DNA from: Candidatus Aminicenantota bacterium
Lineage (GTDB): Bacteria > Acidobacteriota > Aminicenantia > Aminicenantales > UBA4085
Reading direction: 5' to 3'
NCBI GenBank assembly: GCA_022866045.1
Contig: JALHTW010000230.1
Span: forward strand, 1-58,582
Length of the DNA: 58,582 nucleotides
Position numbers and translations under genes: made by a program. The notes beneath the pieces were generated by a model. It was not told the DNA's origin. It saw only the letters and a program-made list of their open reading frames with translations, and did no database searches. Shown piece after piece: positions 1 to 58,582 of this stretch (its first letter is position 1; each line of letters begins with the position of its first letter).

Positions 1-128
1 CCGGGGACAACGTGAACCTGGAGATCGACCTGATCACGGACGTGGCGATGGAGAAAGGGCTGCGGTTCGCGATCCGGGAAGGCGGACGGACCGTCGGCGC
101 CGGCACCGTCACGGATATCATCGAATAG
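1..128 (+). CDS. tuf: Elongation factor Tu, 3' end only (first tuf copy)
   Basis: This is the last 41 codons and TAG stop of an EF-Tu gene cut by the left edge of the window. The encoded tail ([10 protein letters not shown] ... [10 protein letters not shown]) is the end of EF-Tu domain III, which helps bind aminoacyl-tRNA. All 127 visible bases up to the second base of the stop are identical to the end of the complete tuf gene further right. The copies then differ at the last stop base (TAG here, TAA there). Two tuf genes, one before rpmG-secE and one after fusA, is a common bacterial arrangement, and identity this complete suggests gene conversion. Confidence 0.97.
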
Positions 129-147
129 AAAGGATAGAGTTCCCCCT

Positions 148-167
148 GCCGAATTTCTGAATTCGGC
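148..167. repeat. GAATTC-type intergenic palindrome
   Basis: A perfect 8-bp stem (GCCGAATT / AATTCGGC) with a four-base loop lies between tuf and rpmG. It is not followed by a T-run, so it is a poor intrinsic terminator. The same core word recurs in a palindrome at 50378-50395, which suggests a dispersed REP-like family. It could also act as an mRNA processing or stability hairpin in this operon. Confidence 0.6.
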
Positions 168-192
168 CGGCGGATCCTCAAAAGAGCAGGCT

Positions 193-342
193 ATGAGAGA
201 AATCATCACCCTGAGCTGTTCGGTATGCAAACAGCGGAATTATTCCAACACGAGGAACAAGAAAAAACAGACTGAACGGCTGGAGATTAAAAAGTTCTGC
301 CCGTTCTGCCGGAAGCACACGCTTCACAAGGAAGTCAAATAG
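193..342 (+). CDS. rpmG: 50S ribosomal protein L33
   Basis: The 49-residue product is a small large-subunit protein. It starts [12 protein letters not shown] and has the two CxxC pairs of the zinc-ribbon form of L33 (C9, C12, C36, C39). Its length is normal for the family. It sits between tuf and tRNA-Trp/secE, the usual bacterial context. The zinc-binding form is generally the ancestral paralogue; no zinc-free copy is visible here. Confidence 0.97.
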
Positions 343-371
343 GAGATGGGTCAGAAGGGACAGGACGAAAC

Positions 372-445
<74 letters not shown>

Positions 446-515
446 CCCAAAGATAACAACATTAAGGATCGCCCCGAGATAGATCGAGAAATTCATTCAG
501 AAGGACAGAGAAACC

Positions 516-725
516 ATGAGCGATAAAGTGAGATGGTACAAGCGTTTATGGACGTTCATCAAGGAAGCGCGTGCCGAGCTCAAAAAAGTGACTTGGCCTT
601 CGCGGAACGAGATTTATAACACCACGCTTGTCGTCATCATTGCCACCGTCTTTTTCGGCTTCTTCCTGTTCTTCATGGACATCATCTTTTCCTGGGTGAT
701 CACGAAGATTGAATCGTTTTTTTAG
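516..725 (+). CDS. secE: Preprotein translocase subunit SecE
   Basis: The 69-residue protein is the single-span clamp subunit of the SecYEG translocon in the inner membrane. The amphipathic N-terminal half contains the family signature around KKVTWPSRNE, and one transmembrane helix covers about residues 37-60. This is the short one-helix form typical of most bacteria. It lies directly before nusG, the canonical secE-nusG pairing. Its partner secY is further along the same superoperon. Confidence 0.97.
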   Translation: MSDKVRWYKRLWTFIKEARAELKKVTWPSRNEIYNTTLVVIIATVFFGFFLFFMDIIFSWVITKIESFF

Positions 726-737
726 GTAAGCACAATC

Positions 738-1268
738 ATGGCAAAAAATTGGTATGTCGTTCACACGTATTCAGGATTCGAGAAATTCGTGGCCGAGTCC
801 ATCCGACAGCGGGCCATCGAGATGGGGATCGAGGACCAGATAGGACAGATCATCATCCCGACCGAAGACGTCATCGAGATCAAGATGGGGAAGAAGGTCG
901 TTTCGACCAAGCGGTCCTATCCCGGCTACATCCTGGTCGAGATGGAGATGACGGATGAGAACTGGCTCATCATTCGCGAGACTCCGAAGGTCACGGGATT
1001 CGTCGGCTCGGGAAAGAAGCCCTCGCCGCTGAGCAAGGACGAGGTCAGCCAGATCGTCGAGCACATGGAGACCACCTCGGAGAAGCCCAAGCCGAGGCAC
1101 TCCTTCGAGAAGGGCGAGGCGGTCCGTATCATCGACGGCCCGTTCTTCAACTTCAGCGGCATCGTCGAAGACGTCAACCACGAACGCAGCACGCTCAAGG
1201 TGCTGGTGACGATCTTCGGCCGGTCGACGCCCGTGGAACTAGAATTCTTACAGGTCGAGAAAATCTAG
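738..1268 (+). CDS. nusG: Transcription termination/antitermination factor NusG
   Basis: NusG binds RNA polymerase and couples it to Rho or to the ribosome via S10. The 176-residue protein has an N-terminal NGN domain beginning with the conserved [12 protein letters not shown] and containing [15 protein letters not shown]-terminal KOW domain follows, from about residue 125 ([12 protein letters not shown]). Length and domain order are standard. It lies 12 bases after secE and 9 bases before rplK, so it is probably co-transcribed with both. Confidence 0.98.
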
Positions 1269-1277
1269 GAGGCATTC

Positions 1278-1709
1278 ATGTCCAAAGAGGTTGTGGCAAG
1301 GATCAAGTTGCAGATCGTGGCCGGACAGGCGAGCCCCGCTCCTCCGGTGGGGCCGGCCCTGGGGCAGCACGGCGTCAACATCATGCAGTTCGTCCGCGAG
1401 TTCAACGAGAAGACGGGCAAGATGGAAGAGGGCATGGTCATCCCCGTGATCATCACGATCTTCAAGGACAAATCGTTCAATTTCGTCCTGAAGACCCCTC
1501 CGGCGTCCTACCTTCTGAAGAAGGCGGCGGGTATCGCCAAAGGCTCCGGGACCCCGAACAAGGAAAAGGTCGGCAAGGTGACCCAGAAGCAGATCGAGGA
1601 CATCGCCAAGCTCAAGCTTCCGGACCTCAATGCCAACGACCTGGAGGCGGCCAAGAAGATCATCGAAGGGACCGCTAAAAACATGGGATTGGAGATTATC
1701 AGTGGCTAA
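1278..1709 (+). CDS. rplK: 50S ribosomal protein L11
   Basis: L11 forms the base of the L7/L12 stalk and the GTPase-associated centre on 23S rRNA. The 143-residue product shows the N-terminal signature [17 protein letters not shown] and the C-terminal rRNA-binding domain ending near AKNMGLEI. An AGGAGG Shine-Dalgarno sequence sits just before the ATG. Its 3' end overlaps the rplA start by eight bases, so the two are translationally coupled as in the classical L11 operon. Confidence 0.98.
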
Positions 1710-2394
1710 TCGTGGGAAAAAGTATCTAAAGGCGAGAGACCTCCGGGTCAAGTCCGAGTATTCGCTCGAGGAGGCGGTCGACCTGCTCAAAAAAGGCCAT
1801 TATGCGAAGTTCGACGAGTCTGTCGACATCGCCCTGCGCCTGGGCGTCAATCCCAAGCAGTCCGACCAGATGGTCCGGGGGACGGTCATCCTCCCCCACG
1901 GCACGGGCAAGACCAAGAAGATCTGCGTCCTGGCCTCGGGCGAGAAATTGAAGGAAGCCGAGGCGGCCGGGGCCGATTACGCAGGCGGCGAGGAACTGAT
2001 CGAAAAGATCGCCGGCGGCTGGATCGATTTCGACATTGTCATCGCCGCGCCCGACATCATGCGCAGCGTGGGCAAACTGGGCCGGATTCTCGGGACGAAG
2101 GGCCTGACGCCCAACCCGAAGTCGGGCACGATGACGTTCGATATCAAGAAGGCCGTCGAGGAGACGAAGGCCGGCAAGGTGGAATTCCGGATCGATAAGA
2201 CGAGCATCATCCACTCGATCATCGGCAAGGTCTCGTTCTCCGAAGCGAAAATCGTGGATAACGCCAAGACCTTCATCGCGGCCGTCGTCCACGCCCGGCC
2301 GTCGACAGCCAAGGGCAAGTTCGTCCGGAGCATGTACCTCAGCACGACGATGGGGCCGTCCTTCAAGATCAGCGAGGATATTCTGGAGAAATAG
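1702..2394 (+). CDS. rplA: 50S ribosomal protein L1
   Basis: L1 forms the mobile stalk at the E site and in many bacteria represses its own operon. I place the start at a GTG inside the end of rplK. The protein then begins (V/M)[13 protein letters not shown], and a GGAG lies seven bases upstream. This gives 230 residues, the normal length. The L1 motif around [14 protein letters not shown] is present. A longer in-frame extension back into rplK is only rplK read in another frame. Confidence 0.96.
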
Positions 2395-2411
2395 GACAAG
2401 GAGAAGCGCGG

Positions 2412-2927
2412 ATGAAACGGGAACAAAAAGAAGCACGCATCAAGGAGCTCGCCGACATTTTCAAATCGGACGGCACTTTCTACCTCTTCGATTACAATAA
2501 AATGAGCGTCGCCCAATCGGTGGACCTGCGGAAGACCCTGCGGAAGCACGGCTCATCGCTCAAGGTTGTCAAGAACCGCCTGGCCCTCCGCGCGCTCAAG
2601 GCGGAATTCCCCGACGCCCTCAGGGGCTCTTTTCGCAAACCCACGGCGGTCGCCTTCACGGCGGCCGACCCGATCCTCCTGGCCAAGGCGCTCAAGGAGT
2701 TCGCCGTTCAGAACAAGGTCCTGGTCGTGAAGGGCGGCGTCGTCCAAGGCCAGTACTTTCCGGCCGAAAGGTTCGATGAAATCACGAAGCTCACCTCGCG
2801 CCAGGCGCTTTTGGGCAAGATCGGCTTCATGATGGCTTATCCTTTGACGAAGCTTTTAAGAACTTGGCAAGCCCCGCTCACCAGCGCGGGGATCTTGTTG
2901 AGCCAATTAAAGAATAAAAAACAGTAA
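2412..2927 (+). CDS. rplJ: 50S ribosomal protein L10
   Basis: L10 anchors the L7/L12 dimers to the ribosome. The 171-residue protein starts [13 protein letters not shown] and has the N-terminal rRNA-binding fold (including [20 protein letters not shown]) and the C-terminal helical tail that carries L7/L12. It is followed immediately by rplL, its binding partner. In E. coli the L10-L7/L12 complex controls this operon; I did not identify the leader binding site here. Confidence 0.97.
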
Positions 2928-2963
2928 GTCGGTATGACCGCAACAGGAAAGGAGTCATTTCAC

Positions 2964-3353
2964 ATGGCAAAACTTACCAAGGAAGAATTTTTCAGTCACC
3001 TGGACAACCTGACGGTTCTGGAGCTTGCGGACTACATCAAAGAGTTCGAGACCCGCTACGGCATCAGCGCCCAGGCGGCCGTTCCCATGGGCGTAGCCGC
3101 CGGAGCGGCTCCTCAGGCCGAAGCGAAGGCCGAAGAAGTGAAGACCGAATTCACCCTCGTCCTGAAGAGCGCCGGCGACAAGAAGATCAACGTCATCAAG
3201 ATCGTCCGGGAGATCACGAATCTGGGATTGAAGGAAGCCAAGGACCTGGTCGATGGTGCGCCCAAGCCGGTCAAAGAAGGGCTGTCTAAACAGGATGCGG
3301 AAGCCCTCAAGGTGAAGTTCGAGGCCGTTGGGGCTCAAGTCGAGCTGCAGTAG
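2964..3353 (+). CDS. rplL: 50S ribosomal protein L7/L12
   Basis: This is the stalk protein that recruits translational GTPases. The chosen ATG gives [10 protein letters not shown] and is preceded by AAAGGAG; an in-frame upstream ATG would add ten residues without family support. The 129-residue product has the dimerising N-terminal helix pair, an alanine- and glutamate-rich hinge (about residues 40-58) and the C-terminal domain with [12 protein letters not shown] and [19 protein letters not shown]. This is the normal domain layout. Confidence 0.97.
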
Positions 3354-3405
3354 GATCCTTTGGATAGAGGCGGGATTTCCCCTAACGACCAGCATAAAAA
3401 GATGG

Positions 3406-3450
3406 GCCCGTGCACCGAATGCCGATCTTCGGCATGCGGGCTTATTTTTA
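3406..3450 (+). terminator. Attenuator-like hairpin between rplL and rpoB
   Basis: A perfect seven-base stem (ATGCCGA, loop TCT, TCGGCAT) is enclosed by an outer GCCCG/CGGGC pairing and followed by a T-rich tract (TTATTTTTA). It sits in the only long gap of this part of the operon. E. coli has a partial terminator at the same place that lowers rpoBC expression relative to the ribosomal genes, so a similar role is likely. The T-tract is interrupted, which fits partial rather than full termination. Confidence 0.7.
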
Positions 3451-3514
3451 TGAGTATCTGCCGGGGTCTGCTTGCTGAAAGTCATTCGGCATGTGGACCT
3501 CAAAGAGAGCGTCC

Positions 3515-11946
<8,432 letters not shown>

Positions 11947-11973
11947 TTTTTTGGGCTAACTGCCTTTATTTTC

Positions 11974-12002
11974 TTGACATAGCCGGTGAAGTTTGCTATA
12001 TT
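11974..12002 (+). promoter_or_regulatory. Sigma70-type promoter for the str/S10 genes
   Basis: A perfect -35 TTGACA and a -10 TATATT are separated by exactly 17 bp just after rpoC. The leader to the rpsL start is about 70 bases. It contains a small hairpin (TCCGA, 12015-12019, with TCGGA, 12033-12037) and a T-rich stretch. It is the best promoter match seen inside the ribosomal superoperon and would let rpsL and downstream genes be expressed independently of rpoBC. Confidence 0.8.
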
Positions 12003-12077
12003 CCGGACATTCGTTCCGAGAGAACTATCTGTTCGGAGTGAGTACAATTTTATATTTTTTTTGAAGGAGTAGCTTTT

Positions 12078-12467
12078 TTGCCAACCGTCAACCAATTAAT
12101 TAGGAAAGGCCGGACCTTCAAGAGATACAAGAGCAAGTCGCCGGCATTGGATGGATGTCCGCAGAAGCGCGGCGTGTGCACGCGCGTCTTCACGACGACG
12201 CCCAAAAAGCCGAATTCCGCCTTGAGAAAAGTGGCCCGAGTTCGCCTGACGAATAATATCGAAGTCACGGGTTACATTCCCGGCGTTGGGCATAACCTTC
12301 AGGAACACTCGATCGTGCTCGTCCGCGGGGGCCGCGTCAAAGACCTGCCGGGCGTCCGTTATCACATCATCCGCGGCACGCTGGACAGCGAGGGCGTGGT
12401 CAACCGCAACCAGAGCCGGTCGAAATACGGCGCCAAGAAGCCCAAGGAGAAAAGAGTCACCCCATAA
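12078..12467 (+). CDS. rpsL: 30S ribosomal protein S12
   Basis: S12 is the decoding-centre protein and the streptomycin-site protein. Translation starts at TTG, supported by GAAGGAG eight bases upstream and by the conserved start [11 protein letters not shown]. The 129-residue product includes [17 protein letters not shown] and the conserved loop [15 protein letters not shown], whose aspartate is methylthiolated in some bacteria. It is the first gene after the strong promoter and leads the str block. Confidence 0.98.
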
Positions 12468-12485
12468 GGATGACAGGAGAGTTCG

Positions 12486-12956
12486 ATGCCAAGACGCGGG
12501 ATTATCAAAAAGAAGAAAGTGCCGGGTGACCAGAAGTACAACAGCACGCTGATCACGAAATTCATCAATATGTTTATGAAGAAAGGGAAGAAGAGTACCG
12601 CTGAACGGGCGATCTACGCTTCGATGGACGTGGTGAAAGAGAAAGCCAAAGAAGATCCTTTGAAGATCTTCGAGAAGGCCGTCGAGAACGTGCGGCCCAT
12701 GCTCGAGACGAAATCGAGGCGCGTCGGCGGGGCCACCTATCAGGTCCCCGTCGAGGTGGATATCAGCCGCTCGATCTCCGTGGGCGTGCGCTGGATCATC
12801 AAGTATGCCCAGGACCGGGGCGGCAAGAGCATGGTCGAAAAGCTCGCTGCGGAGATACTCGACGCTGTCGCCAACAAGGGCGGCGCGATCAAGAAACGTG
12901 AAGATACCCATAAAATGGCGGAGGCCAACAGGGCTTTCGCTCATTATAGGTGGTAA
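12486..12956 (+). CDS. rpsG: 30S ribosomal protein S7
   Basis: S7 nucleates assembly of the 30S head and contacts E-site tRNA. The 156-residue protein starts MPRRGIIKKKKVPGDQKYNS and contains VRPMLETKSRRVGGATYQVP. It ends ANRAFAHYRW, typical of the family. In E. coli S7 represses this operon by binding the rpsL-rpsG gap; here that gap is only 18 bases, so the same structure would have to involve coding sequence. Confidence 0.98.
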   Translation: MPRRGIIKKKKVPGDQKYNSTLITKFINMFMKKGKKSTAERAIYASMDVVKEKAKEDPLKIFEKAVENVRPMLETKSRRVGGATYQVPVEVDISRSISVGVRWIIKYAQDRGGKSMVEKLAAEILDAVANKGGAIKKREDTHKMAEANRAFAHYRW

Positions 12957-13022
12957 TCTTATAAATGGTAGTCTCCTTGAATATCGGAGCAGGGACTATT
13001 CACGTTCCCATGGAGCGACGAT

Positions 13023-15122
13023 TTGACGCGAACGTACTCGATCGAACGAGTGAGGAACATCGGCATCATGGCCCATATCGATGCGGGGAAGACTACCACG
13101 ACGGAGCGTATCCTCTACTATACCGGCATCACCTACAAAATGGGAGAAGTCGACGAGGGTACAGCCGTCATGGATTGGATGGCTCAAGAGCAGGAACGTG
13201 GTATAACGATCACATCAGCCGCCACCACCTGTTACTGGAACAACCATCGAATCAACATCATCGACACGCCGGGACACGTCGATTTCACGGCCGAGGTTGA
13301 ACGGTCGCTGCGGGTCCTGGACGGGGCGGTGGTGCTGCTCTGCGGAGTCGGTGGAGTCGAGCCTCAATCCGAAACTGTCTGGCGGCAGGCGGATAAGTAC
13401 CGGGTTCCCAGGATCTGTTACATCAACAAGATGGACCGGATCGGGGTCGACCCGGAGCGGGCCCTCGAACAGATAAAGTCGAGGCTCGCGGCCAAGCCCC
13501 TCGCTATCCAGATTCCCCTAGGCAGGGAGGAGTATTTTCGAGGTATTGTTGACCTGGTGAACATGAAAGAATATGACTGGGGCACGGACTTGATCGGGAC
13601 GGATTTCGTCGTGAAAGAAGTCGCCGCTGAACGCCGGGCCGAAGTCCGTCAAAAACGGTCGGAAATGCTCGAGCAACTGAGCGACGCGGATGAGCATATC
13701 ATGGAGAAATACCTCGAAGGAAGCGAGATGACCGCCGAGGATATTAAGCGGGCGATCCGGAAGGCCACGATTGCCGGCAAGGTCGTCCCCGTACTCTACG
13801 GCGCGTCCTTCCGGAACAAGGGCGTTCATCCGCTCCTTGATGCGATCGTCGATTACCTGCCGGCGCCGGTGGACATCCCGCCGGTCGTCGGGCACCATCC
13901 CCGGACGCACCAGGTCGAGACGCGGAAGGCTTCGGACGATGAGCCTTTTTCGGCGCTCGTCTTCAAGCTCCAGAACGACCTGTTCATGGGCAGCTTGGCT
14001 TTTTTCCGCGTCTATTCGGGGAAAGCGCGCCTCGGCTCGGTCTTCTATAACTCCGTGAAGGATGAAGAGGAGCGCGTCTCGCGATTGCTCGAGATGCACG
14101 CGAACAAAAGGAAAGAAGTCAAAGAGATCTTCGCCGGCGATATCATGGCCATGGGGACGGTGAAGAACCTTTCGACCGGAGATACGCTGTGTGCCAAGAA
14201 CCGGCCGATCGTCCTGGAGTCCATCAAGTTCCCGGAACCCGTGGTGTCCATGACGATCGAGCCAAGATCCAAGGCGGGGCATGCGAAACTCCATAACGCG
14301 CTGGCGAAGCTGGCCAAGGAAGACCCGACGGTCAAGATCATGCAGGATCCCCAGACCGGCCAGAACCTGGTTTATGGCATGGGGGAACTCCACATCGAGA
14401 TCCTCATGGACCGGATGTCCCGCGAATTCGGCGTCCAAGCCAACCTGGGCAAACCGCAAGTCGCTTACAAGGAGACCATCCTGAAAGCAGCCGAAGGCGA
14501 AGGGAAATACATCCGCCAGATAGGCGTCAAAAGCCAGTACGGTCATTGCCGGCTGACGATTGAGCCCCTTCCGAGAGGCGAGGGATTCAAGTTCATCAAC
14601 AAAGTCAAATCCGGCCTCATTCCTGCGGAATTCATTCCAGCGATCGAGGACGGAGCGAAGGAATCGCTCGAATTCGGCATCCTGGCCGGATTTCCTATGA
14701 CGGACATCAAGGTCACGCTGAAGGACGGCTCGTCGAGCGAGACCGATTCGACGCCCGTCGCGTTCAAGATCGCGGCTACGATGGCGTTCAAGGAAGCGGC
14801 CCAAAAGGCCGGGCCCGTGCTCCTCGAGCCGATCATGAAGCTCGAGGTTGTTTCCCCGGACGAATATCTGGGGGACATCAGCGGCGACCTCAACGCCCGG
14901 CGCGGAAAGATCGAAGGCGTGGAAATGCGCGGAGGCTCCAGGGTTACCAAGGCCCTTGTGCCTCTCGCGGAAATGTTCGGCTATGCCACGATCCTCCGGA
15001 CGCTGACCCAGGGCCGCGGCGTTTTCTCGATGGAATTTTTCGAGTATGAGACGACTCCCCTTCAAGTCATGGAGGGCATTGTCGCCCGGATCGAAGGGCG
15101 CGTTTCTTACAGTGGTGTCTAG
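13023..15122 (+). CDS. fusA: Elongation factor G
   Basis: EF-G is the translocase GTPase, here 699 residues. Translation begins at TTG, with GGAG seven bases upstream, giving [20 protein letters not shown]. The P-loop [13 protein letters not shown], switch motif [14 protein letters not shown] and NKMDR are intact. Domains II to V follow in the usual order. The domain IV tip reads [12 protein letters not shown] at residues 498-509, where most EF-Gs have a glycine-rich RQSGGRGQYGHV-like loop. That is unusual in an otherwise normal EF-G. It lies between rpsG and tuf as in the classical str operon. Confidence 0.97.
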
Positions 15123-15165
15123 CATGGATCATCTCTGGATGAAACCAAGGAATAGGAGGTAAGGG

Positions 15166-16368
15166 ATGGCAAAGGCGAAGTTTGAGCGGACGAAGCCGCA
15201 TGTGAATGTGGGGACGATCGGGCATATTGATCACGGGAAGACGACGTTGGTCTCGGCGCTGACGAAGGTGCTGGCCACGAAGGGGTTGGCTCAGGCGAAG
15301 AGCTATGATGAGGTGGCGAAGGCGGACGCGAAGATGTTTCGTCGGGACGCGACGAAGATCTTGACGGTGGCCTTGGCCCACGTGGAGTACGAGTCGGAGC
15401 TGCGGCATTATGCCCACATAGATTGTCCTGGGCATGCGGACTATATCAAGAACATGATTTCTGGGGCGGCCCAGATGGACGGGGCGGTTTTGGTGGTTTC
15501 GGCGGCGGACGGGCCGATGCCGCAGACGCGGGAGCATGTGCTATTGGCGCGCCAGGTGATGGTGCCGTCGATCGTGGTGTTCATGAACAAGTGCGACCTG
15601 GTGGACGATCCGGAGATCTTGGACTTGGTGGAGCTTGAGGTTCGGGAGCTTCTGTCGAAGTATGAATTTCCTGGGGACAAGGTTCCGGTGATTCGGGGGG
15701 CGGCGACGAAGGCGATGGCGGACCCGGCGGGAGAGGCGGCGAAGCCGGTATGGGAGCTGATCAAGGCGATGGACACGTTCATTCCGGAGCCGTTGCGGGA
15801 GGTGGACAAGCCCTTTTTGATGTCGATTGAGGACGTATTCTCGATCACGGGTCGGGGGACGGTCGTGACGGGCCGGGTGGACCGGGGGTTGGTCAAAGTT
15901 GGGGACGAGGTTGAGATTGTCGGCTTTGGAGAGACGCGGAAGGCGGTGGTGACGGGGGTTGAGATGTTCCGGAAGCTATTGGACCAAGCCCAAGCCGGGG
16001 ACAACATTGGTTGTCTTCTGCGGGGGATCGGGAAGACGGATGTTGAGCGGGGGATGGTTCTGGCGAAGCCGGGGTCGATCAAGCCGCACCGGAAGTTCAA
16101 GGGAGCGATCTACGTGTTGACGAAGGAAGAGGGCGGGCGGCACACGCCGTTTTTCACGGGGTACCGGCCGCAGTTCTACTTTCGGACGACGGACGTGACG
16201 GGGAACGCGAAGTTGCCGGAGGGCGTGGAGATGGTGATGCCCGGGGACAACGTGAACCTGGAGATCGACCTGATCACGGACGTGGCGATGGAGAAAGGGC
16301 TGCGGTTCGCGATCCGGGAAGGCGGACGGACCGTCGGCGCCGGCACCGTCACGGATATCATCGAATAA
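15166..16368 (+). CDS. tuf: Elongation factor Tu, atypical switch I form (second copy)
   Basis: EF-Tu delivers aminoacyl-tRNA to the ribosome. The 400-residue protein has the P-loop GHIDHGKT (19-26), DCPGHAD (86-92), NKCD (141-144), and domains II and III. The switch I segment is strikingly different. Where almost all EF-Tus have KARGITIN, this one has [16 protein letters not shown]. The Mg-binding threonine position (T67) is kept, but R and G of RGIT are lost and the loop is about five residues longer than in E. coli. I recall a similar RDxTKxxT segment in planctomycete EF-Tu. Codon use is G-ending (GCG, ACG, GGG, GTG, TTG), unlike the C-ending neighbours. AGGAGGT precedes the ATG. Confidence 0.96.
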
Positions 16369-16454
16369 GAGGTCTGATCGCCGCGTTGCTTTGCTCCTGG
16401 CGATGACACAAATAAGGCAAGAACATTCGATAACATAGAGAACCGAGGGACATC

Positions 16455-16772
16455 ATGGAAAAAATCAGAATCCGATTGAAATCATTCGATCACCGGCTCC
16501 TCGACCAGTCCGTGAAAGACATCGTCGTGAAAGCCAAGAGGACGGGAGCCAGCATCGCCGGCCCGATTCCCCTGCCGACGCGGATTCACCGTTTCTGCGT
16601 CCTTCGTTCTCCTCACGTGGACAAGAAGTCCCGGGAACATTTCGAGATGCGCGTTCACAAAAGAGTGATCGACATCAGCGAGTACAACAACGAGACGATC
16701 GAAGAGCTCCAGAAACTCGATCTGCCCGCCGGCATCGACGTCGAGATTCAGGCTTTCGGCGCGGGAGAGTAA
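16455..16772 (+). CDS. rpsJ: 30S ribosomal protein S10
   Basis: S10 (NusE) serves both the 30S head and the NusG/NusB antitermination complex. The 105-residue protein starts [19 protein letters not shown] and contains the conserved GPIPLPTR and [15 protein letters not shown]. It opens the S10 block 86 bases after tuf. That gap contains a short TCGC/GGCGA pairing but no convincing terminator, so transcription from the str genes probably continues. Confidence 0.98.
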
Positions 16773-16775
16773 ATC

Positions 16776-17399
16776 ATGCTTGAGGGTCTCATCGGCAAAA
16801 AAATCGGCATGACGCAGGGTTTCGACGAGAAGGGGAACTCCGTTCCTCTCACGGTCATCAAGGCCGGCCCCTGCACGGTCATCCAGAGGAAATCCAAAGA
16901 GAAAGACGGCTACGCAGCCCTTCAGCTCGGCTTCGTCGAAGAGAAGGGCGTCAAGCGCCAGAGAAAGGCCATGCTCGGCCATTTCAAGAAATCCGGTTCC
17001 CCTTTGACGAGAGTGCTGAGAGAGTTCCGTTTTGAAGGCCAGGCCGAGGTCAAGGAAGGCGACCAGTTCTTCGTCGACATCTTCAAGGTCGGTGAAAAGG
17101 TCCACGTCACCGGGACGAGCAAGGGAAAAGGTTTCGCCGGCGTCGTGAAACGCCACCACTTTCGGGGCGGTAAGGCCTCGCACGGATCGATGTTCCACCG
17201 GGCGCCCGGCTCGATCGGCGCGTCGTCTTACCCTTCGCGCGTCGTCCGCGGCCTGCGGATGGGCGGCCGCATGGGACATGAACGGGTGACGGTGCGGAAC
17301 GTCGAAGTGTTCCAGTCGGACAAAGATAATAACCTTCTGGTGATCAAGGGAGCCGTTCCCGGCCCCAACGGAGGTTATGTTTTGATTCATAGAGCATAA
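16776..17399 (+). CDS. rplC: 50S ribosomal protein L3
   Basis: L3 is an early assembly protein near the peptidyl-transferase centre. The 207-residue product begins [14 protein letters not shown] and contains the extended-loop signature [16 protein letters not shown] and the [12 protein letters not shown] region. Length and motifs are standard. It is three bases after rpsJ and six bases before the next operon codon, so coupling is tight. Confidence 0.98.
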
Positions 17400-17411
17400 G
17401 AAGAGTTGACT

Positions 17412-18032
17412 ATGCAAAAAGCGCAAGTTTTAGACAAGAGCGGAAAAGTCACCTCGGAGATCGAGCTCCCGAAGGAGGTGTTCGCCTATCCGGTCAAGGC
17501 CCATCTTCTGTACGAGGCGGCTATCAGTTATTTGGCCAACCAGCGGCGCGGCACGGCCGCGACCAAGACCCGGGCCGAGGTGAGCGGCAGCAACCGCAAA
17601 CCATGGCGGCAGAAAGGCACGGGCCGGGCGCGCGCGGGCGCCACGCGATCCCCTCTTTGGCGGCACGGCGGCACGACCTTTGGGCCTCGTCCCAAGGATT
17701 ACACCTATGAGCTTCCCAAAGAGGCCAAGAAGAACGCCTTGAAATCCGCGATCGCGGCCAAGCACGCGGAGCAGCGGCTGCTCATCCTGGACGACCTGAA
17801 GCTCGCGGCGGCGAAGACCAAGGGAGCCGCCGACCTATTAAAAGGCCTGAACGTAGATTCCGGTCTCATCGTCGACGGCCTGGACAACGCCAACCTGTTC
17901 GTGTCCGTCCGGAACATACCCAAGGTCAAGGCCGTCGATTGGAAATTCGTCAACATCCATGATGTCTTGAATTATGCATGGCTTGTCATCAGCCGGCAAG
18001 CCTTCGAGTCTTTGATGGAGAAATTGAAGTGA
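17412..18032 (+). CDS. rplD: 50S ribosomal protein L4
   Basis: L4 lines the exit tunnel and in E. coli represses the S10 operon. The ATG chosen gives MQKAQVLDKSGK; an in-frame TTG two codons earlier is possible but less likely. The 206-residue protein has the tunnel loop region NRKPWRQKGTGRARAG and LWRHGGTTFGP. The last four bases (GTGA) include the GTG start of rplW. Confidence 0.97.
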   Translation: MQKAQVLDKSGKVTSEIELPKEVFAYPVKAHLLYEAAISYLANQRRGTAATKTRAEVSGSNRKPWRQKGTGRARAGATRSPLWRHGGTTFGPRPKDYTYELPKEAKKNALKSAIAAKHAEQRLLILDDLKLAAAKTKGAADLLKGLNVDSGLIVDGLDNANLFVSVRNIPKVKAVDWKFVNIHDVLNYAWLVISRQAFESLMEKLK

Positions 18033-18325
18033 ACAAGGATCCCTACCAGATCATCCTCCGGCCTGTGATCACCGAGAAAAGCACGGCGCTCAAAGAGAAG
18101 AACAGGGAAGTCTGTTTTGAAGTGGCCCTCCAGGCCAATAAATCTGAGATCAAAAAAGCGGTCGAACAGCTCTTCAAGGTCAAGGTCGAGAGCGTCCGGA
18201 CCCAGATCAAGGTCGGCAAGGAGCGGCGCGTGGGCCGCAGCGCGGGAATGACGAAAAATTGGAAAAAAGCCTTGGTCCGGCTCAAAGAAGGCGAAAAAAT
18301 GATTGAATATTTCGAGGCGGTTTAA
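18029..18325 (+). CDS. rplW: 50S ribosomal protein L23
   Basis: L23 sits at the tunnel exit and docks trigger factor and SRP. I place the start at the GTG overlapping the rplD stop. It gives (V/M)[17 protein letters not shown] and 98 residues, with GGAG eight bases upstream. A longer in-frame reading back into rplD is not supported by the family. The N-terminal [11 protein letters not shown] motif is diagnostic. Confidence 0.96.
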
Positions 18326-18326
18326 C

Positions 18327-19154
18327 ATGGGCATTAAATCTTACAGACCACAAACAGCGGGCCTGCGGCACCGGACGGGCTTGACCTACGAGGAATTGAC
18401 GACGGACAAACCTTATAAGCCATTGCTGACGTTTCTTGCCAAGTCCGGCGGACGCAACAACAGAGGCCACCTGTCGATGCGTAACAGGGGCGGCGGACAT
18501 AAGAAGATGTACCGGGTCATCGATTTCCGGCGGGATAAGCTGGAAATCCCCGGCATCGTCGAAACGGTCGAGTACGATCCAAACCGTTCCTCCTTCATTT
18601 CCCTGGTCAAATACCAGGACGGAGAGCGGCGCTACATCCTTGCGCCGCAGGACCTCCGAGTCGGCCAGACGATCGTCTCTTCGGACAAAATCGTGGATAT
18701 CGTGCCCGGCAATGCCACTCTCCTCCGCAACATCCCGCTGGGCACCGTCATCCATAATATCGAGCTTCAGAAGGACAAAGGCGGCCAGATTGTGCGGACC
18801 GCCGGGGCTGGCGCCCAGATCCTGGCCAAAGAAGGCCATTTCGCCCAGGTCCGCTTGCCCTCGTCCGAAATCCGGAAGGTCCATCTGGACTGCCGGGCGA
18901 CGATCGGACAGGTCGGCAACCTCGACCATCAGAATATCACCATCGGGAAGGCCGGCCGATCACGCTGGATGGGTTGGAAGCCCCATGTCCGGGGCACGGC
19001 CATGAATCCGATCGACCATCCGCACGGAGGCGGAGAAGGCCGCTCCAAGGGCGGCCGCCATCCGGTGAGCCCCGAAGGCATCCCAACGAAGGGATACAAG
19101 ACCCGGAGGAATAAACGAACCCGAGTTTTTATCGTCAAAAGAAGGAGTAAGTAA
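18327..19154 (+). CDS. rplB: 50S ribosomal protein L2
   Basis: L2 is required for subunit joining and peptidyl-transferase activity. The ATG one base after the rplW stop gives [15 protein letters not shown] and 275 residues, the expected size. The functionally critical C-terminal segment [15 protein letters not shown] is intact. The gene sits in the canonical L23-L2-S19 order. Confidence 0.98.
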
Positions 19155-19156
19155 AG

Positions 19157-19447
19157 ATGGGCAGGTCTTTGAGCAAAGGTCCATTCATCGATTCCCACCT
19201 TCTCGAGAAGATCAAGGCCCTTGAGTCTCAGGGCGAGAAGCGTAAAGTCATCAAGACCTGGTCCCGGCGTTCGACGATTCTCCCGGAAATGGTGGGCCTG
19301 ACCATCGGCGTGCACAATGGCCGGAAGTTCATCCCGGTGTTCATCACAGAAAACATGGTGGGCCATCGCCTGGGCGAGTTCTCTCCGACCCGGACCTTCA
19401 GGGGACATACGTCCAAAGCGGCCAAAGCGGTCAAGGTGGCAAAGTAA
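19157..19447 (+). CDS. rpsS: 30S ribosomal protein S19
   Basis: S19 is a 30S head protein that contacts S13 and bridges to the 50S subunit. The 96-residue protein starts [18 protein letters not shown] and contains [20 protein letters not shown] and the [15 protein letters not shown] motif. It is two bases after rplB and one base before rplV. Confidence 0.98.
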
Positions 19448-19448
19448 C

Positions 19449-19811
19449 ATGGACCCTCAGAAATTCGTTTCCTGCGCAGCTACCCGGCACGTCCGGGTGT
19501 CCGCCCAGAAATGCCGCCTGGTCGCAGACCTCGTCAGGGACCGTTTCGTGGGAGAAGCGCTGACGATCCTCCATTTCTCCGAGAAGAAAAAACTCGCTCT
19601 GGTCATCGAAAAAACGCTCCGCTCGGCGATCGCCAACGCCCAGCAGAAGTCCCCGAACATCGATGTCGACAACCTCTACATCGGCAAGGTCCTCATCAAC
19701 CAGGGACCGGCCTGGAAACGAATCCGTCCGGCCCCGATGGGACGGGCGTTCAGGATTTTGAAACGGACGAGCCACGTCCATATTTATCTCGAAGAGAGAA
19801 AAGGGAGATAG
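19449..19811 (+). CDS. rplV: 50S ribosomal protein L22
   Basis: L22 lines the exit tunnel and can carry macrolide resistance changes in its hairpin. The start chosen, ATG one base after rpsS, gives MDPQKFVSCAATRHVRVSAQ and 120 residues. The C-terminal region GRAFRILKRTSHVHIYLEE is conserved. An in-frame extension into rpsS is only an overlap of reading frames. Confidence 0.97.
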   Translation: MDPQKFVSCAATRHVRVSAQKCRLVADLVRDRFVGEALTILHFSEKKKLALVIEKTLRSAIANAQQKSPNIDVDNLYIGKVLINQGPAWKRIRPAPMGRAFRILKRTSHVHIYLEERKGR

Positions 19812-19814
19812 ACA

Positions 19815-20483
19815 GTGGGACAGAAGACGCATCCGCACGGTTTTAGACTGGGGTTCAATAAGCAGTGGAGCTCGCGCTGGTTTTCCAAAGGTCCGGAGTA
19901 CGGACGCCTGATCCATGAGGACTTGGAGATGAAGAAGGCGATCAAGGAAAAATATTACCACGCTGGCATCTCTGAAGTAGCCATCGAGCGCATCGGCCCG
20001 AAGATCCGGGTCATCATCCACACGGCGCGGCCGGGCATCATCATCGGCCGCGGCGGCAAGGAGATCGAGAGCCTGAAGAGCCTCCTCGGACGGATCGCCA
20101 AGCGGGAGGTTTACGTCGACATCCGCGAGGTGGACAAGCCCGAGCTCGACGCCCTGCTGGTCGGCGAAGGCATCGGGGTACAGCTCGAGAAGCGCATCGC
20201 CTACCGGCGGGCCATGAGAAAGGCTGTGGAATTGGCCCTCAAGATGGGCGCGAAGGGCATCAAGGTCATGTGTTCCGGCCGGCTCGGCGGCGTCGAGATC
20301 GCCCGGTCGGAATGGTATCTTCGGGGACAGCTCCCGCTTCAGACTCTGCGGGCCGATATCGATTACGGATTCACCGAGGCCTTCACCACCTACGGCCAGA
20401 TCGGCATTAAAGTCTGGATCTACAAGGGCGATATCGAGAAGCCCAAGATGACGTCGCAGACGGCGGAGGTCGAGGAGATTTAG
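19815..20483 (+). CDS. rpsC: 30S ribosomal protein S3
   Basis: S3 forms the mRNA entry site with S4 and S5. It starts at GTG (protein [14 protein letters not shown]), preceded by a GGGAG sequence. The 222-residue protein has a KH domain with the GRGG loop in [15 protein letters not shown] and the C-terminal domain containing [13 protein letters not shown]. Size and order are normal. Confidence 0.98.
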
Positions 20484-20485
20484 CC

Positions 20486-20908
20486 ATGTTGATGCCAAAG
20501 AAAGTCAAGTTCCGCAAGAGCCAGCGCGGACGCATGCGGGGAAAGGCCCGGCGGGGCAACACCCTTTCGTCCGGTGAATTTGGGCTTCAAGCCCTGGAGC
20601 CCTGCTGGCTGACGGCCCGGCAGCTTGAAGCCGGCCGGATCACGATCACCCGCTTCATCAAGCGCCGCGGGAAGCTCTGGCTGCGCGCGTTTCCGTGGAA
20701 GCCCGTGACCAAGAAGCCCACCGAAGTCCGGATGGGCAAGGGCAAGGGCGACCCGGAATTCTGGGTGGACGTCGTCCGGCCGGGCCGGATCATCTACGAG
20801 CTGGAAGGCGTCACCGAAGAAGTCGCCCGGGAGGCCATGCGCCTGGCGTCGCACAAGCTCCCCATCAAGACCCGGTTCATATCCAGAGAATACAGGGAAC
20901 TCCGATGA
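20486..20908 (+). CDS. rplP: 50S ribosomal protein L16
   Basis: L16 organises the A-site region of the 50S subunit. The 140-residue product starts [17 protein letters not shown], matching the usual bacterial N-terminus, so the first ATG is preferred over one two codons later. The arginine that is hydroxylated in some bacteria lies in the [10 protein letters not shown] area. The stop overlaps the rpmC ATG (ATGA). Confidence 0.97.
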
Positions 20909-21105
20909 AAACAGGCGAATTAAGAGAATTGGATGGGGATGAATTGATCCGGAAAAAAGCGGAGCTCAAGGATCAGCTGTTCAAGCTCCGCTTCCAGCAC
21001 GAGCTGGGGCAGCTTGAGAATGCGGCCAAGCTCCAGACGGTCCGGAGAGATATTGCCCGGATCGAGACGATTCTCAAGGAAATGCAGGCGAAGGCCAAGG
21101 CCTGA
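20905..21105 (+). CDS. rpmC: 50S ribosomal protein L29
   Basis: L29 is a small two-helix protein at the tunnel exit next to L23. The ATG overlaps the rplP stop and gives [20 protein letters not shown] and 66 residues. The signature [19 protein letters not shown] is clear. A frame-extended reading that begins inside rplP is rejected because the extra part is rplP out of frame. Confidence 0.96.
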
Positions 21106-21122
21106 AAAGGACGGAATCGCAC

Positions 21123-21425
21123 ATGGAAGACAGCGCACGCCAACGAAAAACGACAAAGATCGGGACGGTCGTCGGCAAGAAGATGAAGAAGACGGTCACT
21201 GTCCAGGTGGAACGGCAGGTCCGGCATCCTTTGTATAAAAAGATCATCAAAAAACAACGAACATTTCTCGCTCATGACGAATACGAGAAGTGCAAGCTCG
21301 GCGACGTGGTGCGGATCATCGAGACCCGGCCCATCAGCAAGCGGAAGCGCTGGAGGGTCATCGAGATTGTGGGCCTGGCGGCCTCGCACGAGATTGAGAA
21401 CGAGATCGGGGAAGTAAAGCCATGA
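21123..21425 (+). CDS. rpsQ: 30S ribosomal protein S17
   Basis: S17 is a primary 16S-binding OB-fold protein. The 100-residue product contains [25 protein letters not shown]-type core sequence and [21 protein letters not shown] short acidic C-terminal tail makes it slightly longer than the E. coli protein. The stop overlaps the ATG of rplN by four bases. Confidence 0.97.
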
Positions 21426-21790
21426 TTCAACAGTACACGATGCTCAGAGTTGCGGATAATTCCGGGGCCCGGCGGATCCGATGCATCACTCCCCTCGGCG
21501 GCGGGGTGGGGCTTGTCTGCTCCATCGGTGACGTTATTTCGGCCAACGTCAGGGAGGCGGACCCCGAAAGCAAGATTCCCAAGGGCAAAGTGGTGCGGGC
21601 CGTGGTCGTCCGGGCGAGGAAGGAGGTCCGGCGAAAAGACGGATCCTACATCCGCTTTGACGATAACGCGGCCGTCATTATCGACAAGGCGGGCGAGCCT
21701 GTCGGGACCCGCGTCTTCGGGCCCGTCGGGCGGGAGCTTCGGGAGAAGAAGTTCATGAAGATCGTGTCGCTCGCGCCGGAGGTGCTGTGA
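21422..21790 (+). CDS. rplN: 50S ribosomal protein L14
   Basis: L14 forms intersubunit bridges and binds the silencing factor RsfS. The 122-residue protein starts [20 protein letters not shown], the highly conserved L14 N-terminus. It also contains [18 protein letters not shown]-type core and [18 protein letters not shown]. The ATGA junction with rpsQ and one-base overlap with rplX show tight coupling. Confidence 0.98.
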
Positions 21791-22122
21791 TGAGCGCGCT
21801 CTCGATCCGAAAGGACGACATCGTCATCGTCAAGCAGGGCAAGGACAAGGGCAAGACCGGCAAGGTCCTCGCGGTCTTTCCGGACAAGCGCCGGGCCATT
21901 GTCGAGAGGATCAATTTTGTTAAGCAATTCATCCGGCCGGACCGGAGTAAGAACGTCCAGGGCGGGATCATGGAGAGGGAAGCCCGTCTCCCGCTGTCCC
22001 GGCTCATGCTTTACTGCGAGGAATGCGGCCGGGGCGTTCGCGTCCGGACAAAGTGCCTCGAGGATGGGACGAAGATGCGGATGTGCCCGAAGTGCGAGAC
22101 CAGTCTGGAAAAGCAGAAGTGA
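21790..22122 (+). CDS. rplX: 50S ribosomal protein L24
   Basis: L24 is an assembly initiator with an N-terminal KOW domain (IRKDDIVIVKQGKDKGKTGK). The ATG shares its A with the rplN stop and has GGAGGT six bases upstream. The 110-residue protein ends in a cysteine-bearing segment (YCEECG, KCLEDG, MCPKCE). It could bind zinc, although many L24s have a weaker version of this. Confidence 0.97.
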   Translation: MSALSIRKDDIVIVKQGKDKGKTGKVLAVFPDKRRAIVERINFVKQFIRPDRSKNVQGGIMEREARLPLSRLMLYCEECGRGVRVRTKCLEDGTKMRMCPKCETSLEKQK

Positions 22123-22132
22123 AGGATGACCG

Positions 22133-22678
22133 ATGAGCCGCTTAAACGATAAATACAAGAACGAAGTCGTGCCGTCCCTCCAGAAGGAGTTCGGCATCAA
22201 GAATATGATGGCCGTGCCGCGCCTGGAGAAGATCATCATCAATGTCGGCGTGGGCGAGGCCATCCAGAACGCGAAGGTCCTGGATACAGCGAGGGCCGAG
22301 CTGGGCCAGATCACGGGCCAGATGCCCGTCATCAGCCGGGCCAAGAAATCCATATCGGCTTTCAAGCTGAGAAAGGGCGTGGCCATCGCCTGTTACGTGA
22401 CGCTGCGGAGCAGGAGGATGTACGAATTCTTCGACCGCCTGGTCAACATCGTCCTCCCGCGCGTCCGCGACTTCCGCGGCGTGTCGCCCAAGGCCTTCGA
22501 CGGCCGGGGGAACTACACTCTGGGCGTCAAGGACCAGCTCGTGTTCCCGGAGATCGATTATACGAAAGTGGAAAAAAGCCGGGGGATGAACATCACCATC
22601 GTCACCTCGGCGCGCAATGACAAGGAAGCATTTGCCCTGCTAAGAGGATTGGGCATGCCGTTCCGAGAGTCACAGTAA
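22133..22678 (+). CDS. rplE: 50S ribosomal protein L5
   Basis: L5 binds 5S rRNA and contacts P-site tRNA. The 181-residue protein has the early motif [20 protein letters not shown] and the central [21 protein letters not shown], and ends FRESQ. Length and motifs are standard for bacteria. Confidence 0.98.
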
Positions 22679-22691
22679 AAGGAAGGAGACT

Positions 22692-22877
22692 ATGTCGACG
22701 ACATCGGCTTTCGCCAAATACCTCAGAAAACCCAAATATGCGATCCGCGTCCGGCGCCGCTGCCGGATCTGCGGGAGGTCCCGGGGTTATTACCGGAAAT
22801 TCGACATGTGCCGCTTGTGCTTCCGGGAGCTCGCCCACAAGGGAGAGATTCCGGGCATCGTCAAAGCGTCGTGGTGA
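22692..22877 (+). CDS. rpsN: 30S ribosomal protein S14, zinc-binding type
   Basis: This is the short 61-residue, zinc-binding form of S14 (often called type Z). Two CxxC pairs are visible in [11 protein letters not shown] and [15 protein letters not shown] precedes the ATG. The longer zinc-free S14 of enterobacteria is not seen in this window. Confidence 0.98.
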
Positions 22878-22898
22878 ATATCCAGAAAGGATAACAAC

Positions 22899-23297
22899 AT
22901 GAGCATAACAGACCCCATTGCGGATATGCTAACCCGGATGCGGAACGCGTCCCTCATCAAGCGGAAGGACGTCAGCATGCCGTCCTCGAGGCTGAAAGTG
23001 GAGATCGCCAAGATCCTGAAGGACGAAGGGTATATCAAAAACTTCAAGGTCATCGACGACGATAAGCAGGGGATCTTGAACATCACCCTGAAATATACGG
23101 AGGCCAATCAGAGCGTCATCACCGGCTTGCGCCGCGTGAGCAAGCCCGGCTGCCGAATCTACTGCACCCAAGATTCCCTTCCCAAGGTCCTGGACGGGCT
23201 CGGGATCGCCGTCATTTCGACTTCGAAAGGCATGGCCACGGGAAGGACGTGCGAAGAGCACGGCGTCGGCGGAGAGGTCTTGTGCTACGTCTGGTGA
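22899..23297 (+). CDS. rpsH: 30S ribosomal protein S8
   Basis: S8 is a primary 16S-binding protein that in E. coli represses the spc operon. The 132-residue product starts MSITDPIADMLTRMRNAS and has the C-terminal signature STSKGMATGRTCEEHGVGGEV-like region. The family is unmistakable and the length is normal. Confidence 0.98.
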   Translation: MSITDPIADMLTRMRNASLIKRKDVSMPSSRLKVEIAKILKDEGYIKNFKVIDDDKQGILNITLKYTEANQSVITGLRRVSKPGCRIYCTQDSLPKVLDGLGIAVISTSKGMATGRTCEEHGVGGEVLCYVW

Positions 23298-23322
23298 GGT
23301 TTCACGGAGAAAGGGTCGAACC

Positions 23323-23868
23323 ATGTCAAGGGTAGGGAAAAAACCAATCGTGTTGCCCGAAGGCGTGAAGGTCAATATTCTGTCCGACAAGATCGAGTTT
23401 GAAGGCCAGAAAGGAAAGCTGGCCTCCCCGCTTTGCCAGGGGATCACTGCCCGGACCGAAGGGAAGAACCTCGTCCTGGCAAGGGTCGATGACTCCAAGG
23501 AGCAGAAGGCCCTCCACGGCCTGTGCCGGGCCCTGGCCGCGAACGCCGCGCTCGGCGTCTCGCAAGGATTCCAAAAGCAGCTCGAGATCGTCGGCGTCGG
23601 ATACAAAGCAAGGCTCGAGAAGGATAAGCTCGAGCTCTCCCTTGGATATTCGAAGCCCGTTGTTTACGAAGTCCCCAAGGACATCGAGATCGTCGTCGAA
23701 AAGCCGACGCTCCTCACGATCCGGGGCAGCGATAAGCAGCGGGTGGGCCAGGTGGCGGACGAGATCAAACGTTTCCGCAAACCCGATCCGTATAAGCTCA
23801 AGGGCATACGCTATGTCGGCGAAAAATTGATCAAGAAAGAACGCAAAGCGGGGGTCACCGGTGCTTAA
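23323..23868 (+). CDS. rplF: 50S ribosomal protein L6
   Basis: L6 lies near the factor-binding site and sarcin-ricin loop. The 181-residue protein starts MSRVGKKPIVLPEGVKVN and contains the C-terminal motif FRKPDPYKLKGIRYVGEKL. Its last eight bases overlap the GTG start of rplR. Confidence 0.98.
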   Translation: MSRVGKKPIVLPEGVKVNILSDKIEFEGQKGKLASPLCQGITARTEGKNLVLARVDDSKEQKALHGLCRALAANAALGVSQGFQKQLEIVGVGYKARLEKDKLELSLGYSKPVVYEVPKDIEIVVEKPTLLTIRGSDKQRVGQVADEIKRFRKPDPYKLKGIRYVGEKLIKKERKAGVTGA

Positions 23869-24235
23869 AGATAAAGTCAAGACCAAAGAAGAAACCAAAG
23901 TTCGGATCCGGCGAAGAATCCGGAAGAAGGTCCGAGGGACCGCCGAGCGTCCGCGGGTGTTCGTGTTCAAGAGCAATCGATACGTCTACACCCAGGCCGT
24001 GAACGACGACAACGGCAAGGTGCTCGTATCGGCCTGCACGCTCGAAAAGTCGTTCAAAGAGAACAGCAAGAACTTCAAGAACATCCAGAGCTGCGAGAAG
24101 CTCGGGGAGATCCTGGCCCAACGGCTCAGGGAGAAGAACATCGACAAGGTCGTTTTCGACCGGGGTGTTTATCCTTATCACGGCAGGATCAAGGCGCTGG
24201 CGGAGGCCATGAGAAAAGGCGGGCTTGTTTTTTAG
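23861..24235 (+). CDS. rplR: 50S ribosomal protein L18
   Basis: L18 binds 5S rRNA with L5. It starts at GTG inside the end of rplF, with a GGGGG ribosome-binding stretch just upstream. The 124-residue protein has the L18 core GTAERPRVFVFKSNRYVYTQ and ends YHGRIKALAEAMRKGGLVF. The overlap implies translational coupling to L6. Confidence 0.97.
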   Translation: MLKDKVKTKEETKVRIRRRIRKKVRGTAERPRVFVFKSNRYVYTQAVNDDNGKVLVSACTLEKSFKENSKNFKNIQSCEKLGEILAQRLREKNIDKVVFDRGVYPYHGRIKALAEAMRKGGLVF

Positions 24236-24259
24236 TCCCGCGAAACGCAAGGAGGACAC

Positions 24260-24799
24260 GTGCACGAGGAAAACACCAAGGCTGGAGAAACGCAACAGGC
24301 ACAGGAGACGTTCGACGAGCTCGCGGAACTCAAGGATCAAGTGATTAACATCCGCCGGGTGTCGAAGGTCGTCAAAGGCGGCAAGAACTTGAGCTTTGCC
24401 GCGCTTGTTGCCGTCGGGAACGGGCGGGGCCTGGTCGGCGTCGGTAAGGGCAAAGCCCGTGAAGTGCCTGCCGCTATTGCCAAGGCCGTGGAGAATGCCA
24501 AAAAGCATCTCGTCCGGATCAACCTGGCCGAGACAACGATCGCTCACTACGTCCGCGGCGAAGCCGACGCTGGCGTCGTCGTCCTGCGCCCGGCTTCGAA
24601 AGGCACGGGTGTCATCGCCGGCGGCGCTGTCCGGGTCATCCTGGAGCTCGCGGGAGTCAAGGACATCCTGACGAAATCCCTGCGCAGCCACAATCCGATC
24701 AGCGTCGCCCACGCCACGTTGGACGCCCTGAAGAAATTGAAGGACCCTTCCCATGTCTCAAAGAACCGGGGGAAAACGAAGGAGGCGATATGGCAGTGA
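24260..24799 (+). CDS. rpsE: 30S ribosomal protein S5
   Basis: S5 acts in decoding fidelity and mRNA unwinding at the entry tunnel. The start is GTG with a full AGGAGG seven bases before it. The 179-residue protein has an acidic N-terminal extension of about 25 residues. The S5 double-stranded RNA-binding domain ([19 protein letters not shown]) and C-terminal domain ([20 protein letters not shown]) follow. It overlaps rpmD by ten bases. Confidence 0.97.
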
Positions 24800-24996
24800 A
24801 AGAGCAAAAAAGCGAACTGAGAATTAAGCTCGTCCGCAGCCTCATCGGCTACCCTCAGAATCAGCGTAAGGTCGCCTGGGGCCTGGGGTTAAGAAAGTTG
24901 AACTCTGAGGTCATTCGCAAGGACGGCCCGGAGATCTGGGGCATGATCAGGAAGATCCCGCACCTTGTCAAGGTGGAGGTCTTGGAGAAAAAATGA
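24790..24996 (+). CDS. rpmD: 50S ribosomal protein L30
   Basis: L30 is a small large-subunit protein. The 68-residue product has the core [19 protein letters not shown] and [20 protein letters not shown]. An N-terminal extension of about eight residues makes it longer than the E. coli form. The start lies within the end of rpsE and the stop overlaps rplO. Confidence 0.96.
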
Positions 24997-25439
24997 ATCT
25001 CAGCAATCTGCATCCCGCAAAAGGTTCCCGGAAGGACAGACTCAGGGTCGGGCGGGGTCCCGGCTCCGGCCGCCAGAAGACCTCGGGACGAGGAAATAAA
25101 GGCCAAAAGGCGGGCGCTGGATTTTCCCGGAAGCGCGGCTTCGAAGGCGGTCAGATGCCCCTTCACCGGCGGCTGCCCAAGCGCGGCTTCCATAACATCT
25201 TTAGGACGGAATACGCCGAAGTGAACCTGGACCGGTTGGCGAAGGTCGCCAACAAGGCCGAAGTGACGTTGAAAGACATGATGGAAGCCGGCCTCATCAA
25301 GAAGGAGTCCGAGCGCGTCAAGATCTTGGGACGGGGAACGATTGACTCGTCCTTGACCATACATGCCCACAAGTTTTCCCGGTCCGCCGAGGAGAAGATC
25401 GAGAAAGCGGGTGGGAAAGCCGTCGTCATCGGGAAATAA
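24993..25439 (+). CDS. rplO: 50S ribosomal protein L15
   Basis: L15 is a late-assembly protein with a glycine- and arginine-rich N-terminal extension. The 148-residue product starts [20 protein letters not shown] and continues with the [20 protein letters not shown]-type region. It overlaps rpmD by four bases and is followed three bases later by secY. Confidence 0.98.
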
Positions 25440-25442
25440 AAA

Positions 25443-26822
25443 ATGCTGGACAGCATCAGAAACATCTTCAGCATCCCTGAGCTTAGAAAACGGGTGATCT
25501 TCACCCTGCTGCTGCTGGCCGTTTATCGCGCCGGCGGCCAGATCCCGAATCCGGGGATCAGCTCCTCGGCCCTAGCCGAGTTCTGGCAGGCTCAGAAAGG
25601 GACGATCCTCGGGTTCATTGACCTGTTCTCCGGAAGATACATGTCGAAGATGACGATCTTCGCCCTGGGCATAATGCCCTACATCAGCGCCTCGATCATC
25701 CTCCAGCTCCTCCAGGTCGTCTGGCCTTACTTGGAACGGCTGGCCAAAGAAGGCGAGCTCGGCCGAAAAAAGATCACCCAATACACCCGCTACGGCACGA
25801 TCGTCATCTGTGTCATCCAGGCCTGGGCCATTGCCTTCTTGCTCCAGAAGCTGACCAGCCCGGGCGGGGCGCGTATCGTTCCCAATCCCGGCCTTCCCTT
25901 CCAGTTGCTGACTGTCCTGACCCTGACGACGGGGACGATCTTCGTCATGTGGCTGGGCGAACAGATCTCAGAACGGGGCATCGGCAACGGCATCTCGCTC
26001 ATCATCTTTGCCGGAATTGTCGCCCGATTTCCGGCCGGGCTCAGCACCATCGTTTCCGGACTCAAAACGGGAAGCTGGGACCCCATTAAGGCTATCCTTG
26101 TCCTTGTGATGATTTTGGCTGTCATCGCCTTTATTGTCTTCATCGAACGGGGGCAGAGGCGGATCCCTGTATCTTACGCGAAGCGGGTCGTCGGCCGGAA
26201 AGTCTATGGCGGCCAGAGCACGCACCTTCCCTTGAGGGTCAACACAGGCGGCGTCATCCCCATCATCTTCGCTGCGTCGATCATTACCATCCCGAGCACG
26301 ATCGCGGCCATGATCAAGATACCCGTCTTTCAGAACATTTCCGCCGCGTTCAGCCCCGGTATGCCGCTCTATAATCTTCTCTACGTAGCATCCATCATCT
26401 TCTTTACCTATTTTTACGTTTCGATCATTTTCAACCCGACCGACGTCGCGGACAACCTCCAGAAATACGGCGGCTTCATTCCCGGTATACGCCCGGGTAA
26501 GAACTCTTCGGATTACATCGATACGATCCTGTCGAGGATCACGCTCGTCGGCGCCATCTATCTGGCGATTATCTCCATTCTCCCCGAATTCCTGATGACC
26601 GGGTTCAAGGTCCAGTCGATCCCGTTCATCGGGAACTTCCTCGACGCCAACCTTCCGAAATTCGTCACCCAAGGTCTCCAAGTTGATTTTTACTTCGGCG
26701 GGACGTCGATCCTAATCGTCGTCGGTGTGGCCATGGATACGCTGCAGCAGATCGAAGCGCAACTTGTTATGCGCCATTACGATGGCTTCATGCGTCGCGG
26801 CCGCATCAAAGGGAGAAGGTGA
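25443..26822 (+). CDS. secY: Preprotein translocase subunit SecY
   Basis: SecY is the channel subunit of the Sec translocon. The 459-residue protein has the ten membrane segments expected. It begins with FSIPELRKRVIFTLLLLAVY and includes the FALGIMPYISASIILQLL segment after the plug region. The cytosolic loops carry IPVSYAKRVVGRKVYGGQST and the C-terminal MRHYDGFMRRGRIKGRR. The stop shares its final base with the adk start. Confidence 0.98.
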   Translation: MLDSIRNIFSIPELRKRVIFTLLLLAVYRAGGQIPNPGISSSALAEFWQAQKGTILGFIDLFSGRYMSKMTIFALGIMPYISASIILQLLQVVWPYLERLAKEGELGRKKITQYTRYGTIVICVIQAWAIAFLLQKLTSPGGARIVPNPGLPFQLLTVLTLTTGTIFVMWLGEQISERGIGNGISLIIFAGIVARFPAGLSTIVSGLKTGSWDPIKAILVLVMILAVIAFIVFIERGQRRIPVSYAKRVVGRKVYGGQSTHLPLRVNTGGVIPIIFAASIITIPSTIAAMIKIPVFQNISAAFSPGMPLYNLLYVASIIFFTYFYVSIIFNPTDVADNLQKYGGFIPGIRPGKNSSDYIDTILSRITLVGAIYLAIISILPEFLMTGFKVQSIPFIGNFLDANLPKFVTQGLQVDFYFGGTSILIVVGVAMDTLQQIEAQLVMRHYDGFMRRGRIKGRR

Positions 26823-27493
26823 TGAGGATCATTCTCCTCGGCGCGCCCGGTAGCGGCAAAGGAACCCAGGGGGACCTGATGGCCAAGCGCTATGGCTTCC
26901 CCAGGATCTCCACGGGCGACCTGCTGCGCCAGGCCGTAAAGATGCGAACGCCTCTCGGCAGAAAGGCCGAGGCCATCATGAAAGAGGGTTTGTTGGTAAA
27001 CGACGAGATCGTCGAGGAGCTCGTCCGAGAGCGCATCGCGGACCCGGGCTGCCGTAAAGGATACATCCTTGACGGCTTCCCGAGAACGGTCGCCCAGGCC
27101 GAGGCCTTAAAGGAAATAGACGGCAAACGGCCTGAAATCGTGATCGGGGTTGAGGTTCCGTCCGAGGTCCTCATGGAACGCCTGAGCAGAAGGCGTGTCT
27201 GTCCTTCATGCCAGGCTATCTATAACCTCATAGTCCAGCCGCCGAAGGATCAAGGACAATGCGATGTTTGTCAGAGCAAGCTTGTCCAGCGCTCCGATGA
27301 CGAGCCAGACGTAATCCGGGAGCGGCTCAAAGTCTATTGCGAACAAACCGAGAAGCTGAAGGATTATTATCTTCGAAAGAGATCTTATCGGCCGGTTGAT
27401 GGCCGGGGGACGATCGAAGAGATCTTCCGGAGGATCGTCCATATCCTGGACGAGGCACTGGGCAAAGACGAAATGCGCCGGGTGGAGACATGA
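26822..27493 (+). CDS. adk: Adenylate kinase with zinc-type lid
   Basis: Adenylate kinase interconverts ATP, AMP and ADP. The ATG overlapping the secY stop gives MRIILLGAPGSGKGTQ, with the P-loop at residues 7-15. The 223-residue protein has the AMP-binding region ISTGDLLR and the DGFPRT motif. Its long LID carries four cysteines (C127, C130, C147, C150), the zinc-stabilised form seen in many bacteria. It overlaps map by four bases in the usual secY-adk-map order. Confidence 0.98.
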   Translation: MRIILLGAPGSGKGTQGDLMAKRYGFPRISTGDLLRQAVKMRTPLGRKAEAIMKEGLLVNDEIVEELVRERIADPGCRKGYILDGFPRTVAQAEALKEIDGKRPEIVIGVEVPSEVLMERLSRRRVCPSCQAIYNLIVQPPKDQGQCDVCQSKLVQRSDDEPDVIRERLKVYCEQTEKLKDYYLRKRSYRPVDGRGTIEEIFRRIVHILDEALGKDEMRRVET

Positions 27494-28284
27494 TCATCTA
27501 CAAGACGGACGAAGAGATTCGGGCGATGGGCGAGAGTTCCCGGATCGTCGCCAGGATCCTGAACGAACTCCAAGCCATGATCAAGCCCGGTGTCCTGACT
27601 TCCGATCTAGACGGGCACGCCGAGCGGCGCGCCAGGGAACTCGGGGCGAAACCCGCGTTCAAAGGCTACCGCGGTTATCCGGCTTCGCTGTGCATTTCGA
27701 TCAACGAAGAGATCATCCACGGCATCCCCTCGCCCCGGACGCTCCGCGAAGGCGACATCGTCAGCCTCGATTTCGGCGTCCTGTACAACGGATTTTATGG
27801 GGATGCGGCGCGAACCTTTCCCGTTGGCCATATTTCCCCGCAAGCCCGGAAGCTCATCCAGGCGGCCGAGGAGGCCCTCACTAAAGGTTTAGCGAAGATG
27901 GTCGAAGGGAACAGGATCTCGGACATCTCGGCCGCTATCCAGGAGCATGTGGAAGCGCAGGGCTTTTCCGTGATCCGCGCCTTCGTGGGACACGGCATCG
28001 GCCATGCCCTTCACGAGGAACCCCAGGTCCCGAATTTCGGGTTCCCGGGGAGAGGGTCAAAGATCAGACGGGGCCTCGTCCTGGCCATTGAACCCATGAT
28101 CGCGGCCGGGGACTGGGACGCGGAGATCCTTATGGACGGCTGGACGGCCATCACCAAGGATCGGAGCCTGGCCGCCCATTATGAGCAGACCGTAGCGCTC
28201 ACCGACCGCGGCGTGGAGATCTTGAGCGTCGCCGAGGAAGAGGCTTCCCGCGGCCATCTTTTGAAGGAGCAGCCTTATGCCTAA
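27490..28284 (+). CDS. map: Methionine aminopeptidase, type I
   Basis: This enzyme removes the N-terminal methionine from new proteins. The 264-residue protein has the type I fold with the metal ligands in [17 protein letters not shown], the [11 protein letters not shown] motif, and EP in [11 protein letters not shown]. It lies between adk and infA as in many spc operons and overlaps both neighbours. Confidence 0.98.
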
Positions 28285-28495
28285 AGAAGATGTTTTCGAG
28301 GCCGAGGGCACGGTTTTGGAGACTCTGCCGAACGCCATGTTCCGGGTGGAACTGGCCAACAAGCATCGCATCCTGGCCCATATCTCGGGCAAAATGAGAA
28401 AGCATTTCATCCGGATCCTTCCCGGGGACAAAGTCCTCGTCGAGATCTCGCCGTACGACCTGACCAAGGGAAGAATTACGTATCGATTTAAATAA
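28277..28495 (+). CDS. infA: Translation initiation factor IF-1
   Basis: IF-1 is a 72-residue OB-fold protein that occupies the A site during initiation. The sequence [20 protein letters not shown] and the [18 protein letters not shown] segment are typical. The start lies inside the end of map, so translation is coupled. Confidence 0.98.
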
Positions 28496-28507
28496 AGGAC
28501 GACGCGC

Positions 28508-28621
28508 ATGAAAGTGAGAGCATCGGTCAAGAAGATCTGCAGGAACTGCAAAATCATCAAACGGAAGGGGAGCGTCCGCGTGATCTGCTCCAATCCCAGG
28601 CATAAACAAAGACAAGGCTAA
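28508..28621 (+). CDS. rpmJ: 50S ribosomal protein L36
   Basis: This very small 37-residue protein starts [20 protein letters not shown] and ends NPRHKQRQG. Ligands C11, C14, C27 and H32 form the zinc site of the common zinc-binding L36. It lies in its usual place between infA and rpsM. Confidence 0.97.
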
Positions 28622-28632
28622 ACGAGGTCACC

Positions 28633-29007
28633 ATGGCAAGAATCGCAGGTATCACTCTTCCCCCGGAAAAACGGATCGAGATCGGGCTGACCTATATCTT
28701 TGGCATCGGCCGGTCCAAGTCGGCCAAGATCCTGGAAGAGGCCAAGATCGACAAGAACAAGAAGGTCAAGGCCCTCACGGAGGATGAGGTCAACAAGATC
28801 CGGCAGATCATCGAGAAGCGGGAAAAGATCGAGGGTGATTTGCGCAAGGAAATCAGCATGAACATAAAGCGGCTGATCGACATCGGCTGCTACCGCGGCC
28901 AGCGCCACAAGCGGAAACTGCCGGTGCGGGGCCAGCGGACGAAGACCAACGCTCGGACGCGGAAAGGGCCGCGCGGGCACACGATCAAGAAGATAAAGGC
29001 GACATAA
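28633..29007 (+). CDS. rpsM: 30S ribosomal protein S13
   Basis: S13 is a head protein that bridges to L5 and contacts tRNA. The 124-residue product starts [20 protein letters not shown] and contains the helix-turn region [13 protein letters not shown]. It also has the C-terminal basic tail with [17 protein letters not shown]. It opens the alpha block. Confidence 0.98.
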
Positions 29008-29027
29008 TTCTCGCGAAGGGAGCATCC

Positions 29028-29429
29028 ATGGCCACAGCGAAACCAAAGACCAAGGTCAAATCGAAGAAAAAAGCCAGGAAGGAAATCGGGTATGGTGTTG
29101 CGCACATCCAGTCGACGTTCAACAACACCATCATCACCATAACAGATCACCAGGGCAACACGGTCTGCTGGACGAGCTCCGGCACGGCTGGGTTCAAGGG
29201 CGCCCGCAAGGGCACGCCGTTCGCCGCGCAGCTGGCCGGGAAGGAAGCGTCCAACCGGGCCCGGGATTACGGCGTTCGCTACGTTGACGTCCGGATCAAA
29301 GGACCGGGCGCGGGCCGGGAGTCCGCCATCCGCGCCCTCCAGTCGGCCGGGATCGAGATCAAGTCCATCAAGGATGTGACGCCGATCCCGCACAACGGGT
29401 GCCGGGTCCGGAGACGCCGGAGAGTCTAA
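29028..29429 (+). CDS. rpsK: 30S ribosomal protein S11
   Basis: S11 lies on the 30S platform at the E site. The 133-residue protein has a lysine-rich N-terminus, then [20 protein letters not shown] and a C-terminus ending [18 protein letters not shown]. All are standard S11 features. Confidence 0.98.
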
Positions 29430-29439
29430 GGAGTGAATG

Positions 29440-30066
29440 ATGTCGAGATACAGAGAACCAATCTGCCGCCTGTGCCGGGTCGAGAAATCCAAGCTCTTTC
29501 TCAAGGGGAACAAGTGCCTGACCGATAAATGTCCGCTGGAGCGGCGGGCCTACCCTCCAGGCCAGCATGGGCGGAGCCGGAGACGGATCCTGGGCTACGG
29601 GATTCAGCTCCGGGAGAAGCAAAAGCTCAAACGGTATTACGGGATGTCGGAGAAGCAATTCCGCCTCTTCTTCGAGCGGGCGGAGCGCCAGAAGGGCATC
29701 ACGGGTGAGACGCTCCTGGCCATGCTCGAGCGGCGCCTGGACAACGTGGTCTTTCTGACTGGCTTCGCCCATTCGCGGGCCCATGCCCGGCAGCTGATCA
29801 ACCACGGGCACTTTCTCGTCAACGAGTCGCGGGTCACCATCCCGTCGTTCCAAGTCAAGGCTGGCGACGTGGTCACCTTCCGCGAGCGCTCGGCGAAGTC
29901 CGAGGATGTAAAGGCGATGCTCGAGGTCCACAAGAACAAGGCCGTTCCGGGCTGGCTTGAAGCCGACTGGGACGGAAAAACGGCCAGGATCGTTGCGCTG
30001 CCGACCCGGGCGGACATCACCATGCCCGTTGAGGAGCATATGGTCGTCGAGTTGTATTCCAAGTAA
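29440..30066 (+). CDS. rpsD: 30S ribosomal protein S4, zinc-binding type
   Basis: S4 nucleates 30S assembly and in E. coli represses the alpha operon. Two adjacent ATGs exist; the second gives MSRYREPICRLCR and has the better six-base spacing from AAGGAG. The 208-residue protein has N-terminal cysteines (CRLC and KCLTDKC) of the zinc form. The S4 RNA-binding domain LERRLDNVVFLTGFAHSRAHA is intact. Confidence 0.97.
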   Translation: MSRYREPICRLCRVEKSKLFLKGNKCLTDKCPLERRAYPPGQHGRSRRRILGYGIQLREKQKLKRYYGMSEKQFRLFFERAERQKGITGETLLAMLERRLDNVVFLTGFAHSRAHARQLINHGHFLVNESRVTIPSFQVKAGDVVTFRERSAKSEDVKAMLEVHKNKAVPGWLEADWDGKTARIVALPTRADITMPVEEHMVVELYSK

Positions 30067-30104
30067 GGTTTTGATAAATTTTTGAATCCTCAAAAGGAGG
30101 AACA

Positions 30105-31133
30105 ATGACCGAAATAGGTTTTCAGAGGCCCAAATACCTCGAATGCGATTATGAGGCTTTGACCAGCACCTATGGACGTTTCACGGCCCAGCCTTTTGAG
30201 CGGGGCTTCGGCGTCACAGTTGGAAACGTTCTTCGCCGGATCCTGCTGTCCTCCATCAAGGGGGCAGCCATCACAGCCGTCCGGATCCAAGGCGTGCTTC
30301 ACGAGTTTTCGACCATTCCTGGCGTCGTCGAGGACGTGACCGACATCATCCTGAACCTGAAAAGCATCCCCCTGAAGCTCAATGGCCATGAGCCCAAGAC
30401 TATGACCCTGAAAAAAGAAGGGCCGGCTGCGACCAAGGCCTCTGATATCGTCTGCGACGCCGATATCGAGATCCTGGAGAAGGACATCCACGTCGCCTCG
30501 CTCGACAGGGACGGGAAGCTCGATATAGAAATGATCGTCCAGAACAGCCGCGGATACATCACGGCCGACATGAACTTCGACGAGAAGCTCGCCGTCGATT
30601 TCATCCCGCTCGACTCCTCGCATTCGCCCATCAAGAAGGTCAACTACCGTGTCGAGCCGGCCCGCGTCGGCAAGCGCATCGACTACGAGAGCCTGACGCT
30701 CGAGGTCTGGACGACGGGCGCCGTCCAGCCGATCGAAGCCATGGCCCAGGCGGCCAAGATCATACGGGACCATATGGTCATCTTCATGAACATCATCGAC
30801 GAGCCCATGGAGAAGGAACAGATCGTGGCGAAGCGGGAGATCCCCTACATGTCGCAGATGGACATTTTGTCCAAGCCGATCGAACACTTGGAACTCTCGG
30901 TCCGGTCGAACAATTGCCTCCGTTCCGCGGGTATCGAGAAGATCTTCGAGCTCGTCCAGAAGACTGAGGAGGAGTTGCTCAAGACCAAGAATTTCGGCCG
31001 CAAATCCCTGAGCGAGATCAAAGAGACGCTGGCGAACCTGAGCCTGGGTCTCAACCTTGACCTCCATCCCAAGCTGATCGAGAAGATCAGGGGCGAGTTG
31101 AAGAACGACAGGAGCAAGGAGTCAGATGAATGA
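30105..31133 (+). CDS. rpoA: DNA-directed RNA polymerase subunit alpha
   Basis: Alpha dimerises to start polymerase assembly. The 342-residue protein has the N-terminal dimerisation motif FERGFGVTVGNVLRRILLSS. The C-terminal domain contains LELSVRSNNCLRSAGIEKI and GRKSLSEIKETL, which binds UP elements and activators. A strong AAAGGAGG precedes the ATG. The stop overlaps rplQ by four bases. Confidence 0.98.
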   Translation: MTEIGFQRPKYLECDYEALTSTYGRFTAQPFERGFGVTVGNVLRRILLSSIKGAAITAVRIQGVLHEFSTIPGVVEDVTDIILNLKSIPLKLNGHEPKTMTLKKEGPAATKASDIVCDADIEILEKDIHVASLDRDGKLDIEMIVQNSRGYITADMNFDEKLAVDFIPLDSSHSPIKKVNYRVEPARVGKRIDYESLTLEVWTTGAVQPIEAMAQAAKIIRDHMVIFMNIIDEPMEKEQIVAKREIPYMSQMDILSKPIEHLELSVRSNNCLRSAGIEKIFELVQKTEEELLKTKNFGRKSLSEIKETLANLSLGLNLDLHPKLIEKIRGELKNDRSKESDE

Positions 31134-31543
31134 GGCATCTCGTTAAAGGCAGAAAACTCGGACGGACGACAGCGCACCGGAGAGCGCTGCTTCGCAACCT
31201 CGTCACGTCCTTCTTCGAAAAGGAGCGGATCCAGACGACCCTGGCCAAGGCCAAGGAGGCCCGGCCCTTTGCCGAGAAGATGATCACGCTGGCCAAGAAG
31301 AACACTTTGCCCACCCGGCGCCGGGCGCTGGCGTTTCTCACCAAGGAGTCCGCCGTCACCAGGCTGTTCAACGACATTGGTCCTCGCTTCTCCGAGCGGC
31401 CGGGCGGATACACCCGGATTGTGAAGACCGGGCTTCGCCTCGGCGACGGCGCGCAAATGGCCCTGCTCGAGCTCATCGGCTCGGAATACAAGAAGAAAGA
31501 AAAGAAGAAGAAGGACAAGGACAAGGGGCCGAAGAAGGCATAG
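31130..31543 (+). CDS. rplQ: 50S ribosomal protein L17
   Basis: L17 lies at the tunnel-exit side of the 50S. The 137-residue protein starts MRHLVKGRKLGRTTAHRRAL, the diagnostic N-terminus, and ends in a lysine-rich tail. It is the last gene of the ribosomal superoperon. I see no strong intrinsic terminator just after it, only a MITE-like structured repeat about 50 bases downstream. Confidence 0.98.
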   Translation: MRHLVKGRKLGRTTAHRRALLRNLVTSFFEKERIQTTLAKAKEARPFAEKMITLAKKNTLPTRRRALAFLTKESAVTRLFNDIGPRFSERPGGYTRIVKTGLRLGDGAQMALLELIGSEYKKKEKKKKDKDKGPKKA

Positions 31544-31591
31544 AAGGCGAAGGGGTCATAGCCTCATTTTTTATGGTCGTTTAAATCTTAA

Positions 31592-31745
31592 GCAATTCTT
31601 TTCCCGGTATCAGGCCAGTTTCGGGTAGGGTCCTGTCGCGGCTCTTCCCCGGCCGTGCTCGCGGCCGGGCCGCTCCGCGCGGGCGGGGAGCCCCTTCGCC
31701 GCGCCACCCTGGCTCGACTTTCCGGCGCCCCGGAAAAAGAATTGC
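31592..31745 (+). repeat. MITE-like 154-bp inverted-repeat element, copy 1
   Basis: This element is 154 bp long and bounded by terminal inverted repeats: GCAATTCTTTTCCCGG at the left and CCGGAAAAAGAATTGC at the right, with one mismatch. Its interior is very GC-rich and holds a perfect 8-bp hairpin (CCCGGCCG/CGGCCGGG) and a second larger stem. A second copy of the same length and about 94% identity lies at 39615-39768 in reverse orientation. It occupies half of the 308-base gap between rplQ and the lipoprotein gene; the rest of the gap shows no gene. It encodes nothing recognisable. Confidence 0.85.
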
Positions 31746-31851
31746 CTGCGCTTAGATCCCATGTTTTGAGGTTTTAAAAAACCGCGCGTGGATCATTCCA
31801 TGATACAATCCATTCCTTCTCAACATCGTTTATGGGAAAATAAGAGAGTTG

Positions 31852-32313
31852 ATGAGAAAGCATGATTTTCCGTTCGCAGCTTTTGCCATATTTATCCTAA
31901 CCCTCGTCTTGATGTCCGGGTGCCTCCGGTTCAGACTGCTCTCCCTAGACGAACCAACAGTCGTTTTTGAGCGTGTCGTTTTCTGCGCCTCTCTCGACCA
32001 GAAGAAGGGCTGGGCTGAGCCCATCGGGGAAAAGGCTCTCTTTATAAAAGGGGTAGATTCAAACGTCTATTCCTTCCTCAATCTCAGAGACCTTCATGGG
32101 GTGCACTCCCTCTTTTGGAAATGGTATGCTCCCTCGCGCCGGCTATACCGCGTCACAGACAAGATCTCGGTGGGTGAAGAGGGGAAAATCTTTGAACGAT
32201 ATATCGCTTGGGATATGATCTATATCTCCGAAGACAAAGAAAGCGGCGCGTGGACTGTCGCCGTCTTCATGGACGATAAGGTGATCGCGGTCAAAGACTT
32301 CGAGATAAAATAA
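31852..32313 (+). CDS. Small lipoprotein of unknown function
   Basis: The 153-residue protein begins MRKHDFPF, followed by a hydrophobic stretch and a lipobox (LMSGC), so it is probably a membrane-anchored lipoprotein. The mature part contains VFERVVFCASLDQKKGWAEP and a later HSLFWKWYAPSRRLYRV segment. The arrangement of this WYxPxxxxY segment followed by a hydrophobic C-terminal strand loosely recalls DUF2914 domains, but I would not assign it. It stands alone between two opposite-facing units. Confidence 0.85.
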   Translation: MRKHDFPFAAFAIFILTLVLMSGCLRFRLLSLDEPTVVFERVVFCASLDQKKGWAEPIGEKALFIKGVDSNVYSFLNLRDLHGVHSLFWKWYAPSRRLYRVTDKISVGEEGKIFERYIAWDMIYISEDKESGAWTVAVFMDDKVIAVKDFEIK

Positions 32314-32340
32314 ATTGAGGACGCAATTTCCTGTGCCCCA

Positions 32341-32372
32341 GGGACAGGGTAGTGTCGTCCCCTTATAATTTT
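32341..32372 (+). terminator. Weak hairpin between convergent genes
   Basis: A five-base stem GGGAC/GTCCC with an 11-base loop is followed after a few bases by a T-rich tract (TTATAATTTTT). It lies between the lipoprotein gene and the convergent transglycosylase gene. It may end transcription of the lipoprotein gene, and it also resembles the GGGAC-type palindromes seen elsewhere in the window. Confidence 0.4.
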
Positions 32373-32376
32373 TCTT

Positions 32377-33822
32377 TCAGCCCCGGCCTGGGATCCTCAA
32401 CCGCTGTCCAATCCGGATCAAATAGGGATTCTTGATTCCGTTCAGCTTGACGATTGCCTGGACCGAAGTGCGGTATTTGGCCGCGATCTGGGACAAGGTT
32501 TCTCCTGCCCGGACCACGTGCACGGAAGGTTCGGCAGGGACGAATTTAGGGAGGCTGCTGATGATCTGGAGGGTCTTTTCACCATAACCGACCGGCACGC
32601 GGAGCGAATATTCGTGGTCGGGCGTAGAATCTTGCCGCAGTTCAGGGTTGAGATAGGACAGCTCCGAGCTTTCGAGCCCGAGCGCCACGGAGAGTGTCGC
32701 CAGCTTGGTCGGATGGTTGATAGTGATCGTCTCGAATTTGAGGGGCGGGTACGGCGTCGGCAGAGTGAAGCCGTATTTCTCGGGGTTCTTGATGATGAGC
32801 ACGGTCCCGATAAACCGGGGGACGAAACGCGCCGTTTCATAAGGAAGCCTTCTAAAGAGGTCCCAGAAGTTGTCCAGATAATTGACCTTCTGGGTGTTGA
32901 TGACGTTCTGGACGCGCATTTCGCCGCAGTTGTAGGCCGCCAGGGCGGTCGTCCAATCGCCGAAGAAGGAATGGAGCTCGTCGAGATATTTGATGGCTGC
33001 TTGCGTCGCCTTGTAGGGGTCCATGCGCTCGTCCACGAAACGGTCCTGGGTCAGGCCGTACCGGTAACCCGTGGAGCGCATGAATTGCCACATGCCCATT
33101 GCCCGGGCCCGGGACAGCGCCCGGGCCTGATACCAGCTTTCGATGACCGGCAGCCAGCACAATTCTTCGGGGAGGCCGGCTTTCCTGAGTTCCTCCTGGA
33201 TCCAGTCCTTGTAAAGTCCTGCTCTCTGGTAGGCGGCTTCGAAAGTCTTCCGCTCGCTGCCCTTGAACAGTTCGATCTCCCGGCGGACAAACTCGTTCTC
33301 GACCAGGGGGATGGATTTTCCATTGCCCTTGATCGGGTTGCGGCCTGAGGCGTTGATTTCCAGGATGCGCTGGGCGATCAGAAGCCGCAGGTCGTTCTTT
33401 TCCTGAAGGAGGGGAGAATCCGCTGGCAGATCGACTTTCAAAATGATCTTATAGGCATCATCCAGTGCCTTGAGAGCCGCATTCATGTCGCCGCGTTCCC
33501 AGGCGAGCTTCGCCTCCTGATAGACCATGAGGGCTTCCTCGAGCAGGGCAGAGGGTTCGTCTTTTTCCAAGTTGGCGGCTTTCTGCTGGAGGGCCGTTTC
33601 TTCTTCTACGGCTTTTTTCTCTTCAGGGGGGATGATAGTCTTGGCTTCAGCGGCTCTATTCTCCTGAGGCTGCGTCGTCTGGGGAGGGGTGGATTGCGGC
33701 GCCGGCTGTTCGAGGACGGTTTTTTGGGGAGTTTGCGTCGGCTTGGGGCCGGATGAACAGCCCCAAAGGAAGACGGCCAGGAGCGCACATATGAGGATCC
33801 GGCCTTTTGTAGTTGTCTGCAT
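32377..33822 (-). CDS. MltD-like lytic transglycosylase lipoprotein with LysM
   Basis: This is a membrane-bound murein hydrolase that would cleave glycan strands non-hydrolytically. The 481-residue protein has a lipobox (FLWGCSS), a proline- and glutamine-rich linker to about residue 60, and a helical region. The SLT domain follows, with catalytic E228 in [16 protein letters not shown] and the [11 protein letters not shown] motif. After a spacer there is one C-terminal LysM domain ([18 protein letters not shown] ... [10 protein letters not shown]). E. coli MltD has similar order. A strong promoter lies so close that the leader is about eight bases with no clear Shine-Dalgarno. Confidence 0.93.
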
Positions 33823-33836
33823 GATTAAAAGAGATA

Positions 33837-33865
33837 CTTATACCATGCGGGAAAGGATGAGTCAA
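33837..33865 (-). promoter_or_regulatory. Promoter of the transglycosylase gene
   Basis: On the minus strand TTGACT and TATAAG are separated by 17 bp. The predicted start of transcription is about eight bases before the ATG. The 27-bp inverted repeat begins 12 bases upstream of the -35. Confidence 0.7.
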
Positions 33866-33877
33866 CCATGTCAAAAA

Positions 33878-34185
33878 GGGTCGCGTCTACACTTTCCACT
33901 TTTTTGTCTCGACTGGGAATATCGGACTCCGTTCGCGTTGAGTCTTATAGAATCTTATTAAACTCAAAAGGCGAGTCGAGTGCCCAGAGGCTTTTTATCA
34001 TGTCACGTTGAGAGGAAACCAAAAACAACGGATTGTTCTCGCCGACCGCGATAGGTCCGTCCTTCGTCAGGAAGATTTTTCGACAGATGAAAGAAAATCT
34101 TGCCTAGAATTACATCCTGCAAGGCGCTGTCCAGGAGATCGAAAAATCCCTCTCTGAGAAAAAGTGGAAAGTGTAGACGCGACCC
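33878..34185. repeat. 27-bp perfect inverted repeat enclosing about 250 bp
   Basis: The word GGGTCGCGTCTACACTTTCC plus ACTTTTT (33878-33904) is repeated exactly in reverse complement at 34159-34185. Together the arms bound a segment with no intact gene, which fills most of the 375-base gap between the transglycosylase gene and galE. The right arm contains the stop codon of a decayed reading frame. The structure resembles the ends of a REP-associated or other small mobile unit. Confidence 0.8.
34012..34176 (+). pseudogene. Possible decayed C-terminal coding remnant
   Basis: One frame reads like the tail of a helical DNA-binding protein: FVRKIFRQMKENLA, an in-frame TAG, then NYILQGAVQEIEKSLSEKKW and a stop inside the right arm of the 27-bp repeat. 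I see no start or upstream domain. C-terminal helix-turn-helix tails of this style occur in some REP-associated transposases, which would fit the flanking repeat. The evidence is only compositional and positional. Confidence 0.3.
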
Positions 34186-34197
34186 CGTGTTTAGAGC

Positions 34198-35166
34198 TTA
34201 TTTCCGGTGCCAGCGCCAGGCGGTCTCGATGATGGTCTCGATTTCGGAGTTCCGGAGCTTCCAGCCGAGCAGGCGCTCGGCCTTGTCTTTGGAGGCGAGG
34301 AGCACCGGCACATCGCCTTCCCGCTTGGGCATTTCCCGAACCGGGACCTTCTTTCCGGTGATCTTTTCAGCCCGGGCGATGACCTCCTTGACGGAATATC
34401 CCCGGTTAGTTCCCAGATTGATGAATTCGCTCCGCGGGGAGGCCATGAGCTTCTGGAGGGCCAGGACATGGGCATTCGCCAGGTCCGTGACATGGATATA
34501 ATCCCGAATGGCTGTCCCGTCCGGCGTGGGGAAGTCCGTGCCGAATATGTCCAGGTTTTCCTTTCTCCCGAGAACAGAGAGAAGAATATTGGGTATGAGG
34601 TGGGTTTCCGGGTCGTGGCATTCGCCCATCTCGCCGTCCGGATCTGCGCCCGAGGCGTTGAAATACCGGAGGGAGATGAATTTGAGCTTGTAGGCCCGGT
34701 CATAGTCCTGGAGGATCCGTTCCACAAAGAATTTCGTCTGGCCGTAGGGATTGAAGGGGTCGAGCGGATGGTCCTCCGGGATCGGGATCTGCTTCGGGAT
34801 GCCGTACACGGCTGCGCTTGAGGAAAAAATGAAATTCCTGACCCCGGCTTCAAGCATTTCATCGAGAAGGTTCAGGCTCGATGTCAGGTTCTGGGTGTAA
34901 TATTTCCGGGGATGGATATAGGATTCGCTGACCTGGATGAGGGACGCGAAATGGAGAACGGCGGCGATATTTTGCGATTTGAACGCGCTCCGAATATCGT
35001 CTTTTACCTCGAGGTCGCCGACGATGAGCTCCGCGTCCCGGACGAATTCTCGCCTTCCGGTCGATAAATTATCAAAAACAACGACGTCAAAACCCTGTTT
35101 TCGAAGCTCTTTGACGGTGTGAGAGCCGATATACCCCGCCCCGCCAGCCACCAGGATCTTGCTCAT
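34198..35166 (-). CDS. galE: UDP-glucose 4-epimerase
   Basis: GalE interconverts UDP-glucose and UDP-galactose for glycan synthesis. The 322-residue short-chain dehydrogenase-type protein has the NAD-binding motif GGAGYIG (8-14) and the serine triad SSS at 115-117. The catalytic pair Y141xxxK145 is in NPYGQTKFF, and RYFNASGADPDGEMGE lies in the substrate region. Length is near the usual 330. The ATG overlaps the stop of the upstream cca gene, so the two form an operon. Confidence 0.95.
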   Translation of the reverse strand: MSKILVAGGAGYIGSHTVKELRKQGFDVVVFDNLSTGRREFVRDAELIVGDLEVKDDIRSAFKSQNIAAVLHFASLIQVSESYIHPRKYYTQNLTSSLNLLDEMLEAGVRNFIFSSSAAVYGIPKQIPIPEDHPLDPFNPYGQTKFFVERILQDYDRAYKLKFISLRYFNASGADPDGEMGECHDPETHLIPNILLSVLGRKENLDIFGTDFPTPDGTAIRDYIHVTDLANAHVLALQKLMASPRSEFINLGTNRGYSVKEVIARAEKITGKKVPVREMPKREGDVPVLLASKDKAERLLGWKLRNSEIETIIETAWRWHRK

Positions 35167-36605
35167 GATGCCTCGGCCATCAGCTTCCTCGCGAGTCTAA
35201 GCCCCTGGGCTTTGGTTTCAAACTCGTTGTCCAACTGACGTTTATAGATCTCGCTCAATATTTTCCCCATGTCCGGCCCCGGCTCAACTCCCAGCTTGAT
35301 CAGGTCCCTCCCCATAATGAGAGGTTTGATCGTCTCCTTGTTGACGCGGAGCTCCTCGAATTTCCTGAGCAGCCACTTTCCCTCCCGGTCCAGGCTTTTG
35401 ATAGGCCGTTCCCTCCGCCCGCCGCGGTCCGCGGCATCAAGATACGCGAGGAGCTCGATCTCGCCGTCCGTGTCCGCCGCCAGCTTGTTGAACGCCTTCC
35501 GGGTGACGGTGTCGCGGTTCAGCCACAGCTCCGCGGCCCGGTGATGGGTTTTGATCAGCATGAGCGCGGTCTTCCGGAGGGGATAGCCGTTCCAGGAGAA
35601 AATCTTGAACCGGCCGAAAATCTTCCTCGCGAGCCGCTCGCTGGCGCCGTCGTGGCCGGCGCTGGTGATCACCATCCGGCCCCGCTTGAACTCCCACTGG
35701 GTCGTCTCCGATTTCCCGACGTCGTGATACAGGGCCGCCAGGAGAAGAGCCAGTGTTTTGGCCGGCTCGAGCTTGAACAACACGGAGAGACGGCGCGCCT
35801 GGTCCACCGCCAGTTTGGTGTGGTGCCAGACCGTATGGTGGCCGAAATCATCTTTTTCGGGATGAAAAACCGAATCCTGGATGATGAGGGTCAGGGCATA
35901 GAGCTCGGGAAAGAGCTGGCGCAGCGCGCCTAATTTAAAGAGCTCCTCGAGCCCCAGGGACGGGCGCTCGGAAAAAAGAAGGATTTTGAAGACCTCTTCG
36001 TTGACGCGTTCGATGCTGAGGCGGGTAAGGTCGATGTTTTTCGCGAGCTCGTATGTCGAGGCGTCCACGGCAAAGCCGAGGACCGAGGCGAAGCGGGCCG
36101 CCCTGAGGACTCTGAGCGGGTCCTCGGGAAACGCTTTCGGGTTCGTCACGCGGATGAGCTTGGCCCGGATGTCTGCGGCGCCGTCGAACGGGTCGACGAG
36201 CTTCCCGTCCGCGAGGCGCAAGGCAATGCTGTTCAACCGGAAGTCCCGTCGTTCGAGATCTTCCTTGATGGGGAGGTAGGGGTTGGCGGATACCAGGATG
36301 TCCTTGTGGCCGCGCGCCCCTTCGCCCTTGGGCCGGTCCTTGCGGGGCAGGGCGACGTCGTAAGATTTCCCTTTGATCGTGAACTTCACGATCCCGAAGC
36401 TTTTCCCGACGAGGTCCACCTTGCCGAAAGGCTCGATCTTGGCCACGATATCCTGGAGCGGGCGCCGGGTGATGAGGATGTCCACGTCCTCGGAATGGAT
36501 GCCCCGGAGCCAGTCCCGGACGAAGCCGCCGACGGCATAGACGTCTTTGCCGAAAAGCTTGACAAAGAGCTTTTTGTCGCAGAAATCGGCCTCCAGATTT
36601 CTCAT
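35163..36605 (-). CDS. cca: CCA tRNA nucleotidyltransferase with HD domain
   Basis: This enzyme adds the 3' CCA to tRNAs; at least the tRNA-Trp here needs it. The start at 36605 (MRNLEADFCDKK) is chosen because the promoter -10 lies only 16 bases upstream, so a longer reading would begin outside the transcript. The 480-residue protein has the class II nucleotidyltransferase head with GG (26-27) and DVD (40-42), RRDFRLNSIAL, and the neck RVLRAARFAS. An HD domain (ALYHDVGKSETT) follows. The family includes poly(A) polymerases, so the CCA role is likely but not proved. Confidence 0.92.
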   Translation of the reverse strand: MRNLEADFCDKKLFVKLFGKDVYAVGGFVRDWLRGIHSEDVDILITRRPLQDIVAKIEPFGKVDLVGKSFGIVKFTIKGKSYDVALPRKDRPKGEGARGHKDILVSANPYLPIKEDLERRDFRLNSIALRLADGKLVDPFDGAADIRAKLIRVTNPKAFPEDPLRVLRAARFASVLGFAVDASTYELAKNIDLTRLSIERVNEEVFKILLFSERPSLGLEELFKLGALRQLFPELYALTLIIQDSVFHPEKDDFGHHTVWHHTKLAVDQARRLSVLFKLEPAKTLALLLAALYHDVGKSETTQWEFKRGRMVITSAGHDGASERLARKIFGRFKIFSWNGYPLRKTALMLIKTHHRAAELWLNRDTVTRKAFNKLAADTDGEIELLAYLDAADRGGRRERPIKSLDREGKWLLRKFEELRVNKETIKPLIMGRDLIKLGVEPGPDMGKILSEIYKRQLDNEFETKAQGLRLARKLMAEAS

Positions 36606-36621
36606 GGGTTCCACGGGCTTA

Positions 36622-36650
36622 ATTATAGGAACTGCAGGGGCCAAGTGCAA
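36622..36650 (-). promoter_or_regulatory. Promoter of cca-galE
   Basis: On the minus strand TTGCAC and a perfect TATAAT are separated by 17 bp. The predicted transcription start is about ten bases before the cca ATG. It decides the cca start and implies a very short leader. Confidence 0.75.
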
Positions 36651-36725
36651 TTTTTATTTTAAATGCGAGATCGGCCTGTACTCATGACCTCCCTTAGGCC
36701 TTTAATGACAAATGCTCATGTTCGT

Positions 36726-36754
36726 TTGACCCCGCTGCGGCCTTGGTGTAAACT
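36726..36754 (+). promoter_or_regulatory. Promoter of the LEA14-like gene
   Basis: TTGACC and TAAACT are separated by 17 bp. The predicted leader is about 23 bases and contains an AAAGGA ribosome-binding sequence. This promoter diverges from the cca promoter in the same gap. Confidence 0.55.
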
Positions 36755-36783
36755 GTGAGATTCAAAATAAATAAAGGAACTTT

Positions 36784-37635
36784 GTGGTGAAGAAGGCAAT
36801 TCTTGTTGCGGCCCTGGTGAGTGCGTGGGCCGTTGTCGCGGGCTTTGCGGCATCCTCCCAAAAATATGATGTCGAGATCTCTCTCCGGGAGAAGAAGATC
36901 CTTGACCTCACGCCGGAGGGCCTCTCCCTCGTTTTTCACCTCGACATATACAACACGTTGTCCGCGCCTCTGTTTCTCACCAAATATGACTATCGGGTCG
37001 TGATCAATGAGACGGAATACCTGAACCTTAAGACGTCGCTGGATGAGCCCATCAGGGTCGAACCCAAAAGCGGACTTCTCATCGCCCTGCCGGTCAAGGT
37101 TACGTATGAATATCTTTTTCAGACGGTGCCTGATGTCCGGACAAAAGACCAGGCAGCCTGCTTTCTCATCGGCGGTATCGTTTTTCAGGACGAAAAGAAG
37201 AAAGAGAAGAGGGTTCCGGTCGCCTTTTCCGGCGATCTTCCCATCTACCGCGAGCTCGAGATGCGAATCCTGCCGGTTGAGGCCAAGGACCTGACCATCG
37301 GCGGGGCAAACCTCGTTTTCAAGGCCGCGCTGAAGAACCCGAACGGATTTTCCTTTAAAATCGATCGAGTAACCTACAGACTGGATTTCGTGGGCAAGAC
37401 CGTATCCGAAGGGGCTGTCGGACAGGGGATTGCCGTGGAGAGCCGGGGCGAAAGAGCCTTCGCCATTCCTCTGCTTTTGGACTTTTTCGAGGTCGGCAAA
37501 GCCGTCTACGACGGCCTGGAACAGCCGCCCGTGGCTGTGCACTTCTCGGGCGAAGTCGAGGTCAGCTCCCTATGGGGGAGTTTCACGATCCCCTTCAATA
37601 AAAGCGATAAAGTCGCCGTTCAGAAGATCTCTTGA
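36784..37635 (+). CDS. Exported LEA type 2 (LEA14-like) protein
   Basis: The 283-residue protein begins at GTG (a second GTG follows). Its N-terminal signal peptide has a hydrophobic core about 5-22 and likely cleavage near FAASS. The mature part appears to hold two similar beta-rich repeats. Each has the LEA14/WHy pattern, in which a hydrophobic strand ends in a polar N-P-N or similar turn (FHLDIYNTLSAPLFL; FKAALKNPNGFSFKI). Such domains are seen in exported bacterial proteins of unclear role. I assign the fold but not a function. Confidence 0.85.
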   Translation: MVKKAILVAALVSAWAVVAGFAASSQKYDVEISLREKKILDLTPEGLSLVFHLDIYNTLSAPLFLTKYDYRVVINETEYLNLKTSLDEPIRVEPKSGLLIALPVKVTYEYLFQTVPDVRTKDQAACFLIGGIVFQDEKKKEKRVPVAFSGDLPIYRELEMRILPVEAKDLTIGGANLVFKAALKNPNGFSFKIDRVTYRLDFVGKTVSEGAVGQGIAVESRGERAFAIPLLLDFFEVGKAVYDGLEQPPVAVHFSGEVEVSSLWGSFTIPFNKSDKVAVQKIS

Positions 37636-37778
37636 TCAGCGTCATCATTTCCACCTGCTGGGGATATTCGACAAGGTCTTGTTTCTCTGTTTCCTGGGCC
37701 TCTCCGCAGCGGCTTTATGAAGCGAAAGAATCAGGCCGAAGTGGAAAAATATTCAGCGATCATCGAGAAATATAAAAC

Positions 37779-37819
37779 GGCGTCTGACCCCGGCCTTTTT
37801 AAGGGAAGGCGTCAGAGCC
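37779..37819. terminator. Hairpin between convergent genes
   Basis: GGC-g-TCTGAC pairs with GTCAGA-GCC (nine pairs with one bulge) around a loop containing CTTTTTAAGG. It overlaps the stop codon of the convergent beta-barrel gene. It could end transcription from both sides. The GTCTGACCCC word is also of the kind found in dispersed intergenic repeats. The preceding 140 bases after the LEA14-like gene hold no convincing gene. Confidence 0.5.
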
Positions 37820-38597
37820 AATAATTGATCCCCAGCGAGAATTGATAGCTGCCGATGTCGAAGGGGCCGAAGCCATGGAACGAACTGGTGAGCTTGCCTT
37901 TGGCGTTGCTATATTTAAATTCGAAGTCGATCGTCAGCCTGTTCGCCACAGGGATCATAAGCCCACCGAAGACGTGGTAGCCGAAGCTGATTTTCCCGAA
38001 GTTCTCGCCTTCCAGGACATCTACCTGGTAGATCGGATAGCCCGTTATATTGTTGCCGCTGAGGTCCGCAAAGTCTTCACCACCGCTAAAATCAATGATA
38101 TCGCCCTGCATGCGGATACTCCAGAGATAAAGCCCCGCGCCGGCGCCGACATAGGGAATCAATTTATTTCGCCGGCCGAATGGAGCGATCTTGATAGAGA
38201 GCTGGGCCGGCGTGATCGAAATGTTCAGGCGGTGCATAGGCGCGAAATCGCCTTGGTAAGCATTGGGAAACGCCCAGTTGCCGCTATCCAATTGAATGCC
38301 GACATAATTTTTATAGTATCCAGATTTGTTCTTACTGAAGGTGTCGAGGCCGAACACGAGGCTGAACTCCTGGGTCAGGAGATATTCGTAGGCGAAGCCG
38401 AACGAGGTGTCCTGGAAATTTGATTTCGTATAATTCATATTTTCGAATTCGCTCGTCCAGAGACTATCCGGCCAGCCGGGACCGCTTTGAGCGCGGGGAA
38501 TGAAGTAATTCACTTTGAATGAAACGATGTTCGAATAGCCCAGCGCGGCGACCGTCAAGAAGACGATCATCGCGGCGAGAATTTTCTTTTTCACCAT
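37812..38597 (-). CDS. Outer-membrane beta-barrel protein (paralogue A)
   Basis: The 261-residue protein has a signal peptide (MVKKKILAAMIVFLTVAALG, likely cut after YS). It is followed by alternating aromatic strands and ends in the aromatic-rich strand SLGINYWL, typical of barrel proteins recognised by BamA. The segment SIKIAPFGRRNKLIPYVGAGAG is shared with its upstream neighbour, so the pair is a tandem duplication. The fold is like small OmpW/OmpA-type barrels. No ligand can be inferred. Confidence 0.88.
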   Translation of the reverse strand: MVKKKILAAMIVFLTVAALGYSNIVSFKVNYFIPRAQSGPGWPDSLWTSEFENMNYTKSNFQDTSFGFAYEYLLTQEFSLVFGLDTFSKNKSGYYKNYVGIQLDSGNWAFPNAYQGDFAPMHRLNISITPAQLSIKIAPFGRRNKLIPYVGAGAGLYLWSIRMQGDIIDFSGGEDFADLSGNNITGYPIYQVDVLEGENFGKISFGYHVFGGLMIPVANRLTIDFEFKYSNAKGKLTSSFHGFGPFDIGSYQFSLGINYWL

Positions 38598-38640
38598 CCG
38601 ACTCCTGCGTTTGCGATTTTTAAATTATGAGGCCAGGTTT

Positions 38641-39441
38641 TCAGAACCAATAATTGAGTCCCAGAGAGATATGATAACCGCCGAGGTCAAAGGGAGCGAA
38701 GCCTTCGAATCCCTCGGTGAACTTGCCCTTGGCCATGTTGTATTTGAACCCGATGTCGAGCGTCAACGCGTTGGTCAAGGAAAACATGAAGCCGCCGAGA
38801 ACATGATAGCCAAAGCTGACCTTCCCGAGGTTCTCCCCTTCCCGGGCATCCACCGCGTAGATTGGATAGACCGGCAGTTCGTCTCCTTGGGTGGTTTCAT
38901 AGACGTATTCGTCGTCGAAGTCGATCATATCGCCATACATCCGGACGCTCCAGAAATACACCCCCACGCCGGCGCCGACATAGGGAATGAGCTTGTTCCG
39001 CCGGCCGAACGGAGCGATTTTCAGCGAAAGCTGGACCGGCGTGATCGAAATGTCCAGGTTGTGACCGGTTGAAAATGTGTCCACATCCATATATTTATCA
39101 TATTGGGAGAGGACTGCCCACCATTCATTGTCCAACTCAAAACCGACATAATCCCTGTAGAGCCCAGAATTATTCTTGTGGTAAAACGCGTCGATGGAGA
39201 ACTCAAGGCTGAACGCCCGCGTGAGGAAATATTCATAGGAAAGTCCCAGCGACATTCCTTGGAAATGTGATTTGGCGAAGTCCATGTTGTCGAACTCGAT
39301 GGTCCATAAGCTGTCCTGCCAGCTCGGACCGCTTTGGGCGCGCGGGATGAAGTAATTCATTTTAAGAGAAAAGGTATTCGAATAGCCCAGGGCCGAAATC
39401 ACGAACAAGGCTGTCAGTGCCAATGCGATCTTCTTTTTCAT
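38641..39441 (-). CDS. Outer-membrane beta-barrel protein (paralogue B)
   Basis: The 266-residue paralogue of the next gene has signal peptide MKKKIALALTALFVISALGY and a mature start FSLKMNYFIPRAQSGP that nearly matches its neighbour. It ends SLGLNYWF, with the terminal phenylalanine characteristic of barrels. It differs mainly in an acidic loop (DFDDEYVYETTQGDELP) and in the loop containing YDKYMDVDTF, so the surface-exposed parts have diverged most. The gap to paralogue A is 43 bases, so they are probably co-transcribed. Confidence 0.88.
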   Translation of the reverse strand: MKKKIALALTALFVISALGYSNTFSLKMNYFIPRAQSGPSWQDSLWTIEFDNMDFAKSHFQGMSLGLSYEYFLTRAFSLEFSIDAFYHKNNSGLYRDYVGFELDNEWWAVLSQYDKYMDVDTFSTGHNLDISITPVQLSLKIAPFGRRNKLIPYVGAGVGVYFWSVRMYGDMIDFDDEYVYETTQGDELPVYPIYAVDAREGENLGKVSFGYHVLGGFMFSLTNALTLDIGFKYNMAKGKFTEGFEGFAPFDLGGYHISLGLNYWF

Positions 39442-39614
39442 CGTCTTTCTCCTTCACTTGTTTTTATGCAAAAACTATGCCAAATTGCGAGGCCGAATAT
39501 CCAGGCAGCCGGACCAGGGAGATGTGGCGAAAAGGGGTCAATTGTCCTCTTTCCAGGCAGTCCCAGTCCATTAGTTTAAACCGCCCTCCAGCGCTTGTAA
39601 AGCAGCGATGATTA

Positions 39615-39768
39615 GCAATTCTTTTTCCGGGGCGCCGGAGAGTCGAGCAGGGGTGGCGCGGCGAAGGGGCTCCCCGCCCGCGCGGAGCGGCCTGGCCGCG
39701 AGCACGGCCGGGGAAGAGCCGCGACAGGACCCCGCCCGAAATTGGCCTGACACCGGAAAAAGAATTGC
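39615..39768 (-). repeat. MITE-like 154-bp inverted-repeat element, copy 2
   Basis: This is the reverse-oriented partner of the element at 31592-31745, of identical length with about nine differences. Its terminal inverted repeats GCAATTCTTTTTCCGG are perfect over 16 bp. It is flanked by TTA on both sides, a possible three-base target duplication. It lies in the 399-base gap between paralogue B and tsaC. Apart from it and the tsaC promoter I see nothing else in that gap. Confidence 0.85.
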
Positions 39769-39783
39769 TTACGCATGCCATGT

Positions 39784-39812
39784 TTGACTTTTTACGGGCC
39801 TCTTCTTACTAT
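39784..39812 (+). promoter_or_regulatory. Promoter of tsaC
   Basis: TTGACT and TACTAT are separated by 17 bp, starting 16 bases after the MITE-like element ends. The -10 is only a 4/6 match. A GGAGG-containing leader follows. Confidence 0.5.
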
Positions 39813-39840
39813 GGACGTGCCGGAGGGTGCCTGATAGCCG

Positions 39841-40473
39841 ATGAAAACCCGCTTTTTAAAAATTGACCGAGAAAGCTTAGGGCTGGCCGAGCTCAGGCTG
39901 ATTTCCGGTGTCCTCCGAAACGATGGTGTCATGGTCTGTCCGACGGAGACATTTTACGGCCTGGGTGTCTTGGCTTTTTCGGAAAACGCCGTAAAAAAAG
40001 TCTACCGCCTGAAGGAACGCGAACTGGGAAAGCCTCTCTCGGTCGTCATCGCGGATATCGCCATGGCGGAGGAGATCGCGGCCGTGCTTCCGCCGCTCTT
40101 TTGGACACTCAGCCGCGAATTCTGGCCGGGGCCTTTGACCTTGGTCGTCAAGGCTAGACCGCTTTTCCCAAAGGAAATGCTGGGTCCGGGCGGCTCGCTT
40201 GCGATGCGCATTCCGGATGCGCCCTGGCTGAGAGACCTCATCCGGTATCTCAACGCGCCCATAACAGCGACGAGCGCCAATCTTTCGGGGACAGGCGAGA
40301 TCTCTAGACCTGAGGACATTATCGAGATATTCAAAGGGAAGGTTGACCTCATCATGGACGGAGGTCGGACGGCCGGCGGCTTGCCTTCGACGATCGTGGA
40401 TTTGGCTTCAGATCAACCCCGGCTTCTCCGGGCAGGAGCCGTTCCCGTCTCCCGCCTCCAAAAATATCTTTAG
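39841..40473 (+). CDS. tsaC: Threonylcarbamoyl-AMP synthase (YrdC/Sua5 family)
   Basis: TsaC makes threonylcarbamoyl-AMP for the t6A modification of ANN-decoding tRNAs. The 210-residue single-domain protein has the YrdC motifs CPTETFYGLGV, VYRLKERELGKPLSVVI and the later PGPLTLVVK. The SAMRIPD-like motif (SLAMRIPDAP) and TSANLSGTGE are also present. It lacks the extra Sua5 domain. It converges on metG with an eight-base gap. Confidence 0.95.
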   Translation: MKTRFLKIDRESLGLAELRLISGVLRNDGVMVCPTETFYGLGVLAFSENAVKKVYRLKERELGKPLSVVIADIAMAEEIAAVLPPLFWTLSREFWPGPLTLVVKARPLFPKEMLGPGGSLAMRIPDAPWLRDLIRYLNAPITATSANLSGTGEISRPEDIIEIFKGKVDLIMDGGRTAGGLPSTIVDLASDQPRLLRAGAVPVSRLQKYL

Positions 40474-40481
40474 CTGGAAAG

Positions 40482-42440
40482 CTATTTGACTTTGGTGCCG
40501 GGGGGCACGTCGCCTTCGAAGAAGGGGATGATGGCTTTATCGTCCAAGACCGCGGCCAGGAGCATGCCCTGGGATTCGATGCCGCGGATGACGGCCGGCT
40601 TGAGGTTGACGATGACAATAAGCCGTTTTCCGACCAATTCTTCCGGCTTGTAGGTCTCGGCGATTCCGGCGACGATCTGCCGCTGTTCCGTGCCGATGTC
40701 GATCTGGAGCTTGATCAGCTTCTGGGCCCCTTCGACCTTTTCGGCCTTCAGGACAAGGGCCACGCGCAGGTCCATTTTCTTAAATTCATCGAATGAAATA
40801 TAGTCCATGATTCCCTCCGTTTTTGGCGATGACGATGGGGCGGTTTGTTTCGCCTCTTCTCGCTTTGCCTCCTCGGCTAAAAATTCCTTGAGGTCAACCC
40901 TGGGAAACAAAGGCGTCGGCTCTTTCATCGTTTGCCCGACCGCAAGGCCGTCAAAGTCGAGCTCGGAATAGAGCCGGCTTTGAATCGGTTCTTTCTCACC
41001 CAAGAATTCCCAGACTTTCTGGGCCGATGCGGGCATGACCGGAAACACCAGATAGCTCACGCCCCGGATAGCGGCCGCGGCCTGATAGAGAACGCGGGCG
41101 AGGCGCGGTCTTTGCCCCGGGTCCTTGGCCAGTTTCCAGGGCTCATTGTCGGCAAGATATTTGTTCACGGCGTTGATATACGCCCAAATTTCTTCGAGCG
41201 CTCTGTTCACGGCGGTGCCGTCGTAATGAGCATAAACGATTTCTTTCAGGCCGGTGAAATCTTGGCGAATCTTCCGGTCGTTCTCTCGCTCCTCGCCCCG
41301 TTCCGCGAGCGTTCCATGGAAATAGCTGCGGACCATGGTCAGCGTCCGGTGGACGAGGTTCCCCAGATCGTTCGCTAAATCGGAGTTAACCCTGTGGACG
41401 AAGCCCTCATGAGAGAAATTCCCGTCATTTCCGATCGGAATTTCCCGGAGCAGGAAGTAGCGCAGCGGATCGGGCCCGAAGGCATTGATGATGACGTACG
41501 GATCCAGCACATTGCCCTTGGACTTGGACATCTTGGTGTCGTCCTTGAGCCACCAGCCGTGGCCAAAGACGCATCCGGGCAGAGAGAAACCTCCGGCCAT
41601 GAGAAATGCCGGCCAGAAGATGGCGTGGAAACGCAGGATGTCCTTGCCGATGAGATGGACCGTGGCCGGCCAATATTTTTCAAAGCGCTCGAGGTCCCAA
41701 TCGTATCCGATCCCCGTCAGATAATTATGGAGCGCGTCGAACCAGACGTAAATGGAATGGGCGGGATCGCCCGGCACCGGGATTCCCCACTTGACCGACG
41801 TCCGGGTGATGCTCAGGTCTTTGAGTCCGCCCCTCACGAAGCTCACGACCTCGTTCATCCGGACCTGGGGGCGGACGAAGTTCGGGTTCCGCTCGTAGAA
41901 ATCGAGAAGGGGCTGCTGGTAGGCCGACAGCTTGAAGAAATAGGTCGATTCTTTGACGATCGCCGCTTTAACGTTGCATTCGGGGCAGATCTTGTGTCCT
42001 TCTTTCTCTAAAGGAACATCTTCAGCCAGAAAATGCTCGTTCGAAACGCAATACCAGCCCTGGTACGTGCCCTTGTAGATGTCGCCCTTATCGAGCAGCT
42101 TCTTAAAGAGCTTCTGGACTCCCTGCTCGTGAAAGGCTTCTGTCGTGCGGATGAAAAAGTCGGGCTCGATACGGAGCGCCTGCCACAGGTCTTTGAACCG
42201 GACTACGACCCTGTCGGCCAGTTCGATGGGCGTCAGGCCTTTTTTGACTGCCGCCTTCTCCACTTTCTGGCCGTGCTCATCCGTTCCCGTGAGGAAAAAC
42301 ACATCGTATCCGGCCAGCTTTTTGAACCGGGCGAGCGTGTCGGCGATGATCGTCGTGTAGGCGTGTCCGATGTGGGGCACATCGTTGACGTAATAGATCG
42401 GCGTCGTGATGTAGAAAGTTGGCTTAGACTTCTTTGCCAC
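40482..42440 (-). CDS. metG: Methionyl-tRNA synthetase with C-terminal tRNA-binding domain
   Basis: MetRS charges tRNA-Met. It starts at GTG inside the end of folE, with GAGGAGG eight bases upstream. The 652-residue protein has the class I motifs PHIGHAYT and [11 protein letters not shown], the connective peptide with CPEC, and the anticodon-binding helical domain. After a linker of charged residues there is a C-terminal OB-fold tRNA-binding domain (from about [20 protein letters not shown]). Its neighbours upstream are folE, larC and a sirtuin gene. Confidence 0.97.
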
Positions 42441-43029
42441 CGGGCATTCCTCCTCTGATCAAAGAGATCGCCTCGGCGCGCGTAACGGCGCTCGTCCGAA
42501 ACGAGCCCCGGACGGCCGACGTCACGGTGATGGACTTCGGTTTCTTTGCGCCTCGCATGGACATGCACATGTGCTCCGCTTCGATCACGACCATCACGCC
42601 AAGGGGCCTGAGGTGCTCGTTGATCAGGTCGGCGATCTGCTTGGTCAGGCGCTCCTGGACCTGCAGCCGCCGCGACAGATTGTCCACGACCCGGGCGATT
42701 TTGCTCAGACCGACGATCCGGCCTCCCTTGGGAATATAGGCCACGTGGGCCACCCCGGCGAAGGGGAGCATATGGTGCTCGCACATCGAGTAGAGAGGAA
42801 TGTTTTTGATCAGGACCATTTCGTCGTGTTTTTCGTTCTGGATGACGCGGAGGTATTTTTCGGGTTTTTCCGTGATCCCGCCGAGGATCTCGGCGAACAT
42901 ATGGGCCACCCTCTGCGGGGTCGTCTTGATCCCGGGCCTTTCGGGGTCTTCGCCCACCCCTTCCAGAATGAGGCGGACTCCTTTTTCGATCTTTTCGAGG
43001 TCCAGCGTTTGGGTTTTCTTTTTCACCAT
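42424..43029 (-). CDS. folE: GTP cyclohydrolase I
   Basis: This enzyme converts GTP to dihydroneopterin triphosphate, the first step of tetrahydrofolate and related pteridines. The 201-residue protein has the zinc ligands C83 and H86 in MCEHHMLPF and C155 in [10 protein letters not shown]. It also has the [11 protein letters not shown] motif and the C-terminal [10 protein letters not shown]. It overlaps metG by 17 bases and follows larC by six, so the genes form one operon. Confidence 0.97.
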
Positions 43030-43035
43030 CGTCGT

Positions 43036-44205
43036 TCAGCCTTTTTTAGAAAATTCCTTGAGCGCCAGGCGCAGGACATCCTTCACGGGGAGGCCTTTTT
43101 TGCGGGCGAGGTTCAGGCAGTCCGAGAATTCAGGCTGGACGTTGACCTCTTCCCTGCCGAGAGTCGAGATTTTGATCCCGACGGGCTCTCCCAGCAGCCG
43201 GATCTTCTTGATTGTCCGTTCCAGCGTCCGGCGCTCGACCGGAAAATACCGGACGCCGATCGAGCTCGTCTCCTTAAAAACGGCCGTGATCAGGCTGTCT
43301 ATTTTATCAAGCCCGGCCATGAGGGTCAATTTAGTCGCCAGGCGGTTCTTTTTCATGACGACGGGCGTGAAATAGACATCGAGAGCTCCGAGCTCAAAAG
43401 CGCGGTCCATGAAGGCGGCCAGAATTTGCGGGCTGGAATCGTCGATCGTCGCTTCGATGATAAAGACCTGCTTGTCCGGACAAAAAAGGGCTTTCTCCCC
43501 GTAAAAGGCGCGAAGGATGTTGGGCAGGCCTTGGAGGTCGCGCCTGCCGGCGCCGCAGCCGATCTTTTCATAGGTGAGTTCGGGGAAGGGGATGAATTTT
43601 TTGACGAGCGTTTTGACGATGGCCGCGCCGGTCGGGGTCACGAGTTCTTCTCGGGCGTGGGCGGAATAGACCGGGATGCCTTTAAGAAGCTCGCCGACAG
43701 CGGGCGGGGGAACAGGGAGGACGCCGTGGGACGTTTTTACCCAGCCTTCGCCGACATTAAGAGGTGAGCAGAAAAATTCGCCGATGTTCAGTTCTTCGGC
43801 CAGCCACAAACAGCCGAGGACATCGACCAGGGCGTCGTCGGCGCCGGCTTCGTGGAGGTGGGTATCCTCAAAGCGGCAGCCGTGGACTTTGGACTCGGCG
43901 GCAAAGAGATTCTTGAAGATGGCCAGGCCGCGGTCCCTAGCGGCCGGGGAAAAGCCGGACTTATTTATGAAGGCGGCGACGTCTTTCCATTTGCGGGGGT
44001 GGGATTTGTGCTTTTTGATATGAATATCGACCTTGAGTCCGCGGCAATGCGACCGCTCGGTTTTTTTGATCTCAATGCGGACAGGGAGCCTGAGCTCAGC
44101 CATTTTTGCCTTGAAGCGGGCGGGGGAGATCCCGAGGTCGAGCAAAGCGCCCAGAATCATGTCTCCGCTCAACCCGGCCTTGGCCTCGAAGTAGATGTAT
44201 TTCAT
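43036..44205 (-). CDS. larC: LarC-type nickel insertion protein
   Basis: LarC inserts nickel into the pyridinium bisthiocarboxylate cofactor that becomes the nickel-pincer of lactate racemase and relatives. The 389-residue product begins MKYIYFEAKAGLSGDMILGA, the family signature, and contains HLHEAGADDALVDVLG and the ELVTPTGAAI motif. It ends with the C-terminal metal-binding domain (ETSSIGVRYFPVERRTLER). In Lactobacillus the gene needs a ribosomal frameshift, but here it is one uninterrupted frame. No larA, larB or larE is visible nearby. Confidence 0.93.
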   Translation of the reverse strand: MKYIYFEAKAGLSGDMILGALLDLGISPARFKAKMAELRLPVRIEIKKTERSHCRGLKVDIHIKKHKSHPRKWKDVAAFINKSGFSPAARDRGLAIFKNLFAAESKVHGCRFEDTHLHEAGADDALVDVLGCLWLAEELNIGEFFCSPLNVGEGWVKTSHGVLPVPPPAVGELLKGIPVYSAHAREELVTPTGAAIVKTLVKKFIPFPELTYEKIGCGAGRRDLQGLPNILRAFYGEKALFCPDKQVFIIEATIDDSSPQILAAFMDRAFELGALDVYFTPVVMKKNRLATKLTLMAGLDKIDSLITAVFKETSSIGVRYFPVERRTLERTIKKIRLLGEPVGIKISTLGREEVNVQPEFSDCLNLARKKGLPVKDVLRLALKEFSKKG

Positions 44206-44211
44206 CGTCGT

Positions 44212-44955
44212 TTATTCCTTTTGTAGTAACCCATCAATGGCCGGCAGGACTTCGCCCGCCTTGCCCAGCAAAGAGATATCGGCATAAGAGGTCAGCGGCG
44301 TCGGGGCGGGATTGATCTCGATGATTTTGGCTCCGTTCTCCGCCGCCCGGAGCGGAAGCGAAGCCGCGGGCTGGACGAAGGCCGAAGTGCCGATGACGAG
44401 CATGACGTCACAGCTTGCGCTCAGGCCAAAGGCGCGTCCAAGAAGATCCGCATCGAGCGACTCCCCGAACCAGACGACGTGCGGCCGGAGCATGGCCCCG
44501 CAGACAGGACAGGCGGGCGGGATCTCATTCAAGGGGACGGCATAATTCTCCGTCACGGCCTCTTCTTTCGTGCACCGGACTTTCCAGATGTTGCCGTGAA
44601 GTTCGAGAATATTTTTTGAGCCAGCCTTGGCATGGAGCCCGTCCACATTCTGGGTGATAAGGGTGAATTCGGGAAAAATTTCTTCCCACTTGGCCAATGT
44701 CCAATGGCCTCGGCTGGGCTCGACTTTGGCGATGATTCCCCGCCGCCAGTCATACCATTCCCAGACGAGCTTTGGGTCTCGGGCAAAGGCTTCCGGAGTG
44801 GCGAGCTCTTCGGCCCGGAATTGCTTCCAGAGGCCGTGTTCGCCCCGAAAGGTCGGGACTCCGGATTCGGCCGAGATGCCGGCTCCCGTAAGGACGGCGA
44901 TATGTCCGGAATCCCTAAGGATCTCCGCCGCGGTTTTGATGGCGTTTTTGTCCAT
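44212..44955 (-). CDS. NAD-dependent protein deacylase (sirtuin)
   Basis: Sirtuins remove acyl groups from lysines using NAD. The 247-residue protein has GAGISAESGVPTFRG, TQNVDGLH and the catalytic histidine in ELHGNIWKVRC. The YxxR pair (YDWR) in the acyl pocket marks class III enzymes such as SIRT5 and E. coli CobB, which prefer succinyl and similar acyl groups. Only three of the usual four zinc cysteines are seen (RCT, ACPVCG). It is the first gene of a tight operon with larC, folE and metG. Confidence 0.95.
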   Translation of the reverse strand: MDKNAIKTAAEILRDSGHIAVLTGAGISAESGVPTFRGEHGLWKQFRAEELATPEAFARDPKLVWEWYDWRRGIIAKVEPSRGHWTLAKWEEIFPEFTLITQNVDGLHAKAGSKNILELHGNIWKVRCTKEEAVTENYAVPLNEIPPACPVCGAMLRPHVVWFGESLDADLLGRAFGLSASCDVMLVIGTSAFVQPAASLPLRAAENGAKIIEINPAPTPLTSYADISLLGKAGEVLPAIDGLLQKE

Positions 44956-44978
44956 GGCCTAACTCTTCTAAAAACAAT

Positions 44979-45007
44979 AGAATACCGTTTTTCGGGGGAA
45001 AAATCAA
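44979..45007 (-). promoter_or_regulatory. Promoter of the sirtuin-larC-folE-metG operon
   Basis: On the minus strand TTGATT and TATTCT are separated by 17 bp, about 17 bases of leader before the sirtuin ATG. Both hexamers are 4/6 matches. Confidence 0.45.
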
Positions 45008-45030
45008 AGGAGGCGGGACGGCTGCTTACC

Positions 45031-45059
45031 TTGACTTAAGCGGGGATAAATTATATATC
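45031..45059 (+). promoter_or_regulatory. Promoter of mtnP
   Basis: TTGACT and TATATC are separated by 17 bp. A GAGGAGG Shine-Dalgarno and ATG follow at good spacing. It diverges from the sirtuin promoter. Confidence 0.65.
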
Positions 45060-45082
45060 AGTACTTTAATCGAGGAGGACGG

Positions 45083-45973
45083 ATGGCTGCGAAAAAACGG
45101 GTGAAATTGCCCCAAGTTGAAATCGGAATTCTGGGAGGCACCGGACTGTATGAAATCGAAGGAATCGAAGGCCTCCAAAAATATAAAATCAAGACACCTT
45201 GGGGCGATCCTTCCGATGCTTACATCATCGGAACGCTCGCAGGCAGGCGCGTAGCCTTTCTCAGCCGCCACGGCCGCGGGCACCGCCTCCTCCCCATGGA
45301 CATCAATTACCGGGCCAATATCTACGGCTTCAAAATGCTCGGCGTCGAACGGATCATCTCGGTCAATTCGTGCGGCTCGCTCAAGGAAGAGATCCGGCCC
45401 CGCGACATCGTCTTCTCCGACCAGTTCTATGACCGGACGAGGCGGGCGAACACGTTCTTCGGCGGCGGCATCGCGGCCCACATCGGCTTCGCCCACCCGG
45501 TCTGTCCCGCGCTTTTGAAATTCCTGTATGAAACCTCCGCCGGGCTCGGGATCCGGGCCCACCTCGGCGGGACGTACATCTCGATCGAAGGCCCGGCCTT
45601 CTCGAGCCAGGCTGAATCCAAGATCTACCGGTCCTGGGGCTGCGACGTCATCGGCATGACGGCTGCCACCGAAGCCAAGCTCTGTCGTGAAGCTGAGATC
45701 TGCTATTCGACCATGAACCTGGTCACGGATTACGACGTCTGGCACGCCGAGGAAGAATCGGTGTCCGTGGGGCTCATCCTCGAGAACCTGGGCCTGAACA
45801 TTCACAATGCCAAGGCCATCATCAAGAAGGCGGTGGCGACGCTCCCGCCCTACAAAGAAGGCGCCTGCGATTGCCGCGACGCGCTGAAAAATACGATCGT
45901 GACAAATCCCGGGCTGATTCCCCAGGCAGTGAAAAAGAATTTAAAGCTGATCATAGATAGATATATAAAGTAA
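45083..45973 (+). CDS. mtnP: S-methyl-5'-thioadenosine phosphorylase
   Basis: This enzyme splits methylthioadenosine, a by-product of polyamine synthesis and radical SAM chemistry, into adenine and methylthioribose-1-phosphate. The 296-residue protein has GILGGTGLYEIEGIEGL near the N-terminus, the phosphate-binding SRHGRGH and the motif EGPAFSSQAESKIYR. The specificity region VTDYDVWHAEE is also present. The NSCGSLKEE stretch differs slightly from the commoner SAVGSLKEE. A related 6-oxopurine phosphorylase role cannot be excluded. Confidence 0.93.
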   Translation: MAAKKRVKLPQVEIGILGGTGLYEIEGIEGLQKYKIKTPWGDPSDAYIIGTLAGRRVAFLSRHGRGHRLLPMDINYRANIYGFKMLGVERIISVNSCGSLKEEIRPRDIVFSDQFYDRTRRANTFFGGGIAAHIGFAHPVCPALLKFLYETSAGLGIRAHLGGTYISIEGPAFSSQAESKIYRSWGCDVIGMTAATEAKLCREAEICYSTMNLVTDYDVWHAEEESVSVGLILENLGLNIHNAKAIIKKAVATLPPYKEGACDCRDALKNTIVTNPGLIPQAVKKNLKLIIDRYIK

Positions 45974-46019
45974 GGGATGTCGCAGCCTGCGAAAAAAGGG
46001 CGAATTGAAGCGGCAGGGG

Positions 46020-46047
46020 TGTCGCCGGCCGGGGCTGATCGGCGACA
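46020..46047 (+). other. Hairpin between mtnP and the PfkB kinase gene
   Basis: A perfect 8-bp stem (TGTCGCCG/CGGCGACA) encloses a 12-base loop in the 123-base gap. It is not followed by a T-run, so it is unlikely to be a terminator. It may stabilise the mRNA or modulate kinase translation. Confidence 0.45.
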
Positions 46048-46096
46048 GGATCTGTTCCTTGCTTCATTCGCATCATCCAGATGAGCGAGGACCATC

Positions 46097-46999
46097 ATGA
46101 GCTTAGTCATCGTTGGCTCGGTCGCTTTTGACACGATCGAAACGCCCTGGGAACGGAAGGAAAAGATCGTCGGCGGCTCGTGCACGTACTGTTCGCTCGC
46201 GGCCAGCTATTTCACCCGGCCCAAGATCGTCGCCGTGGTTGGAGAGGACTTTCCGAAGGACACGATCAGCTTTTTGAAGAAGCGGAACATTGACCTTCGA
46301 GGATTGAAGATCGTTCCCGGAGGCAAAACCTTTCACTGGCAGGGACGCTACGGCTACGACCCCAACCAGCGCGAGACGGTCAGGACCGATCTCAACGTCT
46401 TCGAGAATTTTCGGCCCGAGATCCCGGCGTCCTACAAAAAAGCCGACATCATCTTCCTGGCCAATATCGATCCCGATATCCAGGAAAATATCTTTCTCCA
46501 GGTTGAAAAGCCTAAGCTTGTGGCCATGGATACGATCGGCCTCTGGATCTCTAGCAAGCCCACGACGCTCCTCCGCGTGCTCAAGAGCGTGGATATTTTT
46601 TTCGTCAACGACGAGGAGATCCGGATGCTGACCAACGAGCGGAATCTCATCAGGGCCGGCAAAAAGATCCTCGGCATGGGGCCTTCCCTCGTCATCCTCA
46701 AGAAAGGGGAGCATGGCGCTCTGGTCTTCGGCCCGGACCTGCTTTTCGGCATCCTGGCCCATCCCTGCGAGGACGTCATCGATCCCACGGGAGCGGGCGA
46801 CAGCTTCGCCGGCGGATTTTTGGGCTATCTCGACAAGGTCCGAAGCTTCAGCAAAAGAGAGATCCGGCGGGCGGCCGTGTTCGGCAGCGTCATGGCCTCG
46901 TTCACCATCGAGGATTTCGGCATCGACCGCTTCAAGACGCTCAAGCCGGGAGAGATTCAAAGCCGTTTCGAGCATTTCAAGAAGTTGATTTCGTTTTAA
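46097..46999 (+). CDS. PfkB-family sugar or nucleoside kinase
   Basis: This is a ribokinase-fold ATP-dependent kinase of 300 residues. It starts MSLVIVGSVAFDTIETPW, has the substrate lid region and the CTYCSLAASYF segment where PfkB proteins have a GGxxxN motif. It ends with the catalytic anion-hole motif DPTGAGDSFAGGFLGYL. The substrate cannot be read from sequence. Its place just after mtnP suggests a role in nucleoside or pentose salvage. Confidence 0.88.
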   Translation: MSLVIVGSVAFDTIETPWERKEKIVGGSCTYCSLAASYFTRPKIVAVVGEDFPKDTISFLKKRNIDLRGLKIVPGGKTFHWQGRYGYDPNQRETVRTDLNVFENFRPEIPASYKKADIIFLANIDPDIQENIFLQVEKPKLVAMDTIGLWISSKPTTLLRVLKSVDIFFVNDEEIRMLTNERNLIRAGKKILGMGPSLVILKKGEHGALVFGPDLLFGILAHPCEDVIDPTGAGDSFAGGFLGYLDKVRSFSKREIRRAAVFGSVMASFTIEDFGIDRFKTLKPGEIQSRFEHFKKLISF

Positions 47000-47091
47000 A
47001 AAACAAAAACTATGGCGAGCCTTTTGGCCCTTTAATCTGGCAAGCGGAATCATCCCCTCGCTTTGAAATACAAGCCGCGGCAGTGAATATT

Positions 47092-50000
47092 CTACTTCTT
47101 CGGATAGGCCGGCCGGGGCGAAAAGCTGAACGGATTCTTCTTGATCTTGTCCAGGATGACTTCAATGGCCTTCTCGAGCTGGACGTCCCTTCCGGCCATC
47201 ACCGATGCCGGATCGTTGTCGATCAGCACATCGGGGTCGGCTCCGTGGTTCTCGACCAACCACTTGCCGTCGCGCCCGTAGAACGCGTTGTTCGACTGCT
47301 CGACATAGCCGTTATCGATGGTCGTCTGGCGGTTGAGGATGCCGACCAGGCCGCCCCATGACGTGACGCCGACGACCGTCCCGAGCTTGCGGGCCTTGAA
47401 GTCCTCGACGAACGCTTCGCCGTCCGAGCCGTTGTTTTCGTTCGAGATGACGACGTATGCCCCATTGCCGGCCGTGCCAGGGTAGCGGAAGGGCACCATG
47501 TTGCGCAACACATTGAAGGCCGTCAGCTCTCGCTCGAGCTTATCGATGAGGAAATATTCCGTCCATCCGCCCGAGTTGCGGCGCATGTCGATGATGAGGC
47601 CATCTTTGTAACGGAAGGCGCGCCAGAACTTGTCGAATTCGCCGATGCCTCCCGAGTTCATGGCATTGATGTGCATATAGCCCAGTTTGCCGCTGCTCGC
47701 TTTTTCGACCTTCTTGATGTTGTCCGAGAGCCAGCGGAAGTAGCGCAGGCTCGAGTCGCTGCGGATGGGCTCGATGTCGTAAGTCTTGGCGCCTTCGGCC
47801 GAAGGCTTGCTGTTGACCGTGATCTTGATTTTCTTGCCGGACGTTGTCTGAAGAAGCTTGAAATAATCGTCGCCGGCCTTCACCTCCGCGCTATGGATAG
47901 CGATCAGGTAGTGGCCCTCTTTGACGTCGATATCGGGGCGGACGAGCGGTCCCTGGAGACTAAGGTTAATCTCGGTCGGCCCATAAATCTTTTCGAACTT
48001 GTAGTAGCCGGCATTCTTGTCGGGAACGAGGTCCGCGCCGAGAAGTCCGGTGAAAACGGGTGCGGGTGGAGTGGCCTGGAGCCCCAGGTCGCCGCCGCCG
48101 ATGTATGTGTGCGAGACGCAGAGTTCGCCGACCATCTGGGAGAGGACCCAGTTCAGCTCGTCGCGGGAAGAAATCTGAGGGATGTAGGCGCGGTACCTGT
48201 CGCCCATCGCTTTCCAGTCGCGGCCGTGGAAGTTCGCGTCATAGAAGAAGTCCCGGTACCAGCGCCAGGCATCGCTGAAGATTTGGTTCCATTCCTTCTG
48301 CAGATCGACATCATAAGTCATGCCCGAAAGGTTAAGCCTTTCTCCCAAGGCTTTGGAAGCGAAGGCCTTGTCCACCGCCGAGACATAGATATCTTCGTTC
48401 TTGCGGATGATCAAGTGTTCGCCGTTCGCGGCGACATCGAACTCCCGGATCTTGTCGCTGAGCACGGTCTCTTTTTTCTCGGCCATGTCGAAGATGTGGA
48501 GGTTCCATTTCGTGGCGCCCCGGGGCTTGAAGATCTCCTCGTATTCGTCCTCGGTGAACTTCTCCACGGAGCACCAGATCGCCTTGCCCTTGCCGGCCTT
48601 CAGGAAGAAATAGTTGCCGGGAGCGGCGGGAACCGGGAAGGCGCGCTTCTGGATGCCTTCGATGTCGATCCGGAACGGTTCGGGCTCGATTTTCTTATCG
48701 GCCTTTTCGACCGGCGCGCCGTCCGTGAACGGCGGCTTTTCGCCGTCCCGGAGCTGGACGACCATGACCTGCTGCGGCGTCGCGATCACGTGATTGTCCT
48801 CGTAGAAGTCCATCTGGACGTCGAAGTTCCGGCTGGAGAGGAAATAGAGGTATTTTCCATTGGCGTCGAAGCAGGGGTTGAGGTTGTCGTAGAAATCGTC
48901 CGTGACAGCGTATTTTTTTTCTTGGGCCAGATTGTAGAGGAAGATCTGGCTGTTGCGGTTGTACTGGACGAAACTGTAGCAGATCCAGTTTCCGTCGGGC
49001 GACCAGCTGTAATCGCTGATCTCCCAGTAGAACTCGTCGTTCTTCATCTGGTTCGATTCATCCACCTTGACCAGCTTCTTCGTGGCGATATCGACATAAA
49101 AGATGGCGAAATCCTTATTGCCGAACAGGATCTTCTTGCCGTCCGGCGACCAGAGAAGGCGATAGACCGTCCGGTCAAGACTCGTCGTCAGCGGTGTCCA
49201 TTCGCCGCCCTCGGTCTTCTGCATATAAAGCTGGTAGTCGCCGCTCTTGTCCGAGAAGAAGGCGACGTATTTTCCGTCAGGGGAGACCGCCGGATACATC
49301 TCGCGGGTTCCGGGCGTGCGGGAGAGGTTATTCTGCGGCTCCTTGCCTGTCGGGACGGTGAAGACGTCGCCGCGGGCCTCGAGCACGGCCAGTCTGCCGT
49401 CGTTTGAGATGTTGATGTTATGGATATAATCCCGGGGATTAATGGTCCGAGGCCGGAGGGCCCAGCGGTCGGAGGGGATAAGGAGCTTGATCTTATTGGC
49501 CTGGCCCGTTTTGACATCGAGCCCACGGATATAGCCGTCCTGGACGAAGACGATGTTCTGGCCGTCGGTCGAAGGCATCATGACGTCGAAATCGGCATAG
49601 GTCGTGACCGGCTTGATATCCTTGGTCCCGATCTTCTGGCTATAAATATTGGAGATGCCGTTGCCCCGATCAGAAACAAAATACATCGTTTCGCCGATCC
49701 ACATCGGGTAGCTGTTTTTGCCGACGTAATCCGAAACGGGCGTGAACTTTTTCGTTCCGAAGTCATACATCCAGATGTCCTGGTACTGGCCGCCCTTGTA
49801 GCGCTTCCAATAATATTCCTCGTTGCCTCGGCGGCAGTAGAGGATCTTCTTTCCGTCCGGCGAGAAGCTGACAAGGACGCCCCGGTCGAGGGGGAACCGT
49901 TCCGGGGCAGAGCCGTTCCTGCTCACAAAATAGAGATTGGGATCGCGGCCGACGACGTTTTCGAACATGGAGCGGAAAACGACGCGCTCACCGTCCGGAG

Positions 50001-50343
50001 TCCAGCCGACGACTTGGGCCGAGCCGGGGCTGTGGGAAAGCCGTTTGGGTTGCCCGCCCTCGGCCGGCATGAGATAGACGGCCGGAACACCGTCGTATGC
50101 AGCCGTGAAGGCAATCCAATTCCCGTCGGGGGAAAATTTGGCGTAGGACTCGACGCCGGGGAACGTCGTGAGGCGGGAGGCCGTCCCTCCCTGGGCGCCG
50201 ACAAGCCAGAGGTCGCCTTCGTAAGTGAAGACGATCTTGTCTTTATGGATGCTGGGGTAGCGGAAAAAGCGGCCTTCGTCGGAGGCCAGACCGATCGTCG
50301 CAATGAAGACGAATAGAAGAACGGCGGTCAACAATTTTTTCAT
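47092..50343 (-). CDS. Secreted tricorn protease homologue
   Basis: This is a 1,083-residue peptidase that probably degrades oligopeptides. A Sec signal peptide (MKKLLTAVLLFVFIATIGLA) indicates export to the periplasm. The N-terminal two thirds is beta-propeller with many FSPDGxxIAF-type blades. The C-terminal part has a PDZ-like domain and an S41-type core. The catalytic set of tricorn is visible: S744-H745 in CVSHTY, nucleophile S973 in NNGSDGEAF and E1031 in VENHGADPD. Residue numbers are close to those of the Thermoplasma enzyme, which is intracellular, so the signal peptide is a real difference. Confidence 0.95.
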   Translation of the reverse strand: MKKLLTAVLLFVFIATIGLASDEGRFFRYPSIHKDKIVFTYEGDLWLVGAQGGTASRLTTFPGVESYAKFSPDGNWIAFTAAYDGVPAVYLMPAEGGQPKRLSHSPGSAQVVGWTPDGERVVFRSMFENVVGRDPNLYFVSRNGSAPERFPLDRGVLVSFSPDGKKILYCRRGNEEYYWKRYKGGQYQDIWMYDFGTKKFTPVSDYVGKNSYPMWIGETMYFVSDRGNGISNIYSQKIGTKDIKPVTTYADFDVMMPSTDGQNIVFVQDGYIRGLDVKTGQANKIKLLIPSDRWALRPRTINPRDYIHNINISNDGRLAVLEARGDVFTVPTGKEPQNNLSRTPGTREMYPAVSPDGKYVAFFSDKSGDYQLYMQKTEGGEWTPLTTSLDRTVYRLLWSPDGKKILFGNKDFAIFYVDIATKKLVKVDESNQMKNDEFYWEISDYSWSPDGNWICYSFVQYNRNSQIFLYNLAQEKKYAVTDDFYDNLNPCFDANGKYLYFLSSRNFDVQMDFYEDNHVIATPQQVMVVQLRDGEKPPFTDGAPVEKADKKIEPEPFRIDIEGIQKRAFPVPAAPGNYFFLKAGKGKAIWCSVEKFTEDEYEEIFKPRGATKWNLHIFDMAEKKETVLSDKIREFDVAANGEHLIIRKNEDIYVSAVDKAFASKALGERLNLSGMTYDVDLQKEWNQIFSDAWRWYRDFFYDANFHGRDWKAMGDRYRAYIPQISSRDELNWVLSQMVGELCVSHTYIGGGDLGLQATPPAPVFTGLLGADLVPDKNAGYYKFEKIYGPTEINLSLQGPLVRPDIDVKEGHYLIAIHSAEVKAGDDYFKLLQTTSGKKIKITVNSKPSAEGAKTYDIEPIRSDSSLRYFRWLSDNIKKVEKASSGKLGYMHINAMNSGGIGEFDKFWRAFRYKDGLIIDMRRNSGGWTEYFLIDKLERELTAFNVLRNMVPFRYPGTAGNGAYVVISNENNGSDGEAFVEDFKARKLGTVVGVTSWGGLVGILNRQTTIDNGYVEQSNNAFYGRDGKWLVENHGADPDVLIDNDPASVMAGRDVQLEKAIEVILDKIKKNPFSFSPRPAYPKK

Positions 50344-50366
50344 GAATGAACCTCCCTAAGATAAAT

Positions 50367-50404
50367 GGGGACGTACTCCGAATTCCTGAATTCGGCACGT
50401 GTCT
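50367..50404. repeat. REP-like palindrome in the tricorn leader
   Basis: A perfect stem CCGAATTC/GAATTCGG with a two-base loop is extended outward by partly pairing GGGGACGT and ACGTGTCTCC. The GAATTC core matches the palindrome at 148-167, and the GGGGAC flank matches the hairpin at 52749-52801. It lies in the untranslated leader of the tricorn gene. Confidence 0.65.
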
Positions 50405-50424
50405 CCTGAAGTTTTAGGACTATT

Positions 50425-50453
50425 ATTTAACACAGAAATAGTCGAAGGTTCAA
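50425..50453 (-). promoter_or_regulatory. Possible promoter of the tricorn gene
   Basis: On the minus strand TTGAAC and TTAAAT are separated by 17 bp. Both are 4/6 matches. If real, the leader of about 75 bases carries the REP-like palindrome before the GGGAGG ribosome-binding site. Confidence 0.35.
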
Positions 50454-50488
50454 TGAATTCGGGGTAAGCATATCTGTTCGTACGATTC

Positions 50489-50511
50489 CACTCGGCCTCC
50501 GGCGCCGAGTG
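50489..50511. other. Perfect hairpin in the intergenic region
   Basis: CACTCGGC and GCCGAGTG form an 8-bp perfect stem with a seven-base loop. There is no adjacent T-run. It lies between the tricorn promoter region and the small unknown gene. Confidence 0.45.
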
Positions 50512-50528
50512 AAGATCGAATATTTAGA

Positions 50529-50606
50529 AATGCTTCCGAATTCGGGGATTCGGCAAAAATGCGAAATTCATCCCCCAACGCATTTGCCGGGATTCGCCGA
50601 ATTCTA
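50529..50606. repeat. Long imperfect palindrome after the unknown gene
   Basis: An outer CCGAATTCGG/CCGAATTC pairing encloses CGGCAAA-TGCG paired with CGCATTTGCCG. Together they form a long bulged hairpin that ends at the stop codon of the unknown gene read on the minus strand. It uses the same GAATTC word as the other palindromes in this window. Confidence 0.5.
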
Positions 50607-50945
50607 TTTGATGCGATAGAACCACATCAGGGGGAGCCAGAGCTGGTGGCCGTAGGGGATTTTCTTGTGGTTGACGAGGATCTCTGTGCTTTCCCAGTCG
50701 TTGATGATGTTGAACAGGTCGAAGAGGTCATCGACTTCGGAGGGCGTGTAAACGGCAGAATGGCGGATCCACTCGCCGTCTCCCTCTTCTTTATAGGTGG
50801 GATTCTTTTTGGCGAGGGCCACGGCTTTGTTATAGTCGTCCGACATTTTGTAGCCGAAGACGACCGTGATCCGAAAGGATTTGGCCTTGCTGCTGGGGAA
50901 AAGGATGTCTTCTAGTTTCTCCTGCGTCGCCCGATCTCGCTTCAT
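50604..50945 (-). CDS. Small protein of unknown function
   Basis: The 113-residue soluble protein starts MKRDRATQEKLEDILFPSSK and has no signal peptide or membrane segment. It contains FRITVVFGYKMSDDYNKAV, an EVDDLFDLFNIINDWESTEI helix and an aromatic C-terminus ending PLMWFYRIK. Codon use is like its neighbours and AAGGA precedes the ATG, so it is probably real. I do not recognise the family. The strand pattern suggests an alpha/beta fold. It is a single-gene unit. Confidence 0.75.
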   Translation of the reverse strand: MKRDRATQEKLEDILFPSSKAKSFRITVVFGYKMSDDYNKAVALAKKNPTYKEEGDGEWIRHSAVYTPSEVDDLFDLFNIINDWESTEILVNHKKIPYGHQLWLPLMWFYRIK

Positions 50946-51168
50946 GTCCTTACTTTACCAATTTTTAGGATATTCTTCAATATTTCCCAACTTTTCGGCG
51001 GCAACAAAAGCCTGAAGCAAGATTTCGCCTCGTTTTCAGGCGATGAGGATCATTCGCTCGTTCCATTCCGGTGTCGAAGTCGGCCAAGGGAGAATGAAAA
51101 ATTGATGAAAAAAATAGCGGATTGGGATTAGTATATATATATCCTTCATGTCAAAAAAGGGAGGCACA

Positions 51169-52749
51169 GTGAAAAATATCATAAGGAAGGCAAGCTTTTA
51201 TCTTCTGGCTCTTTTTGTCATCATGGCCCTTTTTCGAAAGGCCGGGGCTCAGGACCTGAGCGATATCGCCCAGGTCAAGCCCGGGCGAGCCCGCGCGGTC
51301 ACGTCGGCCGACCCGGACCCGAACAGCAATGCCGATCGGATCAAGATCGTCGCGCCCGGAGAGACCAGGGTCTTAGCCGACCTTAAAGGGCCGGCAGTCA
51401 TCCGCCACATCTGGCTGACATTCAACGAAGCGAGGCCGAACTGGCTTGAAGCAGGAGGATCGGCCCGGCCGGACGAGATCGTCCTTCGGATGTATTGGGA
51501 CGGGGACGCCGAGCCAGCCGTCGAAGCCCCTGTCGGCGATTTCTTCGGCGCAGGCTTCGGGCTGCGCAGGGAGCTCAAATCCGTCCCGGTCCAGGTCGAG
51601 ACCGGCGACGGCTATAATTGTTACTGGCCGATGCCGTTTTTCAAGCGCGGGGTCATCACCATCACCAACGAAAGCGAGAAGAACATCCGCAGCTTCTACT
51701 ATCACATCGATTACACGGAAGAAGAGAAGCTCTCCCAAAAAACCGCCTACTTTTGTGCCCAGTATAAGAACGAATTTCCAGAAAAGACCGGCTCCGATTA
51801 TCTCATTCTGGATGCGGAAGGCGAAGGGCATTACGTTGGGACGGTCATGTCCGCCCGTTCGCGAAGCCCGTTCTGGTTCGGAGAAGGAGACGCCAAATTC
51901 TATGTTGACGGCGACGAAAAGCCGACCATCCAAGGGACCGGGACCGAGGACTATTTCCTCATGGCCTGGGGGCTGAACGAGACAAACTTTCCCTATTTCG
52001 GCTGCACGTATATGAGCACGGATTTCGAGGACCTGGGAACGGAATACTGCCTCTACCGCTGGCATATCGCCGACCCCGTGCGCTTCACAAAGTCGCTCCG
52101 TTTCGAGATCGAGCACAAAGGATGGATCAGCGACGACGAGACCGAAAGCGGCAAAGTCGAAGGCCACGTCGAGCGCGAAGACGATATCGCCACGGTCGCC
52201 TTCTGGTACCAGGTCGGACAGCCGAAACGTTTCACCACGCTCCCTTCGCTCGGCCGGCGGCTTTTTCCCAACCTGGATATCGTGACCGAAGGCAAAACGC
52301 TTCTCCCCACGGCCAAACATTCGCCGGGCCTGATCGAGCTCCAGAAAGGTTACGACTGGACGGGTGACGGCCAAGTCTTCTTCATGCCCGCGAGTGACAG
52401 CCCTGTTCTCGAAGTCGATTTTCAGGTGGAGAGGGGGGAATATCGCGGGCTGATCCTGCGCTTCACGTACGCCGAGGACTACGGCATTTACCGGATCTTT
52501 CTCGATGGAAAGAACGTTCGCCAGCCGGCCGACTACTTGGCCGGACAGAAGATCGCGGACTATGATTTTTACTCGAAAGACCTTCAGGTCAAGGATAATT
52601 ATTTGGGAAGCTTCAAGCTTGGGCCGGGAAAACACTCGTTGCGGCTCGAATGCGTCGGCAAGAATCCGCTGTCCAAGGGAAAATACGTTGGGCTCGACTC
52701 CATCCGCCTGCGCGAGCGGTGGATCAAGAAGCGGAAACTGCTGTCGTGA
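51169..52749 (+). CDS. Exported DUF2961 (GH172-type) protein
   Basis: The GTG start is chosen because GGGAGG lies just upstream; an ATG seven codons earlier has no ribosome-binding site. The 526-residue protein has a signal peptide (core FYLLALFVIMALF, cleavage near AGAQD). A DUF2961 double jelly-roll domain follows, with the hallmark TIQGTGTEDYF that includes acidic E260. GH172 enzymes characterised so far act on difructose anhydride or arabinofuranosyl linkages, so a furanosidase role is plausible. A C-terminal beta-sandwich-like region follows. The stop codon begins a long hairpin. Confidence 0.88.
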   Translation: MKNIIRKASFYLLALFVIMALFRKAGAQDLSDIAQVKPGRARAVTSADPDPNSNADRIKIVAPGETRVLADLKGPAVIRHIWLTFNEARPNWLEAGGSARPDEIVLRMYWDGDAEPAVEAPVGDFFGAGFGLRRELKSVPVQVETGDGYNCYWPMPFFKRGVITITNESEKNIRSFYYHIDYTEEEKLSQKTAYFCAQYKNEFPEKTGSDYLILDAEGEGHYVGTVMSARSRSPFWFGEGDAKFYVDGDEKPTIQGTGTEDYFLMAWGLNETNFPYFGCTYMSTDFEDLGTEYCLYRWHIADPVRFTKSLRFEIEHKGWISDDETESGKVEGHVEREDDIATVAFWYQVGQPKRFTTLPSLGRRLFPNLDIVTEGKTLLPTAKHSPGLIELQKGYDWTGDGQVFFMPASDSPVLEVDFQVERGEYRGLILRFTYAEDYGIYRIFLDGKNVRQPADYLAGQKIADYDFYSKDLQVKDNYLGSFKLGPGKHSLRLECVGKNPLSKGKYVGLDSIRLRERWIKKRKLLS

Positions 52750-52805
52750 AATTCGGGGACACAAACTAAATTTTGGAATGACGTATTGTGTCCCAGAATT
52801 TTTTA
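52749..52805. terminator. 16-bp stem hairpin (REP-like) after the GH172-type gene
   Basis: AAATTCGGGGACACAA pairs with TTGTGTCCCAGAATTT with a single mismatch around a 21-base loop and is followed by TTTT. It should work as a terminator for the GH172-type gene and perhaps for the convergent lipoprotein gene. The GGGGACACAA word recurs in related form at 53311-53376, so it is probably also a dispersed repeat. Confidence 0.7.
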
Positions 52806-52824
52806 GGGAGGATCGGCTCGCTGC

Positions 52825-53241
52825 CTACCGGTATTCGTTAATGATTTTCTGGATAAAGTCGTTGATCTTCCTCTGCAATTCCCCCAAGCGCTGCGGGGTC
52901 AATTTGTCCTGGAAGTCCTTATATTCCATGAACGTCACCCCGAATTTCTCATAGACGGCCTCGACTTCTTTTTCGGCCTGCGTCAAATCGTCCTTGTATT
53001 TGTCGCGGATGAGCACAGAGCGGGCCGTGATCTCGACATAGACATCCTCGTTCATTTTGGGCGGCGGGGGAGGTTTCTGCTCAGCCGCCTTAGCGGCCTC
53101 TTCCGCGGCTTGTTCCGCCTCCAGGCGGGATTGTTCGAGCTCGTCCAGTGTCGGCTTGTCTGAACTCGTCTTGCATCCGGGGGCGTTGAGAAGAATCAGG
53201 ACGGCCCATGACACAAGGGCGATAACGAAGATTTTTTTCAT
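52825..53241 (-). CDS. Small coiled-coil lipoprotein of unknown function
   Basis: The 138-residue protein starts MKKIFVIALVSWAVLILLNA and has a probable lipobox at APGC. An alanine- and glutamate-rich coiled coil follows (LEQSRLEAEQAAEEAAKAAE), then a six-proline run, and a helical C-terminal half. AAGGAA precedes the ATG. A longer frame reading upstream is only antisense to the next gene's region. I do not recognise the family. It lies between two carbohydrate-active genes but is on the opposite strand. Confidence 0.82.
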   Translation of the reverse strand: MKKIFVIALVSWAVLILLNAPGCKTSSDKPTLDELEQSRLEAEQAAEEAAKAAEQKPPPPPKMNEDVYVEITARSVLIRDKYKDDLTQAEKEVEAVYEKFGVTFMEYKDFQDKLTPQRLGELQRKINDFIQKIINEYR

Positions 53242-53272
53242 GGTTATTTCCTTCTTCAATTCGATACTCCAT

Positions 53273-53301
53273 TCAATAGCCGTCTTTAGCTTTTTTGTCA
53301 A
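53273..53301 (-). promoter_or_regulatory. Promoter of the coiled-coil lipoprotein gene
   Basis: On the minus strand a perfect TTGACA and a poor TATTGA are separated by 17 bp. The leader is about 25 bases and carries AAGGAA. Confidence 0.5.
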
Positions 53302-53310
53302 GCCTCGATA

Positions 53311-53376
53311 AATTGTGTCCGCATCCCCAATTCCAAAGAGGACACGAAGAAGTGTTTCTATGAATTCGGTATGTGT
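53311..53376. repeat. REP-like GTGTCC/GGACAC repeat
   Basis: ATTGTGTCC, GAGGACAC and a distal GAATTCGGTATGTGTCCC form an imperfect set of inverted words resembling the hairpin at 52749-52801. It lies between the divergent lipoprotein and GH109-like genes. Pairing is weaker than in the other copies. Confidence 0.4.
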
Positions 53377-53389
53377 CCCTGAAAAAAGA

Positions 53390-53418
53390 TTTACTTCTTT
53401 GTTCGGATTAAGTATAAG
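53390..53418 (+). promoter_or_regulatory. Promoter of the GH109-like gene
   Basis: TTTACT and TATAAG are separated by 17 bp. The 28-base leader contains GGGAGG at the right distance from the ATG. Confidence 0.6.
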
Positions 53419-53452
53419 TTTAAACGAGAAATTCATCACCACGGGAGGGACA

Positions 53453-54817
53453 ATGAGCGACGATCTCAAAAATCCAAGCCGAAGGGATTTTCTTAAGACC
53501 GGAGCCATTGCCGGGATCGGGACGGCCATGGCCGGGCTCGACCTGGCTACGCCTGCTCGAGCCCAGGGCAAGGGCGAAGGCCGCAGCCAGTTCAAGGACG
53601 CGCCTATCGACACCGTTCGCGTCGGGTTCGTCGGCGTCGGCGGCATGGGTTCGAGCCACGTCCAGAACTACTTGAACATCGAGGGCGTCCAGATCAAGGC
53701 CATCTGCGACATCGTCCCCGAAAAAGTCGAGCGCGCCCAGAAATGGGTTGTTGCCGCGGGACAGCCGGAACCGACCGGCTATTCGAATGGTCCCACAGAT
53801 TTCAAGCGCATGTGCGAGACCGAGGACCTGGACCTCGTCATGACGGCCACGCCCTGGGAATGGCATGTCCCGGTCTGTGTCGCGGCCATGAAGAACGGCA
53901 AGCACGCCGCGACCGAGGTGCCGGCGGCCATGAGCCTCGAGGACGGCTGGAAACTCGTCGAGACAGCCGAGAAATACGGCAAGCACTGTCAGATGATGGA
54001 GAACTGCTGCTACGACCGGATCGAGCTCATGACGCTGAACCTCGTCCGCAAGGGCGTCCTGGGTGAGGTTCTCCATGCTGAGGCCGGATACCTCCACGAC
54101 CTGCGCGAGGTGAAGTTCTCAAGCCAGGGCGAGGGGTTGTGGCGGAGGGCCTGGTCGCAGAAGCTCAACGGCAACCTCTACCCGACGCACGGCCTCGGCC
54201 CTGTGGCCCAGTGCCTGAACATCAACCGGGGCGATGCATTTGATTACCTGGTTTCCATGAGCAGCCCCACCCGCGGCCTCCACGAGCACGCCATGGAGAA
54301 GTTCGGCCCCGACTCGCCGCAGGCCAAGGAGCGCTACGTCCTGGGTGACGTCAACACGAGCCTGATCAAGACAAAGCTCGGCAAGACGATCATCCTCATT
54401 CACGATACGAACCTTCCGCGGCCGTACACCCGGATCAATTTGGTCCAGGGAACGAAAGGTATCGCCCATAAGTGGCCGGACCGGATCTACATCGAAGGAA
54501 AAGCTGAAAAGCCCCATCAATGGGACGATTTCGAGAAGTTTGCCGCCGAGTTCGAGCACCCGCTCTGGAAAGCAATCGCGGCGAAAGGCGAGGGCCGCGG
54601 CCACGGCGGTATGGACTACATCGAGGACTTCCGGCTGATATGGTCGCTCCGCAAGGGCGAGCCGCTCGACCAGGACGTCTATGACGCGGCGGCCTGGAGT
54701 GCGATCGTCGGCGCGAGCTGCCAGTCGGTGGCGAAGAAGGGCGCGCCGGTCAATATTCCGGATTTTACGCGGGGCAAGTGGAAGTCCAACCCGCCGCTGG
54801 GGATCGTCACAGTCTAG
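53453..54817 (+). CDS. Tat-exported GH109-like Gfo/Idh/MocA family protein
   Basis: The 454-residue protein starts MSDDLKNPSRRDFLKTGAIA with a twin-arginine signal (R10-R11) and is likely cleaved near ARAQG. The N-terminal Rossmann fold has VGFVGVGGMGSSH, which binds NAD. The C-terminal part has TEVPAAMSLEDG, YPTHGLGPVAQCLNINRGD and GHGGMDYIEDFRLI. These match NAD-dependent alpha-N-acetylgalactosaminidases of family GH109. Tat export fits a protein that folds with NAD in the cytoplasm. The exact sugar is unproved. The long in-frame upstream extension lacks a ribosome-binding site. Confidence 0.9.
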   Translation: MSDDLKNPSRRDFLKTGAIAGIGTAMAGLDLATPARAQGKGEGRSQFKDAPIDTVRVGFVGVGGMGSSHVQNYLNIEGVQIKAICDIVPEKVERAQKWVVAAGQPEPTGYSNGPTDFKRMCETEDLDLVMTATPWEWHVPVCVAAMKNGKHAATEVPAAMSLEDGWKLVETAEKYGKHCQMMENCCYDRIELMTLNLVRKGVLGEVLHAEAGYLHDLREVKFSSQGEGLWRRAWSQKLNGNLYPTHGLGPVAQCLNINRGDAFDYLVSMSSPTRGLHEHAMEKFGPDSPQAKERYVLGDVNTSLIKTKLGKTIILIHDTNLPRPYTRINLVQGTKGIAHKWPDRIYIEGKAEKPHQWDDFEKFAAEFEHPLWKAIAAKGEGRGHGGMDYIEDFRLIWSLRKGEPLDQDVYDAAAWSAIVGASCQSVAKKGAPVNIPDFTRGKWKSNPPLGIVTV

Positions 54818-54867
54818 ATAAAAAGGAGACAGCGTCTTTTGTCCCACTGATTTTGAAAATCCCTTTT

Positions 54868-54901
54868 TCCCCCTTCATAAAAGATAGAGGGGGATTTTTT
54901 T
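54868..54901 (+). terminator. Intrinsic terminator of the GH109-like gene
   Basis: TCCCCCTT pairs with AGAGGGGGA around a ten-base loop and is followed by seven T residues. This is a classical rho-independent terminator on the plus strand, three bases before the queA stop. Confidence 0.85.
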
Positions 54902-54903
54902 AT

Positions 54904-55941
54904 CTATAGGATCAGCATGCAGTCGCCGTAGGAGAAGAAGCGATATTTCTCCCGGACTGCTTCACGGTAGGCTTCCATGATGAGGTCGCGGCCGGCGAAG
55001 GCGGCAACGAGCACGAGAAGCGTTGACTTGGGGAGATGAAAATTCGTTAAAAGTTTGTCCACAACTTTGAATTCATAGCCGGGATAAATAAATAGAGAAG
55101 TGCTTCTGCGGCTCGGTTGGATCCCGCCTTTATCAGAAGAATAAGCACTCTCTAAGGTCCGAACGACCGTCGTCCCGACAGCGACGACAGGACGGATTTC
55201 TTTTTTTGCCTGATTGATTTTCGAGGCCGCCGTTTCCGGGACCGTATAGGTCTCTTCGAGCATCTTGTGCTCTTCCAGGCGCTCGACGCGCATCGGCTGG
55301 AATGTCGCCAGCCCGACGTCGAGCGTGACATCCGTAACCAGGACTCCCTTCTGCCGGATATCCTTCAGGACCTTCGGCGTGAAATGCAGACCGGCCGTCG
55401 GCGCGGCAATGGCCCCTTCTTTTTCGGCGAAGATAGTCTGATAGCGTTCGAGGTCCTGCGGCCTTAAGGCGCCGTTCTCTTTTTTCCTTTTGATATAAGG
55501 AGGGAGCGGGGCGAAGCCGATTTTTTTGAGATGCCCCAGGACGTCCGGCGCGGAAAACTTCAGGGTCCGCCGGCCGTCATCCCCGGCATCGATGACCTCG
55601 GCTCTAAAACCGGGTCCGAATTCGATCCGCTCTCCGGTCTTAACTCTCTTGGCCGGCCGGCACAGGACGTCCCAGACGCCCTTCTCTTTTTCCTTGATCA
55701 AGAGGAATTCAACGTCCTTGCCGTCCTTTTTTCCCCAGACTTTGGCCGGAATGACCTTTGTGTTGTTGAGGACGAGGACGTCGCCTTTTTGCAAATGATC
55801 GGGGAAATCCTTGAACCGCGCGTGAAAGATTTTCCCTTCATTGCGCGTGACGACCATCATCCGCGATGAGTCGCGCTCAGCCAGAGGTTTTTGGGCGATG
55901 AGCTCAGGCGGGAGGTCGTAGTTGAAGTCGGAGACGCGCAC
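54904..55941 (-). CDS. queA: S-adenosylmethionine:tRNA ribosyltransferase-isomerase
   Basis: QueA makes epoxyqueuosine in tRNA by transferring the ribosyl of SAM to preQ1. The 345-residue protein starts at GTG (MRVSDFNYDLPPELIAQKPL), overlapping the ruvB stop by one base. It shows the family motifs AAPTAGLHFTPKVL, VTLDVGLATFQPMRVE and NFHLPKSTLLVLVAAFAG. The ruvA-ruvB-queA order is common in bacteria. Confidence 0.97.
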   Translation of the reverse strand: MRVSDFNYDLPPELIAQKPLAERDSSRMMVVTRNEGKIFHARFKDFPDHLQKGDVLVLNNTKVIPAKVWGKKDGKDVEFLLIKEKEKGVWDVLCRPAKRVKTGERIEFGPGFRAEVIDAGDDGRRTLKFSAPDVLGHLKKIGFAPLPPYIKRKKENGALRPQDLERYQTIFAEKEGAIAAPTAGLHFTPKVLKDIRQKGVLVTDVTLDVGLATFQPMRVERLEEHKMLEETYTVPETAASKINQAKKEIRPVVAVGTTVVRTLESAYSSDKGGIQPSRRSTSLFIYPGYEFKVVDKLLTNFHLPKSTLLVLVAAFAGRDLIMEAYREAVREKYRFFSYGDCMLIL

Positions 55942-56984
55942 TAATCTTTGAACAATTTCTTCTGGTGAGGATGGGGATGCTCTTGATGCGGATAGGCGAA
56001 TCCGAGATGCTCATAGGCTTTGGCCGTGAGCTTCCGGCCGCGGATTGTGCGGTCGAGAAAGCCGATGCGCATCAGGAACGGCTCGTAGATGGATTCGATC
56101 GTGTCCTTTTCCTCGTCGATGGCCGCGGCGATCGTCCCGACCCCGACCGGCCCGCCGCCGAAATTCTCGAGGATGGTCAGCAGGATCTTGCGGTCCACGT
56201 CGTCCAGGCCTAAGGAATCGACGTCCATCATATCCAGCGCGTAATGGGCTTCCTTGGCCGTGATCACGCCTTTGGCCTTGACGTCCACGTAATCGCGCAC
56301 GCGGCGGAGGAGGCGATTGGCGACGCGCGGCGTGCCGCGGGAGCGGAGCGCGATCTGCTCTGCGCCAGGCTCGTCGATCTTGACCTTAAGGAGCGCCGCC
56401 GACCGCAAAATGATCTTCTTCAAGTCTTCATCCTTGTAGTAATCCAGGCGGTGGATGATGCCGAACCGGCCGCGCAGCGGGGCCGTGATTCTTCCGGCGC
56501 GCGTGGTGGCGCCGATCAGCGTGAATTTTCGCAGCTTCAGCTTGTGGCTCCGGGCGCTCGGTCCCTGGCCGATGAGGATGTCGAGGCTGAAGTCCTCCAT
56601 GGCAGAGTAGAGAATTTCCTCGACCGAAGGATGGAGGCGGTGGATTTCGTCGATGAAAAGAACTTCCTTCGACTGGAGATTGGACAGGATCGCCGATAAA
56701 TCCCCGGTCCGCTCGATCACCGGGCCGGCCGTCGGTTTGATGCCTACGCCCATTTCTTTAGCGATGAGATAAGCCAGGCTCGTCTTGCCCAGGCCCGGCG
56801 GCCCATAGAGAAGGACATGGTCGAGGTGTTCGTCCCGTTTTCGCGCGGCCTCGATGAAGACCTTCAAGTTGGATTTGATGTGCTCCTGGCCGATGAATTC
56901 CTCGAAGTTCCGCGGCCGGAGGCTGTCCTCGAAGAGGAGGTCTTCTTTGGTCCGGACAGGCGTCAAAACGGCGGTCGTGCTCAT
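55941..56984 (-). CDS. ruvB: Holliday junction branch migration ATPase RuvB
   Basis: RuvB is the hexameric motor that drives Holliday junction branch migration with RuvA. The 347-residue AAA+ protein has the Walker A motif GPPGLGKT (61-68), Walker B DEIH (112-115) and GATTRAG. The arginine finger region is LRGRFG, and a winged-helix C-terminal domain follows. A histidine-rich tail ([11 protein letters not shown]) is slightly unusual. Confidence 0.98.
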
Positions 56985-56993
56985 TTATTTCTT

Positions 56994-57581
56994 TTACACC
57001 TTCGCCATCTTTTTCAAGCACTCCCGGAGGAGCTTCTCGAACCCGGCTTCTTCGGAATGATGCCTGAGCGTATCATCCACGACCCTCTCGACTTCCTTGC
57101 GCCGGAAGCCGAGGTTTAAGAGGGCCGAGATCAGGTCTTCTTTTTCCTGGGAGCCTTTGACCGCGAGCAGCTTCTCTTTCTTTTCGATCTTGTCCTGGAG
57201 TTCCATCGTGATGCGGAGGGCCGTCTTCTTTCCGATCCCGGGGATCATCGAAATGCGGCCGACGTCGCTTTTCTTGATGGCGTCCTCGAGTTCGGCGGCT
57301 TCTATTCCCGAGAGAATGTTCATAGCCAGCTTAGGCCCGATCCCGGAAATTCCGATGAGCTTCAAAAACAGATCGCGCTCGTCCTCGGTCATGAACCCGA
57401 AGAGCGACAGGGCGTTATCCGTGAGGTGGGTGTGGATAAGAAGCTCCGCCGGCTGGCCGACATCGCCGAGCTTGAAGTACGTCGTCAGGGGGATTGCCGC
57501 GCAATAGCCCACGCCGTTGATGTCGATGATGACCTGGTGGGGTCGCTTCTGGAAGATTGTGCCTTTGAGATACGCGATCAT
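56994..57581 (-). CDS. ruvA: Holliday junction DNA-binding protein RuvA
   Basis: RuvA binds Holliday junctions as a tetramer and loads RuvB. The 195-residue protein starts MIAYLKGTIFQKRPHQVIID, the normal N-terminus, and has the two helix-hairpin-helix motifs (LIGISGIGPKLA and MIPGIGKKTALRI). The C-terminal RuvB-contact domain follows. The promoter -10 lies only nine bases upstream, so the mRNA would have almost no leader. Confidence 0.97.
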   Translation of the reverse strand: MIAYLKGTIFQKRPHQVIIDINGVGYCAAIPLTTYFKLGDVGQPAELLIHTHLTDNALSLFGFMTEDERDLFLKLIGISGIGPKLAMNILSGIEAAELEDAIKKSDVGRISMIPGIGKKTALRITMELQDKIEKKEKLLAVKGSQEKEDLISALLNLGFRRKEVERVVDDTLRHHSEEAGFEKLLRECLKKMAKV

Positions 57582-57590
57582 ATCGCCGTC

Positions 57591-57619
57591 ATTTTAAAAT
57601 AAAAACGGTCTAAAATCAA
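57591..57619 (-). promoter_or_regulatory. Promoter of ruvAB-queA
   Basis: On the minus strand TTGATT and TAAAAT are separated by 17 bp. The predicted transcription start is about three bases before the ruvA ATG, which would make the message essentially leaderless. No Shine-Dalgarno is present. Confidence 0.5.
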
Positions 57620-58364
57620 AAAATGGGGTGAGGCCTCCTGGCGGTACACGAGCTTCAGTGGCTTTGGCAAAGTCAGGGCATAGATCGGACAAACACCGGG
57701 CGCGTCGCTAAGGAGCGGAGAAGCCTCCTCAATCTTCAAGACAAAACGGGAAGAAGCCTTACTGTGGCTCGAATCGGTTATCATATTCCGCGACGAATTG
57801 CTCGAAATGATGGAAGAGAACCTGGCCGAGAACCGACTTCTCCGGATGACGAGGACGATAGACTCCCGCCACGGCGGGAGAATGGCCTCAAGAAACGGGC
57901 CAAAGCCATGGATCGGACCGCGCCTCCCTGGAAAGACGTGATGAGGCCCGGCTCGAACGAGAAAATCAAGTGAGAAAACGTCAACAGGTGTTGACGCTAA
58001 GCGGAGGAAATGGGAAACGTAAGGGTTACGGACACAGCCCGGCTTCTCTTTGAAATCACCGACGAAATCGTCCGTCGCTACGACGCCTCCAAGGCGGCGG
58101 CCGCGCCCGTCAAGGAGTAGCGGCTCGGGCGCCTAAGCTCCCGCGCCGGGCCTCTCGACCGGCTCCTCGGTGAACTCGCGCGGGTCGTCTCCGAACGGAT
58201 CATCGCCCCTGTTGGAAGCGCATCTGCGCAGCCGCGATCGTTTACGGGCCGAGTGCAGGCAGCGCTTCCTGCCGCTGGCGCGCGGCCTGGGCGAGGAAAG
58301 CGAAGAGATCAACCTGCTGGCTATGCTGGATGAGCCGAGCCCGCGGCCCAGGCGCGTTTAAGAC
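57620..58364. other. 745 bases with no convincing complete gene
   Basis: Short open frames exist on the plus strand but none has a recognisable family. One acidic stretch reads EEALLWLESVIIFRDELLEM and continues LAENRLLRMTRT without a clear start. Another near the right end reads LRSRDRLRAECRQRFLPLAR and then GEESEEINLLAMLDE. Both look like real protein fragments, so the region may hold decayed or rearranged genes. Two perfect palindromes are present: CTCCCGCC/GGCGGGAG (57863-57880) and CGTCAACA/TGTTGACG (57979-57996). Confidence 0.5.
58010..58120 (+). CDS. Possible 36-residue small protein
   Basis: An ATG with GGAGG at ideal spacing opens a frame encoding MGNVRVTDTARLLFEITDEI and a short alanine-rich tail. 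It follows a perfect 8-bp palindrome (57979-57996) by 13 bases, which could be an operator or hairpin. There is no family match that I recognise. It could equally be chance or the start of a decayed gene. Confidence 0.3.
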   Translation: MGNVRVTDTARLLFEITDEIVRRYDASKAAAAPVKE

Positions 58365-58582
58365 TCAAGCGGAAGTGATAGCGCCCGGGTCGGCAACGGG
58401 CGGGACGGGCCGCTTCCGGTCTCCCAGCACCAGCCGGACTTGGTGCGTGCCGCCGTCATCGGTGAGAGGGATGGAGCGGGGGTCGACCGGCGCGCCATCC
58501 AGTTCCGCCTCCGCGATCCCTCGGCAGCGGCGCTCCGGGTTCGAGACCGCGATCTCGTAGCGCGTCCGGCCGAAGCGCCAGA
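58365..58582 (-). CDS. C-terminus of a cyclic beta-1,2-glucan synthase-like GH94 protein (partial)
   Basis: The minus strand reads in from the window edge and ends at TGA. The 72 visible residues include WRFGRTRYEIAVSNPE, GIAEAELDGAPVDP and IPLTDDGGTHQVRLVLG. This is the beta-sandwich tail pattern (RYEI-N-P, then LDG, then P-L-DDG-H-V) found at the end of GH94 cellobiose phosphorylase-like and NdvB proteins. The catalytic part lies outside the window, so the activity cannot be judged. Confidence 0.7.
   Translation of the reverse strand, partial: WRFGRTRYEIAVSNPERRCRGIAEAELDGAPVDPRSIPLTDDGGTHQVRLVLGDRKRPVPPVADPGAITSA

Follow-up and report, generated by a model that had tools for sequence, protein, structure and literature searches.

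A MITE-like element family with a conserved, putatively RNA-like structured core in Candidatus Aminicenantota

Two inverted copies of a short repeat

The window, by which we mean the whole stretch of 58,582 nucleotides that was analysed (contig JALHTW010000230.1 of a Candidatus Aminicenantota bacterium), carries two inverted copies of a short repeat. Copy 1 lies in the intergenic region after rplQ, within the gene order rpoA-rplQ-SLT/LysM-epimerase-pcnB; copy 2 lies within the order Omp-yrdC-metG and ends 11 bp before a promoter-like site. A first-pass annotation had placed the repeats at 31592-31745 and 39615-39768 and described them as 154 bp each, 94% identical, inverted, and bounded by 16-bp terminal inverted repeats (TIRs), all of which we confirmed. 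Comparing copies moves the TIR boundary 4 bases further out on each side. The original coordinates therefore stand as the inner part of a 162-bp element with TIRs of about 20 bp, whose ends are GTAAGCAATTCTTTTTCCGG and CCGGAAAAAGAATTGCTTAC. The outer left bases of copy 2 have diverged to ATTA from the consensus GTAA. The features discussed below are:

31579..31587, no strand: left target-site duplication of copy 1, GTTTAAATC, 7/9 identical to 31750-31758
31588..31749, plus strand: copy 1, whole element, 162 bp, with imperfect TIRs of about 20 bp at 31588-31607 and 31730-31749
31627..31710, RNA-like strand minus: structured core of copy 1, 87.6 bits with model R1, strand assigned by G-U/A-C asymmetry
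31750..31758, no strand: right target-site duplication of copy 1, GCTTAGATC, from the same flank comparison
39611..39772, minus strand: copy 2, whole element, 162 bp, with TIRs at 39611-39630 and 39753-39772
39650..39733, RNA-like strand plus: structured core of copy 2, 87.8 bits with model R1
39784..39812, plus strand: promoter-like site TTGACT-17-TACTAT upstream of the Sua5/YrdC gene, in a segment alignable in G007 and G008

A dispersed family that duplicates 9 bp of target DNA

The element is short, non-coding and bounded by TIRs, and many copies are dispersed through its genome. A search of the 3.28-Mb, 365-contig assembly returned at least 40 full, dispersed copies with E below 1e-50. Searching for the terminal repeat itself, as the first-pass annotation had proposed, found the 16-bp end at 124 sites with up to 2 mismatches, compared with 5 sites for a reversed control pattern. 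Variant forms of 140-143 bp, 234 bp and 347-356 bp also occur, in which the middle is shortened, replaced or interrupted. The exact 16-bp end was found in none of the 11 other genomes of the taxonomic family. A TIR 18-mer gave 30 scattered single sites in GTDB genomes, none with a close facing partner, which we take to be chance matches, and none in viral contigs or plasmids.

We compared the 9-bp flanks of 43 TIR-bounded elements from the window's genome. On average 6.72 of 9 positions were identical, compared with 2.42 when partners were permuted; the highest of 2000 permutations reached 3.37, and identity was at least 7/9 in 31 of the 43. Since the flanks match in exactly one register and width (width 9, zero offset), we regard the element as a MITE-like non-autonomous DNA transposon that makes 9-bp target duplications. 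The TTA beside copy 2, noted earlier on both of its sides, belongs to the outer TIR bases (ATTAGC... / ...GCTTAC), so reading it as a target duplication is wrong; the true duplication is 9 bp. The flanks of copy 2 match at just 3/9 positions when ungapped, and its duplication is not recognisable without a gap.

Nested insertions provide a further view of movement. On contig C202, a second element with ends ATAAGCATTTCC and GGAAATGCTCCC is nested between two perfect copies of GGTGTCAGG, and the uninterrupted target sequence, known from other copies, serves as an internal empty site. A 352-bp composite element has an 8/9 target duplication, and a 347-bp form (L062, C180:5357-5703) has a perfect one, TCCTCTTGT, so these enlarged elements probably still move.

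Several of the variants have features of their own. The 347-bp form, also seen at L069, contains a third module with several GC-rich hairpins. Another nested element (ACGCATTAATTA...) lies inside MITEs of the window's type at L053, L061, L070, L074 and L076; it has a second GC-rich hairpin (GGAACCAGTCCCGTCGGTTCCCCCCGTCGG...), which is also found within a different arm pair at L024, L059, L073 and L077. At L072 (C295:21158 onward) there is a half element, with a lone left end, a tRNA-like sequence about 85 bp downstream and no right end.

Orthologous sites in a relative

Genome G007 belongs to the same family and another genus. It conserves the order and orientation of both rpoA-rplQ-SLT/LysM-epimerase-pcnB and Omp-yrdC-metG, and the element is missing from each of its two orthologous intergenic regions. 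Diverged flanks blur the base-exact junction, and around copy 2 both flanks can be aligned to relatives. The comparison of occupied and empty sites that had been called for gave two regions without the element in G007, besides the internal empty site from nested insertions. Together with the copy number, the 20-bp TIRs and the 9-bp duplications, these sites and the nested insertions bear out the description of the repeats as MITE-like.

The suggestion that the inverted pair might allow inversion of the 8-kb segment between them found no support: gene order and orientation are the same in the relatives tested, so there is no sign of this inversion in the sequenced genome. An ORF-based test of gene orientation around the copies was set aside as too crude, having missed rplQ beside copy 1.

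Directly after rplQ, in the intergenic region that holds copy 1 in the window, G008 has a core within a 10-bp palindrome (L183). In its sister G007 just CGCTTTTATGGGTCCT stands after rplQ (L253), a state that would suit either loss of the hairpin or a site that it had yet to reach.

Search for a transposase

A transposase gene with the same ends was sought in the draft genome (365 contigs), and none was found between a TIR pair among the matches listed. The genome holds one PF01609 fragment and one PF00872 fragment, neither with the element's ends, and both families were rejected as partners on the few loci found, which lack these ends. Short multi-copy insertion sequences are often missing from fragmented drafts, and the absence is therefore weak evidence. 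Several transposase families make 9-bp duplications, so we name none. The earlier proposal of mobilisation in trans is favoured by the same evidence that marks the element as a MITE; its transposase partner is the part for which no gene with these ends was found.

On contig C364, one TIR pair spans 1665 bp around an M55-like peptidase gene (family assigned by eye). We rejected it as a transposon: its flanks match at only 4/9 positions, and it therefore resembles two broken elements. In G008, a transposase-like gene (by eye, DDE type) adjoins the SLT/LysM gene, in the intergenic region corresponding to that of copy 1 (L254; C79, bases 1-900).

The core is more widely distributed than the ends

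When the order was searched at the DNA level, other genomes yielded the GC-rich middle of the element but not its ends. This core is 84 nt long in the window; in relatives its length is about 100 nt. A covariance model made from 13 cores matched 29 of the order's 93 genomes, spread over families f1, f2, f4, f5, f6 and f7, and six further genomes of the phylum outside the order. The window's own genome has at least 48 matches, G086 at least 44, and G090 and G093 18-21. On the RNA-like strand the near-invariant parts are GGGUGG at the start, GCGAGGACGG inside and GACAGGACCC at the end. In G086 (C11, C14, C10 and C15) and G089 (C17), some cores stand in close pairs 147-148 or 291-293 bp apart, an arrangement that differs from the dispersed copies of the window's genome.

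In G090 and G093, from another family of the order, the core lies within elements whose ends are NNNNGCATCTCCRTTTCYGTGATG (the GCATCTC type), plausibly diverged relatives of the window's ends. The 9-bp flanks of 13 such elements are identical at 6.23 of 9 positions, compared with 2.47 when permuted, in the same geometry, and three have perfect duplications (CCACCAAAA, CCCGGAACC and CGGTTCCTC at L238, L243 and L245). Target-site duplication is thus found in the window's genome (9 bp) and in relatives. The arms around the core show no evident relationship to these ends in G007/G008, G019, G022 and one genome from a different class; which arms correspond to transposon ends is established, like the target duplications, only for the window's type and the GCATCTC type. 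As the core is spread more widely than the ends, it is the more lasting part: either different transposon ends have each acquired it, or the ends are just fast-evolving.

Rfam 15 has no family that matches at the gathering threshold, either in a scan of the window or in permissive scans of the element and its relatives, which gave weak sub-threshold matches only. VA RNA and Acido-1, the known RNAs that came up, lie far below threshold and were rejected, as was an HDV-like ribozyme, prompted by eye from a UCCUCGC-like loop, which has no Rfam support. Of the papers listed by a literature search with the core sequence, none was related.

Fold and strand of the core

Among 37 distinct cores, 23 pairs are formed in 96.7% of cells, and 11 of the 23 show two-sided change. 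The covariation score is 0.311, and none of 500 shuffles reaches any of the five measures, in controls that leave sequence relatedness in place. When the partner is slid by 1-3 columns, pairing falls to 33-47%, a contrast that partly answers the question of relatedness, with a structure derived from the same alignment. In the second helix, 35 distinct arm pairs have 5.31 of 6 Watson-Crick pairs, compared with 4.02 when permuted (highest 4.57). Compensatory changes thus exceed those in the controls, as in a conserved structured RNA.

G-U pairs number 67 and A-C pairs 6 on the strand that begins GGGUGGC, and the two counts change places on the other strand. A duplex or cruciform would not distinguish strands, so this asymmetry points to a single strand, most simply RNA, although single-stranded DNA of one polarity could take its place. 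The core may therefore act as RNA from one strand.

The first-pass annotation had called the core GC-rich and strongly structured. The first part is correct; as to the second, the whole element as DNA folds only moderately better than shuffles (z -2.9) and the isolated core of the window's type no better than shuffles, and the structure is supported by the comparative evidence.

Interpretation and alternatives

We consider it very probable that each copy is a non-autonomous, MITE-like DNA transposon carrying a conserved, structured core that is RNA-like and putatively functions as RNA. Our best reading of the core, from sequence comparison, is that it represents an undescribed structured RNA within a MITE family. 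A DDE-type transposase supplied in trans would cut at the ends and, with a 9-bp stagger, insert the element; the transposase gene has presumably been lost or is missing from the fragmented draft. The core could act as RNA, on the strand GGGUGGC...GACAGGACCC, within host read-through transcripts, and might have been kept for its benefit to the element: it could make insertions tolerable through transcript termination, shielding or processing, or it could play a part in transposition. A more far-reaching version is speculative, and we incline against it: a selfish or symbiotic RNA domain would be constant throughout the phylum, with transposon ends as a replaceable vehicle exchanged between lineages, and the RNA perhaps aiding transposition or making insertions harmless.

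An unlikely alternative is that mobility or selection really belongs to the core itself, the ends being secondary: a small hairpin would have become embedded again and again in different inverted-repeat arms. It would explain why the same core sits in unrelated-looking arms (G007/G008, G019, G022, G086 and G121), why a core occurs in the 10-bp palindrome of G008, and why complementarity between the bases that directly border the core is more frequent than after permutation. However, TIRs or a longer RNA stem would also produce that complementarity, the unit that duplicates its target in G000, G090 and G093 is the whole TIR element, and no enzyme linked to the core was found.

Slightly less likely still is a plain MITE, an internally deleted insertion sequence whose functionless GC-rich middle is copied passively. 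TIRs and 9-bp duplications fully account for mobility on this account, and the shortened, replaced or interrupted middles of the 140-143, 234 and 347-356 bp forms agree with it. Passive filler should, however, diverge faster than transposase-bound ends, and here the core is conserved more widely than the ends, with compensatory changes over genera and families. Covariation on the scale of the phylum thus already speaks against this reading.

It is very improbable that the inverted pair forms an invertible 8-kb switch: two 162-bp inverted copies with 94% identity could recombine, but they are two of at least 40 dispersed ones, and the genes beside both are ordered and oriented identically in their relatives.

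The two remaining ideas we find barely credible. For a REP-type element mobilised by a RAYT (Y1/TnpA-REP) transposase speaks the presence of RAYT genes in 75 of the order's 94 genomes, with three such genes in the window's genome. None of the RAYT loci checked has the core motif nearby, so copies flanking a Y1 transposase gene were not seen, and REPs are not known to make 9-bp target duplications. A conserved structured RNA gene at fixed loci, which the first-pass annotation had named as the finding that would overturn it, fits the structure and conservation of the core but not its location: dozens of copies, with target duplications, occupy unrelated sites, and G007 has no element at the orthologous positions.

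Relation to known elements

The usual view takes bacterial MITEs for decayed insertion sequences with a spare interior. Here the interior is the best-conserved part, a one-stranded fold constrained across many genera and present in dozens of copies per genome. If the core acts as RNA, a ready-made regulatory or processing element lies scattered beside many genes in these bacteria; if it helps transposition, an RNA component has been added to a DNA transposon.

MITEAba12 of Acinetobacter is likewise small and non-autonomous, has TIRs, makes 9-bp target duplications and is moved in trans; it is 113 bp long and shares IS5/IS903-type ends (GGCTTTGTTGCACAAA-like) with the resident ISAba12 (PMC6382973). 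In our element, by contrast, the ends are unrelated by eye, no parent insertion sequence is seen, and a conserved structured element makes up the interior. Correia/NEMIS and ERIC/RU repeats resemble it in their size of 100-200 bp, their TIRs and the stem-loop fold of their transcripts, for which RNase III cutting has been proposed in NEMIS; they have TA at their ends and an A+T-rich make-up (reviewed in PMC2229807), whereas our element has a 9-bp duplication and a GC-rich core, and its interior is conserved and covaries throughout the phylum, with ends that vary from lineage to lineage. REP/BIME palindromes with RAYT are similarly GC-rich, intergenic and high-copy (compare PMC3733652); TIRs, 9-bp target duplications and the lack of RAYT association set our element apart. 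With the structured RNAs of Rfam 15 it shares a conserved fold with compensatory changes and differs in matching no family at threshold.

Other features in the window

Between the SLT/LysM and epimerase genes, a 308-bp insert (33878-34185) has 27-bp perfect inverted ends (GGGTCGCGTCTACACTTTCCACTTTTT) and no visible target duplication; the corresponding spacer is much shorter in G007, G008 and G002. The insert may be a decayed insertion sequence. Two related outer-membrane-protein genes stand in tandem at 37812-38597 and 38641-39441, with DNA stretches that are 72-82% identical, and the second of them has a weak match to the Opacity porin family.
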